DNA of 64,000 nucleotides, taken from Haladaptatus paucihalophilus DX253 (GTDB lineage Archaea; Halobacteriota; Halobacteria; Halobacteriales; Haladaptataceae). Below the pieces are notes generated by a model. It had not been told where the DNA came from, made no database searches, and was given only the letters and a program-made list of their open reading frames with translations. Made by a program: the position numbers and the translations under genes. Each line of letters opens with the position of its first letter. Position 1 is the first letter of the stretch. Location: contig NZ_AQXI01000006.1 of assembly GCF_000376445.1 (NCBI RefSeq), positions 1 through 64,000 of the forward strand, given 5' to 3'. Of the stretch, positions 1 to 64,000 are shown in pieces.

Positions 1-518
1 CCGGTCACGACGAACAGGAAGGCGGGAGCGCGCACGATGCCGCCCGCGGAGAGGTGCCACTGGAGAACCGGCGGTGTCACCGCGAGGACGAACGTGGCGA
101 ACCCGGCCCGCGGCGTCGAGTCGAGGACCTCGTGAGCGAGATAGTAGAACGGGACGAGGTACAGAATCGTCACGAGACCTGGGAGGAAGCGACTGAGCGT
201 AATGGGTCCGACGCCGGTCACGTCCATCAATATCGCCGAGACGTAGTACATCAGCGGCGGATAGCCGAACGGAACCCCGTCCTTCGTGTACAGCGGGATT
301 CGAGCGGGAAGGCCGTACCCGTGCGCGCTGATTTCACTGGCAATTTTGAGATAGAGACCGGCACCGTATGCCGGATACGGATGAACCAGCAGGTACGTGA
401 AATACACGAGGATTCCCGTCCCCATCGCCGTTGCGAGCCAGACGCGTTCGTCGCTCGCTAGCTCGGCTACCTTCGATACGACATCCCATTTCTGTCGTTC
501 ATTGACACCATGTGACAT
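1..518 (-). CDS. Polytopic membrane protein, GT-C/PMT-like (N-terminal part, cut by window edge)
   Basis: The reading frame starts at an ATG complementary to 516-518 and runs off the window, so only about 172 N-terminal residues are visible. After a short polar start (MSHGVNERQKWDVV) come hydrophobic segments alternating with short loops. The loop with VHPYPAYGAGLYLKIASEI followed by GVPFGYPPLMYYVSAILMD resembles the first outer loop of GT-C-fold glycosyltransferases and related archaeal membrane proteins, where an acidic residue usually helps catalysis. Here I see no obvious DD or DE pair in the visible loop, so the function is open. There is no neighbour on the same strand inside the window. 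Confidence 0.6.
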   Translation of the reverse strand, partial: MSHGVNERQKWDVVSKVAELASDERVWLATAMGTGILVYFTYLLVHPYPAYGAGLYLKIASEISAHGYGLPARIPLYTKDGVPFGYPPLMYYVSAILMDVTGVGPITLSRFLPGLVTILYLVPFYYLAHEVLDSTPRAGFATFVLAVTPPVLQWHLSAGGIVRAPAFLFVVT

Positions 519-1094
519 CAGGCTTCACTCCAACTTCGGTCGTGGACGGGCGGCGTTGCTCGTACAGAGGGACGGCCGCCTATACTTTCTTTCTGGCCGC
601 TGTGCGCATTATTCTCACACGTACCGTTCCCGCGGATGGACGCCAGTGGGGTCATCGACGAAGCGACGACACCGACACTGGGTGGCACGCGTGGACGATA
701 CGACTTCGGGGAGGGCATCTTTTTCATAGCGTGTACGTGGATACTTTTTATTATCGCGTAGCTAAGCCGTTCAAGGACTGTTTGAATACAAAATGAACGG
801 TGTAGGACTATCCTACCATAAAGCGGGAGCCATGGAACGATAGCGCGAGAGACACGTACGAGAAAATACGTCACAGTATACTTAATTTTGTGGTGGAACC
901 GGTGTCATGGAAAATGTTCTCAAAGCTCATTCAGAAGGAAAGGGGAAGAAAGACGTTAAGTTATGAATAATAAAACGGCACGCCCGTCTCTCCGTAGATA
1001 ACAATACCCATACTGTTTCGTTCGAGCAATCACTCTCATCTCAGCTCTCTCACGGGACAGTTCGCCAGCGGCGTGACGAGAACACCCTATCACC
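519..1094. other. Intergenic region, no gene seen
   Basis: These 576 bases lie between two divergently oriented genes. Short open frames here have no family resemblance. The only structure noted is a small perfect dyad at 802-816 (GTAGGA, 3-base centre, TCCTAC), followed by an AT-rich stretch near 870-960 that could hold the promoter of the downstream solute-binding gene. Confidence 0.5.
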
Positions 1095-2955
1095 ATGTCA
1101 TCACACACGGAATCCGACCGACGTACCGTGGCGGAGTCCACATCGAAAACGGGACGGCGAGAACTGCTCGCCGCGCTCGGGATGACGCTCGGCAGCGGCT
1201 GTATCGAGGAGGCTCGGTCGTTGGTCAGTCGCGACAGTCCAACGCAGGTCTCTCTCTCGATAAAGACCCTCCCGGCGGACGCGGACCCACGCCCCATCCG
1301 TATCGCACAGTTCCTCGCGAAACAACTCCGTTCGGTCGGAATCGACGTCCAAGTCGTTCCGATGGGACGCGTCGAACGATGGCTGGGTCGTGCTCCTGAA
1401 CCAGTCGTTCGACTGCTACGTCGGACAGCATCCCGGTATCGACGACCCGGACGAACTCCGGACGCTCCTCCACTCCCGATTCGACGCCGAAACGGGGTGG
1501 CAAAACCCGTTCGGTTACGCCAATCTCAGCGTCGATGATCTGCTCACTGCACAGCGAAAACAGAGCGGGAACAAACGGGAGAAAACGCTCCGAAAGCTAC
1601 AGCAGGCGATCGTCCGCGACCAACCGTTTTCCGTCGTCGCGTTCCCCGACGAGATTCGAGCGACCAGAACGGACCGTTTCGACGGGTGGGAGGGATACGA
1701 GACGATTCACTCGCTCTTTGGGTATCTTTCCGTACGCGAGACGGGTACGAGGGGTGGCAGAGGTGGCGTCAAACCGCTCCGGATGACCATCCAAGATTCG
1801 GCTCCCACGGTGAACCTCAATCCGCTCGCGGTCGAGTTTCGAAGCGACGAAACGATACTCGATCTGCTGTATGACTCCCTCGGACGGCGGATAGATGGAA
1901 GGGTCCGCCCGTGGCTCGCCCGGTCGTGGGACTGGCAGACGTCCACAAGAGCGCCCACAGCGACGGTTCACCTCCGAGATGGACTGTGGTGGCACGACGG
2001 TGCCGCGCTCACGGCGGAAGACGTCGCATTCACCTACGAATTCCTCGGCGATACCTCGCTCGGGTCGCTCGAAAGTCCGGTTCCCGCACCGCGGTTTCGG
2101 GACGCCGTGTCGCTGGTGAAATCGGCGACGGCACTCGATGACAGGACCGTTCGAATTCGATTCGAGAACGCCAGTCGAGCGGTCGCAACGAAGGCATTTT
2201 CGACGCCGGTGCTACCGAAACACATCTGGAAGTCGAAGCACGAGCAGGCCGAAATCGCGGGATTCAGAGCCGACTCGACGACGACGAAGGCGCTCGTCTG
2301 GAGCAACATGGAACCCGTCGGAAGCGGCCCATGGCAGTTCAGCGATGCGAAGATGAAGAAGTCCCTGACGCTCGATCGGTTCGACCACCACTTCCTCCGA
2401 CGTATCGAGACGGACACCGAGATGTTGGATTCGAACGGTGATTCGACGCCAGCGCCGGACTATATACACCGGTATGCGGGTGGTCCCGCGTTCGAATCGT
2501 TGCGATTCCGCGTCGTGCCCTCGGGAGCGGCGGCAACCGAACTCGTGCTAAACGACGAAGCAGACGGGACCGCGACTGGCGTGACCGCGAAAGAAGTTCG
2601 CGATATCGGTCGTGCGGAGAACGTCCAGTTACACGTTGATAAGTCGCCGTCGCTGTATCACGTCGGTTTCAATGCCCGAAAGGCGCCGTTCAGCAACGTT
2701 CGGTTCCGTCGAGCGGTGGCGCAACTACTGGACAAGAAATATCTCGTCGATAGCGTGTTCAACCAGTACGCCGAACCGGCCACGAGCCCGTTAGCCCAAC
2801 ACGACTCGCTCGCGCCGAAACTTCGATGGGACGGAACGGACCCGGAGCTACCGTACCCCGGAAAGGACGGAAATCTCAACGTGAAAAACGCGAAGAAGGC
2901 GTTCAAAGACGCGGGATATCGGTACACCAACGACGGAGAGTTATTGCAACGATGA
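1095..2955 (+). pseudogene. Frameshifted extracellular solute-binding protein, family 5 (peptide type), circularly permuted
   Basis: Two open frames join into one protein. The first (from ATG 1095) has a Tat/lipoprotein-like start (TGRRELLAALGMTLGSGC) and enters a family-5 solute-binding lobe (TLPADADPRPIRIAQFLAKQ). It loses the frame between about 1365 and 1390. The second frame continues the same fold (LLNQSFDCYVGQHPGIDDPD) to a stop at 2955. The lobe that normally ends these proteins comes first here, and the N-terminal lobe (NLNPLAVEFRSDETILDLLYD, then GLWWHDGAALTAEDVAFTYE) follows and ends where the second lobe would begin. The expected role is capture of peptides or similar ligands outside the cell for an ABC importer; no permease or ATPase gene is adjacent. 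A sequencing error could explain the shift, in which case the gene is intact. Confidence 0.75.
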
Positions 2956-2968
2956 GGAATCGAATAGA

Positions 2969-3031
2969 GACTCGAACGAGGCGACGAGCGATTCGAACGA
3001 AGCGACGGGCGATTCGAACGAGACGACGAGC
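2969..3031 (+). repeat. Three 21-bp tandem repeats between two genes
   Basis: Three units start at 2969, 2990 and 3011 and share the core TCGAACGA. Their length is a multiple of three, and in the frame of the downstream PAP2 gene they would read DSNEATS, DSNEATG and DSNETTS. They sit just after the stop of the solute-binding gene, so they may be a remnant of a coding tail. Confidence 0.8.
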
Positions 3032-3091
3032 GAACCTCGAAGGCATGAGACACGGGAAATCAACAAACGTAGAACACCGGAGGAACAGAGC

Positions 3092-3892
3092 GTGAGCTTA
3101 GCCGAAATCACCGGTTTCGTGCTCGTCGGGGAGATGCTGATGCTCGGCGTTGCGACGACGGTTGTGGTCGGACGGACGGGACTCATGCGCGCGCGAGAAC
3201 AGTTTCGAGACCGACTGTTCGAGGTGTATCCACACATCGGCCTCTTGCTCGGTGTTCTCGTGGTGAACAAGGTCGCTCGCGAGTTCGGTCCCGAACTGTC
3301 GTGGATCATCGGTTGGAATATCACTAGTCGGATTTACGCAATCGAGGGCAACTTCGTCGGAACGGTCCAATCGGTCGCACGACCGGAGCTGACGACGTAC
3401 TTCTCGTTCATGTACATCTACGGGTACGTGTTCATCCTCGTGTTTCCGTTCGTCGCCTACTTCGCGCTCGCGGACAGTAAGCCGTTGAAGAAGGCGGCGG
3501 TCGCGTTCGCGGTGAACTACGGTCTCGGGCTCGTCTGCTACATCCTGTTCATTTCCTATGGCCCGCGGAACCTGATACCGGACGTCGTTCATCCGCTGCT
3601 CTACTCGACGTATCCCGAATCACAGATACTGACCGGACAGGTGAACGCGAACACGAACGTCTTTCCCTCCCTCCATACGTCGCTGTCTGTCAGTTCCGCC
3701 CTGTTGGCGTACCAAACCCGGGACTCGTATCCCCGATGGACGCTCATTGCGATTCCCATGGCGGCGAGTATCATCGTCGCCACGATGTATCTCGGAATCC
3801 ATTGGGCGACGGACGTCTGTGCGGGCAGTGTTCTCGGAGTTGGAAGTGTCCTCATCGCGGACCGCTACGTTTCGGACGATTCCCCGGAGTAG
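3092..3892 (+). CDS. PAP2-superfamily membrane protein (inositol-phosphorylceramide-synthase/AUR1-like)
   Basis: This 266-residue protein has about six membrane spans. The two C-terminal phosphatase motifs are visible: FPSLHTS near residue 191 (motif 2 with its histidine) and GIHWATD near residue 239 (motif 3, H-x3-D). These are arranged as in the PAP2_3/AUR1-like branch, whose members cleave or transfer phosphate-linked head groups at the membrane. The GTG start is supported by a GGAGG sequence at 3079-3083, eight bases upstream. The gene follows the solute-binding gene at 136 bp, with the 21-bp repeats in between. The substrate cannot be told from sequence; a lipid or isoprenoid phosphate is the family-based guess. 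Confidence 0.75.
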   Translation: MSLAEITGFVLVGEMLMLGVATTVVVGRTGLMRAREQFRDRLFEVYPHIGLLLGVLVVNKVAREFGPELSWIIGWNITSRIYAIEGNFVGTVQSVARPELTTYFSFMYIYGYVFILVFPFVAYFALADSKPLKKAAVAFAVNYGLGLVCYILFISYGPRNLIPDVVHPLLYSTYPESQILTGQVNANTNVFPSLHTSLSVSSALLAYQTRDSYPRWTLIAIPMAASIIVATMYLGIHWATDVCAGSVLGVGSVLIADRYVSDDSPE

Positions 3893-4024
3893 AAAATGGA
3901 CGCACCGTATGTCAAAGTTAAGAACGGAGAGAGTTTCTAGAAATGAGACAAACGATCAGTAATTGGGATAGATAGGAAATGAATGACCAGTTTGGCGCAG
4001 TGTTGGGGGATAACAAATAGCATG

Positions 4025-4074
4025 GAGACACACACACCACGTTTCCAGTGAAATGGGATGAAGGGGTGGGTGGG
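4025..4074 (+). repeat. Left arm of 50-bp origin inverted repeat
   Basis: The arm begins GAGACACACACACCACG, passes through an ORB-like element (minus orientation) and ends in the G-rich tract GGGTGGGTGGG. It matches the reverse complement of 5040-5089 at 49 of 50 positions (mismatch at 4063/5051). A G-rich tail next to the ORB resembles the G-string seen beside haloarchaeal ORBs. Confidence 0.95.
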
Positions 4075-4417
4075 GTGCAGATGAAATGGGGGTCGAACGG
4101 GGTATAACCGAGGATAAATGAAAATTATTTATCAATAAAGGAAAATACGAATTTGAAAGCCATGAAATCAATTGAGGGTTGAGAATTATGGGGGAATTCT
4201 GTGGACACCGCATTTCCAGTGAAAATTGAGGGTTCTAAAATTGTATTTTAGAATCGGAGAGAGACGGAATATCGAGGAGAAAGCCGGAAGGCGAGGTCAA
4301 TTTACATTGTTGGAGAATCCCATTGAAAGAAGAATTTACACTGGAAACGTGGTCTCCCAAAAGGGCGAGCACCACGAAGTGAAAACACGACACTGCCGAA
4401 ACGTAAGAACAACCCAG

Positions 4418-4501
4418 ACGCACCGATCGGTAGTACAGACGGAAAACGCACCGATCGGTAGTACGGACAGAAAACGCACCAATCGGTAGTACGGACGGTA
4501 A
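4418..4501 (+). repeat. Three 28-bp tandem repeats (iteron-like) in the origin
   Basis: Units start at 4418, 4446 and 4474, with a partial fourth from 4502. Each contains the palindromic core ACCGATCGGT (ACCAATCGGT in unit three) followed by AGTAC. Exact spacing and a palindromic core suggest a protein-binding array; the binding protein is unknown. Confidence 0.9.
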
Positions 4502-4891
4502 ACGCAGCGATTTCACTGGAAGTGCGGTGTCCACGGGAAAAACAGATATCGTCAAAAATGGATAGTGGTTAAACAGGGTTATCGTTCGAACACGCCCAGC
4601 CCGTAATGAGAGACTCCTAAATTAGAACACGGGAAGGACTGAAACACGATAATTCACCGGAAATGAGGTGTGCTACGACGTGAGGAATTTCACTGGAAAC
4701 GTGGTGTGAATGGAACGGACGGAGAACGAATCCAGTGGACGAACCGACGGAGAACTCGATAGTTGCCGAACCAGGGACTGCACTGATCTACTCGTTATGT
4801 TAGAGGAACACACCATGTTTCCAGTGAAAGTTGACCGTGAGACGGTGAAAACGGGTTACAAGAAATAGAACCCCTATTTCGGATGCGACCA

Positions 4892-4911
4892 CCCGTGATA
4901 TTTATCACGGG
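4892..4911. promoter_or_regulatory. 20-bp dyad in the origin
   Basis: Arms CCCGTGATA and TATCACGGG are perfect and separated by two bases. The dyad lies at the left edge of the most AT-rich part of the origin. It could be an operator or a structure at the edge of the unwinding element. Confidence 0.6.
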
Positions 4912-5039
4912 TTTTAGATTATGGTGATTAACTTAATGGACTTTAACACTGTCTAGGTTTATAAATCGTTCTATTCCCTCCTATGACCTGCAGTATTATT
5001 GACTTTTTTACCGGCAATATAGTCCTGTTCCTTCTTCTA

Positions 5040-5089
5040 CCCACCCACCCTTTCATCCCATTTCACTGGAAACGTGGTGTGTGTGTCTC
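5040..5089 (-). repeat. Right arm of 50-bp origin inverted repeat
   Basis: This is the mirror copy of 4025-4074. It starts with the C-rich complement of the G-rich tract, then carries an ORB-like element in plus orientation (5061-5080). The two arms point away from each other and enclose 965 bp. Confidence 0.95.
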
Positions 5090-5337
5090 GACTCAACTAG
5101 ACAATCGACCAACTGAAATAACCAGCTGAAGATATATTGGGCGGCCAATGTGACCCAATATGATGGTTAACAATCATCGCGCTCGATGTCGTCCTCACAT
5201 GATGCCTCTACGTCCCTATGTCATCGCTCCGCTATCGCTCCGCCATCGCTCCGATAGTAATTCGTGGGTAACGGACCGCGGAGGAAACAGACCGGACTCA
5301 GGGGAACGGTCCCGTTTCCGTCTCGATTGACGGGTAC

Positions 5338-5394
5338 CCTCCCGGTCGGCCGTCATCCTCCCGGTCGGCCGTCATCCTCCCGGTCGACGAGCAT
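5338..5394 (+). repeat. Three 19-bp tandem repeats before orc1/cdc6
   Basis: Units begin at 5338, 5357 and 5376 with the shared start CCTCCCGGTCG; the first two are identical and the third diverges at its end. They are GC-rich, unlike the AT-rich origin core, and lie between the inverted repeat and the orc1/cdc6 promoter. Confidence 0.9.
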
Positions 5395-5422
5395 CCGTTT
5401 TACGCCCGGAACAGTAAAGGGA

Positions 5423-5442
5423 TTTCACTGGAAACGTGGTGT
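5423..5442 (+). promoter_or_regulatory. ORB-like element at the orc1/cdc6 start
   Basis: An exact copy of the consensus TTTCACTGGAAACGTGGTGT ends two bases before the likely ATG of orc1/cdc6. Initiator bound here would cover the start and the presumed transcription start, which suggests autoregulation. Confidence 0.75.
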
Positions 5443-5444
5443 CC

Positions 5445-6644
5445 ATGAGCGATGCCGACTCGGACGAACTCTTCTCTCGGGAGGACCTCATCTTCGCGAA
5501 AAAGGAACTCCTCGAAATAAACCATCTTCCGACTCACGGTCGAATCGTCGGTCGAGATGACGAAATCTCTGCTCTCGCAAACGCTCTGAATCCCGCGTTG
5601 TTCAACCAGTCCCCGAGCAACGTCTTGTTGTATGGAAAGACGGGAACCGGGAAATCACTCTGTGCAAAACACGTCTCTCGTCGCCTCGTCGATGAAGCGG
5701 ACGAGGAAGGAGTCACCGTCGGCGTCGCCTACGTGGACTGCGCTCAAGATAGCACCGAGACACAGGCCGTCCAGACGATTGCGAGTACGACCAACACTCC
5801 GGACACGGACATCTCGATTCCCGATAAGGGTATCTCTACCTCGACATACTACAAGCGCCTGTGGCGAATCCTCGACGACCTGTACGATGTGGTCGTGATA
5901 ATCCTCGACGAAATCGACAAGCTGGAGAACGACGACATCCTGATGCAACTCTCGCGTGCGGGCGAAGCGGGAAAACTCCACAACTGCAAACTCGGCGTCA
6001 TCGGTATCAGTAACAAGATCAAGTACAAGGATCGGATGGACGAGCGCGTCAAATCGAGCCTCTGTGAGCGCGAATTCGTCTTTCCGCCGTACGACGCAAA
6101 TCAACTGCGAGCCATCATGGAGGCTCGTAGCGACGCGTTCAAACAGGGGGTTTTGGAACCGGGGACGATTCCGCTCGCGGCTGCACAGGCCGCACAGGAA
6201 CACGGGGACGCTCGCAAGGCGATCGACATCCTCCGATACGCGGGCGAACTTGCACAGGCAGAAAACGCCGAACGGGTCCGAGAGGAGTACGTGAAGAAGG
6301 CCCGCGAACGCGCGGAAAACGACCGATTTCGCGAGCTCATCCGCGGCGCGACGCCACACTCGAAATACGCGCTGCAGGCGCTTGCAATTCTTTCACTGGA
6401 TAACCCCGACGTGGACGCGTTCCGAACGAGTCGGGTGTACGAAGTGTACGAACAGGTCTGCCGACAGATGGACAGCGACCCGCTTTCGACCCGCCGGGTT
6501 CGGGACCTACTCCGCGAACAGGCGTTCCTCGACGTTATCGAACAGGCACGTCAAAGCGGCGGGAGTGCGGAGGGTAGCTACACCGAACACAGACTTCTCG
6601 AAGATCCGGAAGTGGTGAAAAAGGTTCTCGTTACCGAGGAGTGA
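5445..6644 (+). CDS. orc1: Orc1/Cdc6 replication initiator
   Basis: This 399-residue AAA+ ATPase has the usual length for archaeal Orc1/Cdc6, which binds ORB repeats, melts the origin and helps load the MCM helicase. Walker A is GKTGTGKS (64-71). Walker B is VVIILDEID near 150-158. A sensor-1 region (LGVIGISNKIKY) follows, and GDARKAIDILR marks sensor 2. The C-terminal third is the winged-helix DNA-binding domain. ATG 5445 is chosen over the GTG at 5436 because the latter lies inside the ORB and adds only three residues. The gene sits directly beside the repeat-rich origin and is its likely cognate initiator. Confidence 0.95.
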   Translation: MSDADSDELFSREDLIFAKKELLEINHLPTHGRIVGRDDEISALANALNPALFNQSPSNVLLYGKTGTGKSLCAKHVSRRLVDEADEEGVTVGVAYVDCAQDSTETQAVQTIASTTNTPDTDISIPDKGISTSTYYKRLWRILDDLYDVVVIILDEIDKLENDDILMQLSRAGEAGKLHNCKLGVIGISNKIKYKDRMDERVKSSLCEREFVFPPYDANQLRAIMEARSDAFKQGVLEPGTIPLAAAQAAQEHGDARKAIDILRYAGELAQAENAERVREEYVKKARERAENDRFRELIRGATPHSKYALQALAILSLDNPDVDAFRTSRVYEVYEQVCRQMDSDPLSTRRVRDLLREQAFLDVIEQARQSGGSAEGSYTEHRLLEDPEVVKKVLVTEE

Positions 6645-6719
6645 ACTCAATAGGTTACCGAAGAGTGAATTCAATCGAATACAGAAGGGGATATCCTGTA
6701 GGAAATCGAACGCTTCTCT

Positions 6720-6968
6720 TTACTCTCGCCATCGCTTTCGGCATCGCTCGTCACAGAACGCGTGAATCCGAAATCCGGTTCCATCGTTATCGGCGACCAC
6801 GGGATGCCATCGGTCGGTCTCGACCCTCGAACCGCAGTAGGAACACGTTTCGACGTTCGCTTCAGTTTTGATGTTTACTTCCGCTTTGATGTTCGCTTCC
6901 GCTTTTATCGATTCAACCGTTCGCGTGTCCCGCGTTACGAAGCATCCTTGTCCATCGTTCCCGCTCAT
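6720..6968 (-). CDS. Small zinc-finger protein
   Basis: About 82 residues. A C-terminal zinc-binding module has two cysteine pairs, CSYCGSRVETDRWHPV and CDERCRKRW, typical of short haloarchaeal TRASH-like or DUF7576-like zinc fingers. The N-terminal third repeats the motif IKAEANIKAEVNIKTEANV, which makes a short amphipathic, alanine/glutamate-rich helix. The start is placed at MSGNDGQG; an in-frame start 21 bases upstream is possible. It converges on orc1/cdc6. Role unknown; nucleic-acid or protein contact is usual for such modules. Confidence 0.6.
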   Translation of the reverse strand: MSGNDGQGCFVTRDTRTVESIKAEANIKAEVNIKTEANVETCSYCGSRVETDRWHPVVADNDGTGFRIHAFCDERCRKRWRE

Positions 6969-7082
6969 CGCTCTGTTCTTGCTTACCACACAATTCTATT
7001 CAATTATATAATTTTCCCTTCATCTACTATCGTGGAGCAGGCAACTGAAAATTTGAGTAACTACCGAATTATTTACTATTGA

Positions 7083-7178
7083 CTTCGCCTCTCTCCTCAT
7101 CTCCCTTCTCCCCTCCTCTCCTCTTTCTCCTCCCCTTCCCCTCCTCTCCTCTTTCCCATTTTCTCTCCTTCCCATTCT
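7083..7178 (+). repeat. Polypyrimidine tract
   Basis: Nearly 100 bases consist almost only of C and T on the plus strand (many CTCCTC, CTTTC and CCCCTC units), an extreme strand asymmetry in a region with no gene. It lies between the zinc-finger gene start and the end of the YdjM-like gene. Confidence 0.85.
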
Positions 7179-7210
7179 TTAATTCTCCGTCAAACAAATC
7201 TGTGTACGGC

Positions 7211-7777
7211 TTACGTTTCGATATCCGTTCCAGATTCGGATTCGAACCCCAAGTCGCGATGAACGAATCCCAGCGTGTAGGCGGGAACCGGGTCGGCAAT
7301 CCGCGCTTGCTGAACCGCTATCTGGAACGTTATTACGCCGAAGACGAGGAGTGCGAGGTTCGCTGATTGGTTGCTCGCGTAGACGAGATCGAACGTGTGT
7401 GGTTTCTCAAGTAGCGGATACAGCGGTTTGATACCCATTGGCGTGATGACATCCCCGGCGAGGTGACAACAGATGCCACCGAATCCGGTGACGAATCCGT
7501 AAAACGTCTCTTCACCTTTTCCGGCGAGTGCGAGCGGTTCAAAACGGAACGCGACGAGGGCGAGTACCCCTCCCGCGAGAAACGCGGCCCAGATGGTATG
7601 TGTAAGCCCTCGATGTGCGAGTTGTGTGATGCGAAGGTCGATATCGGGCGCGAGTCCCATCGGGAGCGCGGTTACGACTACGATCTTCGCTGCTCGTGTT
7701 TCATCCCGCGCGACGAGACCGAAAACGACGAATCCGAACACTGACAGTACGATTCCGAGGTGACCGATAGGGTTCAT
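7211..7777 (-). CDS. YdjM/DUF457-type membrane-bound metal-dependent hydrolase
   Basis: This 188-residue protein has about four to five membrane spans. It carries the family signature of metal-binding residues, PDIDLR followed by HRGLTHT, and a later HLAGDVITPMGI segment with another His/Asp pair. These features define the YdjM family of membrane-bound putative hydrolases, often seen next to stress or DNA-repair genes. The substrate is unknown. The gene ends beside the polypyrimidine tract and reads toward it. Confidence 0.8.
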   Translation of the reverse strand: MNPIGHLGIVLSVFGFVVFGLVARDETRAAKIVVVTALPMGLAPDIDLRITQLAHRGLTHTIWAAFLAGGVLALVAFRFEPLALAGKGEETFYGFVTGFGGICCHLAGDVITPMGIKPLYPLLEKPHTFDLVYASNQSANLALLVFGVITFQIAVQQARIADPVPAYTLGFVHRDLGFESESGTDIET

Positions 7778-7943
7778 GCGGCCACCGTGTGCTTGACATC
7801 CCCTGACATCGAGCAGTACTTTGTATCATCCTTCCCAAAACGTACGGCTTCAACCGTGTACGCTTTAAGACCCGAATCAGCGGTGGTTGAGGACGTCCAG
7901 GGCCCCCTCTCGGTTGCCTTTCTCTCTCAGTTGCTTTTCTCTC

Positions 7944-8705
7944 TCAGTTGTCTTTCTTCTTGACTGCCAACGCGCTCCCGATGAGTTGCTCCGTATCCCT
8001 TCGGAGTCGCTGCGAAATCGCCGACGTGGAAATGTCGAGTTCGTGCGCGAGTTCGTTCTGTGAGATTCGACGTGGAATCTCGTAGTACCCGCACTCGAAG
8101 GCCATCCGAAGTAGTTGCTTTTGTTTTTCAGTCAGCCCCACGACGTCCGTCTCCTCGTGATCCGTCGCGTTCCCGAGTTGGTTGACGCGAAACGTTACGT
8201 CGTTTTCCAGGCAATATTCCCGGAACGAAACGAGCGCTTGTCGAGTCGGTATCTGCATTCGGACGACCCAGCCGCCATCACCGCTCTCCACGTCGAGAAT
8301 CCGCGCGTCGAGTTCGGGACATCGTGGCGCGATGAGCTCGACGGTAGAAATCGGTTCGAGTCGGTACACGCGACGACCTTCGTACGTTTCGACTAACACC
8401 GGGTCGGTGACCGTGTAGTCTTGCTGTAGTTCTCGCTCGAACGTCTCGAACTCTTCACCGCGGACCGAGATGAAGAGGTGCTTCGGCGTCGTTCCGGTCA
8501 GGTGTTCGGTTTCGATGGTGACGTCGGTGACGGATTTGATAGTAGGAGAAAGAAGCAGGTCCGGACCTGAGAGAGATACTTCGGCGATAATATCATACAG
8601 TTGCCGTTTGATGCCCGTTTCGTCGCTGTTCGTCACCATTGATGTCGATTTCGTCAAACTGTCAGGGTGTGGCTGATTAGTGACATTGTTGGATTCTCCG
8701 CTCAT
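7944..8705 (-). CDS. HTH-10 (Bat-like) transcriptional regulator
   Basis: This 253-residue protein has a C-terminal HTH-10 domain (LTEKQKQLLRMAFECGYYEIP, with the recognition part ELDISTSAISQRLRR) and an N-terminal sensor-like domain of the bacterio-opsin-activator type. The first 22 residues are polar and variable. A TATA-like TATATAATT at 8714-8722 would put the transcript start near 8690, so translation may really begin at the internal Met (8639). It is a close relative of the regulators at 20915 and 23169. Target genes are unknown; the larger Bat-like gene is next, on the same strand. Confidence 0.85.
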   Translation of the reverse strand: MSGESNNVTNQPHPDSLTKSTSMVTNSDETGIKRQLYDIIAEVSLSGPDLLLSPTIKSVTDVTIETEHLTGTTPKHLFISVRGEEFETFERELQQDYTVTDPVLVETYEGRRVYRLEPISTVELIAPRCPELDARILDVESGDGGWVVRMQIPTRQALVSFREYCLENDVTFRVNQLGNATDHEETDVVGLTEKQKQLLRMAFECGYYEIPRRISQNELAHELDISTSAISQRLRRDTEQLIGSALAVKKKDN

Positions 8706-8804
8706 CTCTTTTGTATATAATTAACGGCCGACTGATGGATGTTATAGCTATATTTGTAGCCAGTTTCCCCCCGTCCTTCAATATGTATAAATCCGGTCTG
8801 ATAT

Positions 8805-10829
8805 TCATCGGTCTTCGAACAGCGCGGTAAGCAAGTTTCGTTCCGATGCACGCAGATGACGGTTGAACGTCGGTTGTGAGACACCGAGCGATTCGGCGAT
8901 TTCCTGCCCGGTACTTTCGCGCGGCCATTCGAAGAACCCACTCCAGTACGCCGTTTCCAGCGCTTCCGATTGACGGTCGGTGAGTCTGTGTCGTAACTGC
9001 GCTCGAAAGTCCTGTTCCGTCTGTACCGGGCGATTTCGCTTTCGTCGAGCGATGAGTTCCGTGTTGTCGTAGTGATTTTGAAACGTCTCGACGAAGCGCC
9101 GAACGTCGGCCGTCTGTGGGAGTTCGACCGTGAGTCTCGCTTCCGAGCCTTCCGCGGTCGCAGCCTTCGGAACTGCACCGTGGTCGAGCAACAGGGAAAT
9201 CACGTTTGACCCTGTTATCGTACATTCGAACAAATCCCGCTCGTCGTCTCCTGTGACGTGTCGAATGTCGTTAATGACGAGTGATTGGTCGGAAAACGAG
9301 ACCACCGATTCCGGAGTGGTCCCCTCCGTCGTGAAAAATAGCCGAAGTGTATCATCCGTCTCGCGGATGACGCTCTCGAACTCGAAGCGACAGTCGGCCA
9401 TCTGAACGAACTTGATGAGCGTGAACTGCGGGTCGCACACTCGAAACTCCAATTCGACGGCACTGTCGCTGACTAGTGCTTTTTTGCTCTCGACGGCGTT
9501 GATGGCGTACCCGGCACCTTTCCCAATATCTTCGAGCAGTGCTTGTTCCGCGTCGTTGAACACGTCCGGGTTGCCAGTGTAGACGGTGAGGACGCCGTAG
9601 ACGCTTCCACCGTAAATGAGCGGAACGCTAACCGCGGCCCTGTATCCTCTCTTCAGGGCTTCCTGTCGCCATGTTTCGTACGGTGGGTTGCCGAGCAAGT
9701 CGTCGTCGATTGCCGGCTCTCGTGTCCGAACTGCCCGCCACGCGGTCGTTTGGGCGGTTTCGCTGTTCGTCTCCGAGAGTTCGTCGAGAAATGTCTGTTC
9801 GTCTCCGACCCACGTTCGTCCGGTGAGTTCGTCGGTCGTCGCGTCGTACTCGCCGATCCATGCGAACCGATACGGGGACGAGTTCGTCAACCGTTTACAG
9901 ACGTCGTATTCGATATCGCTCCGAGTATCCGCTTCGACGAGTGCGACGAGGATGTCTCGAATCACCGCTTCTCGACGTTGGGTGCGTTCGAGCGCCGTCT
10001 CCGTTTCCGATAGCGCCGCCTCTTGCGTGGTGAGTTCCCACTCGCGGTCGAGACGGGTGAACGCCGTTTCGGCGTTCGAAATTACCATCTCAACCAACGT
10101 CGCCTTCGTTCTGTTGGCGTCGGTCTGCGTCTCCTCGGCGACTATCAACGCTCCGTGCCGACCGAGTGGAAAGGCGATCTGACGAGTATCGTTCGCTTCG
10201 TCGTTACTGTACTCGGTACGCCGTTCGCCCTCCAGAAAGGCTCGCCAGCCCAATCCACCGTCGGTGTCGAACAGCCGTTCGTCGGGTTCGGAGACGCCTT
10301 CCCACGCAACCGGCCGAAGCGCGCCTTGTTCGCTATCGTATCGCGCGACGATAGCGGCCGAGTAGTCGAGGTCCGACTGTGCTATGTCGACGGTCATCTC
10401 GGCCACTCGGTCTTCCGTTTCGGCGTCCATCAGCCGTTTCAGTGAATCCTGTACCGCCGAGAGCCGCTTGCGATGACGTATCCGATTCCCGAGACGGTTT
10501 ACCCGCTGTACTAACGCCTGTCCCTCGCCTGTGAAAGGAATCCACTCCGCTAACTCCCTGTCGAGAACGTCTCGGACGGTCTCGTCCACCCTCTCGGATA
10601 CGAGGAGGCGTGTAGTAGACGGAGACGACCGTCGAACGTCCTCGAAAAACGACATTACATCCGTATCGTGCGTAGTCGTACAGACAACGCAATCAGCCAT
10701 CTCGAGTATTTCGTCGGAGATGGGAGTCGTTGCGGTTTCGACGAGGACGTTCGACCGCTCTCGAAGCGTCGTTATCACTCTCTCGTCGTCAGCCGGGGGT
10801 ACGAAGAGGATACGAACTGCTTCAATCAT
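8805..10829 (-). CDS. Bat-like multidomain sensor-regulator (receiver-like, GAF, BAT, HTH-10)
   Basis: A 674-residue cytoplasmic regulator. The N-terminus is a receiver-like alpha/beta domain that does not show the full phospho-acceptor set. It is followed by two GAF-like domains, the second with the typical segment SVPLIYGGSVYGVLTVYTG near residue 400. Next comes the BAT domain (FTLIKFVQMADCRFEFESVI) and a C-terminal HTH-10 (LTDRQSEALETAYWSGFFEW, then SLGVSQPTFNRHLR). Proteins with this architecture sense light, oxygen or redox signals in haloarchaea and activate targets such as bop; the signal here is unknown. A GTTTGAAAC-type element lies about 175 bp upstream. Confidence 0.85.
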   Translation of the reverse strand: MIEAVRILFVPPADDERVITTLRERSNVLVETATTPISDEILEMADCVVCTTTHDTDVMSFFEDVRRSSPSTTRLLVSERVDETVRDVLDRELAEWIPFTGEGQALVQRVNRLGNRIRHRKRLSAVQDSLKRLMDAETEDRVAEMTVDIAQSDLDYSAAIVARYDSEQGALRPVAWEGVSEPDERLFDTDGGLGWRAFLEGERRTEYSNDEANDTRQIAFPLGRHGALIVAEETQTDANRTKATLVEMVISNAETAFTRLDREWELTTQEAALSETETALERTQRREAVIRDILVALVEADTRSDIEYDVCKRLTNSSPYRFAWIGEYDATTDELTGRTWVGDEQTFLDELSETNSETAQTTAWRAVRTREPAIDDDLLGNPPYETWRQEALKRGYRAAVSVPLIYGGSVYGVLTVYTGNPDVFNDAEQALLEDIGKGAGYAINAVESKKALVSDSAVELEFRVCDPQFTLIKFVQMADCRFEFESVIRETDDTLRLFFTTEGTTPESVVSFSDQSLVINDIRHVTGDDERDLFECTITGSNVISLLLDHGAVPKAATAEGSEARLTVELPQTADVRRFVETFQNHYDNTELIARRKRNRPVQTEQDFRAQLRHRLTDRQSEALETAYWSGFFEWPRESTGQEIAESLGVSQPTFNRHLRASERNLLTALFEDR

Positions 10830-11556
10830 TGTTTTTCTTCGCTGAAGGGATACCTTGTACGACCGGCGATACTACCTTATTCTTCCGATTCCAGGCAGTT
10901 ACCGCAGGGTCGATGTTTGACGGCCAATCCGACCAATCTATCTGTACACCCTTCTATGAGCGAAATTTGTAGCCGGACTACCTTAAACCCAGAAATCTAT
11001 TTCAGATGGTTTCAGATCGTTTCAAACTCCATCAATGTACGGCAGTCAGCTTCTATCGCGGATATCTCGAAGCTGAATTTTGAATTTCATATCTCTGTGA
11101 CGTATAGGTGTACCGCCTGTCGTCAACCGACAACGGCATACCTCTCTGTAATCTGAATAGAATGGATTCTCCAATTATCATTCGAATCACGACCCCTCGC
11201 TTTTTATCCACTTCGTGATTTTCAACCGGTCGCTCGATTCGTTCCTGGCGGATCCACTCTCCCCCGGTACCAAACCACTTCCCATTACGAATCTAAGCGG
11301 ATGTGATGTCGATCTCCGGGAAATCGCATGACGGCGTTGACTTTTCCCTATTTAAACTCTATTTCGATATACTAATTCCCTCGCGGTGGTCTCGCGCTGT
11401 TGCTGTCTTCGTCAGCCATCAAAATTTTTCCAGTCAACCCGGCGTCGGTTTGCTAGCGATGGGATGCGGTCGCTCTCGTGTTTACTACGGTGAGAATTCG
11501 GTACCGATAGCTATCGCTCGCGCCTCGTCCAGTTCTCCGATACTTCTATGTAGGAA
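10830..11556. other. Intergenic region, no gene seen
   Basis: About 730 bases without a convincing gene. The part nearest the Bat-like gene should hold its promoter; a GTTTGAAAC-type element is at 11003-11029 on the minus strand. The remainder is moderately AT-rich, and short frames here lack any family signature. Confidence 0.5.
11003..11029 (-). promoter_or_regulatory. GTTTGAAAC-type regulatory element
   Basis: Read on the minus strand, GTTTGAAAC is followed by GATCT and GAAACCAT. This is close to the dyad elements at 17844-17868 and 33854-33877. It lies upstream of the Bat-like regulator on the same strand. Confidence 0.45.
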
Positions 11557-11793
11557 TTAGTCGGCGTGAGGGGCGACCGTTTCGGTCTCCTCGCTCATCA
11601 TACTCGTCGTGAGATCGTTTGCCAGTTTGAGCACTGCTTCTCGGTGGTCGTTTTTCGAATGGTGAATAGAAGTTGGCCGCGTCGTTTGTTCGTCGTATGC
11701 CGAGAGGTCGAAAGTAGAATCGGTCTGTGTCTCAAACCGGTTTCGTACTTCCGAAAGCAGTCCGTGCAGATGAATAAGCTCTTGTTTTTTCAT
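11557..11793 (-). CDS. UPF0058 family protein
   Basis: 78 residues starting MKKQELIHLHGLLSEVRN, the hallmark of the UPF0058 family of small archaeal, probably metal-binding proteins. A second member (19330-19563) in this window shares that start and the central PTSIHHSK segment. An in-frame upstream start would add 16 residues that the paralog lacks, so the shorter start is preferred. Function unknown. Confidence 0.8.
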   Translation of the reverse strand: MKKQELIHLHGLLSEVRNRFETQTDSTFDLSAYDEQTTRPTSIHHSKNDHREAVLKLANDLTTSMMSEETETVAPHAD

Positions 11794-12089
11794 CCCGACG
11801 ACAACTAATGACCGAACCCCTATAGTATTTCCTTGAGACATCCTCGCATACGATGACGTGCGGAATCGGACGGAGCATTTCGTCTCCGTTTTTACCCGCC
11901 GAATACTGATTGTGAAAAAGAAAAACTCGGTAGCAGTTTTTTTGCGTTATCGGTGAGCGCCCTGAACCCTGACTGTCTCGGATTCGGTTGTTCGACGGAC
12001 GGTTCTGGGAGCGACCCAACTGGGGCTATCCGAGGGCGGATCATTCGTCGAGAGGGGGACTGGTGTTTTCCTCGGTTGCGGTCACGCTT

Positions 12090-12611
12090 TCACCCGCTAA
12101 ATTCTTCGTACGACACCGACTCCTCTTCGAGGATCGGCTTCGTCTTCGGAACCTCTCCGTCCGGTGGCATACTGCCGTCGGCAGGGCCGCCCGGTTTTCC
12201 GACAATGATGCGTCCGACCATTCCGAGCGGCTTGTGAGGAATACAGTAGTAATCGTGCGTTCCGACGGCGTTGAACGTGTGTTCGTACGATTCGCCTTTT
12301 TGGAGAACTTTGCTTCCCCACGCGGGGGCATCCTCGGGAATCCGAGTGGTTTCGGCGTAGATGTTGTCTGGGTGGTAGGCCGACGCCGAGTGGTTGCCAC
12401 TCTTCACGACGAACGTCACGCTATCGCCCGGTTTGAGATACAACCCGATCGGGTCGAAGTACGACCCGTTTCCATCGGTTTTCATCTCTACCGTGGTCGT
12501 TCCGCCTTCTGGACCGGACGTCGGCGTCGCAATCTCGTCGTCCCCGTTGAGCGTCGAACAGCCACCGAGCGCCGCGACGCCGACTGTGGCGACGAACTGT
12601 CGTCGATTCAT
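12090..12611 (-). CDS. Halocyanin-like blue copper lipoprotein
   Basis: This 173-residue protein begins with a Tat-type lipoprotein signal (MNRRQFVATVGVAALGGC, lipid-modified Cys18). It folds as a plastocyanin. The likely type-1 copper ligands are His74 in GNHSA (His80 is an alternative), Cys123, His126 and Met131 in YYCIPHKPLGM. Halocyanins are membrane-anchored carriers that pass electrons to terminal oxidases outside the membrane. The C-terminal tail after the fold is acidic and proline-rich. A TATA-like box 20 bases upstream points to a nearly leaderless transcript. No oxidase gene is nearby. Confidence 0.9.
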   Translation of the reverse strand: MNRRQFVATVGVAALGGCSTLNGDDEIATPTSGPEGGTTTVEMKTDGNGSYFDPIGLYLKPGDSVTFVVKSGNHSASAYHPDNIYAETTRIPEDAPAWGSKVLQKGESYEHTFNAVGTHDYYCIPHKPLGMVGRIIVGKPGGPADGSMPPDGEVPKTKPILEEESVSYEEFSG

Positions 12612-12630
12612 ACCGATTGAATTTCGAGTG

Positions 12631-12637
12631 TATAATA
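12631..12637 (-). promoter_or_regulatory. TATA-like box of the halocyanin gene
   Basis: TATTATA on the minus strand lies 20-26 bases before the ATG, the spacing of archaeal leaderless promoters. Confidence 0.5.
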
Positions 12638-12762
12638 AGTGGGTTCCGATGTGGCCAGTGCGCCAGTCGCCCGTCTGCCGTTCATTCTTCCGCCGCTCAT
12701 CTTTCCGCCGATAACCCGTCTGCCGCTCTTTTTATGCTCATACCGACCGAAGTGCTAACGGG

Positions 12763-12945
12763 ATGTTGGGACAAACAGGGCGATTCTGGGTGGGTGCGGC
12801 TCTGTTCCTGATCGGTGCCGTGCTCCTCTTCGAGAATTTCGTTCCCGGCGTGAACGCACCGCTGATACTGGTCGCGATCGGGGTGTTGGTACTCGCCGTC
12901 GGAACGCTCATCATCGCTGTTGCACGCCGACAGCGCCCCGTCTGA
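12763..12945 (+). CDS. Small two-span membrane protein
   Basis: 60 residues with two clear hydrophobic helices (FWVGAALFLIGAVLLFENFV and LILVAIGVLVLAVGTLIIAV), a short loop between and a basic end (ARRQRPV). I recognise no family. Third-base GC richness and the clean two-helix pattern support a real gene, but length makes it uncertain. It is divergent from halocyanin and followed by the repeat region before parA. Confidence 0.5.
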   Translation: MLGQTGRFWVGAALFLIGAVLLFENFVPGVNAPLILVAIGVLVLAVGTLIIAVARRQRPV

Positions 12946-13421
12946 ACTCGGTGCATGGTCGCTGTGCTGTCGCCACCGGTAGGTAGTGGCTTCGTTGGCA
13001 CGTCGCCCCCGTCGTCGAACTGCGCTTATCGTACGCGTCAAGCACTTCCCACGTCCCGTCAAAACTGTCCATCCTCTCAAAACCATCAAAACCATCAAAA
13101 CCATCAAAATCATCTATCCTGTCCACTTGTTACCATGCCTCCTATTCCACTCGTTACCACTCCCACTCGACCTAACTGAACTAGCAGAACTGTAACAATC
13201 GACAAAACAATCATAGCTGTCCAAACTATCAAAACCGCCCGCCCCCTCCAGATACGCCCGTTTCTCTTCGCCAGTTTGTATAGCAAAACTAGTTTTGATA
13301 GTTCTGATGGTTTGGATCCTGTGGCTATATGCTATTTTTAGCGTCTGTAACGTCGTTTTATAGGTTTATTTGTGAACGTCTGACGCGGTTTTATGTTGTT
13401 TGGACGGTTTTGCGGTTTTGT
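12946..13421. other. Repeat-rich region upstream of parA-like gene
   Basis: 476 bases without a gene. It contains four 9-bp repeats at 13078-13113, the sequence CTATCAAAACC near 13222, and CTAGTTTTGATAG near 13290. A run of short CGG(T)TTTT elements lies between 13350 and 13418, close to the parA start. ATTTAT/TTTATA sequences at 13353-13370 could be the promoter. Repeats beside a ParA gene are typical of partition sites or ParA-family operators. Confidence 0.6.
13078..13113 (+). repeat. 9-bp tandem repeats (CAAAACCAT)
   Basis: Three exact copies of CAAAACCAT and a fourth with one change (CAAAATCAT). The reverse complement, ATGGTTTTG, recurs in diverged form at 27110-27130. Confidence 0.9.
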
Positions 13422-14213
13422 ATGTCCGACACAGCCAAAATTGCCGTCTCGAACCAGAAAGGCGGGGTCGGGAAGACGACTGTGGCGATCAACGTCGCGG
13501 GAGCGTTGAATCAGCGAGGGCACGACGTGCTCTTCGTCGACCTCGACCCACAGGGGAACGCCACTGAAGGGCTCGGATTGGAGGCCGAGTACGAGGCACA
13601 ACCCCCGACCCTGTTCGATGCGCTGACCGACCACGAGGAACGCGAGGACGTCGATTCGCTCATCGTCTCCCACGAGGAGATGGACGTGCTTCCGAGCAAC
13701 ATCGACATGACCAGCGTCGAGCCGGAACTCACCATGGCGATGCGTGGTCGGGAACGGCTGACGCAGGTCCTCGATGCGCTCGATGCTGACTACGACGTCA
13801 TCATCATCGACTGCCCGCCGTATCTCGGAAACCTCACCGATAACGCCCTGCTCGCCGCCGGAAACGTTCTCATTCCGGCGCTCGCGGAGTCGACGAGCAA
13901 GCGCGCGTTGGAAATCCTGTTCGACCAGATGGAAGTCCTCGAAGCGGAGTACGACACGCAGATTCGTGACCTCGGACTCGTCGCCAACCGCGTCGAGACG
14001 ACCAACGAAGCGGACGCGATGCTCACGTGGTTCGACGAGGTGTTCACCGACATCCCCGTCTGGGAGGTCAGAAAACGGGTGACGCTCCAACGTGCGTTCT
14101 CGGCCGGTTGTTCTCTGTTCGAAGTCGAGGAGGAGTGTGATATGACCGCCGTGTTCCTCACTATCGCCGAGGACCTCGAACGGCAGTTCGGATCGATGGA
14201 GATGTCCGCATGA
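13422..14213 (+). CDS. parA: ParA/Soj-family partition ATPase
   Basis: 264 residues. The deviant Walker A is KGGVGKTT (13-20), followed by VLFVDLDPQGNATEGLG (Walker A' region) and the Walker B segment YDVIIIDCPPYLGNLTDNAL. These are diagnostic of ParA/Soj ATPases that position plasmids, chromosomes or other cargo. The ATG at 13422 gives the standard MSDTAKIAVSNQKGG start; an upstream in-frame start would add 31 atypical residues. The stop overlaps the next gene (ATGA), so the two are translationally coupled. The upstream repeats may act as operator or centromere. Confidence 0.9.
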   Translation: MSDTAKIAVSNQKGGVGKTTVAINVAGALNQRGHDVLFVDLDPQGNATEGLGLEAEYEAQPPTLFDALTDHEEREDVDSLIVSHEEMDVLPSNIDMTSVEPELTMAMRGRERLTQVLDALDADYDVIIIDCPPYLGNLTDNALLAAGNVLIPALAESTSKRALEILFDQMEVLEAEYDTQIRDLGLVANRVETTNEADAMLTWFDEVFTDIPVWEVRKRVTLQRAFSAGCSLFEVEEECDMTAVFLTIAEDLERQFGSMEMSA

Positions 14214-14614
14214 GCGACGAGAGCCGCGCCGACCGTCTCCGTCGCCGTCGCGCGCAGCGTGACAAACAGTCCGCGGCGTCCGAATCCACCGAACCGGCCG
14301 ACTCGGTGTCGGGAGGTGAAACGGGTGTGGCGTCCGACCCGTCGGAAACCGACGATGAAACCGACGACGCCGATTCCACCGCGTCTGAGAGCGTCAAGGA
14401 AACTCGCGTCGGGACCTACATGTATCTCCCCGAAGAGCAGCGCTCCGAGCTGAACTTCCGCTACAAGGAGCTTAATCTCGCCTACGAACGAGCGGTCGGC
14501 GAGGAACTGGAGAAAAATCGCCACTTCTATCCACTGGTCGTTCAGGCCGGTCTCGAGGCGCTCGACGGTATCGACGGCGAGGCGATTCGGGAGCGCCTGG
14601 ACCGTTTCGAGTGA
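14210..14614 (+). CDS. ParA partner protein (small, acidic linker plus C-terminal helical domain)
   Basis: 134 residues overlapping the parA stop by four bases. The N-terminal basic stretch ([14 protein letters not shown]) could touch DNA or stimulate ParA, as arginine-rich N-termini of ParB-like partners do. A long acidic, serine-rich linker follows (about 20-65). The conserved-looking C-terminal domain (TYMYLPEEQRSELNFRYKEL to the end) is helical and may bind DNA or form dimers. It lacks a recognisable ParB fold. Its job as ParA partner is inferred from coupling. Confidence 0.75.
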   Translation: MSDESRADRLRRRRAQRDKQSAASESTEPADSVSGGETGVASDPSETDDETDDADSTASESVKETRVGTYMYLPEEQRSELNFRYKELNLAYERAVGEELEKNRHFYPLVVQAGLEALDGIDGEAIRERLDRFE

Positions 14615-14688
14615 ATTAGGAATCTCCGCGTTGAACGCCGTCGCTTTTCGGTTCGGGAAACGGTCGAGGACCGTGAGAAGCAGCGTCG

Positions 14689-15039
14689 CTACTGTTCGAG
14701 GAGCGCTCGAATCTCTTCCTCGCGTTCATCGTTCGTGATGAACTTCCGGAACCGCCACTCGAACGAGTCGAGCAGGACCGCGATTCCGTCGTCGGTGATG
14801 GCGTACTCGTTCGTTCGCTTGTCCAGTTCGCTCTTCTCGACCAGTCCACGCTCGATGAGCGTGTCGAGGTTGGGGTACAAGCGACCGTGGTTTACCTCCT
14901 CGTCGTAGTAATCTTCGAGCTCGCGCTTGATGGCGAGACCGTATCGAGATTCCTCCGAGAGTACTATCAGGACGTTCTGTTGGAACGCGGTGAGGTCGCG
15001 CGCGGTTTCCACGTTACTAACGGTTTCTGCCTCTGACAT
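14689..15039 (-). CDS. PadR-family transcriptional regulator
   Basis: 116 residues with the PadR winged-helix pattern: QNVLIVLSEESRYGLAIKRE, then the haloarchaeal hallmark NHGRLYPNLDTLIERGLVEK and KRTNEYAITDDG. A second member with the same core is at 18811-19110. PadR proteins repress stress or efflux genes on ligand binding; the ligand here is unknown. It faces the ParA cassette convergently. Confidence 0.85.
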   Translation of the reverse strand: MSEAETVSNVETARDLTAFQQNVLIVLSEESRYGLAIKRELEDYYDEEVNHGRLYPNLDTLIERGLVEKSELDKRTNEYAITDDGIAVLLDSFEWRFRKFITNDEREEEIRALLEQ

Positions 15040-15300
15040 GGTAGTATGGTGTGATATTCATTGACAGAGGATATAAAACTTCCTACTCCAAGCAATATTT
15101 ATGAATTCTATTATAAATATTATATAACAGCAATCCTCTGGCCAAAGATAATTGTGTTATTCTGGCTGTTATTTGGGGCGATAGTTAATCGGATTGAACT
15201 CTCCCGTAACTCTCAATGCTTGCTTTTTGGCCGTTAGATAAGTACCTGTCGGAAAGAGTGTGACGAAATAATACAATACTATTCGATTGTTGGCTTGTTG

Positions 15301-15597
15301 TCATTCGACTGCCTCTAACTGCTCTCCATCAGTCTTGGGCGGCGTCGATCGATGCAATTCGGCTTCGACTTCTTTGAGCGTGGATTCGGCCTCGTCTATC
15401 GGCTCGTCTAACAGGTCTAACTGTATCTGTAGGTCACAGTCACGGCAGTACGCATCGCCCACGATTCCCTTCTCGTCGTCCTGCCAGATATCGACACGAA
15501 ATCGTCGATTGGTACACTCCGCCGATGGACATTCGACCTCCCCAGAATTTAACATCGATTCGAGATTGTCCTCGACGAGTTCAATAATATCAATCAT
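15301..15597 (-). CDS. Small zinc-binding hypothetical protein
   Basis: 98 residues with two cysteine pairs that could hold zinc: CPSAEC followed by C-x2-C in DAYCRDCDLQ. The rest is strongly acidic. I do not recognise the family. It stands alone between AT-rich gaps. Confidence 0.55.
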   Translation of the reverse strand: MIDIIELVEDNLESMLNSGEVECPSAECTNRRFRVDIWQDDEKGIVGDAYCRDCDLQIQLDLLDEPIDEAESTLKEVEAELHRSTPPKTDGEQLEAVE

Positions 15598-16275
15598 AAT
15601 GCCGAATCAGTCACCGAAATGCTTAAACTTGCTTGCAAATATCGCGTATGATAATCGATTCTGACATCCTCTATATCTGCAACGGTGTCGGAAAACACGC
15701 CTATCATATAATTTAGCTGGTGTATAACAAAATAGATACCACTCTTCGTCTCCGGTACGCCCAAGACGGGCGTCCCATGTGCGTTACGGTAACCGACTCG
15801 CTCGGCGTTGCCGGAGGCGATGGCCGTGGGCTGGCATCCCACCTTGTGTCTCCATCCTCCTACGAAAGTTCTCCTTCCGGGCGGGCGTTTCCGTTCGCTT
15901 TCGATGAAATGTTCTGATGTCCTTCAGCACGTTCTACTCGTCGGTATCTTTCGTCTCGGCGAACAGCGACGGAGTGAACCTCCGTCCCGATTCGCATGGA
16001 AATATCCAACAATGTGTTCTCCCCCAGCAGCCACGCCCGAGGGAGAGGGAGAATGCCAGACGTTCACACAACTCCTATCGTCTCGCGTCCGATGTCCAAA
16101 CGGCGTCACGTGATATTCGAGTCAAGTAGATTCAACCGGAATCCACTGTCCGATGACGGACGCGTCTACGCTCGTCGAATTCCCTGAGATCCGACGGCGC
16201 CAACCGGTCTCGCGACTAGTCGAAGACGCCGACCGTGTGTAAAAATTCGGCTGGATGTGTGAAGTGCTTAAACGC
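15598..16275. other. Intergenic region, no gene seen
   Basis: About 680 bases. Several frames of 60-100 codons overlap each other on both strands with no domain or signal. Base composition is close to that of coding DNA in the middle part, so a decayed gene is possible, but nothing identifies it. Confidence 0.45.
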
Positions 16276-17235
16276 CTAGTGGATACCGAGGGCTTCGATC
16301 TGCTCTTGGTACCGGTTTCGGATGGTGACTTCCGTCACCTGTGCGACGTCAGCAACCTCTCGTTGGGTCTTTTTCTCGTTACACAGAAGCGAGGCGGCAT
16401 AAATCGCGGCGGCGGCGTAACCGGTCGGCGATTTCCCGGAGAGAAGCCCCTGTTCCGCGGTCGTATCGATAATCTCGTTCGCTTTGGACTGCACTTCTTC
16501 ACTGACACCGAGGTCGGAACAGAATCGAGGAACGTACTGCTTCGGGTCGACCGGCTTCATTTCGAGGCCGAGTTCTTGGGAGATGTATCGATATGTTCGA
16601 CCGATCTCCTTCTGATCCACCCGTGAGACCTCCGCGACTTCTTCGAGGCTTCGTGGGATACCCTCCTGCCGACAGGCGGCGTACAGCGTGCTCGTTGCGA
16701 CGCCTTCGATGGAGCGTCCGCGAATCAGGTCTTCGGCCAATGCACGTCGGTAGATGACCGACGCGACTTCGCGTACCGACCGTGGGACACCCAGCGCGGA
16801 TGCCATCCGGTCGATTTCGGAGAGCGCGAACTGCAGGTTGCGCTCGCCCGCGTCCTTCGTCCGAATGCGCTCTTGCCACTTGCGCAGTCGGTGCATCTGA
16901 CTTCGTTTTTCCGACGACAGCGACCGACCGTACGCGTCCTGGTTCTTCCAGTCGATGGTCGTGGTCAGTCCTTTGTCGTGCATCGTCTGCGTGGTTGGCG
17001 CTCCCACGCGCGACTTGCTCTGGCGCTCGCTATGGTTGAACGCGCGCCACTCGGGCCCGCGGTCGACGTGATCTTCTTCGACGACCAGTCCACAGTCGTC
17101 ACAGACGAGTTCGGACTGGTCCGCACTGTTAACGAGGTTTTTCGACCCGCACTCGGGACATCCCGTGACCCCCTCCTCCTCCTCGGTTTCGGTTTGCTCC
17201 GCGCGGCGCTCCCGTTGGCGAGTGGACCGTTTCAT
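16276..17235 (-). CDS. tfb: Transcription initiation factor TFB
   Basis: 319 residues with the full TFB architecture. An N-terminal zinc ribbon ([20 protein letters not shown], then CDDC, near residues 26-49) is followed by the B-finger region ([19 protein letters not shown]). Two cyclin-like repeats come next, the first with [17 protein letters not shown] and the second ending [23 protein letters not shown] binds TBP and the BRE and recruits RNA polymerase; haloarchaea carry several copies with distinct promoter preferences. ATG 17235 is preferred to the TTG one codon earlier. A TATA-like TTTAAAT about 29 bases upstream fits a leaderless transcript. Confidence 0.95.
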
Positions 17236-17260
17236 CAACGTTCTATACTCAATGCAAACA

Positions 17261-17267
17261 TTTAAAT
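17261..17267 (-). promoter_or_regulatory. TATA-like box of tfb
   Basis: TTTAAAT is palindromic enough to read on either strand. It sits 26-32 bases before the ATG on the minus strand, the classic archaeal position for a leaderless start. Confidence 0.6.
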
Positions 17268-17393
17268 CCCCGGATGGTACCTCATGCGTGTCTTTCAGCT
17301 ACCATAGATATCCTCATCCTGAAAACACGTAGACCGCGGCGTGGTCCGGTTAACGTCTCTATTATCTGTACTGCCGATGGCCTAATTTAGCTC

Positions 17394-17774
17394 TCACGTG
17401 GACTTCGCCAAGCGCGAGATTTCGACCATCGTATCGTTGCTGTCGGGGTTCGAATCTCGGAAGGTCCAGGAGCGGTCGAACGTCATCCCTTCGTCTTGTC
17501 CTTTCATCAGCAGCTCGTCGAGCGCGAGTTTGAAATCGGCGGCCGTCGCCTCCTCGGATACGGATGGTTGACTCGGCGTCGGCTCGGCTAGTTCGGGTCG
17601 CGGGGCGAGGCTCGTTATCTCCACCATCACGTCGTCGTGTTTCTCGTGGCGGAAGGTCCACGAGCGGTCGAGTTCTACGTCGTTGTCTCGTGCCGTGGAG
17701 ACGAGGACTTCGAGGGTTCGCTCGAACTCCTCTGGAGAGGCTGCCCAGGCGGGTATGTGGTTTGCCTGGCTCAT
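17394..17774 (-). CDS. Duplicated-domain protein with two SW-x-FR repeats, family unknown
   Basis: 126 residues built of two similar halves. Half one reads SPEEFERTLEVLVSTARDND followed by ELDRSWTFR and DVMVEITSLA. Half two reads DFKLALDELLMKGQDEG followed by FDRSWTFR and DTMVEISRLA. A linker rich in Pro/Ser joins them. The paralog at 33940-34302 has the same two halves. The start at MSQANHI matches the paralog's MSQTDS start. I recognise no known fold. The upstream gap holds a GTTTGAAAC dyad shared with the paralog. Confidence 0.75.
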   Translation of the reverse strand: MSQANHIPAWAASPEEFERTLEVLVSTARDNDVELDRSWTFRHEKHDDVMVEITSLAPRPELAEPTPSQPSVSEEATAADFKLALDELLMKGQDEGMTFDRSWTFRDSNPDSNDTMVEISRLAKST

Positions 17775-17843
17775 TTCGATTTCTCCTACGCACATACCCT
17801 ACATAAACTCGGAATGCCGTCCCGTCTAGTTTCGGTCCTTCTC

Positions 17844-17868
17844 ACCGTTTGAAACAGTTCGAAACGGT
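17844..17868. promoter_or_regulatory. GTTTGAAAC dyad between two divergent genes
   Basis: ACCGTTTGAAAC is followed by AGTTC and GAAACGGT. The outer arms ACCGTTT and AAACGGT are exact inverted repeats. It lies 70 bp from the start of the duplicated-domain gene (minus strand) and 53 bp from the DUF7344-type gene (plus strand). It matches 20 of 24 positions of the element at 33854-33877. Confidence 0.65.
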
Positions 17869-17920
17869 CTGGGAGCGCGTCACCGGTTTATTATCGCTCC
17901 TGATTTTGATGGTGAATGTC

Positions 17921-18499
17921 ATGAGTGCGAGGGAGAAACTCTCGATCCAATCCGACGGACGGGTTTCCGTCGACGAGTCACCCGTCGAAAACGAGCTATC
18001 GACTGATGACGTGTTCCACCTGCTACAGAGTCAGCGACGCCGCGCTGCGATTCGCTATCTCTGGGATACGGACGGACCGGTCGAGATGCGCGACCTCGCG
18101 GAGCAGGTCGCCGCGTGGGAAAACGATACGACCGTCCACGCGCTCACCTCGGACGAACGTCAGCGAGCGTACATCCCGTTGTACCAATCTCACCTCCCGA
18201 AACTCGACGAAGAAGGGGTCATCGACTACGACAAAAACCGGGGTATCGTGAAGAAAACTCCCCTCGTGTCACAGTTAGAACGCTACCTCGATGCCGGCCG
18301 CGGCCCCGACATCGAACCCGAGGATGAGGAGCGTCGATGGAATGCGTACTATCTGACCGTTTCCCTCTTCGGGTCGGTTCTGTTCATCGGTGCCGCTTTT
18401 CGATTTCCGCTTTTGTCCCTCGTTCCCAGTCTCGCTGCTGTGACTTTCGTTCTCGCCGCGTTTTGGTCCGTTTCGGTTACTCACTCGCTTTCCGTGTGA
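17921..18499 (+). CDS. DUF7344-type winged-helix membrane protein (paralog 1)
   Basis: 192 residues. The N-terminal two thirds is a winged-helix-like domain with the nearly invariant block EMRDLAEQVAAWENDTTV, then TSDERQRAYIPLYQSHLPKL and GVIDYDKNRGIV. Two hydrophobic helices end the protein (VSLFGSVLFIGAAFRF and VAAVTFVLAAFW-like segment). ATG 17921 (MSAREK) is preferred over an upstream start that would add a hydrophobic, non-conserved stretch. Two paralogs are at 19606 and 38325. The role is probably transcription control from the membrane. Confidence 0.8.
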   Translation: MSAREKLSIQSDGRVSVDESPVENELSTDDVFHLLQSQRRRAAIRYLWDTDGPVEMRDLAEQVAAWENDTTVHALTSDERQRAYIPLYQSHLPKLDEEGVIDYDKNRGIVKKTPLVSQLERYLDAGRGPDIEPEDEERRWNAYYLTVSLFGSVLFIGAAFRFPLLSLVPSLAAVTFVLAAFWSVSVTHSLSV

Positions 18500-18512
18500 T
18501 TCCTACCCGTGG

Positions 18513-18680
18513 TTACCGTGATTTATCCAGGCAGTTCTCGCAGATATCTACGCTCGCTTGGAGATAGGTTCCCTTTTCCTCCAACTCCATTTCGATGCGT
18601 GTTACTGGGACGTAATCCTTACAGTACGCGCAACGTTCGATAGCGTCCACCCGGTTTGATATGTCGTGGTTTCTCGGCAT
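18513..18680 (-). CDS. Small zinc-finger protein (55 aa)
   Basis: 55 residues translated from an ATG complementary to 18678-18680. Two cysteine pairs, ERCAYCKDYVPV and DICENCLDK, are spaced to bind one zinc. The middle reads TRIEMELEEKGTYLQASV. The arrangement is typical of short haloarchaeal DUF-type zinc fingers. It is convergent with the DUF7344-type gene and followed upstream by a PadR gene on the same strand. No precise family is recalled. Confidence 0.6.
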   Translation of the reverse strand: MPRNHDISNRVDAIERCAYCKDYVPVTRIEMELEEKGTYLQASVDICENCLDKSR

Positions 18681-18810
18681 AGTGTGCGTTTCCCGTCTCT
18701 ACCCGACGGCCATCAGATGGAGTATGAAAAGGAACCCCCCAAAAGGTATGCGTTAGTATTTCCGTGTTTTAAGTACAAACGACCTGTAAGGGGGGAAAAG
18801 GGGTCGGTCG

Positions 18811-19110
18811 TTAGTCCGCGAGTTCGGCGCTTTCTTTCTCGCTGACGTACTTCGATTCCCATTCACGACGCGCTTCGATCTCCCGCTGTCCGCGCCGGGT
18901 GAGGGTGTAGTAGTTGGTTCGACGGTCCACTTGCCCCTTCTCGACCAATCCTTTGTCGACCAACGTATCGAGGTTCGGGTAGAGCCGGCCGTGGTGGATG
19001 TCCTTCTCGTAGTAATCTTCGAGCTCTTCTTTGATGGCGAGTCCGTGTGGTTCGGTCAACCCGTTGATGACGTACAACAGGTCTCGCTGGAAGCCAGTCA
19101 GGTCGTACAT
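18811..19110 (-). CDS. PadR-family transcriptional regulator
   Basis: 99 residues. Core segments FQRDLLYVINGLTEPHGLAI, HHGRLYPNLDTLVDKGLVEK and RRTNYYTLTRRGQREI match PadR and the paralog at 14689-15039. The C-terminus is short and charged. Target unknown. Confidence 0.85.
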   Translation of the reverse strand: MYDLTGFQRDLLYVINGLTEPHGLAIKEELEDYYEKDIHHGRLYPNLDTLVDKGLVEKGQVDRRTNYYTLTRRGQREIEARREWESKYVSEKESAELAD

Positions 19111-19329
19111 GTTCGGCTCGATGTTATGTCTACAGGGTATTAGTTAAGTGCATGATAATGCCCTCCTCAGGCGATGAAAAACGGATTAAACGGTTCGTTT
19201 GAAACTAGACAATTCTACCATCATTACAAAGTTTCATCATAATAGCCGCGTTCGTGTAATCCGTCACGAACTATCCGTTTACCCTCGGCCAAAGATAATA
19301 TATGCGACGAGTCATCACGTGGCTACAAT

Positions 19330-19563
19330 ATGAAGAAACAGGAGCTGATCCACGTTCACGGCTTACTCGCGGCGGTTCGAAACCAGTACGAGGAGCGGAG
19401 TGGACGAACGGTAGACCTATCCGAGTACGAGCAAACTGGGGTAAAACCGACATCGATACATCATTCGAAAACCGCCCATCAGGAGGCCATCTTCGCACTC
19501 GTTGACTGCCTCACTGACACGATGGCGGCGGAAGAAAAACAGCTAACATCACACGCTGACTGA
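19330..19563 (+). CDS. UPF0058 family protein (second copy)
   Basis: 77 residues beginning MKKQELIHVHGLLAAVRN, colinear with the copy at 11557 (shared PTSIHHSK block and HAD C-terminus). It is oriented toward the DUF7344-type gene at 19606, whose stop is about 40 bases away. Function unknown. Confidence 0.8.
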   Translation: MKKQELIHVHGLLAAVRNQYEERSGRTVDLSEYEQTGVKPTSIHHSKTAHQEAIFALVDCLTDTMAAEEKQLTSHAD

Positions 19564-19605
19564 TCGGTGCCATACTGGTTCGGTGCGTCGTCGTTTCGGT
19601 CCCGT

Positions 19606-20202
19606 CTATCCTTCGCGCGCCGTCCACCCCGACATGAATTGGGCGAGCGTTACGAACGAAAACATGGCGATGATGATGGCGCCGATAGCGACGCTCGGGA
19701 GCGTGGCGAGGACGGGGATGCCAAGGACAGCACCGGCGAGGACGATGGTGCTGAACGTCGAAACGCCGAGGTAGTAAAATTCCCACGGTGGTTCTCGACC
19801 GATCTCCTCGTGGTCGGTTTCCTCCGCTTCGACGGAGAGATACCGGTCGAGTTGGTCCGCAAGTTTCGTCCGTTTGACCGTCCCGCGGCTCTGGTCGTAG
19901 TCGATGATTCCTTCCTCGTCGAGTTTCGGCAGGTGTGACTGATAAAGTGGAATGTACACGCGCTGGCGTTCGTCCGAGGTGAGCGCCTGCACGGTCGTGT
20001 CGTTCTCCCACGCGGCGACCTGCTCCGCGAGGTCGCGCATCTCGACCGTCCCGTCGCGTCCCTTGAGATACCGTAGTACGTGACGCCGACGAGGCGTTTG
20101 AAGGAGGTGGAAGATTTTATCCTTTGAGAGCTCAGTCTCGGCACTTACTTCCGGAACGGTATGCGTTCCTCCATCATTGGTGTGAACTTCTGTAGCGCTC
20201 AT
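19606..20202 (-). CDS. DUF7344-type winged-helix membrane protein (paralog 2)
   Basis: 198 residues with the same block as its paralogs (EMRDLAEQVAAWENDTTVQ, IPLYQSHLPKLDEEGIIDYD) and two C-terminal membrane helices separated by a short loop. The start at MSATEV matches MSATTQ of the paralog at 38325; both starts are preceded by GTAGCGCTC on the opposite strand. The cytoplasmic winged helix with a membrane anchor suggests a regulator tied to the membrane. Confidence 0.8.
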   Translation of the reverse strand: MSATEVHTNDGGTHTVPEVSAETELSKDKIFHLLQTPRRRHVLRYLKGRDGTVEMRDLAEQVAAWENDTTVQALTSDERQRVYIPLYQSHLPKLDEEGIIDYDQSRGTVKRTKLADQLDRYLSVEAEETDHEEIGREPPWEFYYLGVSTFSTIVLAGAVLGIPVLATLPSVAIGAIIIAMFSFVTLAQFMSGWTAREG

Positions 20203-20253
20203 GACGGCTGAATTATCGCTAGAATAGGTAATAAACCAATAATGCGCTCCCAA

Positions 20254-20914
20254 TTTGTTGCGAACGGTTGTGATGGCTTGTTATGCCGCTTAGCACACCT
20301 ATAAGTTGTGTGGTCGTATTACTTGTCATTTATACTAAAATTACGTGAACTAACATGTGTGGGAGTGTCACTATCCTCGACACTACCGCTAGAAAACACC
20401 GCTCTCTGGCCTTGTACGGGTGGTTTTACGACAGTGGTTGGTTCCTTCTATGACCCGTCTGTCCGCACTTGTCGGACCGTATTGTCCAATTACTGGCCGT
20501 ACTATCTCTCGATTGGTCTATATTGTCGTACGAGATGTCTGCTGAAACAATTGTGGACGATGTTCCTCTCTTGCCCTCTCGTCTGTTAATTCCAACATTA
20601 AAATTATGAAATTTAAAGATTCGATTAATCGCCCTATAGTAAACAGGGAACGAGACGTAGAAAGATACGCCCAGCGCGGAGGCGGGGTCTTACAATATCC
20701 GGCCGCGAGGGTCGTTAGCGCTCATGACTCCAATACCCCTCGTGCTCAGTTCTCTATCCACGAGCGGCGTCGAACGGCGTCCTGTCTTGCCCTTCGACGA
20801 CCCACGTAATCGGTGGTCGGTGTGACATCCCGGTTGAATCTTAGCCCATGTTCGATTCCCGAAAGTTTAATGTGACGTAATGAAATACCACAACCGAGTT
20901 CGGGTTCCTCGACA
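20254..20914. other. Intergenic region, no gene seen
   Basis: About 660 AT-rich bases. A short GTTAGCGCTCATGA at about 20713 resembles the start region of the DUF7344-type genes on the minus strand, but no conserved coding follows. The last 60 bases should hold the promoter of the HTH-10 gene at 20915. Confidence 0.45.
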
Positions 20915-21661
20915 ATGGCACATGGCGCATCTAACTCCGATGGCCCTCTCAACGAACCGGACGGCTCGTCGAAGGGCGCTGCACAGGACGATTCCGCTCT
21001 TTCCGCTCCACCGAGAACTCTCTTTGCCGAAATTTTTGTCTCACATGGGCGTCTCATTCTCGTTCCGACGATAGAATCGTCCCCTGAAGTGACCATTCAG
21101 ATGGAAGAAACGCCGATGGCCGACGGCTCGCTTTTGTTCGTTTCCGTCGTCGGGGACGATTTTTCCCCGTTCGAGCGATCGCTCGAGACGGATGCGACCG
21201 TCCGTGCGGCGACACTTTTCTCCGCCGCCGCCGACCGGCGCGTGTATCGGATTCGGCCCGAATCGGATGTCGTTCCGTTCCTCCCTACCGCCGCCGACCT
21301 CGGTATTCGCGTCCTCGACGTAAAGAGCGGCACCGGTGGTTGGGTAATCCGTATCCAGATGCTCTCGCGTGAACCGCTCATCCAACTCCGGGAAGCGTGT
21401 CTGGAGCACGGGATCACGTTCCGTGTGCGGCAACTATTCGATGCGGACCCGAACACGGACCCTGACGGCGCTCGGCTGACCGGTCGCCAGCGCGACACGG
21501 TTCTCACCGCGTATCAATCGGGCTACTACGACGTGCCCCGTGGTATCTCACAGGGCGAACTCGCCGAGGAACTCGACGTCTCTACGTCGGCGATTTCGCA
21601 ACAACTTCGGCGTGCAACCCGGCAGCTTATCGCCAGTACGTTTGCCGTCGAACAGGATTAG
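20915..21661 (+). CDS. HTH-10 (Bat-like) transcriptional regulator
   Basis: 248 residues. The C-terminal HTH-10 domain reads LTGRQRDTVLTAYQSGYYDV and then EELDVSTSAISQQLRRATRQ. The sensor-like middle (GTGGWVIRIQMLSREPLIQL) aligns with the regulator at 7944, showing recent duplication within the family. The N-terminal 30 residues are polar and variable. Its stop overlaps the stop of the opposite-strand gene by four bases (21658-21661). Confidence 0.85.
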   Translation: MAHGASNSDGPLNEPDGSSKGAAQDDSALSAPPRTLFAEIFVSHGRLILVPTIESSPEVTIQMEETPMADGSLLFVSVVGDDFSPFERSLETDATVRAATLFSAAADRRVYRIRPESDVVPFLPTAADLGIRVLDVKSGTGGWVIRIQMLSREPLIQLREACLEHGITFRVRQLFDADPNTDPDGARLTGRQRDTVLTAYQSGYYDVPRGISQGELAEELDVSTSAISQQLRRATRQLIASTFAVEQD

Positions 21662-22731
21662 GCTTCGAACGGGGATTTCGACGCTTCCGGTTCGGACCCG
21701 TTGAGGAAGACGAGATTCCCGCGTCCGATTTGTACCCGTGTTATCTCGTCGTTTTCCTCCATCTTCGAGAGTTTTCTGCTCACGGTCGATTTCGACCACG
21801 AGGTTTCGGTCGTGATATCCGCCTGCTTCATCCGGCCGCCGTACTGGATGAGGAGCGACCGAATTCTCTCTTCGTCGGTGAGCATCTCCTCGTCGGCCAG
21901 ATTTCCGACCGGCGGCTGTTCTGGTTCCCGTCTTTGTTCCGTTTGTTGGGGTGATTCTTCCGTGGTGGTTGCCACGGTCGTTTCCCCTTTCTCATCTTCC
22001 GGTTTCTTTCGCTCGAACAGCCCGGACAGGACGGAACGGATGGAAGAAAGCGGTCCGTCGCTCGGCTTGTCGTTCGATTCGGCGGACTCTTCGGTTTCGT
22101 TCGATTCGCTCGCCTCGTCGTCCGGAGAGTAGGCTGGAGTGGTCGTCCACTCGGCACCGTTGTCGGAAATCTCGACGACGACATCGAACAGCGTTTTCAG
22201 GGTATTCGTCGTCTCGGGGTCGTGAATGTCGGGGTCCATCTGGAAATAGCCGATGCCCCCCGCGGCCTGTATTCGGTGAGTGAGTATGTGGAGATATCGG
22301 AATGCGGTATCGAAATCGACGTATTCGAGGAGGACGGTCAGCGTCTGTACCGAGACGACCGGCTGCGTTTCCCCGTTCGACCACTCCTTCAGTCGGTCGC
22401 TCAACGGGACGATTATCTCCATCGGGTCGGTCGGATCGACGACCTCCGTCGTCACGGTGTTGGACGTCTGTTCGTCGTACGTTTCGGACTGTGCCATCCC
22501 GCTCGCGTGGATGAAACGAACCTCTCGCGGTGATCTGCCCACGCTCCGTTCCCAGTCCCCGAGCCACTGTCCCGGTGGTTGCGTGTAGGTGACGGCCGCG
22601 AGACTGACGTTTTCGGGTCGCGTCGAAGCTACGAGCTCCATATGTGCCCGGTTGCCATCAGGCGTAAGAGGGGCGAGGACGAGAACGTTTGACGCTCCCT
22701 GGAGATCTTCTTCTATTTTGCGGACGTTCAT
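21658..22731 (-). CDS. KaiC-like (DUF7504-type) protein with C-terminal winged helix
   Basis: 357 residues. The N-terminal half resembles a RecA/KaiC fold that has lost the Walker A lysine motif (GASNVLVLAPLTPDGNRAHM). It keeps a later beta-strand block QPVVSVQTLTVLLEYVDFDT. An acidic, low-complexity linker (about 205-275) leads to a winged helix, RIRSLLIQYGGRMKQADITT, then SWSKSTVSRKLSKMEE and QIGRGNLVFL. That last domain is nearly the same as in the membrane protein at 36954. A TATA-like ATATATAAT lies just upstream (22748-22757). It probably binds DNA; the sensing half is unknown. Confidence 0.75.
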   Translation of the reverse strand: MNVRKIEEDLQGASNVLVLAPLTPDGNRAHMELVASTRPENVSLAAVTYTQPPGQWLGDWERSVGRSPREVRFIHASGMAQSETYDEQTSNTVTTEVVDPTDPMEIIVPLSDRLKEWSNGETQPVVSVQTLTVLLEYVDFDTAFRYLHILTHRIQAAGGIGYFQMDPDIHDPETTNTLKTLFDVVVEISDNGAEWTTTPAYSPDDEASESNETEESAESNDKPSDGPLSSIRSVLSGLFERKKPEDEKGETTVATTTEESPQQTEQRREPEQPPVGNLADEEMLTDEERIRSLLIQYGGRMKQADITTETSWSKSTVSRKLSKMEENDEITRVQIGRGNLVFLNGSEPEASKSPFEA

Positions 22732-23168
22732 TTATTCCATTTCCCAATATATAATTTTATTTTTACATTACCGAGGCTATTTTGCATGCTAAATACACTG
22801 GAACTCGATATCAATGTATTGCTCTCCTATACTATCCCCTAATATACGTTTGTATTCTTGGTCGTTGAATCCCCAGCCGTTCCATCATCTTTGGCCGATT
22901 TTTTATAGAAATTCGAACCGTTTTTGTCTCGTCGTTTTCGGCGCAAGTGTGAGGATATTCCGCAAGACGTTCGGATAGACATGGAGGTGTACACGTGCCT
23001 TCCCCGTCGCCTCGTACCCATCTATCGTTATTCATACCTGCGAGCCGTTGTGACAACCCGTATTCGTTATAAGCCATACAGTAGCCTACCCTAAAGCCAG
23101 TGTGTGACTATTACCATCCCTTATTAGCTACCCGGTTGTCAAAAAGCATTGGCTTGCAAATGCAGGTA
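22732..23168. other. Intergenic AT-rich region, one doubtful small ORF
   Basis: About 440 bases. A frame of up to 81 codons on the minus strand (22832-23077) contains CTPPCL and HTCAEN, but third-base composition is AT-rich, unlike neighbouring genes, and no family is recognised. I do not call it. Confidence 0.4.
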
Positions 23169-23816
23169 CTATCCTTCATGTCGCAGTGTGTTCGTGATAA
23201 GATTTGCATGCCCACGGCGTAATCGTGTCGAAAGTGCGTTCGGTGATATGTCGAGTTCCCCGGCCACGTGTTTCAACGTCGCTCCACGAGGGACGCTGAA
23301 GTAGCCGGAATCGAGCGCCGTTACCAGTGCTTCCCGCTGTTTCGGCGTCACTTCGTACTTCCCGAACGCGTTCGGATGTCGTGATTCGTACATTCGAATC
23401 AACTGAAACGAGAGGTCGTAACTCGAACAGTAGTCGTGGAACTCCGTCAGCGACGACTCGCTCGGAAACAACAGTTTGAGATACCAGTCGTTTCCATCGC
23501 TCGTCGCCTCCAGAATGCTAGCTTTCAACTCCGAGACGGCGTGACCGACGGTCCCCGTGCGCTGCCGCCACGAGACGCGATAGAACCGTTCGTTGTCGTG
23601 GTTTTCGAGCAACGTTATTGTCTCGACGGTTACGTCCTCGCCGAGTGCACGCTCGAACCGCTCGACCGATTCCCCGCTCGCCCAGAAATACGGTGTCACG
23701 TACTCGCTGTCCGCAACGACGCGCTCTATTTCGACGTGAATATCGGAGATTCGCTCCAGCGTCTCGTGAAGGATGAACTCCTCCGATGGCACGGCGAACT
23801 CGGTCAAAACGCTCAT
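23169..23816 (-). CDS. HTH-10 (Bat-like) transcriptional regulator
   Basis: 215 residues. The HTH-10 domain at the end reads VTPKQREALVTALDSGYFSV and then AGELDISPNALSTRLRRGH. The N-terminal sensor-like domain (FAVPSEEFILHETLERISD) is of the type found in halo-archaeal Bat paralogs with no GAF or PAS part. It is divergent from the HalX response regulator at 24050, with a 233-bp shared upstream region. Confidence 0.85.
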   Translation of the reverse strand: MSVLTEFAVPSEEFILHETLERISDIHVEIERVVADSEYVTPYFWASGESVERFERALGEDVTVETITLLENHDNERFYRVSWRQRTGTVGHAVSELKASILEATSDGNDWYLKLLFPSESSLTEFHDYCSSYDLSFQLIRMYESRHPNAFGKYEVTPKQREALVTALDSGYFSVPRGATLKHVAGELDISPNALSTRLRRGHANLITNTLRHEG

Positions 23817-23900
23817 CTCTCTAGCCGAGGCATGCGTTCGGGGATATTGTAGTTACCGGCGGCTCACTCGGTTTCTCTCCGCCATCTTTAGAACCCCTTC

Positions 23901-23919
23901 CGAAAAACTTTTATAAAAA
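23901..23919 (+). promoter_or_regulatory. BRE/TATA-like promoter element
   Basis: CGAAAAACTTTTATAAAAA is a good match to a haloarchaeal BRE (CGAAA) followed by a TATA box. It lies 130 bp before the HalX gene start, so it would give a leader; a closer TATA-like TTTGATATA near 24013 could serve a leaderless start. Confidence 0.45.
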
Positions 23920-24049
23920 TGCGATCCATCGGTTTATTGATTGCAAGACGAGTGAGTGTCGTTTATGGATTATATTCGAAGCCGCTGCCGGTGTATGAAT
24001 CGCAACCTTACATTTGATATAGCAACGGCAGTGAACCTCAACGCAACCA

Positions 24050-24673
24050 ATGTCTGACGAGCCAACTGTTCTCATCGTTGACGACGAACATGCTATCACT
24101 GACTTACACGCACGCTGGCTCGAAGATTCCTACGAAGTCCGGAAGGCGTACAACGGAACCGAGGCTCTAGAAACTATCGACGAGGACGTCGATATCGTTC
24201 TTCTCGACCGTCGGATGCCCGACCGCTCCGGGCAGGAGGTTCTCGACGAAATCCGCGAGCAGGCGTTCGACTGTCGGGTGGCGATGGTGACCGCCGTCGA
24301 ACCGGATTTTGACATTCTCGAACTCGGATTCGATGCCTACATCTGTAAACCGGTTTCCGACCCGGAACAGCTCCGTGAAATCGTCGCGTCGCTCGAGACC
24401 CGCTCGACGTACGACTCGCAAGTACAGGAACTGCTTGCGCTGTCGTCGAAGAAAGCGGCGCTCGAAGAACGCAAGGAATCGGACGAGTTGTCGAAAAACG
24501 AGGATTACACCGAACTCGAGACGCGGTTAGCATCGCTTCGAAACGAGCTTTCGTCCACGGCTATGGAGTTGGACGACGACGACCTTCGTGCGGAGTTTCA
24601 CGGCCGCAACGACTCGGGGTCCAAACTCATGAAATCCGCAGAGGGGGGGGACGCGTCGGAGTCCAGAGACTAA
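24050..24673 (+). CDS. HalX-type response regulator
   Basis: 207 residues. The receiver domain has the acidic pair D11/D12, phospho-acceptor D53 in LLDRRMPDRSG, T81 and K100 in the canonical places. The C-terminal HalX domain (KKAALEERKESDELS, then LETRLASLRNEL) is helical and found only in haloarchaeal receivers, with no known DNA-binding part. A histidine kinase follows 190 bp downstream on the same strand and is its probable partner. Confidence 0.9.
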   Translation: MSDEPTVLIVDDEHAITDLHARWLEDSYEVRKAYNGTEALETIDEDVDIVLLDRRMPDRSGQEVLDEIREQAFDCRVAMVTAVEPDFDILELGFDAYICKPVSDPEQLREIVASLETRSTYDSQVQELLALSSKKAALEERKESDELSKNEDYTELETRLASLRNELSSTAMELDDDDLRAEFHGRNDSGSKLMKSAEGGDASESRD

Positions 24674-24862
24674 GGGTTCCGAACGTGCGGTTGTGTCGGA
24701 TAGTCGATTAAATTGTGAATCTCGGTCATGAATCCACTACGAAAATAACATCTATGATACTGGCCTCCACGGCGCGTCTCCAGAGGGGTTTCGCGTCATC
24801 TCCTTTGAGACACTCCGCGTTCCGACGGCTCCGTTTGGCCGACTACGTACGGGAACGATAAC

Positions 24863-26269
24863 ATGAGCGAAAATCGGTCGGCATCCAGTCAGGAGTCGGT
24901 CACGAAGGGGAGTATCCTTCTGCTTATCGACCACCGCCGAAACCGTCGTTTGTTGGCCGACTGGCTCACGTCGGAGTACGAAGTGGTGCTTCCGAAACAC
25001 GGCGTCGATACGTCGTTCGACCTGTGTATCGTCGACGAAGCGTCGTTCAGTCGCTATCGTGACGAACTCGAAGCCAAAAAGGAGGCGTCCCTCCCGACGT
25101 TCCTTCCCTATCTCCTCGTCACATCGACGAATTCCCCGGCGCGGACGCCGGAAGTGTGGCAGGGCGTCGACGAGGTTATCACGACACCCATCGAGAAGGC
25201 GGTGTTACAGGCGCGCCTGGACGGATTGCTCGAACGGCGGCGGCTTTCCGTCGAAATCGAGCGGGAGAAAGAACAGAGCGAACATCGGTTCCGAACGCTG
25301 TTCCAGACGGCCCCCGACCCCGTGTTCGTTCTCGATGCGGACGGAAGGATTCAGTCGGTAAACGACGCGTTTTGTCACGTTTCCGGACGCAACCGGTCTG
25401 CTGTTCTCGGCGAACGGCTCGAAAACATCGATGCGTTCCCCAACGATTCCATCGACGAACTCACCGCGGATATGCGCGAACGGAAGCGAGGTAACTCCTC
25501 TCCGTACTCGGTGACGTACATGACCCCGGACGGGGAAAACCGCTACGCCGAAATTAACACGACGCGGATGCGTTTCGACGAGGAGAACCCGGAAATCATC
25601 GGCATAATTCGGGACGTGACCGAACACAAGCGCCGAAAGCAGGAACTACAGCGCCAAAACGAGCGCCTCGACGAGTTCGCCAGCATGCTCGCCCACGAGC
25701 TCCGCAATCCCCTCGGTATCGCCCAGGGGTACCTCCGCGTTGCGAGGGCGGAAGACTCCGAGGACGCCTTCGAGGAGGTCAGCGGTGCGCTCGACCGAAT
25801 GGAACGGATGATAAACGAAATGCTCGACCTCGCGCGCAAACCCGATGCGCTCACGGAGAAGGAGGTGACGGAGTTTCACGAAATCGTCGAGGACGCGTGG
25901 TCACGTGCCGCTCCGCCCGAGGCGACGTTGATGCTGGAGAACGTGGAAGAGGAGATTTCGGCGGACATCGACAGGTTGAGTCAGGTGTTCGAAAACCTGT
26001 TCCGGAACGCCATCGAGCACGTCGGACGGGACGTCACCGTTCACGTCAAACGTATCTCGAACGGCGTCTGTATCGTTGACGACGGTCCCGGAATCTCGGA
26101 CGACGAGCGCGAATTGGTGTTCCAGAGCGGGTACACGACGGACAACGGAACCGGTTTGGGCCTGTCGATTGTCCAGCAAATCGTGGAAGCGCACGGCTGG
26201 GAGATTAACGTATTGGAAGGAAGTGCCGGTGGTTCGCGGTTCGAAATTACCGGTATCGATTTCGAATAG
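24863..26269 (+). CDS. PAS-domain sensor histidine kinase
   Basis: 468 residues, no membrane span. It has an N-terminal receiver-like domain without the usual acidic pair, a PAS domain near 145-255 (FQTAPDPVFVLDADGRIQSV), a HisKA box with phospho-accepting His278 (LAHELRNPLG), an N box (FENLFRNAIEHVG), G1 (VDDGPGIS, about 405-412) and G2 (GTGLGLSIV, 429-437). It autophosphorylates on ATP and likely hands phosphate to the HalX regulator upstream. The PAS ligand is unknown. Confidence 0.9.
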   Translation: MSENRSASSQESVTKGSILLLIDHRRNRRLLADWLTSEYEVVLPKHGVDTSFDLCIVDEASFSRYRDELEAKKEASLPTFLPYLLVTSTNSPARTPEVWQGVDEVITTPIEKAVLQARLDGLLERRRLSVEIEREKEQSEHRFRTLFQTAPDPVFVLDADGRIQSVNDAFCHVSGRNRSAVLGERLENIDAFPNDSIDELTADMRERKRGNSSPYSVTYMTPDGENRYAEINTTRMRFDEENPEIIGIIRDVTEHKRRKQELQRQNERLDEFASMLAHELRNPLGIAQGYLRVARAEDSEDAFEEVSGALDRMERMINEMLDLARKPDALTEKEVTEFHEIVEDAWSRAAPPEATLMLENVEEEISADIDRLSQVFENLFRNAIEHVGRDVTVHVKRISNGVCIVDDGPGISDDERELVFQSGYTTDNGTGLGLSIVQQIVEAHGWEINVLEGSAGGSRFEITGIDFE

Positions 26270-26390
26270 CGGGTGAAGGGACCACCCGCCGTGTTGGAAA
26301 CAAAATCGGGGGGTTCGCGCGGGATGGTAGTCGCGTCCCCCGCGGGTACTCCCGCGCTCGAATCGACGTGGTTCACCTGAAAAGAGCTTG

Positions 26391-26416
26391 CTCTTACCCG
26401 GGGTGAAAGTGAAGCG
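26391..26416 (+). promoter_or_regulatory. CTTACCC...GAAAGT element, copy 1
   Basis: CTCTTACCCG is followed by GGGTGAAAGTGAAGCG. It matches 26965-26990 at 22 of 26 positions and lies just downstream of the zinc-finger operon. Confidence 0.5.
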
Positions 26417-26478
26417 ATACTGTTCGGAGTGTGGGAGAGGGCGGTGGTATCGACGTTCCCCGTCGAACGACGAACACG

Positions 26479-26733
26479 CTATCGCCAGTCCCTATCGACG
26501 CGATGGTCGATAGTCGGGTCTGCGGCGGCTCCGCGCTTCAAGGCCGCCCAGCGGGTACACTCTGGGCAGGCGAAAACGATGCCATCCTCGGTTCCCATCG
26601 TTCGCGCGAACGTGGGGTCGACGTGATCGTTTCGGCAGTTCGGATTGCGACAGCGCCGACTCGAACGGCTGTGTCGGTTCCAGATACCGTGGCGGCCGGA
26701 ACCGTCGGCGTCCTCCCGATCTGCCTTAGCCAT
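26479..26733 (-). CDS. DUF7563-like zinc-finger protein
   Basis: 84 residues. The cysteine set CRNPNC and CPEC around DPTFARTMGTEDGIVF matches the small haloarchaeal zinc finger at 36598 (CRNCDSFVTPQFARVFG, then CFEC). The N-terminus is basic. Its start overlaps the stop of the upstream zinc-finger gene by eight bases, so both come from one message. Likely a nucleic-acid or protein-binding module; target unknown. Confidence 0.7.
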   Translation of the reverse strand: MAKADREDADGSGRHGIWNRHSRSSRRCRNPNCRNDHVDPTFARTMGTEDGIVFACPECTRWAALKRGAAADPTIDHRVDRDWR

Positions 26734-26929
26734 GGATACTCACCTTTTCGCGTGCGAGTCGTTCGCCCGTCTTCCTGTCTAGAAGCTTCCAGAATTCGGC
26801 GTCCGTTCCGGATGATCGACTACACTGGTGACACCAAAAGTGGCTGTTCGTCGGTTCCCAGCTGGTGTGGCCGTTCGGACAGGTGTAGCGCCACTTCGAA
26901 ATCGGTCCGTCGATGTCGTGTACGCTCAT
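26726..26929 (-). CDS. Small zinc-ribbon protein
   Basis: 67 residues with CPNGH and CHQC cysteine/histidine sets (WRYTCPNGHTSW, SHFWCHQCSRSS) that would hold one zinc. The gene is first in a two-gene operon with the DUF7563-like protein. A CTTACCC...GAAAGT element sits 36-61 bases upstream of its ATG and may contain the promoter. Confidence 0.65.
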   Translation of the reverse strand: MSVHDIDGPISKWRYTCPNGHTSWEPTNSHFWCHQCSRSSGTDAEFWKLLDRKTGERLAREKVSIHG

Positions 26930-26964
26930 ACCGCACCGTACGATAATTTCGTCCTAAATATCGA

Positions 26965-26990
26965 CTCTTACCCGAGGCGAAAGTAAACGG
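26965..26990 (+). promoter_or_regulatory. CTTACCC...GAAAGT element, copy 2
   Basis: CTCTTACCCG followed by AGGCGAAAGTAAACGG, upstream of the zinc-finger operon. A third, shorter version (CCGAGTGAAAGTGAAC) is at 27052-27067 and a weaker one (TCGGTGAAAGTGCAAC) at 31406-31421. Confidence 0.5.
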
Positions 26991-27095
26991 CCGGCTGTTC
27001 CCGCCGCTTACCCTCCCTCTCCCCGCGTTTCGGACGCGTCTCGATTCACTGCCGAGTGAAAGTGAACGCCCGAAATCGCCCCGATGAATTCGAAA

Positions 27096-27168
27096 TTTAG
27101 CAGTTTGGATGGTTTTTATGGTTTTTCTATTTTTTCTAGTTTTGCTAGTTTTTACGGTTTTGATAGCC
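27096..27168 (+). repeat. AT-rich GGTTTT repeats near tenA
   Basis: The stretch has ATGGTTTTTATGGTTTTTC, then TCTAGTTTTGCTAG, then ACGGTTTTGATAG. The GGTTTTGATAG and CTAGTTTTG words also occur upstream of parA. No gene covers it; tenA ends 16 bp to its right on the opposite strand. Confidence 0.75.
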
Positions 27169-27183
27169 CTTTCGATGGGTCCG

Positions 27184-27849
27184 CTATCTCGTGTTCGACC
27201 ACGTTTCGCGTTCGTACGCCATGCCCCAGAACGCTGTTTCGAGGCGCGTGCTGGTCAGAAACGCGTCCTCCATCGCGTCGTGCATGCCGGGGAACGCCTC
27301 GGCCTGCTGGTCAACGAAGGTCCGCATCCACGCGACGGAATTCCGAAACTCGTCGCTCGTGTACTTCTCGATGAACGGCGTGTAACGGTGGTCGCCGTCC
27401 GCGATGGATGCCATGTGGTCTGCGATATCGAGGTATCCCTGTCCACAGGGGTAGACGGCCGCCGCGAGTTCGGCGAGAGTTCCCTCGTAGGCCACCCGAA
27501 GAAGGTAGTTCGTGTACGCGAGGCAGGTCGGTGCCTTCTCCACCGATTCGAGTTCAGCACGGGAGATTCCGTACTCGGCGGCGAACGCCCGGTGGAGGTC
27601 CATCTCGTCGGCGAGAATCGCGTGAGCGACGTCGAACGCGTGGGTCATCGTCTCTTCGTCGCGCGCCTTGCATCCGGCGAGTGCGAATACGCGGGCGTAG
27701 TCTTTGAGATATAGATAATCCTGTTCGACCCAGTGACGGAACGCCGCCGGGTCGAGCGTTCCGTCGGCCAGTTCGACGACGAACGGGTGTGCTTTCTGTT
27801 CCTCCCAGAGTCGGTCGCCTGCCGCGAGCAGTCGGTCGCTGAACGCCAT
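27184..27849 (-). CDS. tenA: TenA-family aminopyrimidine aminohydrolase (thiaminase II)
   Basis: 221 residues, the usual length. The active-site residues of the family are present: Asp44 in VEQDYLYL, Cys135 in YPCGQGY and Glu204 in ETAFWGM. TenA hydrolyses amino-HMP salvaged from degraded thiamine, or thiamine itself, to feed HMP back to thiamine synthesis. No other thiamine gene is near. The gene stands alone, so its regulation is not apparent; I saw no obvious THI-box upstream. Confidence 0.9.
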   Translation of the reverse strand: MAFSDRLLAAGDRLWEEQKAHPFVVELADGTLDPAAFRHWVEQDYLYLKDYARVFALAGCKARDEETMTHAFDVAHAILADEMDLHRAFAAEYGISRAELESVEKAPTCLAYTNYLLRVAYEGTLAELAAAVYPCGQGYLDIADHMASIADGDHRYTPFIEKYTSDEFRNSVAWMRTFVDQQAEAFPGMHDAMEDAFLTSTRLETAFWGMAYERETWSNTR

Positions 27850-28019
27850 GTCTCACGGTTTATTCTCCTGTGGTATAATCTAGTGGTATCGGCGGCGAAT
27901 CACCCACCCCGTCGCCGGACCATCTCCGCCATCTCCGCGAATAGAGCGTGGAAAACGCCGGAACTACGGAGCTACGGAAAAACGGAACGCCAGAACGGCC
28001 CAAAGCGGACCGAGTTGGT

Positions 28020-29318
28020 TTACAGTCGGTCGAGCACGTTCTCGACGACTTCGTTCTTCGGTACTTGCTCTTCCTCGCCGGAATCCATGTTCTGGACGGT
28101 TACGACGCCCTCGTTCAAGTCGCGTTCGCCGACGACGACGGTGTACTCGGCGTTGATGCGGTCGGCGTAGCCGAACTGCTCGCCGACGCTTCGTCCGGTG
28201 AGGTCGGTTTCGACGGTCAATCCGGCACTGCGCAACCCCTTCGCGTACTCCAGTCCGATTTCGCGCACCGAATCCGAAATCGTCAGCACGTAGGCGTCGG
28301 TCGAAAGCGCCTCGTCGGGCCACTCGCCCAGTTTCTTGAGCAAGTGCATCGTCGTGGAGTAACCGAACGCGAAGCCGATGGCCGGTACTTCGCGGCTTCC
28401 GAACTGCTCGATGAGGTGGTCGTAGCGTCCGCCGCCGAACAGCGCGCGGAGGTCACCTTCCGTCGAAAACGCCTCGAAGACGAGGCCGGTGTAGTAGTCC
28501 ATCCCGCGCACGATGGAGAGGTCGAACGTACACATATCCTCGACGTCGTAGGCCGACAGCACGTCGTAGAGGTCGTGCATCCGCTCGATGGCGTCGTCCG
28601 CCGCGTCGCCCTCGGGCGCTTTGTCCGAAAGTTCGACCAGCGCGCTCTCCATCTCGCCGCTGATGGCCGTGAGTTCGTCTATCTCCTCGGCGGTCGCGCG
28701 GTCCACGCCTTCGAGTTCGAGGTTGTCGAGGAACTCCTCGCGGCTGAGCTTTTCCTTCTTGTCGATGACGCGCATCACGTCCTTGCTCCCCTCCACGTCC
28801 ATCGCTTTGAGGAGGGCGTCGAGCAGTTGCCGGTCGTTCAGCCTGAACTCCACCGCGTCGGCGACGCCGAGTTTCTCGTAGATGGTTGCCGCACAGGCGA
28901 TGATTTCCGCGTCCGCTTCGACCGATTCGACGCCGAAGATGTCGATGTCGGTCTGGAAGAACTCGCGGTCGCGGCCCTTCTGGACCGCCTCGTAGCGCCA
29001 GCGTTTCGACGTGTCGAACCACTTTATCGGCGTTCCGAGGTCTTTTCGCTGTTGAACCAACCGCGAACGGGTCGGCGTCTGCTCGGGAATGAGCGTGACC
29101 TCGCGTCCGCCCTTGTCCTCGAAGCTGTAGGTCTGCTCGACGATTTCGTCGCCCGATTTCACTCGGAAGAGGTCGGTCGGTTCGACGCTCGGGGCGTCGA
29201 TTTCGCGGAAGCCGAACTCGCGGGCCGTCTCCTCGACGGTATCCACGATTTCGCGCCACGCCGCCCACTCCTCGGGGTAGCGGTCGTAAAAGCCCTTGAG
29301 GCTCTCGAGTTCGTCCAT
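28020..29318 (-). CDS. hisS: Histidyl-tRNA synthetase
   Basis: 432 residues, class II synthetase charging tRNA-His in the cytoplasm. Visible motifs are TLIPEQTPTRSRLVQQRKDL (motif 1/2 region), KRWRYEAVQKGRDREFFQTD (motif 2), the His-specific block SIVRGMDYYTGLVFE and motif 3 FGFGYSTTMHLLKKL-like segment near residue 320. A C-terminal anticodon-binding domain begins at AYVLTISDSVR. The open frame extends upstream without a stop, but MDELESLKGFYDRYPEEW is the conserved start. A 53-aa gene lies 25 bp upstream on the same strand and is probably co-transcribed. Confidence 0.95.
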   Translation of the reverse strand: MDELESLKGFYDRYPEEWAAWREIVDTVEETAREFGFREIDAPSVEPTDLFRVKSGDEIVEQTYSFEDKGGREVTLIPEQTPTRSRLVQQRKDLGTPIKWFDTSKRWRYEAVQKGRDREFFQTDIDIFGVESVEADAEIIACAATIYEKLGVADAVEFRLNDRQLLDALLKAMDVEGSKDVMRVIDKKEKLSREEFLDNLELEGVDRATAEEIDELTAISGEMESALVELSDKAPEGDAADDAIERMHDLYDVLSAYDVEDMCTFDLSIVRGMDYYTGLVFEAFSTEGDLRALFGGGRYDHLIEQFGSREVPAIGFAFGYSTTMHLLKKLGEWPDEALSTDAYVLTISDSVREIGLEYAKGLRSAGLTVETDLTGRSVGEQFGYADRINAEYTVVVGERDLNEGVVTVQNMDSGEEEQVPKNEVVENVLDRL

Positions 29319-29343
29319 GCTTCGGGTATCGAAGGCGAGCGAT

Positions 29344-29505
29344 TTACGTTTGGCTATCTCGTGCGTCTTCCTGCTCGATTTCGAACACCGCGGCGATATA
29401 GTCGCCCCGCGTCTTCGAACCGCCGAGTTCGAGGTCGATCCGCGTCCCGGACCCTCGGAACTGGCGTCGTTCGGTCCGTGAGAGGGCGGCGGAGCCACAG
29501 GACAT
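29344..29505 (-). CDS. Small conserved-looking haloarchaeal protein (53 aa) upstream of hisS
   Basis: 53 residues starting MSCGSAALSRTERRQFRGS, then DLELGGSKTRGDYIAAVFE and an acidic end. Composition and third-base GC match real genes here and the gene is tandem with hisS at 25 bp. I recall similar short proteins in haloarchaea but cannot name a family. Function unknown. Confidence 0.6.
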   Translation of the reverse strand: MSCGSAALSRTERRQFRGSGTRIDLELGGSKTRGDYIAAVFEIEQEDARDSQT

Positions 29506-29614
29506 GTTTTCTTTTCTATTCGCTTGCTTCGTAACGCCGCGCTACGGGTTTGACGACCCCTGTTTCGCTTCAGGCGACGTATAACAAAACGCCATCCCCT
29601 CGACGGCATTGTCG

Positions 29615-31081
29615 ATGGGGTCTGTGGGTCTGGTTTCCGGGAGGACAGTTGCACTGCTACTCGTGTTGTCGCTCGTCGCCGGGACGTTCGTCCCGCCAGC
29701 GACGGCGCAGTCGTCGTCGGATCCACCGCGAGTCTCGATTTCCGTCGAGCGCCGTCCGGCGGATCACGGGGTGGTTCGGTACCACCTCGATTTCGAGACG
29801 CCGGGTGACGCACACCGATTCTGGCTCATCAATTACACCGGAAACGTGGTGTCTTCCGAGGGATTCGTCGCCGACAGCACGAAGAACGGAAACCACGCGC
29901 TCCGGTGGGACGGGGAGACGGAATCGCCCTCGATGACGATAACCACGAGCGTGAAATCGGGGAACGGCCGGGAGTTCGCGGCCACCGACGACTGGACGCT
30001 CGCGCCGACGCCGCGGGTGTCGGTCGCGTGGGGGGAGAGCGGGGACGACGAGTGGAGCTACTTCCATCCGTTTCAGGACGAGTATCCTAATCGAGACGTC
30101 TCGTTCGCCGACGCCGGTGTTCTCGGGTCGGCGTTCACCTACGTGGGCAAGTACGACGAGCACGTCCGCAGTGAGAACGGGCAGCGATTCCGGATGATAG
30201 TCGCCGCCGACGCGTCTCCCGCCGAGTCGCCGCGGAACGTTTTCGACTCGCTCGCCGCGGCGAGCAAACGGATTCCGGGGGAGACTCCGAACGACGTGTT
30301 GCTGTTCGTCCTCCCCGACCCGATATGGCGCGGCGGGTACGCCTCGCCGAGGTACGACGAACTGTGGGTACACGAGGCCGCTCGGCTCGACGACCCCCAG
30401 AACCTCTGGCTGCACGAGTACATCCACACGCGTCAGTCGTTCGACCTCGGCGACCGAATGAGCTGGTTCCGCGAGGCGAGCGCCGCGTACTTCGCGTCCG
30501 ACTTGGCCATGCAGCAGGGTCGGACGTCGAAATCCGCCGTCGCCGATACGCTCTCGTTGAAGTCGTACGACGAGTCCGTGCTCTCGAACACGGACACGTG
30601 GGCGAACCGCGAGGTGCCGTACTACCGCGGTGCGCTCACTCTCTGGGCGCTCGACGAGAAGATACAGAAGGCAACGGACGGAAAGCGGAGTCTCATGGAC
30701 GTGTTCGACCGGATGAACCGACGGGACGGGACGGTCACCTACGCCGACTTCACGAAAATCGTCGCCGACGTGGCCGGACAGTCGATGACACCGTGGTTGG
30801 ACGAACACGTCACGACCACCACGAAGCCGAACCTCGAGCCGTTGCGAAATTCGGATAGTGCGGGATCGAACGTCGGGAAGGCCGCTAGCGATTCGAACGG
30901 CAACGGCAACTCCGGGAAGGAATCCGACGGATTGAGCGACGTCCAGCCCCCCGCCAAGACGGGCGACCTTCCTTCGACGCTCGTCCTCTGGGGCGGGCTC
31001 GGTCTCGTCGGGTTGGTGTTCGGGTTGACGCTCGCACAGTACGTCTCGGGCTTCGTGTCTCGCTTCCGCGGGGGGGAGTAG
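29615..31081 (+). CDS. Secreted, membrane-anchored HExxH metalloprotease-like protein
   Basis: 488 residues. A Sec-type signal (residues 9-33) ends at PPATAQ. The outside part holds the zinc motif HEYIH (267-271) and, 16 residues on, WFREASAAYFA with the third ligand candidate Glu287, the gluzincin pattern also seen in M61/M1-like peptidases. A Ser/Asn/Gly-rich stalk (about 405-445) leads to a C-terminal membrane helix (VLWGGLGLVGLVFGLTLAQY). It would act on extracellular proteins or surface glycoproteins while tethered. ATG 29615 is chosen over a TTG two codons upstream. Family assignment beyond this motif is uncertain. Confidence 0.75.
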   Translation: MGSVGLVSGRTVALLLVLSLVAGTFVPPATAQSSSDPPRVSISVERRPADHGVVRYHLDFETPGDAHRFWLINYTGNVVSSEGFVADSTKNGNHALRWDGETESPSMTITTSVKSGNGREFAATDDWTLAPTPRVSVAWGESGDDEWSYFHPFQDEYPNRDVSFADAGVLGSAFTYVGKYDEHVRSENGQRFRMIVAADASPAESPRNVFDSLAAASKRIPGETPNDVLLFVLPDPIWRGGYASPRYDELWVHEAARLDDPQNLWLHEYIHTRQSFDLGDRMSWFREASAAYFASDLAMQQGRTSKSAVADTLSLKSYDESVLSNTDTWANREVPYYRGALTLWALDEKIQKATDGKRSLMDVFDRMNRRDGTVTYADFTKIVADVAGQSMTPWLDEHVTTTTKPNLEPLRNSDSAGSNVGKAASDSNGNGNSGKESDGLSDVQPPAKTGDLPSTLVLWGGLGLVGLVFGLTLAQYVSGFVSRFRGGE

Positions 31082-31107
31082 ACGGGGATTCGTCTTCCGC
31101 TTTTAGG

Positions 31108-31308
31108 TCAGTGGAGCGGGAGCGACCGCAACAGCGTCGCCAGTCCGACGACCAGCAGCCCGAGTATTTTCAGCCACACTTCGATAGCACTTCCCCACAC
31201 CTTCAGCAACTCGCCGAACCGACGCCACCGCGTCATCGATTCGGCGGGCGATTCGTCTCTCGAATCGTTTGACGGGGAGTCCCCCGTCGTTGTACTACTG
31301 ATTCTCAT
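31108..31308 (-). CDS. Small single-span membrane protein
   Basis: 66 residues with a polar, acidic first half (MRISSTTTGDSPSNDSRDES) and one hydrophobic helix near the C-terminus (WLKILGLLVVGLATLLRSLP). The start is placed at an internal Met because the upstream extension is basic and unlike a start region. It converges with the metalloprotease gene. No family recognised. Confidence 0.45.
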   Translation of the reverse strand: MRISSTTTGDSPSNDSRDESPAESMTRWRRFGELLKVWGSAIEVWLKILGLLVVGLATLLRSLPLH

Positions 31309-31443
31309 ACAACCATTCCTCGATTCAAAGGACGGACCGTGACGGACCGGCCTCCTCACCGAACTTTATTTACCACGTTCGGGTATAAAAATCATTTTCT
31401 AACGTTCGGTGAAAGTGCAACGGGACGACGTAGCACGTTCCGC

Positions 31444-33117
31444 TCACTTCGACAGTACACCCTCGTAGTTCGCCGCGAGCGGATACCGCCACCCGACGCC
31501 GAACGCCTTCGGCGACACCTTCAGCACGGGGGCGGCCTGAAAGCGCTTGTATTCGGCGCGATGGAGCATCGAAAGCACGCGCTCAACGATCTCGCGGTCG
31601 TGACCCGATTCGACCAGTTCGTCGGTCGTTTGTCCCTCGTCCACGTATCCCGCGAGAATCGAATCGAGTATCTCGTACGGCGGGAGGTCGTCCTCGTCCG
31701 TTTGGTCCGCTCGAAGCTCGGCGGAGGGCGGTTTCTCGATGACGCGCTCGGGAATGGTTTCCTCATGCTCGTTCAGGTGTCTTGCGAGGTCGTAGACGAA
31801 CGTCTTCGGGCAGTCGGCGATGGGAGCGAGCGCTCCGCACATGTCGCCGTAGAGGGTGGTGTACCCCACCGCGAGTTCGCTCCGGTTGCTCGTGGCGAGA
31901 AGCAGACGACCCTGTTCGTTGGCGATCGCCATCAGCGTCGTCGCCCGGATTCGAGCCTGTACGTTCTCCTCCGTGACGCCCGGCGTCTCGTCGAGAATCG
32001 GCGTCAGTTCGCGCTCGAACGCTTCGAAGGTGTTCTCTATCGGGAGGTCGAGAAAGTCGATGCCGAGGTTTTCGGCGAGCTCGCGGGCGTCGATTTCACT
32101 CGCGTCGCTGGTGTATCGGGTCGGCATGCCGACCCCGAGGACGTTCTCCGGGCCGAGCGCGTCGGCGGCCAGCGCGGCCGTTATCGAGGAGTCGATACCG
32201 CCCGAGAGACCGACGACGACGTTTTCGAACCCCGTCTTGCGGACGTAATCCCGGATTCCGAGGGCGAGCGCCGACCGGATTTCGGCCGGACCCGTCGCGG
32301 GTTCGTCGGCGACGTCGTGCGTCGCGGGTGACTCGACATCGAGCGGGACGTCGTAGACGGCGAAATCCTCCTCGAAGGCGGCGAGTCGGCAGGCTATCGT
32401 CCCGTCGGGTGCGACGACGAACGACCGACCGTCGAAGACGAGTTCGTCGTTCGCTCCGACTTGGTTCACGAAGACGAGCCATTTGCCGTGGTCGTTCGCG
32501 TGTGCGCCGAACAGTCGCTCTCGAAACGCACCTTTCCCGCCGTAGAACGGACTCGCGGAGCAGTTCACGAGCAGATCCGCTCCCGCGTCAACGAGGTCTT
32601 CGATGGGGTCCTCGTCGTACTCCGGCCGTTCCCACACGTCGGGTTCGTTCCACGCGTCCTCACAGATGCTCACGCCGAGTTCGGTTCCGTCGGGGAGCGC
32701 GTGGACCGATTGCCGCGTCGCCGGTTGGAAGAATCTGTCCTCGTCGAACACGTCGTAGGTCGGGAGGAGTCGCTTTTCGGTTTGGCCGGTGACTTCGCCA
32801 TCCCGACAGACCGCAACCGCGTTTTGTACTTCCTTCCCGTACGGCTCCGGATTTCGGGCGACGAACCCGACGAGGGCGGTGATGTCGGTCGTCTCCGCCG
32901 CGATTCGGTCGAGCGCGTCGCGTTGTGCGTCGACGAACGCCGTTCGTTTCACGAGGTCCTGTGGCGGGTAGCCGACCAGCGCGAGTTCCGAAAACACAAC
33001 GAGGTCGGCGTTCGCTTCGCGTGCGCGGTGGATTCCGTCCTCGATTTTTCGTTCGTTTCCCGCGATATCACCCACGGTGTAGTTCTGCTGTCCCAGTGCG
33101 ACCCGAACTGTGCTCAT
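31444..33117 (-). CDS. nadE: Glutamine-dependent NAD+ synthetase
   Basis: 557 residues in two domains. The N-terminal nitrilase-like glutaminase has the Glu44-Lys-Cys set: FSELALVGYPPQDL, KRLLPTYDVFDE and SICEDAWNEP. The C-terminal synthetase has the PP-loop SGGIDSSITAALAADALG, then QARIRATTLMAIANEQGR and LLATSNRSELAVGYTTLYGD. It amidates nicotinic acid adenine dinucleotide with ammonia from glutamine, the last step of NAD synthesis. The start at MSTVRVALGQ is the conserved one. The enzyme is single-copy in most archaea. Confidence 0.95.
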   Translation of the reverse strand: MSTVRVALGQQNYTVGDIAGNERKIEDGIHRAREANADLVVFSELALVGYPPQDLVKRTAFVDAQRDALDRIAAETTDITALVGFVARNPEPYGKEVQNAVAVCRDGEVTGQTEKRLLPTYDVFDEDRFFQPATRQSVHALPDGTELGVSICEDAWNEPDVWERPEYDEDPIEDLVDAGADLLVNCSASPFYGGKGAFRERLFGAHANDHGKWLVFVNQVGANDELVFDGRSFVVAPDGTIACRLAAFEEDFAVYDVPLDVESPATHDVADEPATGPAEIRSALALGIRDYVRKTGFENVVVGLSGGIDSSITAALAADALGPENVLGVGMPTRYTSDASEIDARELAENLGIDFLDLPIENTFEAFERELTPILDETPGVTEENVQARIRATTLMAIANEQGRLLLATSNRSELAVGYTTLYGDMCGALAPIADCPKTFVYDLARHLNEHEETIPERVIEKPPSAELRADQTDEDDLPPYEILDSILAGYVDEGQTTDELVESGHDREIVERVLSMLHRAEYKRFQAAPVLKVSPKAFGVGWRYPLAANYEGVLSK

Positions 33118-33305
33118 CTCTCCCACTGTGTATCGAACGACGCCGAACGGGAAAATCGTACTGTCGTCGTGACCTACGTCGGCGAGGAACGCGGCTACCG
33201 ACGATGGACGAGGCGTGATGAAGCGACCTTGCTCTCTCCCGGTTCGATTTTCCTCGCGTTCGCGGCAAAAGATAAAGGTACTCGCCGTTCTCGTTCTGGC
33301 ATATC

Positions 33306-33803
33306 ATGGCAAGCGATTTCGACGTGCCGTGGCTTCACCTCACACCTGACGAAGAGGTACTGTGGGCCGGCCATCGAAGCGTCTATCTCGTCCTCCCGCC
33401 CATCGTTCTCGGTATCGTCCTCCTCTTGCTCGGTGCAGGAATCGCTGGAAGCGACGTCTTCGGCGGGTTCAGTTGGGTCGGCATCCTCCTCATCCCGGTC
33501 GGTTTCGCCATCGCCATTCCCCCGTTCGTTCGGTGGCGGAGCGAGTGGTTCGTCCTCACGACGGAAGAAGTGTATCACAAACGCGGCGTTTTCGCACAGG
33601 ACGTCACGCAGATACGACTCGACCGAGTACGAAACACCGCCTTCTCACAGTCGCTTTTGGAGCGCATACTCGACTATGGAACGGTAACAATACACACGGC
33701 GGGCGTTACGACGGACAATCTAGTGTTCGAAAACGTTTCCAATCCGCAATCTGTCAACGGACTGTTGACTGAACAGCTAGATCGCGTCTCTCCTCGACGG
33801 TGA
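33306..33803 (+). CDS. YdbS-like PH-domain membrane protein (bPH2/DUF304)
   Basis: 165 residues. After a short start and LTPDEEVLWAGHRS come two membrane spans (LVLPPIVLGIVLLLLGAGIA and FSWVGILLIPVGFAIAIPPF). The cytoplasmic PH-like domain follows: WFVLTTEEVYHKRGVFAQDV, then IRLDRVRNTAFSQSLLERIL and GTVTIHTAG. This is the standard bPH2 layout. Such proteins bind membrane or partners; no function is established. Confidence 0.85.
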   Translation: MASDFDVPWLHLTPDEEVLWAGHRSVYLVLPPIVLGIVLLLLGAGIAGSDVFGGFSWVGILLIPVGFAIAIPPFVRWRSEWFVLTTEEVYHKRGVFAQDVTQIRLDRVRNTAFSQSLLERILDYGTVTIHTAGVTTDNLVFENVSNPQSVNGLLTEQLDRVSPRR

Positions 33804-33853
33804 ATTTCGGGGCGTCTGTTTTCGGTTTTCAGGCTCCGAAACCGCAACATACG

Positions 33854-33877
33854 CGGTTTGAAACTATCCGAAACGGT
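33854..33877 (+). promoter_or_regulatory. GTTTGAAAC dyad upstream of the second duplicated-domain gene
   Basis: CGGTTTGAAAC, then TATCC and GAAACGGT. It lies 62 bp before the ATG at 33940, with a TATA-like TTTTTATTA at 33894-33902 between. It is the partner of the element at 17844-17868. Confidence 0.65.
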
Positions 33878-33939
33878 GCACGACGAGTTTCTGTTTTTAT
33901 TACCCCCCGAAGAGATGGCAAAATCGAGGACAGCGAAAA

Positions 33940-34302
33940 ATGAGCCAAACTGACAGTGCATCTCTCTGGACAGGTCCCCAAGAATTCGAGGGTTCGTTGA
34001 AAGCCCTCTTAGATGCGGCCCGCCGCGGTGGCGTCACCTTCGACCGTTCGTGGGCGTTTCGCCGCGACGACGACCATCCCGACCTCATGGTCGAAGTGAC
34101 GCGACTCGTGACCGACTCCGACACCGCGCATTCCTGTGACGAATACGCCCCGACGATGGGGGAAACGGAGTTCGAAACCGAACTGTCATCCCTCCTCCGT
34201 AGTGCCTCTCGGTCGGGTATCGGCTTCGACCGTGCGTGGACGTTCCGTTGTGCCGATGGTATCGACCTGATGGTCGAAATCACGCGGCTCGCCAAGCGAT
34301 AA
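33940..34302 (+). CDS. Duplicated-domain protein with two SW/AW-x-FR repeats (second copy)
   Basis: 120 residues in two halves, EFEGSLKALLDAARRGGVTF with DRSWAFR and DLMVEVTRLV, then EFETELSSLLRSASRSGIGF with DRAWTFR and DLMVEITRLA. The paralog is at 17394-17774. Conserved D-R-S/A-W-x-F-R and M-V-E-I/V-x-R/S-L suggest a compact alpha/beta repeat of about 50 residues. The function is unknown; both copies share an upstream dyad, so they may answer the same regulator. Confidence 0.75.
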   Translation: MSQTDSASLWTGPQEFEGSLKALLDAARRGGVTFDRSWAFRRDDDHPDLMVEVTRLVTDSDTAHSCDEYAPTMGETEFETELSSLLRSASRSGIGFDRAWTFRCADGIDLMVEITRLAKR

Positions 34303-34355
34303 GAACAATCCTCCTCCAAACGGCTCACCCTAACGCCGCTCTCCCTGGCGCCTTT

Positions 34356-34652
34356 TCACACCGCTTTGACGTCCTGTAGCTTGCCGAGCGGCTGTCGCTC
34401 TTCCGCCACTGGCTTGAGTCGGTCCACTTGCGGGTCGAGCCATCCACCGGCCCACTGGGTTTCGACGCGGAGATAGTCCCCGGCAAACGTTTTCACGAGG
34501 ATGGTGAATCGGTCGTTCGTCCGGTCGATGTCGTGAACGTGACAATCGATATCGACATCTGCGACGGTAACGCGGAGGGGGTCTTCGATTTCGAGGCCGA
34601 CGAACGAATCAACCAAGTCGGAAACCTCGTGGCGGCTTTCGGTCGCACTCAT
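34356..34652 (-). CDS. Hypothetical protein (98 aa), beta-rich
   Basis: Cytoplasmic, acidic at the start, with alternating beta-like strands (DPLRVTVADVDIDCHVHDID, FTILVKTFAGDYLRVET) and a Trp/Gly segment (QWAGGWLDPQVDRLKPV). I do not recognise the family. An ACGGT-N5-ACCGT dyad lies 38-53 bases upstream (34690-34705). Confidence 0.55.
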   Translation of the reverse strand: MSATESRHEVSDLVDSFVGLEIEDPLRVTVADVDIDCHVHDIDRTNDRFTILVKTFAGDYLRVETQWAGGWLDPQVDRLKPVAEERQPLGKLQDVKAV

Positions 34653-34896
34653 TACACCTCCCTTTTTTCTCTAGACGCAAAAAGGGGGAATACGGTTTCA
34701 CACCGTTCTATTCGTTACCCGACAGCAGAAAAGTCGCCTCCATCTTGCGATTTTAGTTATTTTATGTTGAACTGACGCCAATATAGCTGACCCTATATAA
34801 AGAATGGGAACACGAAGGTCAACACCTTTCCCCTGTTCTCCGAAATGAGTTGATAGAGATGATTCGGGTGTGCCACGACGCAAGCGAGGGATATCT

Positions 34897-35265
34897 ATGA
34901 GTCAGGTCGCCAGCCACGTCGTCAAGGAGGCGGACGGGTACCACGGCGCTATTCCGGTCTGTCTCGGCGATTATCGGCTTCTGCGGAACGTCTACGGTGC
35001 CATCGAGTGGTCGGATGGGAAGGAGTCGGTGTTCTGTCGTCGCGTCGGCGACGAGTGGCAAGCCCTCGTCGCTCGGGAGGGTGTCACGCGGACACTTCTC
35101 GCCGGACTCGGGTCGAAGAATCACGCGCTGTGGCTGCTCCGTGAATACATGGAGTTCGGCCGAACCTACGAGGGAACGGACGTCTGGTCGGAACTGCCAT
35201 CCCGCGAGCAATCGAACCCGTTTCGTGACATCCTTTCGTCTGACCGCTCCCCGACGCGACTGTAG
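34897..35265 (+). CDS. Hypothetical protein (122 aa)
   Basis: Begins MSQVASHVVKEADGYHGAIP. The body has VCLGDYRLLRNVYGAIEW and GVTRTLLAGLGSKNHALWLL, a soluble mixed fold. The start at 34897 is preferred over one nine codons upstream that would add a basic non-conserved stretch. Not recognised. It precedes the GlmU-like gene by 52 bp on the same strand, although a TATA-like box lies between. Confidence 0.55.
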   Translation: MSQVASHVVKEADGYHGAIPVCLGDYRLLRNVYGAIEWSDGKESVFCRRVGDEWQALVAREGVTRTLLAGLGSKNHALWLLREYMEFGRTYEGTDVWSELPSREQSNPFRDILSSDRSPTRL

Positions 35266-35283
35266 TCCCGACGTTAGTCCGTG

Positions 35284-35293
35284 AATAATTATA
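35284..35293 (+). promoter_or_regulatory. TATA-like box of the GlmU-like gene
   Basis: AATAATTATA centred 29 bases before ATG 35318, the spacing of a leaderless archaeal promoter. Confidence 0.5.
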
Positions 35294-35317
35294 CGCCTTC
35301 TAGCGGAAGGTACTGCT

Positions 35318-36499
35318 ATGCAGGCAATCGTTCTGGCTGCGGGTGAGGGTACACGAATGCGACCGCTTTCCGCATCGTGTCCGAAACCCATGTTGCCGGT
35401 TGCAGAGGAACCACTCGTCGCACATACCGCGCGCGCCGCCGTCGAGGCGGGTGCGGACGAACTCGTCCTCGTCGTCGGGTACGAAGCTGACACGGTTCGG
35501 GAGTACTTCGGCGCGGAGTACGCCGGTATCCCGGTCAAATACTCGGTACAGGAAGAACAGCGCGGGACCGCGGACGCGGTTCGTGCGGCACGCGAACACA
35601 TCGACGGCCCGTTCGCCGTCCTCAACGGCGACAACCTCTATGACACCGCGGCCGTGAAACGACTCCTCTCGAACGGTCCGGGGGTCGGGACGTATCACGT
35701 CGAGGACCCCTCGAACTACGGCGTCATCTCGACGGACGGCCCGCGCGCGACGGGCATCGTCGAGAAACCGGACGACCCGCCGACGAACCTCGCCAACACG
35801 GGGGCCTACGTCTTCCCCGAGGAAGCGCGCGACTGGCTCGACGTGGGCGAAAGCGAACGCGGGGAGTTCGAAATCACGGACGTCGTGGAACGCGTCATCG
35901 AGGAGTACGACGTCACCGCCGTCGAAGTGGAGCGATGGCTCGACGTGGGTCGTCCGTGGGAACTGCTCGAAGCGAACGAGTGGAAACTCGACGAATTGGA
36001 ACGCGACGTCCGCGGGGACGTGAGCGAGCGAGCCACGCTCGACGGGAACGTCGTCGTCGAGGAGGGTGCCACCGTCAAATCCGGCGTCGTCATCGAGGGA
36101 CCGGCACTTATCCGCTCGGGCGCGTCCGTCGGCCCGAACGCCTACATCCGCGGGGCGACGCTCGTGGACGAGAATGCGAAAGTCGGCCACAGCGTCGAAG
36201 TCAAAAACAGCGTCCTGTCGCCCGGTGCGACCGTCGGCCATCTCTCGTACGTCGGGGATAGCGTCCTCGGCCGGGACGTGAACTTCGGTGCGGGGACGAA
36301 CGTTGCCAACCTCCGCCACGACGGAGAGTCGGTAAAACACACCGTGAAGGGCGACCGCGTTTCGACGGGGCGACGGAAGTTCGGCGTCGTCGTCGGCGAC
36401 GACGTGAAAACCGGTATCAACACCAGCCTCTATCCCGGCGTCTCGCTCTCGGAGGGTTCGATGACACACCCGAACGAGGAAGTCTCTCGCGACAAGTAG
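35318..36499 (+). CDS. GlmU-like bifunctional sugar-1-phosphate nucleotidylyltransferase/acyltransferase
   Basis: 393 residues. The N-terminal nucleotidyltransferase has the signature LAAGEGTRMRPLSASCPKPM (6-25), then EEQRGTADAV and LNGDNLYD. From about residue 240 the left-handed beta-helix repeats begin (VVVEEGATVKSGVVIEGPAL, then GATVGHLSYVGDSVLGRDVN). In archaea such enzymes join a nucleotide to glucosamine-1-phosphate or glucose-1-phosphate and may acetylate it, giving UDP-GlcNAc or similar donors. This would supply the glycan locus at 43-64 kb. The exact sugar cannot be decided here. Confidence 0.85.
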   Translation: MQAIVLAAGEGTRMRPLSASCPKPMLPVAEEPLVAHTARAAVEAGADELVLVVGYEADTVREYFGAEYAGIPVKYSVQEEQRGTADAVRAAREHIDGPFAVLNGDNLYDTAAVKRLLSNGPGVGTYHVEDPSNYGVISTDGPRATGIVEKPDDPPTNLANTGAYVFPEEARDWLDVGESERGEFEITDVVERVIEEYDVTAVEVERWLDVGRPWELLEANEWKLDELERDVRGDVSERATLDGNVVVEEGATVKSGVVIEGPALIRSGASVGPNAYIRGATLVDENAKVGHSVEVKNSVLSPGATVGHLSYVGDSVLGRDVNFGAGTNVANLRHDGESVKHTVKGDRVSTGRRKFGVVVGDDVKTGINTSLYPGVSLSEGSMTHPNEEVSRDK

Positions 36500-36597
36500 T
36501 ACACCCGCTGCGCTTTTCGTTACGATTCGGTTTCAGTAGTCACTCGCATCGTTCGCGTCCGAGAGAACTGCGGTGGAGAAAAGGTGCCTAACGGACA

Positions 36598-36837
36598 CTA
36601 CCGCATTTCCTCACGGGCGCGGTTGGCTTCCACCGGGTCGTTGGCGCGACCTTTCTTCACTTCGGTCGCCGTCATACATTCGAAACACCCGTACACTTCG
36701 TTTCGGTTGTTCCCGAACACGCGGGCGAACTGCGGCGTCACGAACGAATCGCAATTGCGACACTGCGTATCGGCCATCGTGCTGTCGTCGGCGTTCCGGG
36801 AACTGCTCATGTCTATCGACATCGTTTCCGCCATCAC
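36598..36837 (-). CDS. DUF7563-like zinc-finger protein
   Basis: Up to 79 residues; the conserved module begins at MADTQCRNCDSFVTPQFARV, so translation may start at that Met (36777). Cysteine pairs CRNC and CFEC bind zinc; DPVEANRAREE ends it. The related protein is at 26479. It lies between the GlmU-like gene and the membrane regulator, both convergent to or divergent from it. Function unknown. Confidence 0.65.
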   Translation of the reverse strand: MMAETMSIDMSSSRNADDSTMADTQCRNCDSFVTPQFARVFGNNRNEVYGCFECMTATEVKKGRANDPVEANRAREEMR

Positions 36838-36953
36838 AGGGTACCACCATTATTATCCAGCAATTAAGGAGCTGAAACTGGGTGAAACAGTGTCGAAACT
36901 TTGTACTGTTGAAACCGTTTCCCCTTGCCTGTGCGTGGTTTTTTAGTATCTAT

Positions 36954-38183
36954 TTAGCTATACGAATCCTCTTCGTGTGGCGACCGTGCGCCGCTGGGTT
37001 TCGCGCCATCGAGGTACACAATGTTCCCCCGACCGACGCGCAATCGGTTGATGTCGCCCCGTTCTTCCATCCGGGAGAGAAGTCTGCTGACTTTCGACTT
37101 CGACCACCCGGTTTCGTCGACGATATCGACTTGTTTCATCCGTCCGCGGTTCTCGTTGAGCAGCTTGAGCACGAGTCCTTCGTCTGTGAGGATGTCGTCC
37201 TCCTTCTCGTTCTCCGCCGGTTCGGTCGGTGATGGTGGTGGTGTGTCACCGACAACCGGCGTCGATGCGTTTGCATTCGGTTCGTCGTTATCGTGGTTGT
37301 TTCGCCAGAAGGCAACCGCACCACCGCCGATAGCGAATCCGAGGAGGCCGATAAGGAACCATTGTAGGCCGGAGAATCCTCCAGATTTTCCCTGACCTCC
37401 ACCCGTGGTCGCCGTGGACGACGTGGTGTCCGCCGTGCTCATCGGTTTCGGGTCCGTTCCGTCGTCTATCCCGTCACCGTCGCTGTCCGCGTTCCTCGGG
37501 TTCGTCCCGACGAGGATCTCCTTTCCGTCGAGGAGACCGTCGCCGTCGGTGTCGTTGCTGATCGGATTCGTCTTCCGTTTGTGTATCTCTTCCCCGTCGT
37601 TGATGCCGTCACTGTCCATGTCGGGGTCGTTGAACGCGTCCTTCGGCCAATCGTCCGTTCGTATTTTCGAGACCTCGAACTCGTTCGTCAGACCGTCCTG
37701 GTCGAGGTCGCCCTCTTTCGTGATGACCGTCTGATTGATACTGCGGCTGTCGAACGTGGGGACGTTGCTCCCGAAAGTCGGTCGAAGGCGGAAGTAGAGC
37801 GTTCGCTCGCCGGTTTTCGTCGCGTTGGAACCGTTGAGCGAGACGGTCGCTTTCGACCCGTTTCCGATCGTCGTGCTCTGACAGTCGAGTTCCTCCGGGT
37901 CGCTGCCGGTACGGTTATCGTACAGGCAGACCGAGTACTTTCCCTCGCTCGCGTTTATCTGATATGTGACATTGGCGGTGTATTTCTCCGATTGCCAGAC
38001 GTACGTCACGCCGTTCGTCGTCGTGACGACGCCGTTACCGGTTCGATTTATCGAGATAATCCGTCCGGTATCTGCCTCGCCTTTCCCTCCGACTGACGCC
38101 GGAACCAACGCGACACCGACGACGAGGAAAGCGACAAGGATAGCGCAGATAGACCACCAGTCACGGTTCCGGGGACCGAACAT
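36954..38183 (-). CDS. Membrane regulator: thrombospondin-3-like Ca-binding domain outside, winged helix inside
   Basis: 409 residues. A signal/first membrane helix (11-30) is followed by an outside beta domain. A run of type-3 repeats at 158-245 has DLDQDGLTNE, DMDSDGINDGEE, DTDGDGLLDG and DSDGDGIDDGTD, which bind calcium in this family. After a Thr/Gly stalk comes a second membrane helix (271-293). The cytoplasmic tail ends in a winged helix (331-392: LKLLNENRGRMKQVDIVDET, WSKSKVSRLLSRMEERG, RVGRGNIVYL). The winged helix equals that of the 21658 protein. The layout suggests direct control of genes by an outside ionic or surface cue. Confidence 0.8.
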   Translation of the reverse strand: MFGPRNRDWWSICAILVAFLVVGVALVPASVGGKGEADTGRIISINRTGNGVVTTTNGVTYVWQSEKYTANVTYQINASEGKYSVCLYDNRTGSDPEELDCQSTTIGNGSKATVSLNGSNATKTGERTLYFRLRPTFGSNVPTFDSRSINQTVITKEGDLDQDGLTNEFEVSKIRTDDWPKDAFNDPDMDSDGINDGEEIHKRKTNPISNDTDGDGLLDGKEILVGTNPRNADSDGDGIDDGTDPKPMSTADTTSSTATTGGGQGKSGGFSGLQWFLIGLLGFAIGGGAVAFWRNNHDNDEPNANASTPVVGDTPPPSPTEPAENEKEDDILTDEGLVLKLLNENRGRMKQVDIVDETGWSKSKVSRLLSRMEERGDINRLRVGRGNIVYLDGAKPSGARSPHEEDSYS

Positions 38184-38324
38184 TTGTTTCGACTACGTAG
38201 TGGGGTGCTTAGTTCCTTTGGCATATAGTTCTGTGTCAGACAAATGTTAATCATATACATTTATATTTAATAATACACATATTAAAACAGACTATTCAGC
38301 GACGATCAGACCGGGGCCTGAACC

Positions 38325-38921
38325 TTACCGAAGTATGAACTGCATCGCGGAGATCATCGCGTAGAGACCGACGACGAACGCACCGAGAGCGTTGGTCGAG
38401 GCGGCGGAAATGAGCGGCGCGTTCAGCCACGCGGCCGCGAACGTTCCCGCGCTCAGTGCGGTCGCCCAACGGTAGTAACTGAACCAGCGGTCGTCCTCCG
38501 ACTCGATGTCGATATCGGTTTCCGACACGTCGGTGTCGGCGTCGGTGTCTTCAGTCGGTTCGAGATAGGGGTCGAACTCGTCGGCTAACTGGCCGCGTTC
38601 GACGATGCCGCGGCTTTTGTTGTACTCGATGATACCTTCTTCGTCGAGTTTCGGCAGGTGGGATTGGTACAGGGCGATGTACACGCGCTGGCGTTCGTCC
38701 GAGGCGAGCGCCTGCACGGTCGTGTCGTTCTCCCACGCGGCGACCTGTTCTGCCAAATCGCGCATCTCGACCGGCGTGTCGTGTTTTTTCAGGTATCGGA
38801 GTGCGTGTCGCCGACGTTGCGTCTGGAGGATGTGGAAGATTTTGTCCTTCGTCAGCGTGACCGGTTCATCCTCGTTCGGCAACGACGGGGCTTCAGAGAG
38901 AGTTTGCGTCGTAGCGCTCAT
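38325..38921 (-). CDS. DUF7344-type winged-helix membrane protein (paralog 3)
   Basis: 198 residues starting MSATTQTLSEAPSL. The shared block is EMRDLAEQVAAWENDTTVQA, then RQRVYIALYQSHLPKLDEEG and IIEYNKSRGIVERG. Acidic linker (DTDADTDVSETDIDIESEDD) and two membrane helices close it. Very close to the paralog at 19606 in the winged-helix part and diverged in the tail. Confidence 0.8.
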   Translation of the reverse strand: MSATTQTLSEAPSLPNEDEPVTLTKDKIFHILQTQRRRHALRYLKKHDTPVEMRDLAEQVAAWENDTTVQALASDERQRVYIALYQSHLPKLDEEGIIEYNKSRGIVERGQLADEFDPYLEPTEDTDADTDVSETDIDIESEDDRWFSYYRWATALSAGTFAAAWLNAPLISAASTNALGAFVVGLYAMISAMQFILR

Positions 38922-39101
38922 GGTTCTTCGATGGATTGCATACGGCGACACATCATAAATCAGACCGACTCTCTCGCTTTCTTGCGAGCCGTTGCATTCC
39001 GTTCACGTCTTGCGATTGTACGGTTTGAACAGAGTGAACTGAGCACGAATTTATGTTTCTTCGGAGAGTATTCACTAGATTCGAAAAGTGTGTGGGAGTG
39101 T

Positions 39102-39281
39102 CTATCTTTTTGCCACTGACTGAAAAATAGTCAGTGCCATGAACGATACGATTACTACCCCCGTCGTTTCCGTCGGTGACAGCATACCCAACGGGCCAAA
39201 ATTGAAGACGCTACCACCGAATAAGAGCGTCGAGAGTACCGAGAGCGCCAGATAGTAGTGTGCGTATCGCGGTTGTGTCAT
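39102..39281 (-). CDS. Small two-span membrane protein (59 aa), overlapping the GT2 gene
   Basis: 59 residues, MTQPRYAHYYLALSVLSTLL then FGPLGMLSPTETTGVVIVSF. Two hydrophobic helices are joined by a short loop, with a basic end (VAKR). Its ATGA overlaps the stop of the GT2 gene (39278-39281), so the pair is translationally coupled. The TMs and coupling support it being real. Possibly a membrane partner of the glycosyltransferase. Confidence 0.6.
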   Translation of the reverse strand: MTQPRYAHYYLALSVLSTLLFGGSVFNFGPLGMLSPTETTGVVIVSFMALTIFQSVAKR

Positions 39282-40192
39282 CCGATGTTTGCTTTGACTC
39301 CCTTATAGAGGTTCAACAGCAGTCCCGGAAGCTGTCGTGGTTCCGGCCGACGCGACTGACGGAGGTATCGAAATCCCGTCCGGAACTGACCCTCGTCCAA
39401 ATAGTGGCGGGCGAGAATGTAATGATGTGCACCGGTCACGTCGATTCCCTGCTGCTCGAGCCGTTCGACTTCCTCGGAGAACGTCCGACGGAAGTGTTCG
39501 TCCGCTTTGGCGACCGAATCGGCCGGTGGCGACCCTGTTTCGTACCGGAGCAGCAGGGTCTCGTTCACACAGGCGAGCTTTCCGTGTTTGAGGACGCGGA
39601 TGAGGAACTCCGGGTCCTGGAACCGGGAGAACGACTCATCGAACCCGTCGATTTCGCGGACGATATCGCTCTCGACGATGAGCGTCGAGCCCGCGCTCGT
39701 ATGGAGGTCGTCGCTCAACGTCGGCCCGATGAGTTCCTTCCCACCTTCCGCACCCTCGGTCTTGTTCCGGCGTGAGATGAGTTGTGTCACGGCCTTCACC
39801 AACGGATTCTGCCCGTCGGGGTGGACGGTTTCCGCCTTGCAGTACGCGGCGACCCACTCGTCGGACCGCAGTTCGAGCGTGAGGACCTGCTTTTCGAGCT
39901 TCGTGGGAAGCCACACGTCGTCCGAGTCGAGAAACGCCATGTACTCTCCTTCCGCCCGTTCGATGCCGGTGTTTCGTGCGGCGCTCGCGCCCTGATTTTC
40001 TTCGTGTTGGACGAACTGGATTCGGTCGTCATCGTAGGATGCAACGACCTCTTCGGTGTCGTCCTGCGAGGCGTCGTCCACGATGATAAGTTCCAAGTCC
40101 TCCAGCGTCTGTGAGAGGACGCTCTCGATGGTTCGAGGGATGGCGTCCGCGCGGTTGTACGTCGGCACGATGACGCTAACAGTCGGTGCCAT
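39278..40192 (-). CDS. GT2-family glycosyltransferase
   Basis: 304 residues. The GT-A start is VSVIVPTYNRADAIPRTIES and the donor-binding acids are VDDASQDDTEE and FLDSDDVWLP (the DxD). Family 2 enzymes move sugars from nucleotide or dolichol-phosphate donors; the acceptor here is unknown. A helical C-terminal part (SRFQDPEFLIRVLKHGKL and after) completes the fold. A 59-aa membrane protein gene overlaps its end. It is separate from the main glycan locus by the DUF58 operon. Confidence 0.85.
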   Translation of the reverse strand: MAPTVSVIVPTYNRADAIPRTIESVLSQTLEDLELIIVDDASQDDTEEVVASYDDDRIQFVQHEENQGASAARNTGIERAEGEYMAFLDSDDVWLPTKLEKQVLTLELRSDEWVAAYCKAETVHPDGQNPLVKAVTQLISRRNKTEGAEGGKELIGPTLSDDLHTSAGSTLIVESDIVREIDGFDESFSRFQDPEFLIRVLKHGKLACVNETLLLRYETGSPPADSVAKADEHFRRTFSEEVERLEQQGIDVTGAHHYILARHYLDEGQFRTGFRYLRQSRRPEPRQLPGLLLNLYKGVKANIG

Positions 40193-40237
40193 TTGTTGCT
40201 CAATCGTGTGCGTTCTCCGTGCTTTATTATCGACTTG

Positions 40238-40936
40238 CTAATCGTGGAGGGCCACCGCGAGCAGGACGATTGCAACCAACAACAGCACCAGAGACGCCAG
40301 CGAGAGGCTCGACGGGCCGACGCCGCCCGAGAACGTCGCCGCCTCGACGGCGACGAGTGCGACCACACCGGTTCCCGCGACGTGAACGAGTTCGATTTCG
40401 TGCGTGTCCTGACCGCGACCGAGGTGTTCGCCGACGTTGATGGCGTGCTCGCCAGCATCCCACGCGACGACCGTCGCGGCACCGGCCAACAGGAGCGTCC
40501 CGAGCGTGACCGCGTTGAAGATACCGGATGCCAGCACGCCGATGAAGACGAGCGCGGTACCCACCTTAACGAGTGCTCGGGACCCCGTTCCGCGCGCCGG
40601 GACGAGCGCGAGCGCGAGAACGATGACGCCGATCAACCCGGGAATTAGCCGAATGTATCCGCTTAGTTTGGTAATCGCGGAGAACGCGACGCCGAGCGAC
40701 CCGGCGAACCCGGCGACACCGACGAATCCGACCACCGAACCGGAGACGAGCCAGTCGCGTCGCCACAGACCGACACCGGCGGCGAACGCCGCCACGCCGA
40801 GCAGTTCCAACGCGAGCGACAGCGACGACGCGCCGAGTTTCCACAGCGCGAACAGTGCGATACAGACCGCGAGTCCGCTCGCGACGCGCGTCGGCCGTTG
40901 CGTGGCGGTCGTCGTTCTCGTCGCCCCCGCGCTCAT
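40238..40936 (-). CDS. Multi-span membrane protein (DUF7519-like), last gene of DUF58 operon
   Basis: 232 residues with about seven hydrophobic segments (VASGLAVCIALFALWKLG, LIGVIVLALALVP, ALVFIGVLASGIFNAVTLG). The start MSAGATRT overlaps the DUF58 stop by four bases. Haloarchaeal DUF58 operons usually end with such a membrane protein. No catalytic motif is seen. Confidence 0.7.
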   Translation of the reverse strand: MSAGATRTTTATQRPTRVASGLAVCIALFALWKLGASSLSLALELLGVAAFAAGVGLWRRDWLVSGSVVGFVGVAGFAGSLGVAFSAITKLSGYIRLIPGLIGVIVLALALVPARGTGSRALVKVGTALVFIGVLASGIFNAVTLGTLLLAGAATVVAWDAGEHAINVGEHLGRGQDTHEIELVHVAGTGVVALVAVEAATFSGGVGPSSLSLASLVLLLVAIVLLAVALHD

Positions 40937-42180
40937 GCTCGAACCCTCCTCGGTCGGTCCAGTAACGCCGCGGCGAGCGGCGTCTCCGGGTCCCACTCGA
41001 CGACCGGAATGTCCGCCTTTCGGAGCTCACTGAGGCGGTTTTCGCGTTCGACGCCCGCGAGACGCTGCCCGACGCTCTCGTCGGCGGTGACGTCGGGACT
41101 GATGACGCTTATCCGGTGGCCGTACGCGTCGAGGCGGCGCGCCGTCTCGACGATGGTTTGGTCGGAGAGCGGCGAGAGCAACACCACCTGTGCCGCGCTG
41201 GGAAGGCGCGTTCGAAGCTGTTCGACCTGTTCCTCGTGGTCTGCCTCCTCCGTCGGCGGGAGCGATGCGAACGCCGTGTGTGTCGCCAGCAGTCGCTGGG
41301 CATTGGCCCGGTGTGACCGCCCCGCGCCGGGTTCCAACCAGCACTGTTCGCGCCCGAACGCCGCGAGGCCGACGAGATTTCGGTCGCGGTGAAGCGACGC
41401 GAGCAACTGCTCGGCCGCGGAGACGCTGTAGGCGACGGCGTGAGGTTCGTCCGTCGTCGATCGGTAGGCGACCCGCCGCGCATCGACGAGGACGACGACC
41501 GTCGCGGCGTTTTCCTCGCGGTATTCGACGGTCGTCAGGGAGCCGGTTCGGGCGTAGCGGTTCCAGTCGATGCGGTGCATCGCGTCGCCAGCACGGTACT
41601 CCCGAGTCCGGTGGAATTCGATGCCGCTCCCGCCTTTCTGGGCGACGATACGGCCCACTTGGTCGAGCGTTTTGTCTCGGAGCGGTCCCTCGGCTCCGGT
41701 CGCGGTGCAGTCGAGTTCCGTATCCGCGGCCACGGTGGTCTCGACTTCCCGCGCGCCGCTCAAATCGCGGGCGACGACGGTTGCGGGTTCGAACGGGTGT
41801 TTGCCGTGTTTGGCCTGTATTCGGTAGGAAAAACGCACCGAGCGGCCGGGCCAAAAGACAGCACCGTTTCGCGGGGACCCGCCGGAAACGGAGAGCAGCG
41901 CGGGCACGCCGTCCACGATTCGGACGTCGGGGAGGAACCCGCCCTCGTTCGTCACCGTGACCGTGACCGTCACTTCGTCGCCGGGTCGCGGCGTGCTGTT
42001 GCTCAGCCGCCGTTCGAGTCGGAGCTTCGGCTCCGGGTCGGCAACCACACGCGGATAGGCGGCAAAGACGACGCCGACGACGGCGAGCAGGAGCATCGAC
42101 GGTCTATCGACCGCCAGACCGACCGCGCCCGCGGCGAGCGAAAGCGCGATGACCCCCCGCCATCGGTGCGTTTCGGTCAC
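40933..42180 (-). CDS. DUF58-domain protein
   Basis: 415 residues. The N-terminus has two membrane helices followed by an outside beta-sandwich (PRPGDEVTVTVTVTNEGGFL). The DUF58 signature comes later: GSGIEFHRTREYRAGDAMHR, IDWNRYARTGSLTTVEYREE. A VWA-like fold follows (VVVLVDARRVAY). DUF58 proteins usually work with a MoxR AAA+ ATPase in assembly or maturation of surface proteins. It overlaps both neighbours by four bases. No MoxR gene is in the operon here. Confidence 0.85.
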   Translation of the reverse strand: MTETHRWRGVIALSLAAGAVGLAVDRPSMLLLAVVGVVFAAYPRVVADPEPKLRLERRLSNSTPRPGDEVTVTVTVTNEGGFLPDVRIVDGVPALLSVSGGSPRNGAVFWPGRSVRFSYRIQAKHGKHPFEPATVVARDLSGAREVETTVAADTELDCTATGAEGPLRDKTLDQVGRIVAQKGGSGIEFHRTREYRAGDAMHRIDWNRYARTGSLTTVEYREENAATVVVLVDARRVAYRSTTDEPHAVAYSVSAAEQLLASLHRDRNLVGLAAFGREQCWLEPGAGRSHRANAQRLLATHTAFASLPPTEEADHEEQVEQLRTRLPSAAQVVLLSPLSDQTIVETARRLDAYGHRISVISPDVTADESVGQRLAGVERENRLSELRKADIPVVEWDPETPLAAALLDRPRRVRA

Positions 42181-42758
42181 AGCTCTTCACCCCTGTCGGC
42201 GATTTCCGCAGCGGTTCGGTGGGCGCAGTGTTGGTGCCACGTCCGGCCGGTAAGCAGGGACGAGACGCGGCGGCCCGCGCTCGAATTGGACACGTCGGAG
42301 CTGCTGAGATACGCGGCGGCGGTCGAGTCGTCGGTCCACTTCCCCGTTTCGACGAGGCGTTTCGCCTCGTTCCGGGAGCAGTTCTCGGCGCGCATGACCG
42401 TTTCCACCGCCGCCGTTCGAAGGCGCTCCTCGACGGCGTGCCGTCGCTTTCGACCGACGACCGGAAGCCGATAGCGCCACGACCCGACGGTTTCGTCGAA
42501 ATCGTGTCCGGCGGGCGGAACGGTGACGGGGCGCTCCGGTGCGGGCATGTCGGCTTGAACGAGGTTACCGTCCCTCCCCGACGTGAGGACCGGTATCGCC
42601 ACGAGGAGGCCGACCCCGCCGATGGCGACGACGAGCAGGTAGTCGTTGCCGAGCGCGGTGACGAGCGAGCGAACCGGCACCGCGTTCGCCCCGCCAGCGA
42701 CCGCGAGGACGAGCGCGACGGTGCCAGCGAGCCCGAGCGTGACGCGACGACCCTTCAT
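42177..42758 (-). CDS. DUF7269-like membrane protein
   Basis: 193 residues. Two N-terminal membrane helices (LGLAGTVALVLAVAGGANAV, LLVVAIGGVGLLVAIPVL) precede a cytoplasmic helical part (RKRRHAVEERLRTAAVETVM) that ends in a Cys/His-containing tail (WHQHCAHRTAAEIA). It overlaps DUF58 by four bases. Typical partner in DUF4129-DUF58 operons. Function unknown. Confidence 0.75.
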   Translation of the reverse strand: MKGRRVTLGLAGTVALVLAVAGGANAVPVRSLVTALGNDYLLVVAIGGVGLLVAIPVLTSGRDGNLVQADMPAPERPVTVPPAGHDFDETVGSWRYRLPVVGRKRRHAVEERLRTAAVETVMRAENCSRNEAKRLVETGKWTDDSTAAAYLSSSDVSNSSAGRRVSSLLTGRTWHQHCAHRTAAEIADRGEEL

Positions 42759-43498
42759 GTTTCACCCCCGAGTCTATCGCTACCGTGACGGATTCGGTCG
42801 AGTCGGTCGTCGGTGATCGGTTCGCCACCGTAGCGGACCTCCTCGAACGTCCGCGTCAGCGTTCGAACGGCGTCCTCGTCGCCACCGGCATCTATCGCCT
42901 CCCGCGCACACTCCCCCGGAGTCTTAGTGTGCGGACGGTCCACCCCGAACCGTTCGACCATCGACCACCACGCCCGTTCGATTTCGTTCGACGGGTCGGG
43001 AGTCGGCGCTGGTGGCGACGCCGGGCCGTTACTGGACGTCGTTTCTGTCGCCGAATCGTCGAACAAGTGGTCGCGGAACCGGACGCCGACCGCGACACCC
43101 CCGACGAGCACGGCGACCGGAACGACCCAAACGAGGACGCGCATGAGCTTTCGGAGCAGTGCGAGGAGGTCTTCGAGGAAGTCGAACTGCTTCCACGAGG
43201 CCTTCGACTTCGACTGCTGTTTCTGCGTGTTCGTGTTGGATTGCTTTTGCTGCTGTTGGCTCGCCTGTCGGTTCGTCTGCTCCTTTTTCGACTGCGATGA
43301 CGCCGGTGACCCCTTCGACTGCGCTTCCCGCTTCAACTCGCCCGCGTCGTTCGGGTTGATGGGAAGCGACTTGTAGTTGATATCGATAACGTCGTCGGGT
43401 TTGGTGTGGACCGATGTACCGAGCGTCGAAGCGGAGGTCCCGATAGCGAAGATACAGCACAGCGCGATACCCGCCGCGAGGAGCCTATCCGTATTCAT
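42755..43498 (-). CDS. DUF4129-domain membrane protein
   Basis: 247 residues: a signal-like first helix (LLAAGIALCCIFAIGTSAST), an outside Gln/Ser/Lys-rich region (SQSKKEQTNRQASQQQQKQS), one membrane helix (LMRVLVWVVPVAVLVGGVAV) and the DUF4129 end (IERAWWSMVERFGVDRPHTK, PGECAREAIDAGGDEDAVRT). DUF4129 proteins pair with transglutaminase and DUF58 genes. It overlaps the next gene by four bases. The start at MNTDRLL fits the signal helix. Confidence 0.8.
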   Translation of the reverse strand: MNTDRLLAAGIALCCIFAIGTSASTLGTSVHTKPDDVIDINYKSLPINPNDAGELKREAQSKGSPASSQSKKEQTNRQASQQQQKQSNTNTQKQQSKSKASWKQFDFLEDLLALLRKLMRVLVWVVPVAVLVGGVAVGVRFRDHLFDDSATETTSSNGPASPPAPTPDPSNEIERAWWSMVERFGVDRPHTKTPGECAREAIDAGGDEDAVRTLTRTFEEVRYGGEPITDDRLDRIRHGSDRLGGET

Positions 43499-43683
43499 AC
43501 CGAACCCCTCCACACGCTCGATGAGCCAGTTCCACCGGTAACATGAATAGAGTATCACGTCTTTGCGGGTTAATTATAGACCTCGTAAACACTCAGTAGG
43601 GGGACCAGAACGACCGACAAGGGATGGTTCCGGTCTGTTGCAACTCGGTGTTTTCGGAGTAACACCTCCGCGCTTAGTCACCC

Positions 43684-43690
43684 GATAATA
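43684..43690 (+). promoter_or_regulatory. TATA-like box of the first glycan-locus gene
   Basis: GATAATA lies about 30 bases before ATG 43718. Confidence 0.45.
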
Positions 43691-43717
43691 AACATCGACG
43701 GATGCCTTTCACCACGT

Positions 43718-44968
43718 ATGTCGAGCGACACGCGTGCGCAAGCCGTCGAACCGCCGGATTCCGGGGATGTTCCCAGGAATCACGACTTGGATGCTCTGGC
43801 GGACAAGAACTTGCTCATCGTCTCACACAGCTACAACCACTTCGTCAAGGGCCAGGTCGACGTCCTCGCCGACTACTTCTCGGAGGTGTACGTCCTCGTC
43901 CGCTACAACCGGTTCGCCGACATCTCCCGCTATCTGCCGGTCGATTACGCCAAGCCGTTCAGCAAGGATGCGAAGATAAACGAAGAAGACAAACCGGACA
44001 ACGTTACCGTCATCAGCACGCCGCTGCTCTATCTCCCGCTCGACCTCCACCGTCGGTTCCTCGGCGACCAGCACGCTCGAAAGGTGAAGAAACTCCTCGA
44101 CGACGTGCCCGTCGAATTCGACGTGATTCACGCCCACCTGACGTGGACCGCCGGATACGTCGCACGCGTCCTCCAGCGCGACCTCGGGATTCCGTTCGTC
44201 CTCACGGTCCACGAGAATCACGACCTGTTCATGGACCAACTCGAATCCTCGAACGACAAAATCGACCGAACGTGGGCCGCCGCCGACGCCATCGTTCGCG
44301 TCAATCGGCAGGACCAAGACACGCTTCGGCGGTTCAACGACGACGTGTTCTACATCCCGAACGGGTTCAGTCAGGACCGCCTTCGGCGCGTTCCACAGGC
44401 TGATGCGAAGAAGAAACTCGGCATCGCGGACGACACGAACCTGCTCTTCGCGCTGGGACATCTCAAGGAACGCAAGGGGTTCCACCACCTCATCGACGTG
44501 ATGCCTGAGATTATCGAACGGGAGGGCGACGTCGTTTGCGCCATCGGCGGTCACGGCGGAATGCGCTCGGAACTCGAAGAGCAGATAGAGGAGTTGGGAT
44601 TGGAGAACGACGTTCGGCTGCTGGGGTACGTCTCGAACGACGACCTCCGGTACTGGATGAGCGCCTGTGACGCGTTCGTGCTTCCGAGTTACAGCGAAAG
44701 CTTCGGCCTCGTGCAGTTGGAAGCCATGGCGTGCGGGTCGCCCGTCGTCTCCACGATAAACGGCGGGAGCGAAGAGGTCGTCACCTCCGAGGACCACGGT
44801 TTCCTCGTCGATAGCCCGGAGGACCACGACGCGCTTTCGGACGCCGTGGTGCGTGCCCTCCGAAAGGACTGGAACCGCGACGGAATCGAAGCGCACGCCG
44901 AACAGTTCACGTGGGAACGCGTCTGCGTGGATATCGCACACCTTCACGCGGACGTGTTGAATTTGTAG
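43718..44968 (+). CDS. GT4-family glycosyltransferase
   Basis: 416 residues, GT-B fold. N-terminal domain: NLLIVSHSYNHFVKGQVDVL; central acceptor loop FDVIHAHLTWTAGYVARVL. The C-terminal domain has the family E-x7-E motif PSYSESFGLVQLEAMACGSP with VVSTINGGSEEVV. Family 4 enzymes use nucleotide sugars in polysaccharide or N-glycan assembly; the sugar is unknown. First gene of the surface-glycan locus. Confidence 0.9.
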   Translation: MSSDTRAQAVEPPDSGDVPRNHDLDALADKNLLIVSHSYNHFVKGQVDVLADYFSEVYVLVRYNRFADISRYLPVDYAKPFSKDAKINEEDKPDNVTVISTPLLYLPLDLHRRFLGDQHARKVKKLLDDVPVEFDVIHAHLTWTAGYVARVLQRDLGIPFVLTVHENHDLFMDQLESSNDKIDRTWAAADAIVRVNRQDQDTLRRFNDDVFYIPNGFSQDRLRRVPQADAKKKLGIADDTNLLFALGHLKERKGFHHLIDVMPEIIEREGDVVCAIGGHGGMRSELEEQIEELGLENDVRLLGYVSNDDLRYWMSACDAFVLPSYSESFGLVQLEAMACGSPVVSTINGGSEEVVTSEDHGFLVDSPEDHDALSDAVVRALRKDWNRDGIEAHAEQFTWERVCVDIAHLHADVLNL

Positions 44969-45241
44969 TACTGTTTACTTTAGAGCACTATCCTGTTCGG
45001 ATACGGAATCGTTCCGTGACCGAACCGCGGTCTCTCCGTCCTTTTTCCGTCTCCCAGTTCGTGACATGAGTTGTCACACGTCGCTTACTTAAAGAATGGA
45101 ACTACTAAGCCACAGACTTTGGCCGAAAGATACTAGTGGATATTATTGTTGACCGTCAGGGCTGCCAACGTACCGGGAATCCGGTAAATCGGGGTTGTGT
45201 TCCTCTCTCACGACGGTTGTCAGGAAACTCTGGGATTCAGA

Positions 45242-46819
45242 ATGACTCATCAAAGCGACACACACGACACTAACGATTCGAAATCATCCATCGGAGCGAC
45301 GCGCCGAACGTTCTTGAAAGGGGTAACCGCCGCGGGAGTATGTGCCATAGGGACGCAAACGATGTCCGGGACGGCGAGCGCCGAAATTCCGTACGCGAGC
45401 GACTACGGGACGGTCGTCAACTTGGTCGACGACGCGGGTGCGGACCCGAACGAGGGCGATTCCATCACGCCGCTGCTTCGAGAGTACGCCGACGATGACA
45501 CGCTTCTGTATCTTCCCGGTGGCCGGTACTACATGGACGAACAGTTCCGCTTCACCGGCTTCAACAACTTCGGCATCATCGGCGAGGACGACACGACCAT
45601 CGTTCCGGCCGACTACTACGATTTCGACGACGGCGGCGACTGGAACTACCGCCTCTTCCGTCTCGGCATCGCCTACAGCCCGGGTCGTGACCTCCGATTC
45701 CAGAACATCACCGTGGACCAAACGGCGGACGACACCGGGGTCCGCGTCATCGAAACCGCGATGGACGACGGTCTCATCGTCCGGGACGTTACCATCAACG
45801 GCCAGCACGACAGCGGGACGTGGGGTCCGGGGCGGTTCGTCATCACCGATTCCAGCGGCGAGGGACTCGTCGATAACTTCAGCGCGGCGGACGGCGGCGC
45901 GTGGAGCGGAAATACGCCGGCCGACCAACTGTGGCGCGGTCCGACGGGTATCATCTGCAACCGCTACAACAAGGGGAGCATCACGTTCAAGGACTGCGAA
46001 TTGGGTCGGTTCCCGGACAACGGTCTCTACGCCGCCAACGGGTCGGGTCAGATAATCGTTGACGGCGGCTACTACGAGAACAGCCAAACGGCGAGCATCC
46101 GAATCGGCGGGCGCGATAGCATCGTTAAGAACGCGACCATCTCGGTAAACGAGAGCAGCGGCCACGGTAACCAACACGCCATTCGCGCGGAGAACGCGGG
46201 ATACATGCGGATTATCGACTGTGACGTCGAAGTTACGGACCCGAACGGCGACGCCATCAAGTCGAAGAACGTCGGATTGCTGTACGTCGACGGCCTAAAC
46301 GTCAAAACGTCGGGGAACGACGTCTGTCACGCGCTCCGATTGCAGGACGACACGCGCCAATCGCGTATCAAGAACTCCACGTTCACCCACGAAGCGTCCG
46401 GCGGCTTCTCGCTCTGGATTCAGGACGGCGAGGACCCGGTACACGTCGAGGACAGCCGTTTCGTCGGAAACGGCGGCGACGAAAGTGCGCGGGCGGCCGT
46501 CCGATGCGACCGGGACGAGTGTAACTTCCGGGACCTCTACGTCAAGCAGTTGGGTTCGTCCCGCCGTCGAGCGTTGGTCAACACCGGGGAAGACAACTTG
46601 GTCTACAAAGGGGAGTTCCGTTCCAAGGAGTACCCCATCATCGACCACGGCGTCAGCTCGTGGATAGAAGGGGTTTATGCGAACTCGGAGCGCGACCTTC
46701 CGGGACTTCGACTGACCGAATCGGCGAGCGATACGTACGTCAAAAAGAGCCACATCGTGGACGGAATCCGCGACGATAGCAACGAGGTAAGCGGCTGGGG
46801 GAACGACTTTAGCGCCTGA
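45242..46819 (+). CDS. Tat-exported right-handed beta-helix protein (paralog A)
   Basis: 525 residues. The Tat signal has the twin arginine in GATRRTFLKGVTAAGVCAIG and ends near ASA. A pectate-lyase-like first coil (DDDTLLYLPGGRYYMDEQFR) is followed by repeated short strands such as GTWGPGRFVITDSSGEG, FPDNGLYAANGSGQIIVDGG and SFKDCELG. It is a paralog of 52064-53602, with long identical stretches. Beta-helix proteins here are often polysaccharide lyases, epimerases or surface structural proteins. No catalytic set is clear. Confidence 0.8.
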   Translation: MTHQSDTHDTNDSKSSIGATRRTFLKGVTAAGVCAIGTQTMSGTASAEIPYASDYGTVVNLVDDAGADPNEGDSITPLLREYADDDTLLYLPGGRYYMDEQFRFTGFNNFGIIGEDDTTIVPADYYDFDDGGDWNYRLFRLGIAYSPGRDLRFQNITVDQTADDTGVRVIETAMDDGLIVRDVTINGQHDSGTWGPGRFVITDSSGEGLVDNFSAADGGAWSGNTPADQLWRGPTGIICNRYNKGSITFKDCELGRFPDNGLYAANGSGQIIVDGGYYENSQTASIRIGGRDSIVKNATISVNESSGHGNQHAIRAENAGYMRIIDCDVEVTDPNGDAIKSKNVGLLYVDGLNVKTSGNDVCHALRLQDDTRQSRIKNSTFTHEASGGFSLWIQDGEDPVHVEDSRFVGNGGDESARAAVRCDRDECNFRDLYVKQLGSSRRRALVNTGEDNLVYKGEFRSKEYPIIDHGVSSWIEGVYANSERDLPGLRLTESASDTYVKKSHIVDGIRDDSNEVSGWGNDFSA

Positions 46820-46848
46820 TTCGGCCGGGAGCGGGCTTAAGGGACGGA

Positions 46849-46859
46849 TAATAATATAG
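46849..46859 (+). promoter_or_regulatory. TATA-like box of the sulfatase-like gene
   Basis: ATAATAATATA sits about 24-34 bases before ATG 46883. Confidence 0.45.
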
Positions 46860-46882
46860 ACACGAATCCTGTGCTCCGGTAC

Positions 46883-47788
46883 ATGAACATCACGGAGACG
46901 ATTCGGCGTGTCCGACGTGGCATCAAGGAGCCACATCTCGTTACTCGGGAGCTGAATAAGCACTACTATAAGCGTAAAGAGCCGAGTCCCGACGCCGTCG
47001 AATTTTTCGACGAGGACTGGGACAACCTCATTATTCTCGACGCCTGCCGCTACGATACCTTCAAAAAGTGCAACACGCTTCCCGGAGAGCTTCAGTCACG
47101 GCAAACCAAATCGAGTTCGACGCCGGACTTTCTCGCCACGTATTTCGACGGTGCCGACCTCCGCGATACCGTCTACGTGACCGCGAATCCCCAGCTCTAC
47201 CGGAAGCGCGACCGGATAGACGTACAACTCCACGACGTCATCAACATCTGGCAGGACGAGGGCTGGGACGACGAGTTCCGAACCGTCCGCCCCGAAACGG
47301 TCGTCGATGTCGCGAAGGACGCCGCCGAGCAGTACCCGGACAAGCGATTGGTCGTCCATTTCATCCAACCCCACTATCCGTTCATCGGACCGACGGGGAA
47401 AGAACACCTCGACCTCGACTCGCTCGACTTCTGGAACCGCGTGATGGCCGGGGAAGTGGACGTTCCGGTCAGCGTCCTCTACAAGGCCTACGAGGAGAAC
47501 GTCGAGATGGTGCTCCCCCACGTCGAGGAACTGCTCTCGACGCTCCAGGGCAAGAGCGTCGTGACGGCGGACCACGGCGAAGCGTTCGGCGAACGCGCGC
47601 GGCCGATTCCGATGGCGGAGTACGGCCACCCGAACGGCATCTACATCCCGCAACTGACGACGGTCCCGTGGCTCGTCCACCAGAACGGTGCACGGCGGAG
47701 CATCACCGAGGGTGACGAGGGAGAACACATGGAGGAGGACGTGTCGGTCGACGTCGAGCAGCGATTACAGGACCTCGGATACGCGTAA
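46883..47788 (+). CDS. Sulfatase/alkaline-phosphatase-superfamily-like protein
   Basis: 301 residues, starting at MNITETIRR rather than four codons upstream. The N-terminal nucleophile region is NLIILDACRYDTFKKC, in which Cys/Ser-Arg in D-A-C-R-Y resembles this superfamily in archaeal glycan loci. Later VVHFIQPHYPFIGPTGKEHL and SVVTADHGEAFGE supply His/Asp metal ligands. Related genes sit in archaeal surface-polysaccharide clusters and may transfer or remove phosphate- or sulfate-linked groups. A TATA-like box is 24-34 bases upstream. The substrate is unknown. Confidence 0.75.
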   Translation: MNITETIRRVRRGIKEPHLVTRELNKHYYKRKEPSPDAVEFFDEDWDNLIILDACRYDTFKKCNTLPGELQSRQTKSSSTPDFLATYFDGADLRDTVYVTANPQLYRKRDRIDVQLHDVINIWQDEGWDDEFRTVRPETVVDVAKDAAEQYPDKRLVVHFIQPHYPFIGPTGKEHLDLDSLDFWNRVMAGEVDVPVSVLYKAYEENVEMVLPHVEELLSTLQGKSVVTADHGEAFGERARPIPMAEYGHPNGIYIPQLTTVPWLVHQNGARRSITEGDEGEHMEEDVSVDVEQRLQDLGYA

Positions 47789-47879
47789 AACCGTCTCTAT
47801 CCGATTCATAATAAAGTCCCTTTAGAAACACTGTGATGATAGATACTGGAATGACGAGCACTGCATCGAGGGGGCGTAC

Positions 47880-50108
47880 GTGCAACGGAGCATTCTGAGC
47901 GGCGTCCTTTCGGTCGCCGGGACGAAAGTCCTCACACTCGTCATCGGTATCATGACGACGCCGATACTGTATCGGTTACTCGGACCGACCGGCATCGGCG
48001 TCTACACTACCGTTCTGTCGGTGTTCTCCCTGTTCATGATACTCGTCAGCTCCGGCATCTCGGACGGCGTTCGGAAGTTCATCGCCGAGGAGCACGAGAT
48101 GGACTGTTGGGAGGAGTACGTCGTCGGGTTTTACTTCCGACTCGCGCTCGTGCTCGCAGTCGCGGGAGCGATACTGCTCGCGCTTGCGACGTGGACCGGG
48201 GTCGTCGCGTGGATTTTCGGCCCGGAGTACGAGTTGTACTTCTACCTCCTCACGGTGATGACGATAGCGAGTCAGTTCCAAGCGTACGCCCGTCGGACGC
48301 TGATGGGGTTCGGTTTGGAGCGATACTCGGAACCCCTGAAGGTCGTCCAGCGAGTGACGTTCATCGTCGTCGCCCTGCCGCTGGTCTACTACATGCGAAA
48401 CCGAGGAATGCTCGAAATCGCGGTTCTCGGCGCGTTAGCCGGGAAAATAGCCGCGGCGACCATGGTGGCGGTCATCGGGTTCGCGCTCATCATAAAGCGG
48501 ACGTCGCTCCGTAGTTTCCTTCGGTCGACGCCGGAGGACTTCCCGCGGCGCCGGATGCTCGCGTTCAACTCGCTGTCCATCGTGCTCATCCTGCTCCTCA
48601 TGTCGCTGTACCACGTCGACATCCTGATGCTCCAGCTGATGTCGGGGAGCAACGAACAGGTCGGATACTACCGCGCGGCGCTAAAACTCGCGGAGTTCCT
48701 GTGGTTCATTCCGATGGCGCTCCAGACGGTGTTCGTCCACTCCACGTCCGAACTGTGGTCGAACGGGAAGACCGAACGCATTTCGAAGTTGTCGGCGCGG
48801 ACGACCCGCTACACGTTCCTCCTGACCGGCGTGATGGGGCTGGGTCTGGCGGCGCTCGCGAACATCGCCGTCCCGGTCTACTTCAGTGCGAAGTACCTGC
48901 CCGCGGTGACGCCACTGCTCTTGCTGTTGCCGGGGTCGCTCGGGTTCGCGGTCGCCCGACCCATCCTCGCCATCTCGCAAGGGAAGGGCGACCTGAAATA
49001 CCCGATTATCGCCACGGGGACGGCGGCGGGCATAAACTTCGTCCTGAATTTCCTGCTCATTCCACGGTACGGGATGCAGGGAGCAGCCGTTTCGACGAGT
49101 ATCGGCTACGGTTCGATGTTCGTCTTCCACCTCTGGAGCGCCCGAAAGGTCGGCTTCGACCCCCTATCGGACGCCCGCCTGGGACGGATTTTGGGGACGA
49201 CGATACTGTCGGCACCCCCCATCTTCGTTCTCGCGCGAGTACTCGACGTTCGCCCCCTCATCGCGGGGTTCCACGTCCCGTTGGCCCTCGCCCTCGTCCC
49301 ACCGCTCGGACTGGGCGTCTTCACGTTCTTCGCGTTCGCGACGGGAGCCCTCGGTTTCGGAGAGGTCTTCGATACGCTCTCGTCGTTCCCCGAACCGCTC
49401 GGCTCGCGGGCCGAAACACTACAGACCAAAGTGAGAGAAAACACAATGTCATCCGACTCGATACAGAAGCTGATGGTCGTCACCGGCATTCTGCTGTTCG
49501 TCTCGGGGATCGGGTACGCGTTCCTCGACCCCGGAATCGGCGGAATCGGCGGAGTCGGCGGTGCGAACCAAGGATCGTCCATAAATAACACGCAAACGGT
49601 CGCGGGAACGACGGTGGCCGAGACGACGCACGGTACGACGCCGACGAAATCGACGACGCAAGCGAAATCCACCACGGAGAAGACGAGTACGTCGCCGTCA
49701 ACGACGACAACGGATACGAATCCGCCACCATCCACGACGTCCGATACGAATCCACCGCCGTCCACCACGACGGATACGAATCCGCCACCGTCCACGACGA
49801 CGACCACATCGCCGCCCACGACCACGACTACGAGCGGTACGACCACCACCACGACACCACCGACGACCACGACTACCACCAGCACGACAACGACGACCAC
49901 GACCACAACCACGACACCGCCATCGACAACCACGACTACCCCCGGTACGACGACAACGACGAGTGGCGCGAGTACGACGTCACAGTCGTCCACGACGACC
50001 ACGGGGTCGACGGCGGGCACCACATCGTCACCGACGGACACAACGTCATCGACGACGAGTAGCGGTTCCACGTCGAATACGACGACGAATTCGTCGTCGT
50101 GGTTGTGA
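47880..50108 (+). CDS. Wzx/MATE-like flippase with C-terminal threonine-rich stalk
   Basis: 742 residues from a GTG start. Residues 1 to about 500 carry about twelve to fourteen hydrophobic helices of a polysaccharide flippase (VAGTKVLTLVIGIMTTPILY). It would move lipid-linked oligosaccharide across the membrane. At residue 523 an internal Met (49446) begins a second module: a membrane helix (LMVVTGILLFVSGIGYAFLD), then a Gly-rich turn and a Thr/Ser/Pro-rich tail of about 180 residues. Three 10-residue repeats at DTNPPPSTT lie inside it. The tail resembles a heavily O-glycosylated stalk. It may be an in-frame fusion of two neighbouring genes. Confidence 0.85.
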   Translation: MQRSILSGVLSVAGTKVLTLVIGIMTTPILYRLLGPTGIGVYTTVLSVFSLFMILVSSGISDGVRKFIAEEHEMDCWEEYVVGFYFRLALVLAVAGAILLALATWTGVVAWIFGPEYELYFYLLTVMTIASQFQAYARRTLMGFGLERYSEPLKVVQRVTFIVVALPLVYYMRNRGMLEIAVLGALAGKIAAATMVAVIGFALIIKRTSLRSFLRSTPEDFPRRRMLAFNSLSIVLILLLMSLYHVDILMLQLMSGSNEQVGYYRAALKLAEFLWFIPMALQTVFVHSTSELWSNGKTERISKLSARTTRYTFLLTGVMGLGLAALANIAVPVYFSAKYLPAVTPLLLLLPGSLGFAVARPILAISQGKGDLKYPIIATGTAAGINFVLNFLLIPRYGMQGAAVSTSIGYGSMFVFHLWSARKVGFDPLSDARLGRILGTTILSAPPIFVLARVLDVRPLIAGFHVPLALALVPPLGLGVFTFFAFATGALGFGEVFDTLSSFPEPLGSRAETLQTKVRENTMSSDSIQKLMVVTGILLFVSGIGYAFLDPGIGGIGGVGGANQGSSINNTQTVAGTTVAETTHGTTPTKSTTQAKSTTEKTSTSPSTTTTDTNPPPSTTSDTNPPPSTTTDTNPPPSTTTTTSPPTTTTTSGTTTTTTPPTTTTTTSTTTTTTTTTTTPPSTTTTTPGTTTTTSGASTTSQSSTTTTGSTAGTTSSPTDTTSSTTSSGSTSNTTTNSSSWL
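49713..49802 (+). repeat. Three 30-bp coding repeats in the Thr-rich tail
   Basis: Units start at 49713, 49743 and 49773 with GATACGAATCC and code for a decapeptide beginning DTNPPPSTT. Nearby (ACG/ACC)-type triplet runs code for the Thr stretches and continue to about 50000. Confidence 0.9.
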
Positions 50109-50557
50109 GCGACGATACGAACGACGACTTCAACCAGAACGCGGACTGAACCGCGGGAACGGTAGTTCTGGATGAGCACTGAACGGGGGCGAAAGGGGAC
50201 CGACGGTGCTGTTTTTGCTTTCGGACTGAACGAGACAGCCTGACCGCCGTACTCGATCGGTTCGAGAGCCGAGAGACGCGAGCGAGACAGGCATTTAGCT
50301 CCGAGCGAGGAGCATGGGCGTCCAAGCGGCGCGGTCGTCGCGGGCGATGTGCGCGACGTGGACGGAACGGGAACGGACGAGCGACGGAGAGACGCGTCTC
50401 ACGGATGCGTCACGCACGACGGCGAGATGAAAAGCGAACGACCGTCGGTTCAGCGGGTCGAAACGCGGGCGGGGAAATTCCGGCCCGCGGCTAAAAGAGA
50501 CGCACGATAGCCGTGCGGGGACGGGCGGAGAAAGCGAATGACAGGCGTCGAAGGGGC
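50109..50557. other. Intergenic region, no gene seen
   Basis: About 450 bases between convergent genes. Base content is GC-rich with many purine-rich GAGAG runs, but no frame has a convincing start, domain or family match. Confidence 0.45.
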
Positions 50558-51877
50558 TTAGATGAGCATTCCCTTCTCTTCCAGATCCGAGATGGTGACC
50601 ACTTCGACGTTCTTGTTTTTGATGTACTTCAGGATGTTCTCGAACCGCTTCTCGGGAACGCCGTTTTCCCCGCCGATCTTGTGGAACAGGAGCGGCGAGA
50701 GCTGTTTGTACTTGGCGGCGTGGTCGATCTTCTGTTTGACGTTCTTGAGGTCACCCTGACCGTACATCCGCGAGATGATGGTGTTCTTCTGAATCGCCGG
50801 GAGCGCGTTCGGCGACGCGCCGAACGAGAGCGTCAGGTCGAAGTGCTTCTGCGCGAGGTCGAACGTGTTCGGCCCGACGACGTTCTTCGGGACGGCCATG
50901 TACTTGTGACCGTCGTAGCCGTACTTCTTGAGCCACTGCTGGCACTCCTTCATGAGCTTCTCCTGCTCTTTTTTCGGCCGCTTGTCCATCGGCGTCGCCT
51001 GCGTGTTGGGATGGCAGATCATGTCCCAACCGTCGTTTACCATCTCGTTCATCTGGGTCCGGTTGAGGAACCCGTCGTCGAAGACGGCATCCGAGATGAT
51101 GGCGTCGACGCCGGAGAAGCCGTACTTTTTCATGGTTTTGTACGCCTTCGTGTACTGCGATTCGAGACCGTCGTCGAACGTGAGCATCACCATCCCCTTG
51201 TCGGGGGCGGGGACGGTTTTCAGGTCGTCCACGTAGAACTCGATGGGTTTCTGGGTGTTGGGGTCCGTCGACCGACCGATGATGCGGAGTTCGTAAACCT
51301 TCGAGAGGTCGATCTTCTTCGGGTCCATCTCGCTGGTGACGCCGAGGTTGACGCGAACCCACTTGCCCTTCGGCCCGTAGAGCGTCCGTTTCATCTCGAC
51401 GATGTGGCCGCGGTCAGGCGCGTACAGCTGCACGGCGATCTTCACGAAGTCGTGTGACGTGCACTTGAACGCGAGGGAGAGGTTCTTGCCGCTGAAGTCG
51501 GCGGGATTGTCACCGAAGTTGACGCGATGAATCATCCCCTGCTTGGTCTGCTTGCTGCCGACGATGTGGGCGGACTGTGACCCTTCGTATTTCACCTTCG
51601 TGCTCTTCTTGAGGCTTCCCTGCCCGTCGACGGCGCTCCACGGGCCGAGCTTTTCGAAGCCCTCGAAGGTCTGTGGACCGGCGGGGGCGTCGTTACCACC
51701 CTCGGTCGTGGTTTCCTCGCCGCCGCCGGTGTTCGTTCCGTTGCCCTTGCCGTTAGTGCTACTCGTCGTGGAGGAGTTATCGCTATCGTTGCCGATAACA
51801 CCGGAACAACCGGCGAGACCAGCGGTACCGGCTGCGCCGACGGTCGTCAGGAACGTGCGTCGTGTCTGTCGTCTCAT
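50558..51877 (-). CDS. Tat-lipoprotein polysaccharide deacetylase-like protein
   Basis: 439 residues. A Tat signal with lipobox is visible: MRRQTRRTFLTTVGAAGTAG with Cys24 (LAGC), then a Ser/Thr/Gly linker. A carbohydrate-binding-like beta domain follows (about 68-225). The NodB/CE4 domain has TFDDG (233-237), the first metal motif. The second motif, usually H-[S/T]-x2-H, reads ICHPNTQA, so one histidine seems absent. CE4 enzymes remove N-acetyl groups from polysaccharides outside the cell. The gene faces away from the beta-helix paralog B, and a TATA-like box lies at 51905-51915. Confidence 0.8.
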   Translation of the reverse strand: MRRQTRRTFLTTVGAAGTAGLAGCSGVIGNDSDNSSTTSSTNGKGNGTNTGGGEETTTEGGNDAPAGPQTFEGFEKLGPWSAVDGQGSLKKSTKVKYEGSQSAHIVGSKQTKQGMIHRVNFGDNPADFSGKNLSLAFKCTSHDFVKIAVQLYAPDRGHIVEMKRTLYGPKGKWVRVNLGVTSEMDPKKIDLSKVYELRIIGRSTDPNTQKPIEFYVDDLKTVPAPDKGMVMLTFDDGLESQYTKAYKTMKKYGFSGVDAIISDAVFDDGFLNRTQMNEMVNDGWDMICHPNTQATPMDKRPKKEQEKLMKECQQWLKKYGYDGHKYMAVPKNVVGPNTFDLAQKHFDLTLSFGASPNALPAIQKNTIISRMYGQGDLKNVKQKIDHAAKYKQLSPLLFHKIGGENGVPEKRFENILKYIKNKNVEVVTISDLEEKGMLI

Positions 51878-51904
51878 CGCTACCCTACCCAAACAGACAT
51901 AGGT

Positions 51905-51915
51905 ATTTTCTTATA
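51905..51915 (-). promoter_or_regulatory. TATA-like box of the deacetylase gene
   Basis: TTTTCTTATAT on the plus strand reads ATATAAGAAAA on the minus strand, 28-38 bases before the ATG. Confidence 0.45.
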
Positions 51916-52030
51916 TGGCGCTTAAGGGCGCAATGTCAATGATTGTGCATGTGAGAAATCCGGGCGCGAAACACCGTTTGCAACGTTTCCAACAGCGGGA
52001 AAACACGGAGGGACTGAACTAGGCACCAGA

Positions 52031-52039
52031 TAATTAATA
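52031..52039 (+). promoter_or_regulatory. TATA-like box of beta-helix paralog B
   Basis: TAATTAATA ends 25 bases before ATG 52064. Confidence 0.45.
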
Positions 52040-52063
52040 TGAGGGATTTGTTTGGGTGTTTTG

Positions 52064-53602
52064 ATGGCGTCAGACAGGCAAAATCGAAGCATTACGAGTC
52101 GAAGAACATATCTTAAGCTCACCGGAGCAATCGCGGCGACGACCGCTGTCATGGGGTCTGCTTCTGCGAGCAAATCGGATTACGAAGACCAGTACGATAC
52201 GGTCATTGACATAACGGACGTCGGGGCGGACGACGACGGAAACGAGTCCATCACACCCGTTCTTCAGGAACACGCGGACGACGATACGCTCCTCTATTTC
52301 CCATCCGGACGGTATTACATGGACAACCAGTTCCGTTTCACCGGCTTCGACAACTTCGGGATGGCCGGGGACGACGCGGAACTCGTCCCCGCGAGCTACC
52401 ACGACTTCGACGACGACGGCGACGGAAACTACCGACTCTTCCGAATGGGCGTGGACTACGACCCCGGAACGGACCTTCGAATCGAGGGCTTCACCGTGGA
52501 CCAGACGGCGGACGACACCGGCATCCGCGTCATCGAGGCCGCCATCGACGACGGCCTCATCGTTCGGGACATCGAAATCCTCGGCCAACACGACAGCGGG
52601 ACGTGGGGACCGGGGCGGTTCGTCATCACCGATTCCGACGGCGAAGGACTCGTCGAACGGTTCCACGCGCCCGACGGCGCCGCGTGGGAAGGAAACACGC
52701 CGAGCGATTCGCTGTGGCGCGGTCCGACCGGAATCCTCTCGAATCACAACAAGGGGACGCTCACTTTCCGCGATTGCATCCTCGGCAGCTTCCCGGACAA
52801 CGGCCTGTACGCCGCACACGGTTCCGGCTCGATTCAGATCGAGGGGGGCCGCTTCCAGAACAGCACGGGCGCAAACGTACGACTCGGAGGGCACGACAGC
52901 TACATCAAGGACGCGACGATCATCGTGGACAAGGAGAACCCGCACGGGATTTCCCAGCGCGGCCTCCGCATGGAAGACGGGAGCCTCCTCGTCGCGCAGA
53001 ACGTCGATTTCCAGACGAACGTCTCGGACAGCCCGGCGATCTGGATTACCGCAGGTGCAAACTACAACTACGTCGATAACTGCACCGTCGCGGTTCATAC
53101 CGACGACCCGTGTACGGGAATCTCGATTCGAGGATCGGGCGGACGGACCCGTATCAAGCGCACGCACGTGGAACACGAGACCGGCGGCGGCCCGGTCATC
53201 AAGATCCGCGATGGCGACGAACCCGTTTACCTCGAAGACGTTACGATCAGCGGCGAATCGCCCACCGAGGGGACCCGAAGCGCCATCCAGAACTACCGTG
53301 ACGACTGTGAGTTCCGCGGCGTAAACGTCGATTACGGCGGTGGCTGGGGCCGACGCGCCCTGACGAACACCGGAGACAACTGCCTCATCTACGAGGGAGA
53401 TTACGTTTCGGAAGACCGCCCGATAACGGACAAGGGTACGGGAACGTGGATAGAAGGCGTCTCCGCTCGGTCGCGGCGCGGCGACGTCGGCCTGTTGCTC
53501 AAATCCGAGGCCGAGGACGTCTACGTCAAGAAGTGTAACCTCGAAAACGGCATCGAGGACAACAGCGCCGACGGATACGACGGCTGGGGTAACGAGTTCT
53601 AA
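52064..53602 (+). CDS. Tat-like exported right-handed beta-helix protein (paralog B)
   Basis: 512 residues, starting MASDRQNRSITSRRTYLKLT with the twin-arginine pair. It shares with paralog A the blocks DDDTLLYFPSGRYYMDNQFR, GTWGPGRFVITDSDGEG, RGPTGILSN and WIEGV-like strands. The two are colinear throughout. The fold is a parallel beta helix, likely active on, or part of, an extracellular polysaccharide. ATG 52064 is preferred to a TTG four codons earlier. Confidence 0.8.
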   Translation: MASDRQNRSITSRRTYLKLTGAIAATTAVMGSASASKSDYEDQYDTVIDITDVGADDDGNESITPVLQEHADDDTLLYFPSGRYYMDNQFRFTGFDNFGMAGDDAELVPASYHDFDDDGDGNYRLFRMGVDYDPGTDLRIEGFTVDQTADDTGIRVIEAAIDDGLIVRDIEILGQHDSGTWGPGRFVITDSDGEGLVERFHAPDGAAWEGNTPSDSLWRGPTGILSNHNKGTLTFRDCILGSFPDNGLYAAHGSGSIQIEGGRFQNSTGANVRLGGHDSYIKDATIIVDKENPHGISQRGLRMEDGSLLVAQNVDFQTNVSDSPAIWITAGANYNYVDNCTVAVHTDDPCTGISIRGSGGRTRIKRTHVEHETGGGPVIKIRDGDEPVYLEDVTISGESPTEGTRSAIQNYRDDCEFRGVNVDYGGGWGRRALTNTGDNCLIYEGDYVSEDRPITDKGTGTWIEGVSARSRRGDVGLLLKSEAEDVYVKKCNLENGIEDNSADGYDGWGNEF

Positions 53603-53622
53603 CGACCGCCCGCTCTCCGCTC

Positions 53623-54441
53623 TCACTTCGGCTCGGTACCTCGGGAGTTTACCGCGCGGATATGGTACGCGTCCGAGCGCTCGCTGAGGCGTTCGACGTC
53701 GAAACCGTGTTCGCGGAGATACGCTTCGATTTCCGCTGTCGAGGTGTCGTACTGTTCGCTCAACTCGTGGTGAAGTTCCGCGTAGACGACGCGAACGTCG
53801 GATAGAATATCGTCGAATCCACGGAGAACTTGGAGTTCGGCACCTTCGACGTCTATTTTGAGGATATCCGGTGCGGGGTACCGTCCCGTCTCGACCAGCG
53901 TTTTCCCTTGAAACACGTCGATTTCGAGCTCGCCATCGACCGAAAGGGCGTGTTTTCCCTCGCCGTAGTTTCGGCTCTCGACGGCGAGTGAGCCCGCACC
54001 GTCCTCGTCCGAGAGGGCGAACTCGGCGATATCCCATCGGCTGACGGGAACGTTTGCGGAGAGGTTGTGTCGAAGTCGAATCGCATTCGTCGGCATCGGT
54101 TCGAACGCGACGACCACGCCGCTATCGAGCCGTTTCCCGACGAAACAGGTGTGTGTCCCGATGTTGGCGCCGATGTCGTACACCACGTCCGATTCGCGGA
54201 CATCGTTCAGCAACGACTCGATGACGGGTTGTTCGCCGACGAGCGATGTCACGCGGGAATATTCGGTCCGAGAGTCGGTGGCGAATTCGACCGTATATCC
54301 CCCGACGGTCACGGGGACGGACCAGAGATGGAGTGCCAGTTTGGCGTGCCAGTAGAGTGTCGCAATTGCTGGCGCGATACCCGCCTGTTTACAGAGATTC
54401 CACAGGCGGCTTTGGGCGGCCCATCGCTCCAAATCACGCAT
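53623..54441 (-). CDS. FkbM-family methyltransferase
   Basis: 272 residues. SAM-binding motif DVVYDIGANIGTHTCFVGKR, then VVAFEPMPTNAIRLRHNL and PDILKIDVEGAELQVLRGFD are the family blocks. The rest is a helical N-terminus. FkbM enzymes O-methylate sugars or lipids in glycan clusters; the acceptor is unknown. It is divergent from the GT4 gene at 54611 and has a TATA-like AATATATAT at 54467-54475. Confidence 0.9.
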   Translation of the reverse strand: MRDLERWAAQSRLWNLCKQAGIAPAIATLYWHAKLALHLWSVPVTVGGYTVEFATDSRTEYSRVTSLVGEQPVIESLLNDVRESDVVYDIGANIGTHTCFVGKRLDSGVVVAFEPMPTNAIRLRHNLSANVPVSRWDIAEFALSDEDGAGSLAVESRNYGEGKHALSVDGELEIDVFQGKTLVETGRYPAPDILKIDVEGAELQVLRGFDDILSDVRVVYAELHHELSEQYDTSTAEIEAYLREHGFDVERLSERSDAYHIRAVNSRGTEPK

Positions 54442-54610
54442 ACAAAGCACAATCGGAGGTCGACTGATAAATATATATCATCGATAAGCGGGAGAACGGA
54501 GGCGAACGGCTCGACTTAGCAGCCCCATAACAAAGGTCGCAAAGAGTATCTGTTTCGATGAGCACCGGTTGCCGACACACGGCGTACGAGAGGAATCCAA
54601 AATCACACCG

Positions 54611-55843
54611 ATGAACGTGTTGTTTCTTCCGAATCACGACGACAATCCGTACCAACTGCTGCTGGCGGATGCGCTCGAATCACACGGCGTCTCCGTCTCG
54701 CGTGGGAGTGCTAGCGGCCTCGCTCCCGTTCTCTCCGGAGTCGCACGAAACGACCCGGACGTGTTGCATTTCCACTGGCTCCACCAGTTCGTAATCGGGC
54801 GAACGCGAACGCGGAGCTATGTGGCCGCGGTCCGCTTCGCCTTCGAAGTGCTGATTTCGAAGTTGCTCGGCATCTCCATCGTCTGGACGGTTCACAACGT
54901 TCTTCAGCACGAGCGGCACTTCCCACGATTCGAACGGCGCGTGCGCGCGCTGTTCGCCCGGCAATGTGACGAGATAATCGTCCACAGTCCGGCCGCACGC
55001 GACCGTGTGATGAGCGCGTACGACCTCCCGGACGAACACGAGGAGCGAATCACGGTCGTCTCTCACGGGAACTACGTCGGGAGTTACGAAAACGAGGTCA
55101 GCCGAGCCGAAGCCCGCGAGCACTTCGGATTCGGCGACGACGAGATGGTGTACCTCTTTTTCGGGAACGTGCGGTCGTACAAGAACGTCCCGAAACTGGT
55201 GGAGACGTTCCGCACCATCGACGACGAGGATGCTCGTCTCGTCATCGCCGGAAATCCGCCGAACGACCGCAAGGAGAGCGCGAAACTCGCGCGGGGATGC
55301 CGGGCCGACGACCGCGTTCGAACCGACTTCACCTACATCCCCGACGACGAGATTCAGCTGTACATGAACGCGGCGGATTCGGTCGTCCTGCCGTTTACGC
55401 GCGTTCTCACGTCCGGGAGCGTCATCCTCGCCATGTCGTTCGGAAAGCCGGTCATCGCGCCGCGACTCGGCTGTCTACCCGACGTGCTCGGGCCGAAAAC
55501 CGAACTGCTGTACGACCCTGACGACCCGAGCGGCCTTCGGACGGCGATGAAACGCGCACCGACGCTCGACCTCGACGAAATCGGGCGGCAAACGCGCGAG
55601 CGCGCGATGTCGTTCGACTGGGATGTCGTCGGCGAACGGACGGCGGCGGTGTATCGGTCGGCGACCGACGACCGGCCGGTCGAGACGCTGTTGCCCGAAA
55701 GCGATGCGTACGACGCGACGGTACGCAGTTCGGCGGAAACGGTCACCGACGGCGGCGCGGACGGTGCGTCGGACGGCGAAACGGTGGATGTGACGGCTGG
55801 ACCGAGCGCGAACGGGCGGAACACGAGGGAGGAGAGACGATGA
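54611..55843 (+). CDS. GT4-like glycosyltransferase with acidic tail
   Basis: 410 residues. MNVLFLPNHDDNPYQLLLAD begins a GT-B fold; VLHFHWLHQFVIGR and SIVWTVHNVLQHERHFPRFE are typical of the GumK/GT4-like group. The C-terminal donor domain has ADSVVLPFTRVLTSGSVILA and GKPVIAPRLGCLPDVLG. A tail of about 50 residues is Asp/Gly/Thr-rich. The start is placed 14 codons in from an upstream candidate because the GT-B strand begins here. It overlaps the flippase gene by four bases (ATGA). Confidence 0.85.
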   Translation: MNVLFLPNHDDNPYQLLLADALESHGVSVSRGSASGLAPVLSGVARNDPDVLHFHWLHQFVIGRTRTRSYVAAVRFAFEVLISKLLGISIVWTVHNVLQHERHFPRFERRVRALFARQCDEIIVHSPAARDRVMSAYDLPDEHEERITVVSHGNYVGSYENEVSRAEAREHFGFGDDEMVYLFFGNVRSYKNVPKLVETFRTIDDEDARLVIAGNPPNDRKESAKLARGCRADDRVRTDFTYIPDDEIQLYMNAADSVVLPFTRVLTSGSVILAMSFGKPVIAPRLGCLPDVLGPKTELLYDPDDPSGLRTAMKRAPTLDLDEIGRQTRERAMSFDWDVVGERTAAVYRSATDDRPVETLLPESDAYDATVRSSAETVTDGGADGASDGETVDVTAGPSANGRNTREERR

Positions 55844-57363
55844 GCGGACGGTCGCCAATCGAACTGCTTCGATGGGTGAAAGCGACGTTGACGCCGGGTG
55901 ACGACATCTCGGGTCGTGCGGTGACGAGCGGTATCTGGGCGTCGATGGCGAACGTCATCGGACGCGGCCTGCAACTGGTCAAACTCGTCGTGCTCGCCAA
56001 CATTCTGACTCCGGTGCAGTTCGGGTTGGTCGCATACGCGCTGTTGACGTTGGCGGCGATGCGCCGCTTTTCGAACCTCGGCATCAAGCAGGCACTCATT
56101 CAGAAAGAGGAGGACAACATCAACGAGTACCTCGACACCGCGTGGACGCTATCGGCGGTTCGCGGGGCGATACTGGCCTCCATCGGGTTCCTCGCGGCAC
56201 CGTACATCGCGCGGGACTTCTTCGGCGCGCAACCGCCAGCGACGCAGGTGATTCAGGTGATGTCGTTGGTGCCGTTGATAACCGGGATTCAGAACCCCGG
56301 CATCGTCTACTTCCGCAAGGATTTGGACTACGACAAGCAGTTCGTCTACCTCGTCGGCAAAGCGGTCGCCGCGGTGAGCGTGACCATCGGATTGGCGTTG
56401 CTCTGGGGCAACGTGTGGTCGCTCGTGGTCGGCGACATCGCGGGCGTGGTGGTGGCGACGTCGCTGTCGTACGTCCTCCACGGATACCGCCCGTGGCCGA
56501 GCATCGATATGGACCAGACGCGGGAACTCGTGGGATACGGAAAGTGGATTACGGCATCGGGAATCATCGTCTTCCTCATCACGGAAGGGGACGACGTGTT
56601 CGTCGGATGGTTGCTCGGCAGCGCCGCTATCGGCCTCTATCAGTACTCGTACAAGGTGTCGAACGCCCCGGCGACCGAAGTGACGAAGGTGCTGACGAGC
56701 GTCATCTTCCCGACGTACTCGAAGCTACAGAACGACGCCGCGAACCTCCGCCGCGCGTTCTTCAAGACGGTGCAACTGACCACGTTCATCTCGATTCCGT
56801 TGGCGGCGGGCATCGTGGCGGTCGCACCCGCGTTCGTTCACGCGTTCCTCGGTCCGGAGTGGGTGCCTGCGATTCCCATCATGCAGTTGCTCGCGGTGTG
56901 GGGGCTGCTCCGGTCCATCGGAGCGACGACCGGCCCGCTGTTCCAGGCGGTCGGCAAACCCGACCTCGCCACCAAGATACAGGTCGGAAAGCTCGCCATC
57001 ATCCTGTTGACCATCTACCCGGCGACCGCGGCGTACGGGGTCATCGGAACGAGCGCGGTCATCGTCGGCAACTCCGTTCTGTTCTCCGAGCCGGTTTCGA
57101 CCTACCTCGCCGTCCGCGAAGTGGAAGGGAGCTACAGGCAGTTCCTTCGCCTCCTGTTGTACCCGCTCGTGGCGAGCATCGGAATGGTAGCGGTCGTGGT
57201 CTTCGTCGGGACGAAAGTACCCGTCGGCGGTATCCCGAAGTTCGGAATCATGGTCGCAACGGGCGTCGTCGTGTACGGTGCCGCCATCGTCACCATGGAG
57301 CTGTGGGGGAACTACGGAATCCGCGACGTGTTCCGGACGATGGTCGGTGCTGTCGGGGAGTGA
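55840..57363 (+). CDS. Wzx-like polysaccharide flippase (second)
   Basis: 507 residues, about twelve to fourteen membrane helices. The start is helical and polar; LVVLANILTPVQFGLVAYAL and IKQALIQKEEDNINEYLDTA match the MATE/Wzx family of lipid-linked oligosaccharide flippases. The gene starts inside the preceding GT4 stop (ATGA). It lacks the Thr-rich tail of the flippase at 47880. Two flippases in one locus may handle two different glycans. Confidence 0.9.
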   Translation: MSGRSPIELLRWVKATLTPGDDISGRAVTSGIWASMANVIGRGLQLVKLVVLANILTPVQFGLVAYALLTLAAMRRFSNLGIKQALIQKEEDNINEYLDTAWTLSAVRGAILASIGFLAAPYIARDFFGAQPPATQVIQVMSLVPLITGIQNPGIVYFRKDLDYDKQFVYLVGKAVAAVSVTIGLALLWGNVWSLVVGDIAGVVVATSLSYVLHGYRPWPSIDMDQTRELVGYGKWITASGIIVFLITEGDDVFVGWLLGSAAIGLYQYSYKVSNAPATEVTKVLTSVIFPTYSKLQNDAANLRRAFFKTVQLTTFISIPLAAGIVAVAPAFVHAFLGPEWVPAIPIMQLLAVWGLLRSIGATTGPLFQAVGKPDLATKIQVGKLAIILLTIYPATAAYGVIGTSAVIVGNSVLFSEPVSTYLAVREVEGSYRQFLRLLLYPLVASIGMVAVVVFVGTKVPVGGIPKFGIMVATGVVVYGAAIVTMELWGNYGIRDVFRTMVGAVGE

Positions 57364-57561
57364 AAACGGTTTCAGAGGCCCCTAAACACAATTTTCCTGA
57401 TGTTATACTGTGTATAGTTAACCCTCATTGACGCTATAGACAGCAGTAGAGCCAACCGTGACACGAGCGAGAGAGGAAGGCACGAGACGAAATCGGCGCG
57501 CAGTCCGATGCCGCCGTGGCACGGAGCGACCGCCCACAGACCCAACGGAGGAGCACGAAGG

Positions 57562-59310
57562 ATGAACAAAGAGATATTTGGTGTCTTCGGTGATCGAGAC
57601 GAGTTCGAACGGTTCCGCTCCGAGCGGGAGTTCGACGATATCGTGACGAGCAACGTTGCGACCGTCGGAATTCGAGATACGGGACTCGGAATTCCCGGTC
57701 GGAGTGCCTCGTACTCGGGCGAACTCGGGTCGTGTATCATCTGGGGAGAGGCGTACCCCAACAAACGCGGGTGGTCCGAACCCGCCCGCTGGCTGTTGGA
57801 ACAGTACGCCGAAAACGGAGTGGACGCCATCAGGTCGCTCAACGGGTCGTACCTCGCGTTCATCGAACACGACGGGGACACCATCGTGCTCACCGACTCT
57901 ATCCGGTCGTGGGAGTGTTTCTACACCGACGACCCCGGCGTGCGCGTGTTCGGGTCCGACGCGGCGGAGGTCGCAAAGACCATCGACAACCCGACGATGC
58001 GCCGACAGTCGGTCGGCGAGTTCCTTCACATGGGCGTCGTTCTCGGCGACAAAACGCTGTTTCACGAGCTCCACCGCGCGCCGTTCGACGGCTATCTCAC
58101 CCCGGACGAGGCGGGCGAACTCGACCGGTTCGTCTACGAGGAGCGGGAGATGGACTACGCGAGCGAACTCGCGGACCGGATGCAGCGTGCGATTCGACTC
58201 CGTTCGCGTCAGCCGGGCAAGAAGGGTCTGTTGCTGTCGGCGGGGTACGATTCGCGGACGCTGCTGTCACAGCTTCCCGACCTCGACCACAGCTACACCG
58301 TCGGAATGCCGGACGCACAGGAGGTGAAGGTCGCCCGGCGCTTGGCGAAACAGTACAACGTGGACCACACGACGCTGGTGACGAACGACCGGTACATCAC
58401 GCCCGGGGAACAGAAGGTGCGCGACACGCAGGGCATCAAGGAGTCCATCCACATCCATCACGCGGGCTACAACAGCGAGATGGAAGTGGACACGATGTAT
58501 CACGCCCTGCTGTTCGACACGCTGTTGAAGGGATTCGGTCACAAGCGAACCGAGTTGAAGCTGTTCGGAAAGACCATCCCGACGAAGAAGATGGAGTCGG
58601 ACCCCGACCCGATCGAGGCGTCGCTCGACAACTTCGGCTACCTTCCCGATCGGAGCAGGAAGGTCGCGGAGAAGTACACGTCCGACCCTGACGCCGCCGG
58701 AAAGTTCGTCCGGCAAGCCATCGATTCGGAGTTCGACCGCTGCTGGAAGCGGACCGACTCCGTGCAGAACGCTCTCGCGCTGTTCAGCATCCGGAACCAG
58801 CCGACGATTCCGTCGCGGACCCACCTCGCGGATAACTACCTCGAATCGTTCATCGCGGCCGACACGGAGCTGCTGGAGTGGCACCTGCAAACGCCGCCGG
58901 AGTACCGGAACACGTCGACGTTCATCCGAGCGATTCGGCAGCTGGACGAGGACCTGTTCCGCCACCGTCCTCCGGACCGGCCGTACACGTCGACGTTCTT
59001 GTCCCAGATGGAGCAGTTCGTGCGCCGAAAACTCCCGTTCATCACGGAGTTCCAACCCGCGTGGCCCGACCGACAGAAGGTGTATGACCGCTACAACTTG
59101 GACCAGCGGTTGTTCCCCGAAAACGAGACGATTCACGACCTTCCGTCGCGTCACAAGCTCCGGATCAACGATATGGTCGGCTGGGTCGCGCAGTGTTCGG
59201 AGAACATGGTCAACCCGACGGACGTTCTGCACATGCCGACCGAGGCACAGGGAACCGACGACGCGGGGTCGAAGCGGCGCGGAGCCGACGAAGTACGGTC
59301 GGAAAACTGA
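57562..59310 (+). CDS. Asparagine-synthase-like protein, likely without glutaminase activity
   Basis: 582 residues. The N-terminal part has the NTN-hydrolase-like glutaminase fold (YLAFIEHDGDTIVLTDSIRS) but starts MNKEIFGVFG and lacks the Cys2 nucleophile. The synthetase domain has a PP-loop-like LLLSAGYDSRTLL (226-231 being SAGYDS), where most enzymes have SGGxDSS. Such proteins occur in polysaccharide clusters, where they may amidate uronic acids or transfer ammonia from another source. The start at MNKEIF is chosen over one 18 codons upstream that has no similarity. It follows the flippase by about 200 bp. Confidence 0.8.
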   Translation: MNKEIFGVFGDRDEFERFRSEREFDDIVTSNVATVGIRDTGLGIPGRSASYSGELGSCIIWGEAYPNKRGWSEPARWLLEQYAENGVDAIRSLNGSYLAFIEHDGDTIVLTDSIRSWECFYTDDPGVRVFGSDAAEVAKTIDNPTMRRQSVGEFLHMGVVLGDKTLFHELHRAPFDGYLTPDEAGELDRFVYEEREMDYASELADRMQRAIRLRSRQPGKKGLLLSAGYDSRTLLSQLPDLDHSYTVGMPDAQEVKVARRLAKQYNVDHTTLVTNDRYITPGEQKVRDTQGIKESIHIHHAGYNSEMEVDTMYHALLFDTLLKGFGHKRTELKLFGKTIPTKKMESDPDPIEASLDNFGYLPDRSRKVAEKYTSDPDAAGKFVRQAIDSEFDRCWKRTDSVQNALALFSIRNQPTIPSRTHLADNYLESFIAADTELLEWHLQTPPEYRNTSTFIRAIRQLDEDLFRHRPPDRPYTSTFLSQMEQFVRRKLPFITEFQPAWPDRQKVYDRYNLDQRLFPENETIHDLPSRHKLRINDMVGWVAQCSENMVNPTDVLHMPTEAQGTDDAGSKRRGADEVRSEN

Positions 59311-59320
59311 TTAGGAGCCG

Positions 59321-59330
59321 TATAATAAAA
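59321..59330 (+). promoter_or_regulatory. TATA-like box of the DUF1616 gene
   Basis: TATAATAAAA, 26-35 bases before ATG 59356. Confidence 0.5.
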
Positions 59331-59355
59331 CCCGCTCAGGTCGATTTTCACGTCA

Positions 59356-60594
59356 ATGAGTACGAATAGCCGCTGGTGGTTTCTCGACCTCGTACTAGCG
59401 CTTATGCTGACCGCTGTCGGCGGAGTAGCGGCGTATGTTGAACTCGGTGGACGAGTACGTGTCGCCCTCGTACTCCCGCTCGTCGTCTTTCTCCCGGGAT
59501 ACGTTCTCATCTCGGCACTGTTCCCGGAGGGCAGCGAGGGCGAAACACGGACGTTCGGATCGGGGAACGACGACGCCGCGTACGCCGTCGGCGGACCCGA
59601 GCGGGTGGCGCTCGCGGCCGCGCTCAGCGTCGCCGTCGTCCCCATGATCGCCGCGCTTTCGAACTTCACGCCGTGGGGCGTTCGCGTGCATCCGATTCTG
59701 TACGGCATCGTCGGGTTCACCGCGATTTTCGGAGTTATCGCGTTCATACGGCGACTGCGCGTCCCGGCCGAGCGACGATATTCGCCCGGGGTACCCGGCT
59801 TGCTGTTCAATCCGAGCGGCCGTTCGGGAAGCGGCGTAACGGTAGCGCTGAACGTCGGCATCGTAATCGCGTTCCTCCTGCTGGCGTCGAGCGTCGGGTT
59901 CGCGGTGCTCAACCCACCACAGGGGAAGGCGTTCACGGAATTCTACGTGAGCAACACGAACGACGTGAACAGCAAGACGAATACGATGTACGACACCGAC
60001 CTCGCCGCTGACGGCGTGACGGTCAGCGTTCACAATCACGAGCGAGAGCGGACGGAGTACACCGTCGTCGCGGTCATCCAGCAGGTCGATGGGGGAGAGG
60101 TCACGAAGCAATCCCAGTTCGCCAAAGAGCAGGTGACGGTCGATGCCGGGGAGAAAAAGCAGGTGAAACTCACCGGCGACCCGGCGTTCACCGGCGAGAA
60201 CGTCCGCGTCCAACTCCTCCTGTACAAGGGGTCTGCGTCGGGCGAACCGTACATGAAGGCTCGCGCGTGGGTTTCCTCGCGGAGCGGGCTCTCAGAACAG
60301 ACGGATACGGGAAGCGATACCCAAAAGTCTGACAGCGGAACGAGTAGCGACGGCGGAGACGACCAACAGACGACGGAACAACAGCAAACGACACAACGGC
60401 AAACGACGGAACAACAACGGACGACACAACAGCAGACGACGAGGCGGCAAACGACACAACAGCAAACGACGTCGACGAGTTCGCAACCGCCATCGACGAC
60501 CACCACCACGACTTCGACGGGGACCACTACGACGGGAACCACAACGACGACTACCACTACGACGACTACCGACGACGGCGGCTTCTTCTCGTAA
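59356..60594 (+). CDS. DUF1616 membrane protein with Thr/Gln-rich tail
   Basis: 412 residues. Four membrane helices (FLDLVLALMLTAVGGVAAYV; ALVLPLVVFLPGYVLISALF, and two more) precede the outside beta domain typical of DUF1616: GKAFTEFYVSNTNDVN, then VSVHNHERERTEYTVVAVIQ. From residue 335 the chain becomes Gln/Thr/Arg-rich (TTEQQQTTQRQTTEQQ), then a run of Thr. DUF1616 proteins accompany N-glycan genes in haloarchaea; the function is unsettled. A repeat-rich stalk like that on the flippase suggests exposure at the surface. Confidence 0.85.
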   Translation: MSTNSRWWFLDLVLALMLTAVGGVAAYVELGGRVRVALVLPLVVFLPGYVLISALFPEGSEGETRTFGSGNDDAAYAVGGPERVALAAALSVAVVPMIAALSNFTPWGVRVHPILYGIVGFTAIFGVIAFIRRLRVPAERRYSPGVPGLLFNPSGRSGSGVTVALNVGIVIAFLLLASSVGFAVLNPPQGKAFTEFYVSNTNDVNSKTNTMYDTDLAADGVTVSVHNHERERTEYTVVAVIQQVDGGEVTKQSQFAKEQVTVDAGEKKQVKLTGDPAFTGENVRVQLLLYKGSASGEPYMKARAWVSSRSGLSEQTDTGSDTQKSDSGTSSDGGDDQQTTEQQQTTQRQTTEQQRTTQQQTTRRQTTQQQTTSTSSQPPSTTTTTTSTGTTTTGTTTTTTTTTTTDDGGFFS

Positions 60595-60663
60595 AGGTCG
60601 GGACTCGTCTCACACAACTGACCCCTGTCGTCTCGAACGACGGCCGAACGGAAAGAAAACGGA

Positions 60664-61581
60664 CTACTGGTACTGGGAGCAGACGCGACGGACGCCTTCC
60701 TCGAAGGTAATCTCCGGTTCCCAGCCGGTGGCTTCGGTGAACTTGCTCACGTCGGCCATCGTGTCGTGGACGTACACGTCCTCCGGGATGGGGTTCTCGA
60801 CGTACACCGGTTCCACGTCGGTTCCGAGTTCCTCGTTGATGTACTCGACGACGGTATCGAAGTCGTAACTTTCGCCCGTGCCGAGGTTGTAGACGCCGGT
60901 GAGTTCGTTCTCGGCCGCGAGTTCGAGACCGCTGACGATATCAGAGACGTGCGTAAAATCGCGCGTCTGACTGCCGTCGCCGTAGATCTCCGGCGAGTCA
61001 CCGTTCGCGATGTCGTCGGCGAACTGGGCGATGATGTTGGCGAACTCGCCCTTGTGTTCTTCCGCGCCGCCGTAGCCCTGATAGACGGAGAAAAACCGCA
61101 TTCCGGCCATGTTCATGTCGTAGTGGTGGGCGAAGTATTCCGCATATCGTTCGCGGGCCAGTTTGGACGCCTCGTAGCCGGTTCGAGCTTCCACGTCCAT
61201 ATCTTCCGGGGACGGTTCCGTTCGGCTTCCGTAGATGGAGGAGGTGGTCGCGTAGACGACGGTATCACAGCCGTCCTTTCGGGCCTGTTCGACGGTGTTG
61301 ACGAATCCCTCGACGTTCACCCGAACGCCCTTCGTCGGGTTCTCCTCGTGCATCGCGTAGGAAGACAGTGCCGCGAGGTGGAAGACGACGTCCACGTCCG
61401 TCGGCAAATCGTCTTCGAGAACGCTTCGTTCCTGGAATTCGACCGCCTCATCGAGGTTTTCTTCGGTTCCGAGATAGCCGTCGTCGATGGCGATAACGTC
61501 GTTCTCTTCGGCGAGATGATTGGCGAGATTCGAACCGATAAATCCGCCACCCCCGGTGACGAGGACGCGTTTTCCGTGCAT
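60664..61581 (-). CDS. NAD-dependent sugar epimerase/dehydratase
   Basis: 305 residues, extended short-chain dehydrogenase fold. The NAD-binding loop is GGGGFIGSNLANHL (10-23); catalytic Tyr136 and Lys140 are in GYEASK; Ser-Ser in ATTSSIYGSR (about 111-120) completes the triad. Most such archaeal proteins are UDP-glucose 4-epimerases or UDP-glucuronate epimerases, making nucleotide sugars for the locus. The end is close to the DUF1616 gene on the other strand. Confidence 0.9.
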   Translation of the reverse strand: MHGKRVLVTGGGGFIGSNLANHLAEENDVIAIDDGYLGTEENLDEAVEFQERSVLEDDLPTDVDVVFHLAALSSYAMHEENPTKGVRVNVEGFVNTVEQARKDGCDTVVYATTSSIYGSRTEPSPEDMDVEARTGYEASKLARERYAEYFAHHYDMNMAGMRFFSVYQGYGGAEEHKGEFANIIAQFADDIANGDSPEIYGDGSQTRDFTHVSDIVSGLELAAENELTGVYNLGTGESYDFDTVVEYINEELGTDVEPVYVENPIPEDVYVHDTMADVSKFTEATGWEPEITFEEGVRRVCSQYQ

Positions 61582-61650
61582 GGTACAGCATGCAAGAGGA
61601 TGTGAGAAAAGGGTTGCTCTCTTTAGGAGAACGGAAGAAACGGGGTCAGT

Positions 61651-63657
61651 CTATATCGTCCGGTTGGCACAGAGCATCACGTCGCCGTTGTTGTAGAGGA
61701 TGCTCTGGTCGGGGCGACACAACTGTTGCTGTGACACCTGCCGCTGAACGGGAACGGTGGCGGTTATCTGCTCGCCGTCCTTCGTGACGTGCTTCACGAG
61801 GACGAACTTCGGCGTCCCCGTTGACTGATACCGACGGTAAACGGTTATCGGGTGGTCCGTCGGTCCGTCCCGATTGTCAGCGGAGAGGTTGGCAGCTGCT
61901 GCCGGATACGACCCCGTTCTCGAAAACACCGTCTGATACGGGTGGTCCGTGTGTATCACCTGACTCGGCAAGATGTTCGCCGAATCGGGAGACCCGGTCA
62001 TGTCCGAGATGGTGTAGACGGCGGCGACTTCCGGTTTCGTGTACGTCAAGCGCGCCTGCTCATCTTTGAACACGGGGCTGTCGATAGCACCGTGACTGGA
62101 CATCACCATCACGCTCGGATAGACGAGCGCGACGACCAGCAACGCCACGACGACGACGTTTCGGTTGAGATTGTGGACGAGATATCCGACGCCGAGGGCG
62201 GCGAGGATGGCCATCGGCGCGTAGAGGAACGCGAACCATCGCTGCGGGATGAAATTACGGATGCCGAACATCGGCAATCCGAGTGTGAACCCCGTCATCA
62301 CGACGGTCGCGAACAGGAGCGTGAACACGGAATGCGAGATGCGCTTCCGCCGGAGGACGTACAGACAACCGACGACAGTCAACCCGAACAGGATGAGGAA
62401 TCCCATCGTATCGACGTACGACGCCACTTTCTGCATGAGCGTCGGAGCGGGAAGGGAGATGTATTGGGAGTTGTTGCTCGCAAGGTTCAACAGACCTGCA
62501 CTCGACACCAGCGTCTGTTCGAGATACAACAGCACGGTTTCGAGGAACGAGTTCCCGTTGTACGGGGTGAACGACCACATGAAGGTGATGAGTCCCACGT
62601 CGAACGCGAGCAGTCCCGCGAGGTTGACCGGCTCCAGCTTGCGATACACGCCCGGCCGACGCGCGGTCGTCTGGAAGAGTCCCAGTTTGAGGACGAACTG
62701 GGCGAGGAGCCCCGAGAACAGCACGACGAGCATGATGAACGTCGAGACCTGGTGGGTGAGGATGATGGCGATGGAGAGGAACACGAGCAGGCTGAAGTCC
62801 CGTGCGTTGTACTCCAATCGCATAATGCGCAGGAGCGCGTAGACGATGGCGACGAAGAACAACAGGCCGTGGCTCGTCGGAATGAGGTGAATTCCCCACT
62901 CGATGAAATAGTCACCGATGGAGTAGAGCATCGCCGCGAACACGGCCCATCGAGCCGGGACGAGCAGTTTCGTCGCTCCGTAGACGAACACTATCGTCAT
63001 GGGCATCACGACGCCGATGGAGAGGTACAACGCGTTGCGGAGGGACACGTCGTACAACATCGACGAGGACGCGACGAGCAGGTGGAACAGCGGTGCCGCG
63101 ATGTGTTTGTTCCCGTTCATCGCGGACAGGGAGTGCTGTTCGAGCACGCCTCCCGCCAACTGCGTCATGTGCGTCCAGATGTCGATTCCGATGTACGACG
63201 GCGTGGTGTACACCGCCATGAATCGGATGACGAACGCGAGTGAGAGTATCTGCACCAGCAGGAGCGACGGGAGGAAGTCCTCGTCGTCGACGAACAGGAT
63301 TTGCAGCATGATGAGCGTCCCCGTCGCGCCCGAAAGGACGTGGAAGAGCAGGGACCGCTGACCCGCGTGCAGCGCGACGGCGACCATCGCGGCCATCGTT
63401 AGGAAACCGATGGTCGGCAGTATCTGGGCCACCGGCTGTGAAACGGACGGATACGCGTTCATCGTCTCGCGGTCGTTGCGAACCGCGAGCAGATAGAGCG
63501 CACATCCCAGTCCGAGGACGATGGGAATCGTCTTGATGTATATCTGTGAGGCGAAAAACCGCAGCGGAAACAGCCCGAGCGCGATTATGAAGCCGATAAT
63601 CGCGGCGTCAACGTCGAAGCGTCGCTGTTTCAGCCAGCCGGACATTCTCCCGAACAT
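61651..63657 (-). CDS. Large polytopic membrane protein, GT-C-like (DUF2206-type)
   Basis: 668 residues with about thirteen hydrophobic helices. The first outside loop carries IGIDIWTHMTQLAGGVLEQH, where Asp and Glu/His residues resemble GT-C active-site loops. A soluble outside domain ends the chain (TISDMTGSPDSANILPSQVI, VLVKHVTKDGEQITATV). GT-C-fold enzymes use lipid-linked sugars on the outer face. The exact family and activity are not proven. Upstream is the DUF354-type gene on the same strand. Confidence 0.7.
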   Translation of the reverse strand: MFGRMSGWLKQRRFDVDAAIIGFIIALGLFPLRFFASQIYIKTIPIVLGLGCALYLLAVRNDRETMNAYPSVSQPVAQILPTIGFLTMAAMVAVALHAGQRSLLFHVLSGATGTLIMLQILFVDDEDFLPSLLLVQILSLAFVIRFMAVYTTPSYIGIDIWTHMTQLAGGVLEQHSLSAMNGNKHIAAPLFHLLVASSSMLYDVSLRNALYLSIGVVMPMTIVFVYGATKLLVPARWAVFAAMLYSIGDYFIEWGIHLIPTSHGLLFFVAIVYALLRIMRLEYNARDFSLLVFLSIAIILTHQVSTFIMLVVLFSGLLAQFVLKLGLFQTTARRPGVYRKLEPVNLAGLLAFDVGLITFMWSFTPYNGNSFLETVLLYLEQTLVSSAGLLNLASNNSQYISLPAPTLMQKVASYVDTMGFLILFGLTVVGCLYVLRRKRISHSVFTLLFATVVMTGFTLGLPMFGIRNFIPQRWFAFLYAPMAILAALGVGYLVHNLNRNVVVVALLVVALVYPSVMVMSSHGAIDSPVFKDEQARLTYTKPEVAAVYTISDMTGSPDSANILPSQVIHTDHPYQTVFSRTGSYPAAAANLSADNRDGPTDHPITVYRRYQSTGTPKFVLVKHVTKDGEQITATVPVQRQVSQQQLCRPDQSILYNNGDVMLCANRTI

Positions 63658-63701
63658 CGATCAGTGCCTCCGTTCGTCGAATCGTGGTTCCATCATCGTA
63701 T

Positions 63702-64000
63702 TTAAACCTCCGCGCCGGTCTGCGCCGTCCGACCGCGTGCGTTCCCGGAACGTCCCGTAATCGCACGCAAAATGACGTCCGTCGTGTCCACCTTGTCGTC
63801 GAGAAGTCGCTGCCGACGTTCCTGCCAGTCGGCGTCGCCTTCAAGGATGGAGACTGCTTGTTCGAGCGCTCGCGCGTGTCGGTCCTCCTGTTGATAGTTG
63901 AACAGGAGTTCGTAGCGCTCGTCCAGTTCGTCCGTGTATCCCATCGTGAGCGTGTTGACGTAGATTGCCGGGGTGCCGAGAACGGCACTCTCAGCGGCCA
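63702..64000 (-). CDS. DUF354-like protein (C-terminal part, cut by window edge)
   Basis: About 99 C-terminal residues. The visible frame reads AAESAVLGTPAIYVNTLTMG, then YTDELDERYELLFNYQQEDR, and ends RGRTAQTGAEV. The segment SAVLGTPAIYVNT is the conserved end of the archaeal DUF354 family, a GT-B-like fold related to UDP-GlcNAc 2-epimerases often found beside N-glycosylation genes. The start lies outside the window. It precedes the GT-C-like gene by 44 bp. Confidence 0.75.
   Translation of the reverse strand, partial: AAESAVLGTPAIYVNTLTMGYTDELDERYELLFNYQQEDRHARALEQAVSILEGDADWQERRQRLLDDKVDTTDVILRAITGRSGNARGRTAQTGAEV

Follow-up and report, generated by a model that had tools for sequence, protein, structure and literature searches.

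A probable cdc6-adjacent replication origin with mirrored arms and a candidate core polarity on a 79-kb Haladaptatus plasmid

The window analysed here is the stretch of 64,000 nucleotides that opens contig C6 (79,133 bp) of Haladaptatus paucihalophilus DX253. Near its start lies an orc1/cdc6 initiator gene (5445-6644, forward strand), the product of which, 399 amino acids long, comprises AAA+, Cdc6 lid and winged-helix domains. It matches the Pfam families AAA, Cdc6_lid and Cdc6_C, TIGR02928, and the Sulfolobus Orc1-1 structure 2qby_A at 9e-63; Cdc6_C has a single match on the whole contig, which is this gene. Upstream of cdc6 are nine copies of the ORB element, in the order > > < < < < > < <. 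The first and the eighth belong to the two mirrored arms described below. Six lie between these arms, at 4206-4224 and 4811-4829 on the forward strand and at 4337-4355 (with 2 mismatches), 4512-4530, 4653-4671 and 4689-4707 on the reverse strand. The ninth, a perfect copy on the reverse strand (5423-5442), stops two bases short of the cdc6 ATG. In 77 origins of the family an ORB lies no more than about 60 nt from the start of cdc6, and the conservation of this promoter element suggests that Cdc6 regulates its own gene, as is likely here. A lone ORB-like site with two mismatches was also seen 25 kb from the origin (G000:C6:29833-29852, reverse strand). Rfam gave no match between 3500 and 7000.

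The two arms (4025-4074 and 5040-5089) are identical in inverted orientation at 49 of 50 positions, the lone mismatch falling at 4063. They are 965 nt apart and span 1065 nt in all, and the inverted match extends to 62 nt at 90% (4025-4086 / 5028-5089). Scored at +1/-2, it reaches 47, the highest inverted-match score within positions 1-12000, while the maximum in 100 dinucleotide shuffles of these first 12 kb is 22; searched against the complete 4.3-Mb genome, it has an E-value of 3e-17. The match and spacing reported in an earlier note on this DNA are therefore confirmed and lie far beyond chance. Further copies of the arms were not found in the whole 4.3-Mb genome, nor was an exact arm match found in viral contigs. 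Read from the outside to the inside, each arm consists of a CA repeat, an ORB (core TTTCCAGTGAAA) and a G-rich tract, the make-up that the note had given. In the left or “B arm” (4025-4086, forward strand) the ORB occupies 4035-4053 and the G-rich tract 4055-4075; in the right or “D arm” (5028-5089, reverse strand) they occupy 5062-5080 and 5040-5059, respectively. The description of the arms as outward-facing was not borne out, since the G tracts of both point inward; it is the CA/TG repeats that point outward. Both G tracts match the G-quadruplex pattern G3+N1-7 (4055-4075 on the forward and 5040-5059 on the reverse strand), and such motifs are very rare in the 64-kb window. We considered the quadruplex as a defining feature of the arms and rejected it, the pattern being present in just 13 of 80 right arms of the family (16%).

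Between the arms, base composition is uneven. Two AT-rich zones lie just inside them, one adjoining the left arm (4091-4200) and one adjoining the right arm (4891-5020), with up to 69% AT (windows at 4101 and 4911) where the surrounding sequence has about 57% GC; the right-hand zone is our preferred candidate unwinding element. The single AT-rich core that the earlier note had placed here is thus replaced by two zones. The 28-bp tandem repeat that it listed is real (4418-4511, forward strand, 3.4 copies), and six of the other seven ORBs do lie inside, 5423-5442 being outside. Tandem repeats of 11 bp and 19 bp were seen around the origin as well (5222-5253, 5338-5386). The 28-bp repeat is not conserved in relatives, and because these carry different tandem repeats inside the core, the repeats look like lineage-specific filler.

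The locus therefore combines an adjoining orc1/cdc6 gene, inverted ORBs with G-rich flanks and an AT-rich element between the ORBs, the features by which cdc6-adjacent origins are recognised. We consider it very probable that plasmid C6 (79 kb) replicates from this locus, that the origin belongs to the cdc6-adjacent type of haloarchaea nearest to oriCb, and that its arms work as proposed below. Judged by their sequence, the arms are the outer candidate initiator-binding sites of an ordinary Cdc6-type origin, a type that is already known. What counts against this reading is that the module lies 2-5 kb from cdc6 in some Haladaptatus plasmids. Cumulative GC skew along C6 is weak, with its minimum near 49 kb and its maximum near the contig ends, and so does not point to an origin at 4-5 kb. 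This, and the existence of ORB-bearing dormant origins in Haloferax (PMC4595724), would suit a dormant or titration site on a plasmid that replicates from elsewhere. Such a reading seems improbable, as the sole Cdc6 gene of the 79-kb contig is located here and the architecture is intact and conserved, being retained in related plasmids similar in size to C6.

Conservation among relatives also bears on what the arms are. The order of the ORBs is identical in Haladaptatus sp. DYF46 (G008) and nearly so in G007, despite divergence of much of the DNA that separates the ORBs, and the arms, the conservation of which in close relatives the earlier note had named as a check, are kept there in the same order and orientation. 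An inverted ORB pair is present in 78 of the 85 related origins scanned, arms of 40-70 nt joining an ORB and a G tract occur in many family origins, and mirrored ORB/G arms, 35-72 nt long and built on different ORB sequences, are present at further Cdc6 loci of the H. paucihalophilus genome. Thus, contrary to what the earlier note had supposed, the arms are not unusual in length. Their identity is: 98% is the highest value among 39 origins with two G-rich arms. That ORBs flank haloarchaeal origins, which the note took as known, agrees with the literature (PMC3936714). The G tract itself is preferentially associated with the arm. When the penultimate ORB before cdc6, i.e. that of the right arm, was taken without choosing by G content, at least 11 G were found in the 20 nt beyond it in 65% of cases, versus 21% for interior ORBs (p = 7e-15); a G-rich stretch lies beyond 16% of promoter ORBs.

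Paired inverted termini about 1 kb apart might also delimit a mobile element, or what is left of one, as its terminal inverted repeats, and some haloarchaeal origins are linked to transposases (Wu et al., PMC3528665). We rejected transposon termini: the arms form a single copy in the genome, no duplication lies just outside them and no transposase-like ORF inside, and their sequence is an ORB plus a G tract conserved at cdc6 loci across haloarchaea. This makes a mobile element the least probable of the readings weighed here. Scarcely more probable is the idea that the arms are fork-direction signals, as suggested in the earlier note, or fork-barrier signals. They do point oppositely at the two edges of the core. 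However, we found no evidence for such a role: the arms contain the initiator's own predicted site, and the composite pattern is restricted to origins. We know of no Tus-like factor or precedent for fork signals in haloarchaea.

Two characterised haloarchaeal systems can be compared with the origin that we propose. The oriCb family, defined by an Orc/Cdc6 identity of at least 80%, includes Orc5/oriC2 of H. volcanii, the orc5 gene of which is described beside 16S rRNA, and Nma_3611 of N. magadii (Wu et al. 2012, PMC3528665); H. volcanii Orc5/oriC2 is an active origin (PMC7776575). The Cdc6 of the window shares 78% identity with the Orc5-type protein of Haloferax, itself encoded beside a 16S rRNA gene, and 74-77% with those of N. 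magadii and H. turkmenica, the N. magadii and Haloferax proteins being 80% identical to each other. Since 78% falls below the oriCb cut-off, we call the origin oriCb-like. It resembles oriCb in having inverted ORBs upstream of cdc6 and a near-identical ORB core, TTTCC[AG]GTGAAA being common to the loci of Haloferax, H. turkmenica, Natronorubrum and other relatives. It differs in that its core is reversed relative to cdc6 when compared with Halorussus and most Natrialbaceae, and in that its arms are more alike than those of any relative scanned. In H. hispanica oriC1, deletion of either ORB impairs replication, mutation of either G-string abolishes it, and an inner G-rich inverted repeat acts as an enhancer; each H. 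hispanica origin relies on its own cdc6 (PMC3936714). The window shares with oriC1 an AT-rich core between inverted ORBs, an outer G-string (GTGGTGTGTG in the window) and an inner G-rich inverted repeat, but its ORB sequence and Cdc6 are different, its core measures about 1 kb and has extra ORBs, and the ORB and inner G tract are fused into a 50-nt arm.

Each end of the core bears a marker of its own. At the left arm this is box B (CAGATGAAATGGGGGTC; 4078-4094, forward strand; family consensus CAG[AT]TGAAA[CT]GGGGGTT), which is located 24-27 nt inward of the ORB at one arm only. Allowing at most 1 mismatch, 23 copies were found at this distance and 0 elsewhere in 444 kb of strand, and none in shuffled sequence. 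Of 391 haloarchaeal genomes, 17 have the joint ORB-box B pattern, each in one copy, and none has the reversed control pattern. We asked whether box B could be an oriC1-type ORB. It resembles the GAAACG..GGGG half but differs from the oriC1 arms present in the genome, and we keep the resemblance as a lead only.

At the other end, inside the right arm and in the AT-rich zone, lies what we term block D (4888-4966, reverse strand). Read inward from the arm, it consists of a TATA-like box, about 20 nt, a core AAAGTCCATTRA, typically 16-23 nt, and a hairpin; in the window, the TATA-like box is at about 4958-4965, the core AAAGTCCATTAA at 4933-4944 and the hairpin or palindrome, ACCCGTGATATTTATCACGGGT, at 4891-4912. 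The hairpin covaries in relatives. Across 18 aligned origins, pairing is seen in 87.7% of its cells and falls to 22-42% if the partner is slid; both sides have changed in 7 of the 9 pairs. G-U pairs occur in one cell only, and RNA is therefore unsupported over a DNA palindrome; a symmetric protein site is possible. In many origins, though not in all, block D sits in the most AT-rich stretch, and in most of those tested it lies either there or close by.

The sequence profile of block D finds two places in the whole 4.3-Mb genome, the origin of the window and that of contig C2 (L152:4025-4076), where the Cdc6 is 54% identical and block D lies inside that origin's own 72-nt arms; the exact core is restricted to the same two origins. 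Among 89 genomes the profile has eight matches. Those examined directly adjoin cdc6 genes, the proteins of which are 37-75% identical to that of the window. One match (L179) is at a contig end, and the equal-sized N. magadii pNMAG01 wraps round there to cdc6; the other matches fall in oriCb-like origins already known, those of G000, G002 and G015. The exact core was found at no fewer than 30 loci in 391 genomes. The link to cdc6 was checked for the 30 loci listed, further matches being present in other genomes, and 20 of these 30 are within about 1.5 kb of cdc6; one more (L197) is near a box B arm in its own genome. A stem of at least 6 bp accompanies the core at 17 of the 21 origin-linked loci and a TATA-like box at 19 of the 21, while neither is found at any of the nine unlinked copies (0/9 for each); such a stem arises in 5% of shuffles. 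Together, these comparisons provide strong evidence that block D is a real origin element, independent of the type of ORB.

In 19 of 19 origins holding both markers, B and D are at opposite ends of the core, and the block D profile finds further copies in origins outside its training set that do not conflict with these sides. As far as these motifs tell, the two arms are not equivalent: box B at one and block D inside the other give the core an inherent direction. This limits what gene conversion could have done. Under concerted evolution, the near-identity of the arms would be kept by conversion and not by binding constraints alone, which is compatible with the origin reading. In line with this, the similarity between an origin's own left and right arms, over the 30 nt beyond the ORB, exceeds that between origins (39 origins, permutation p = 0.0006), and the same excess is seen within Haladaptatus (p = 0.03). 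It is weak or absent in other lineages (p = 0.37 for Natrialbaceae and 0.07 for Halorubrum), and since each arm has a marker of its own, box B or block D, any conversion could have covered no more than about 50 nt. We regard a contribution of this kind as possible, but on balance doubtful.

The direction of the core is not fixed with respect to cdc6. Of the 19 origins, 13 have B next to cdc6 and 6, including that of the window, have D next to it. In a Cdc6 tree made by a quick method, the flipped origins fall into two groups, Haladaptatus/Halomicrococcus and Halostagnicola, amounting to two changes, or three when H. salinisoli and H. halobius are counted, with the P and F states of weakly matching origins resting on one marker and box B being degenerate in Halostagnicola. 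A single-clade origin of the flipped cores was rejected (AU p = 0.013, for a flipped group defined after the sequences were seen). On these phylogenetic grounds, the orientation of the B-D module towards cdc6 has changed two or more times and is therefore not tied to cdc6 transcription.

Such reversals raise the question of whether the arms are recombination sites, exchange between which inverts the 965-bp core as in an inversion switch. The opposite placement of B and D in 19 of 19 origins, the split into 13 and 6 orientations, and the occurrence of flipped origins in two separate clades all lend themselves to this idea. So does Halostagnicola, where the core is reversed versus other Natrialbaceae (L048, L148+L149): in strain A-GB9-2 (L048), the left arm aligns in inverted orientation to the relatives' cdc6-proximal B arm while the promoter flank is collinear, the pattern expected for exchange within the arms, and the exchange appears to be bounded by them. 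In H. salinisoli and H. halobius, however, the reversed block extends over the adjoining genes for PAP2 and ABC proteins, and the arms were thus not used in every flip. This gene order, a larger reversed block, led us to reject an arm-to-arm inversion for the Haladaptatus flip. Moreover, flips are rare on the tree, the two orientations were never seen within one species, and no recombinase was linked to the arms. With Halostagnicola apparently arm-bounded and H. salinisoli and H. halobius not, the arms may aid reversal of the core, their purpose being a separate matter; that they serve as a switch we consider unlikely. Whatever turned the cores round, box B and block D would offer an objective marker of origin polarity.

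Returning to the plasmid origin that we favour, we propose the following mechanism. The plasmid's own Cdc6, made from the adjacent gene, would bind the ORBs, with its winged helix on the core and its AAA+ domain on the G-rich flanks. Both arms would set the borders of the initiator-DNA complex, and each would direct one MCM hexamer, in opposite directions, into the AT-rich interior. The DNA would most probably melt at block D, next to the right arm. For Cdc6 binding and polarity, this scheme draws on other species. An inverted ORB pair around an unwinding element is the accepted layout for MCM helicase recruitment (PMC7776575, PMC12141716). The loading of two helicases that had been ascribed to the arms matches this layout as regards the ORB inversion, but not in its outward direction. 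The arms would be alike because both must fit the same initiator, and their near-perfect identity, to which gene conversion may have contributed, would represent the top of the distribution. Through the ORB at the cdc6 start codon, Cdc6 would repress its own gene. Block D may be bound by a protein, as is the Sulfolobus ucm, may form an extruded hairpin, or may give rise to a short transcript.

The comparison with Sulfolobus oriC1 (ORB2/ORB3, ucm; PMC12141716) is based on position. In both, a short conserved non-ORB motif lies in the DUE between inverted ORBs, and block D, like ucm, is common to origins with different initiators. However, reading the published ucm oligo against block D revealed no sequence resemblance, and block D differs in having a TATA-like box and a hairpin. 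The ucm is essential and bound by protein, UBP being described only in Sulfolobales/Desulfurococcales (PMC12141716). Block D could be an undescribed, direction-bearing core element, a putative haloarchaeal counterpart of ucm or the start of a transcript or primer, making the origin asymmetric together with box B; we offer this tentatively, as a reading somewhat short of an even chance. A literature search covering main texts found AAAGTCCATTRA with a haloarchaeal term in no paper, and priority is uncertain. If the reading is correct, block D would be a short, concrete candidate for a non-ORB origin factor in haloarchaea, a group in which work with origin plasmids and marker-frequency assays is routine. 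The Sulfolobus ucm study ends with the question of whether similar non-ORB factors exist at the origins of more distant archaea (PMC12141716).

Finally, the position of the module varies among Haladaptatus plasmids. In those of H. salinisoli and H. halobius (L144, L145) it is about 5 kb from cdc6 and in the opposite orientation to that of the window, the genes in between encoding PAP2, an ABC substrate-binding protein and a hypothetical protein; in H. litoreus (L007 / L138), about 2 kb separate the D arm from cdc6. The core can thus stand reversed relative to cdc6 and, in some plasmids, kilobases away from it. In Haladaptatus sp. DYF46, the origin stretch occurs twice on contig C3 (G008:C3; NZ_JAJFAY010000012.1, 88,898 bp), at 267-458 and 79192-79383; the contig end is therefore probably redundant and the plasmid about 78.9 kb in size.
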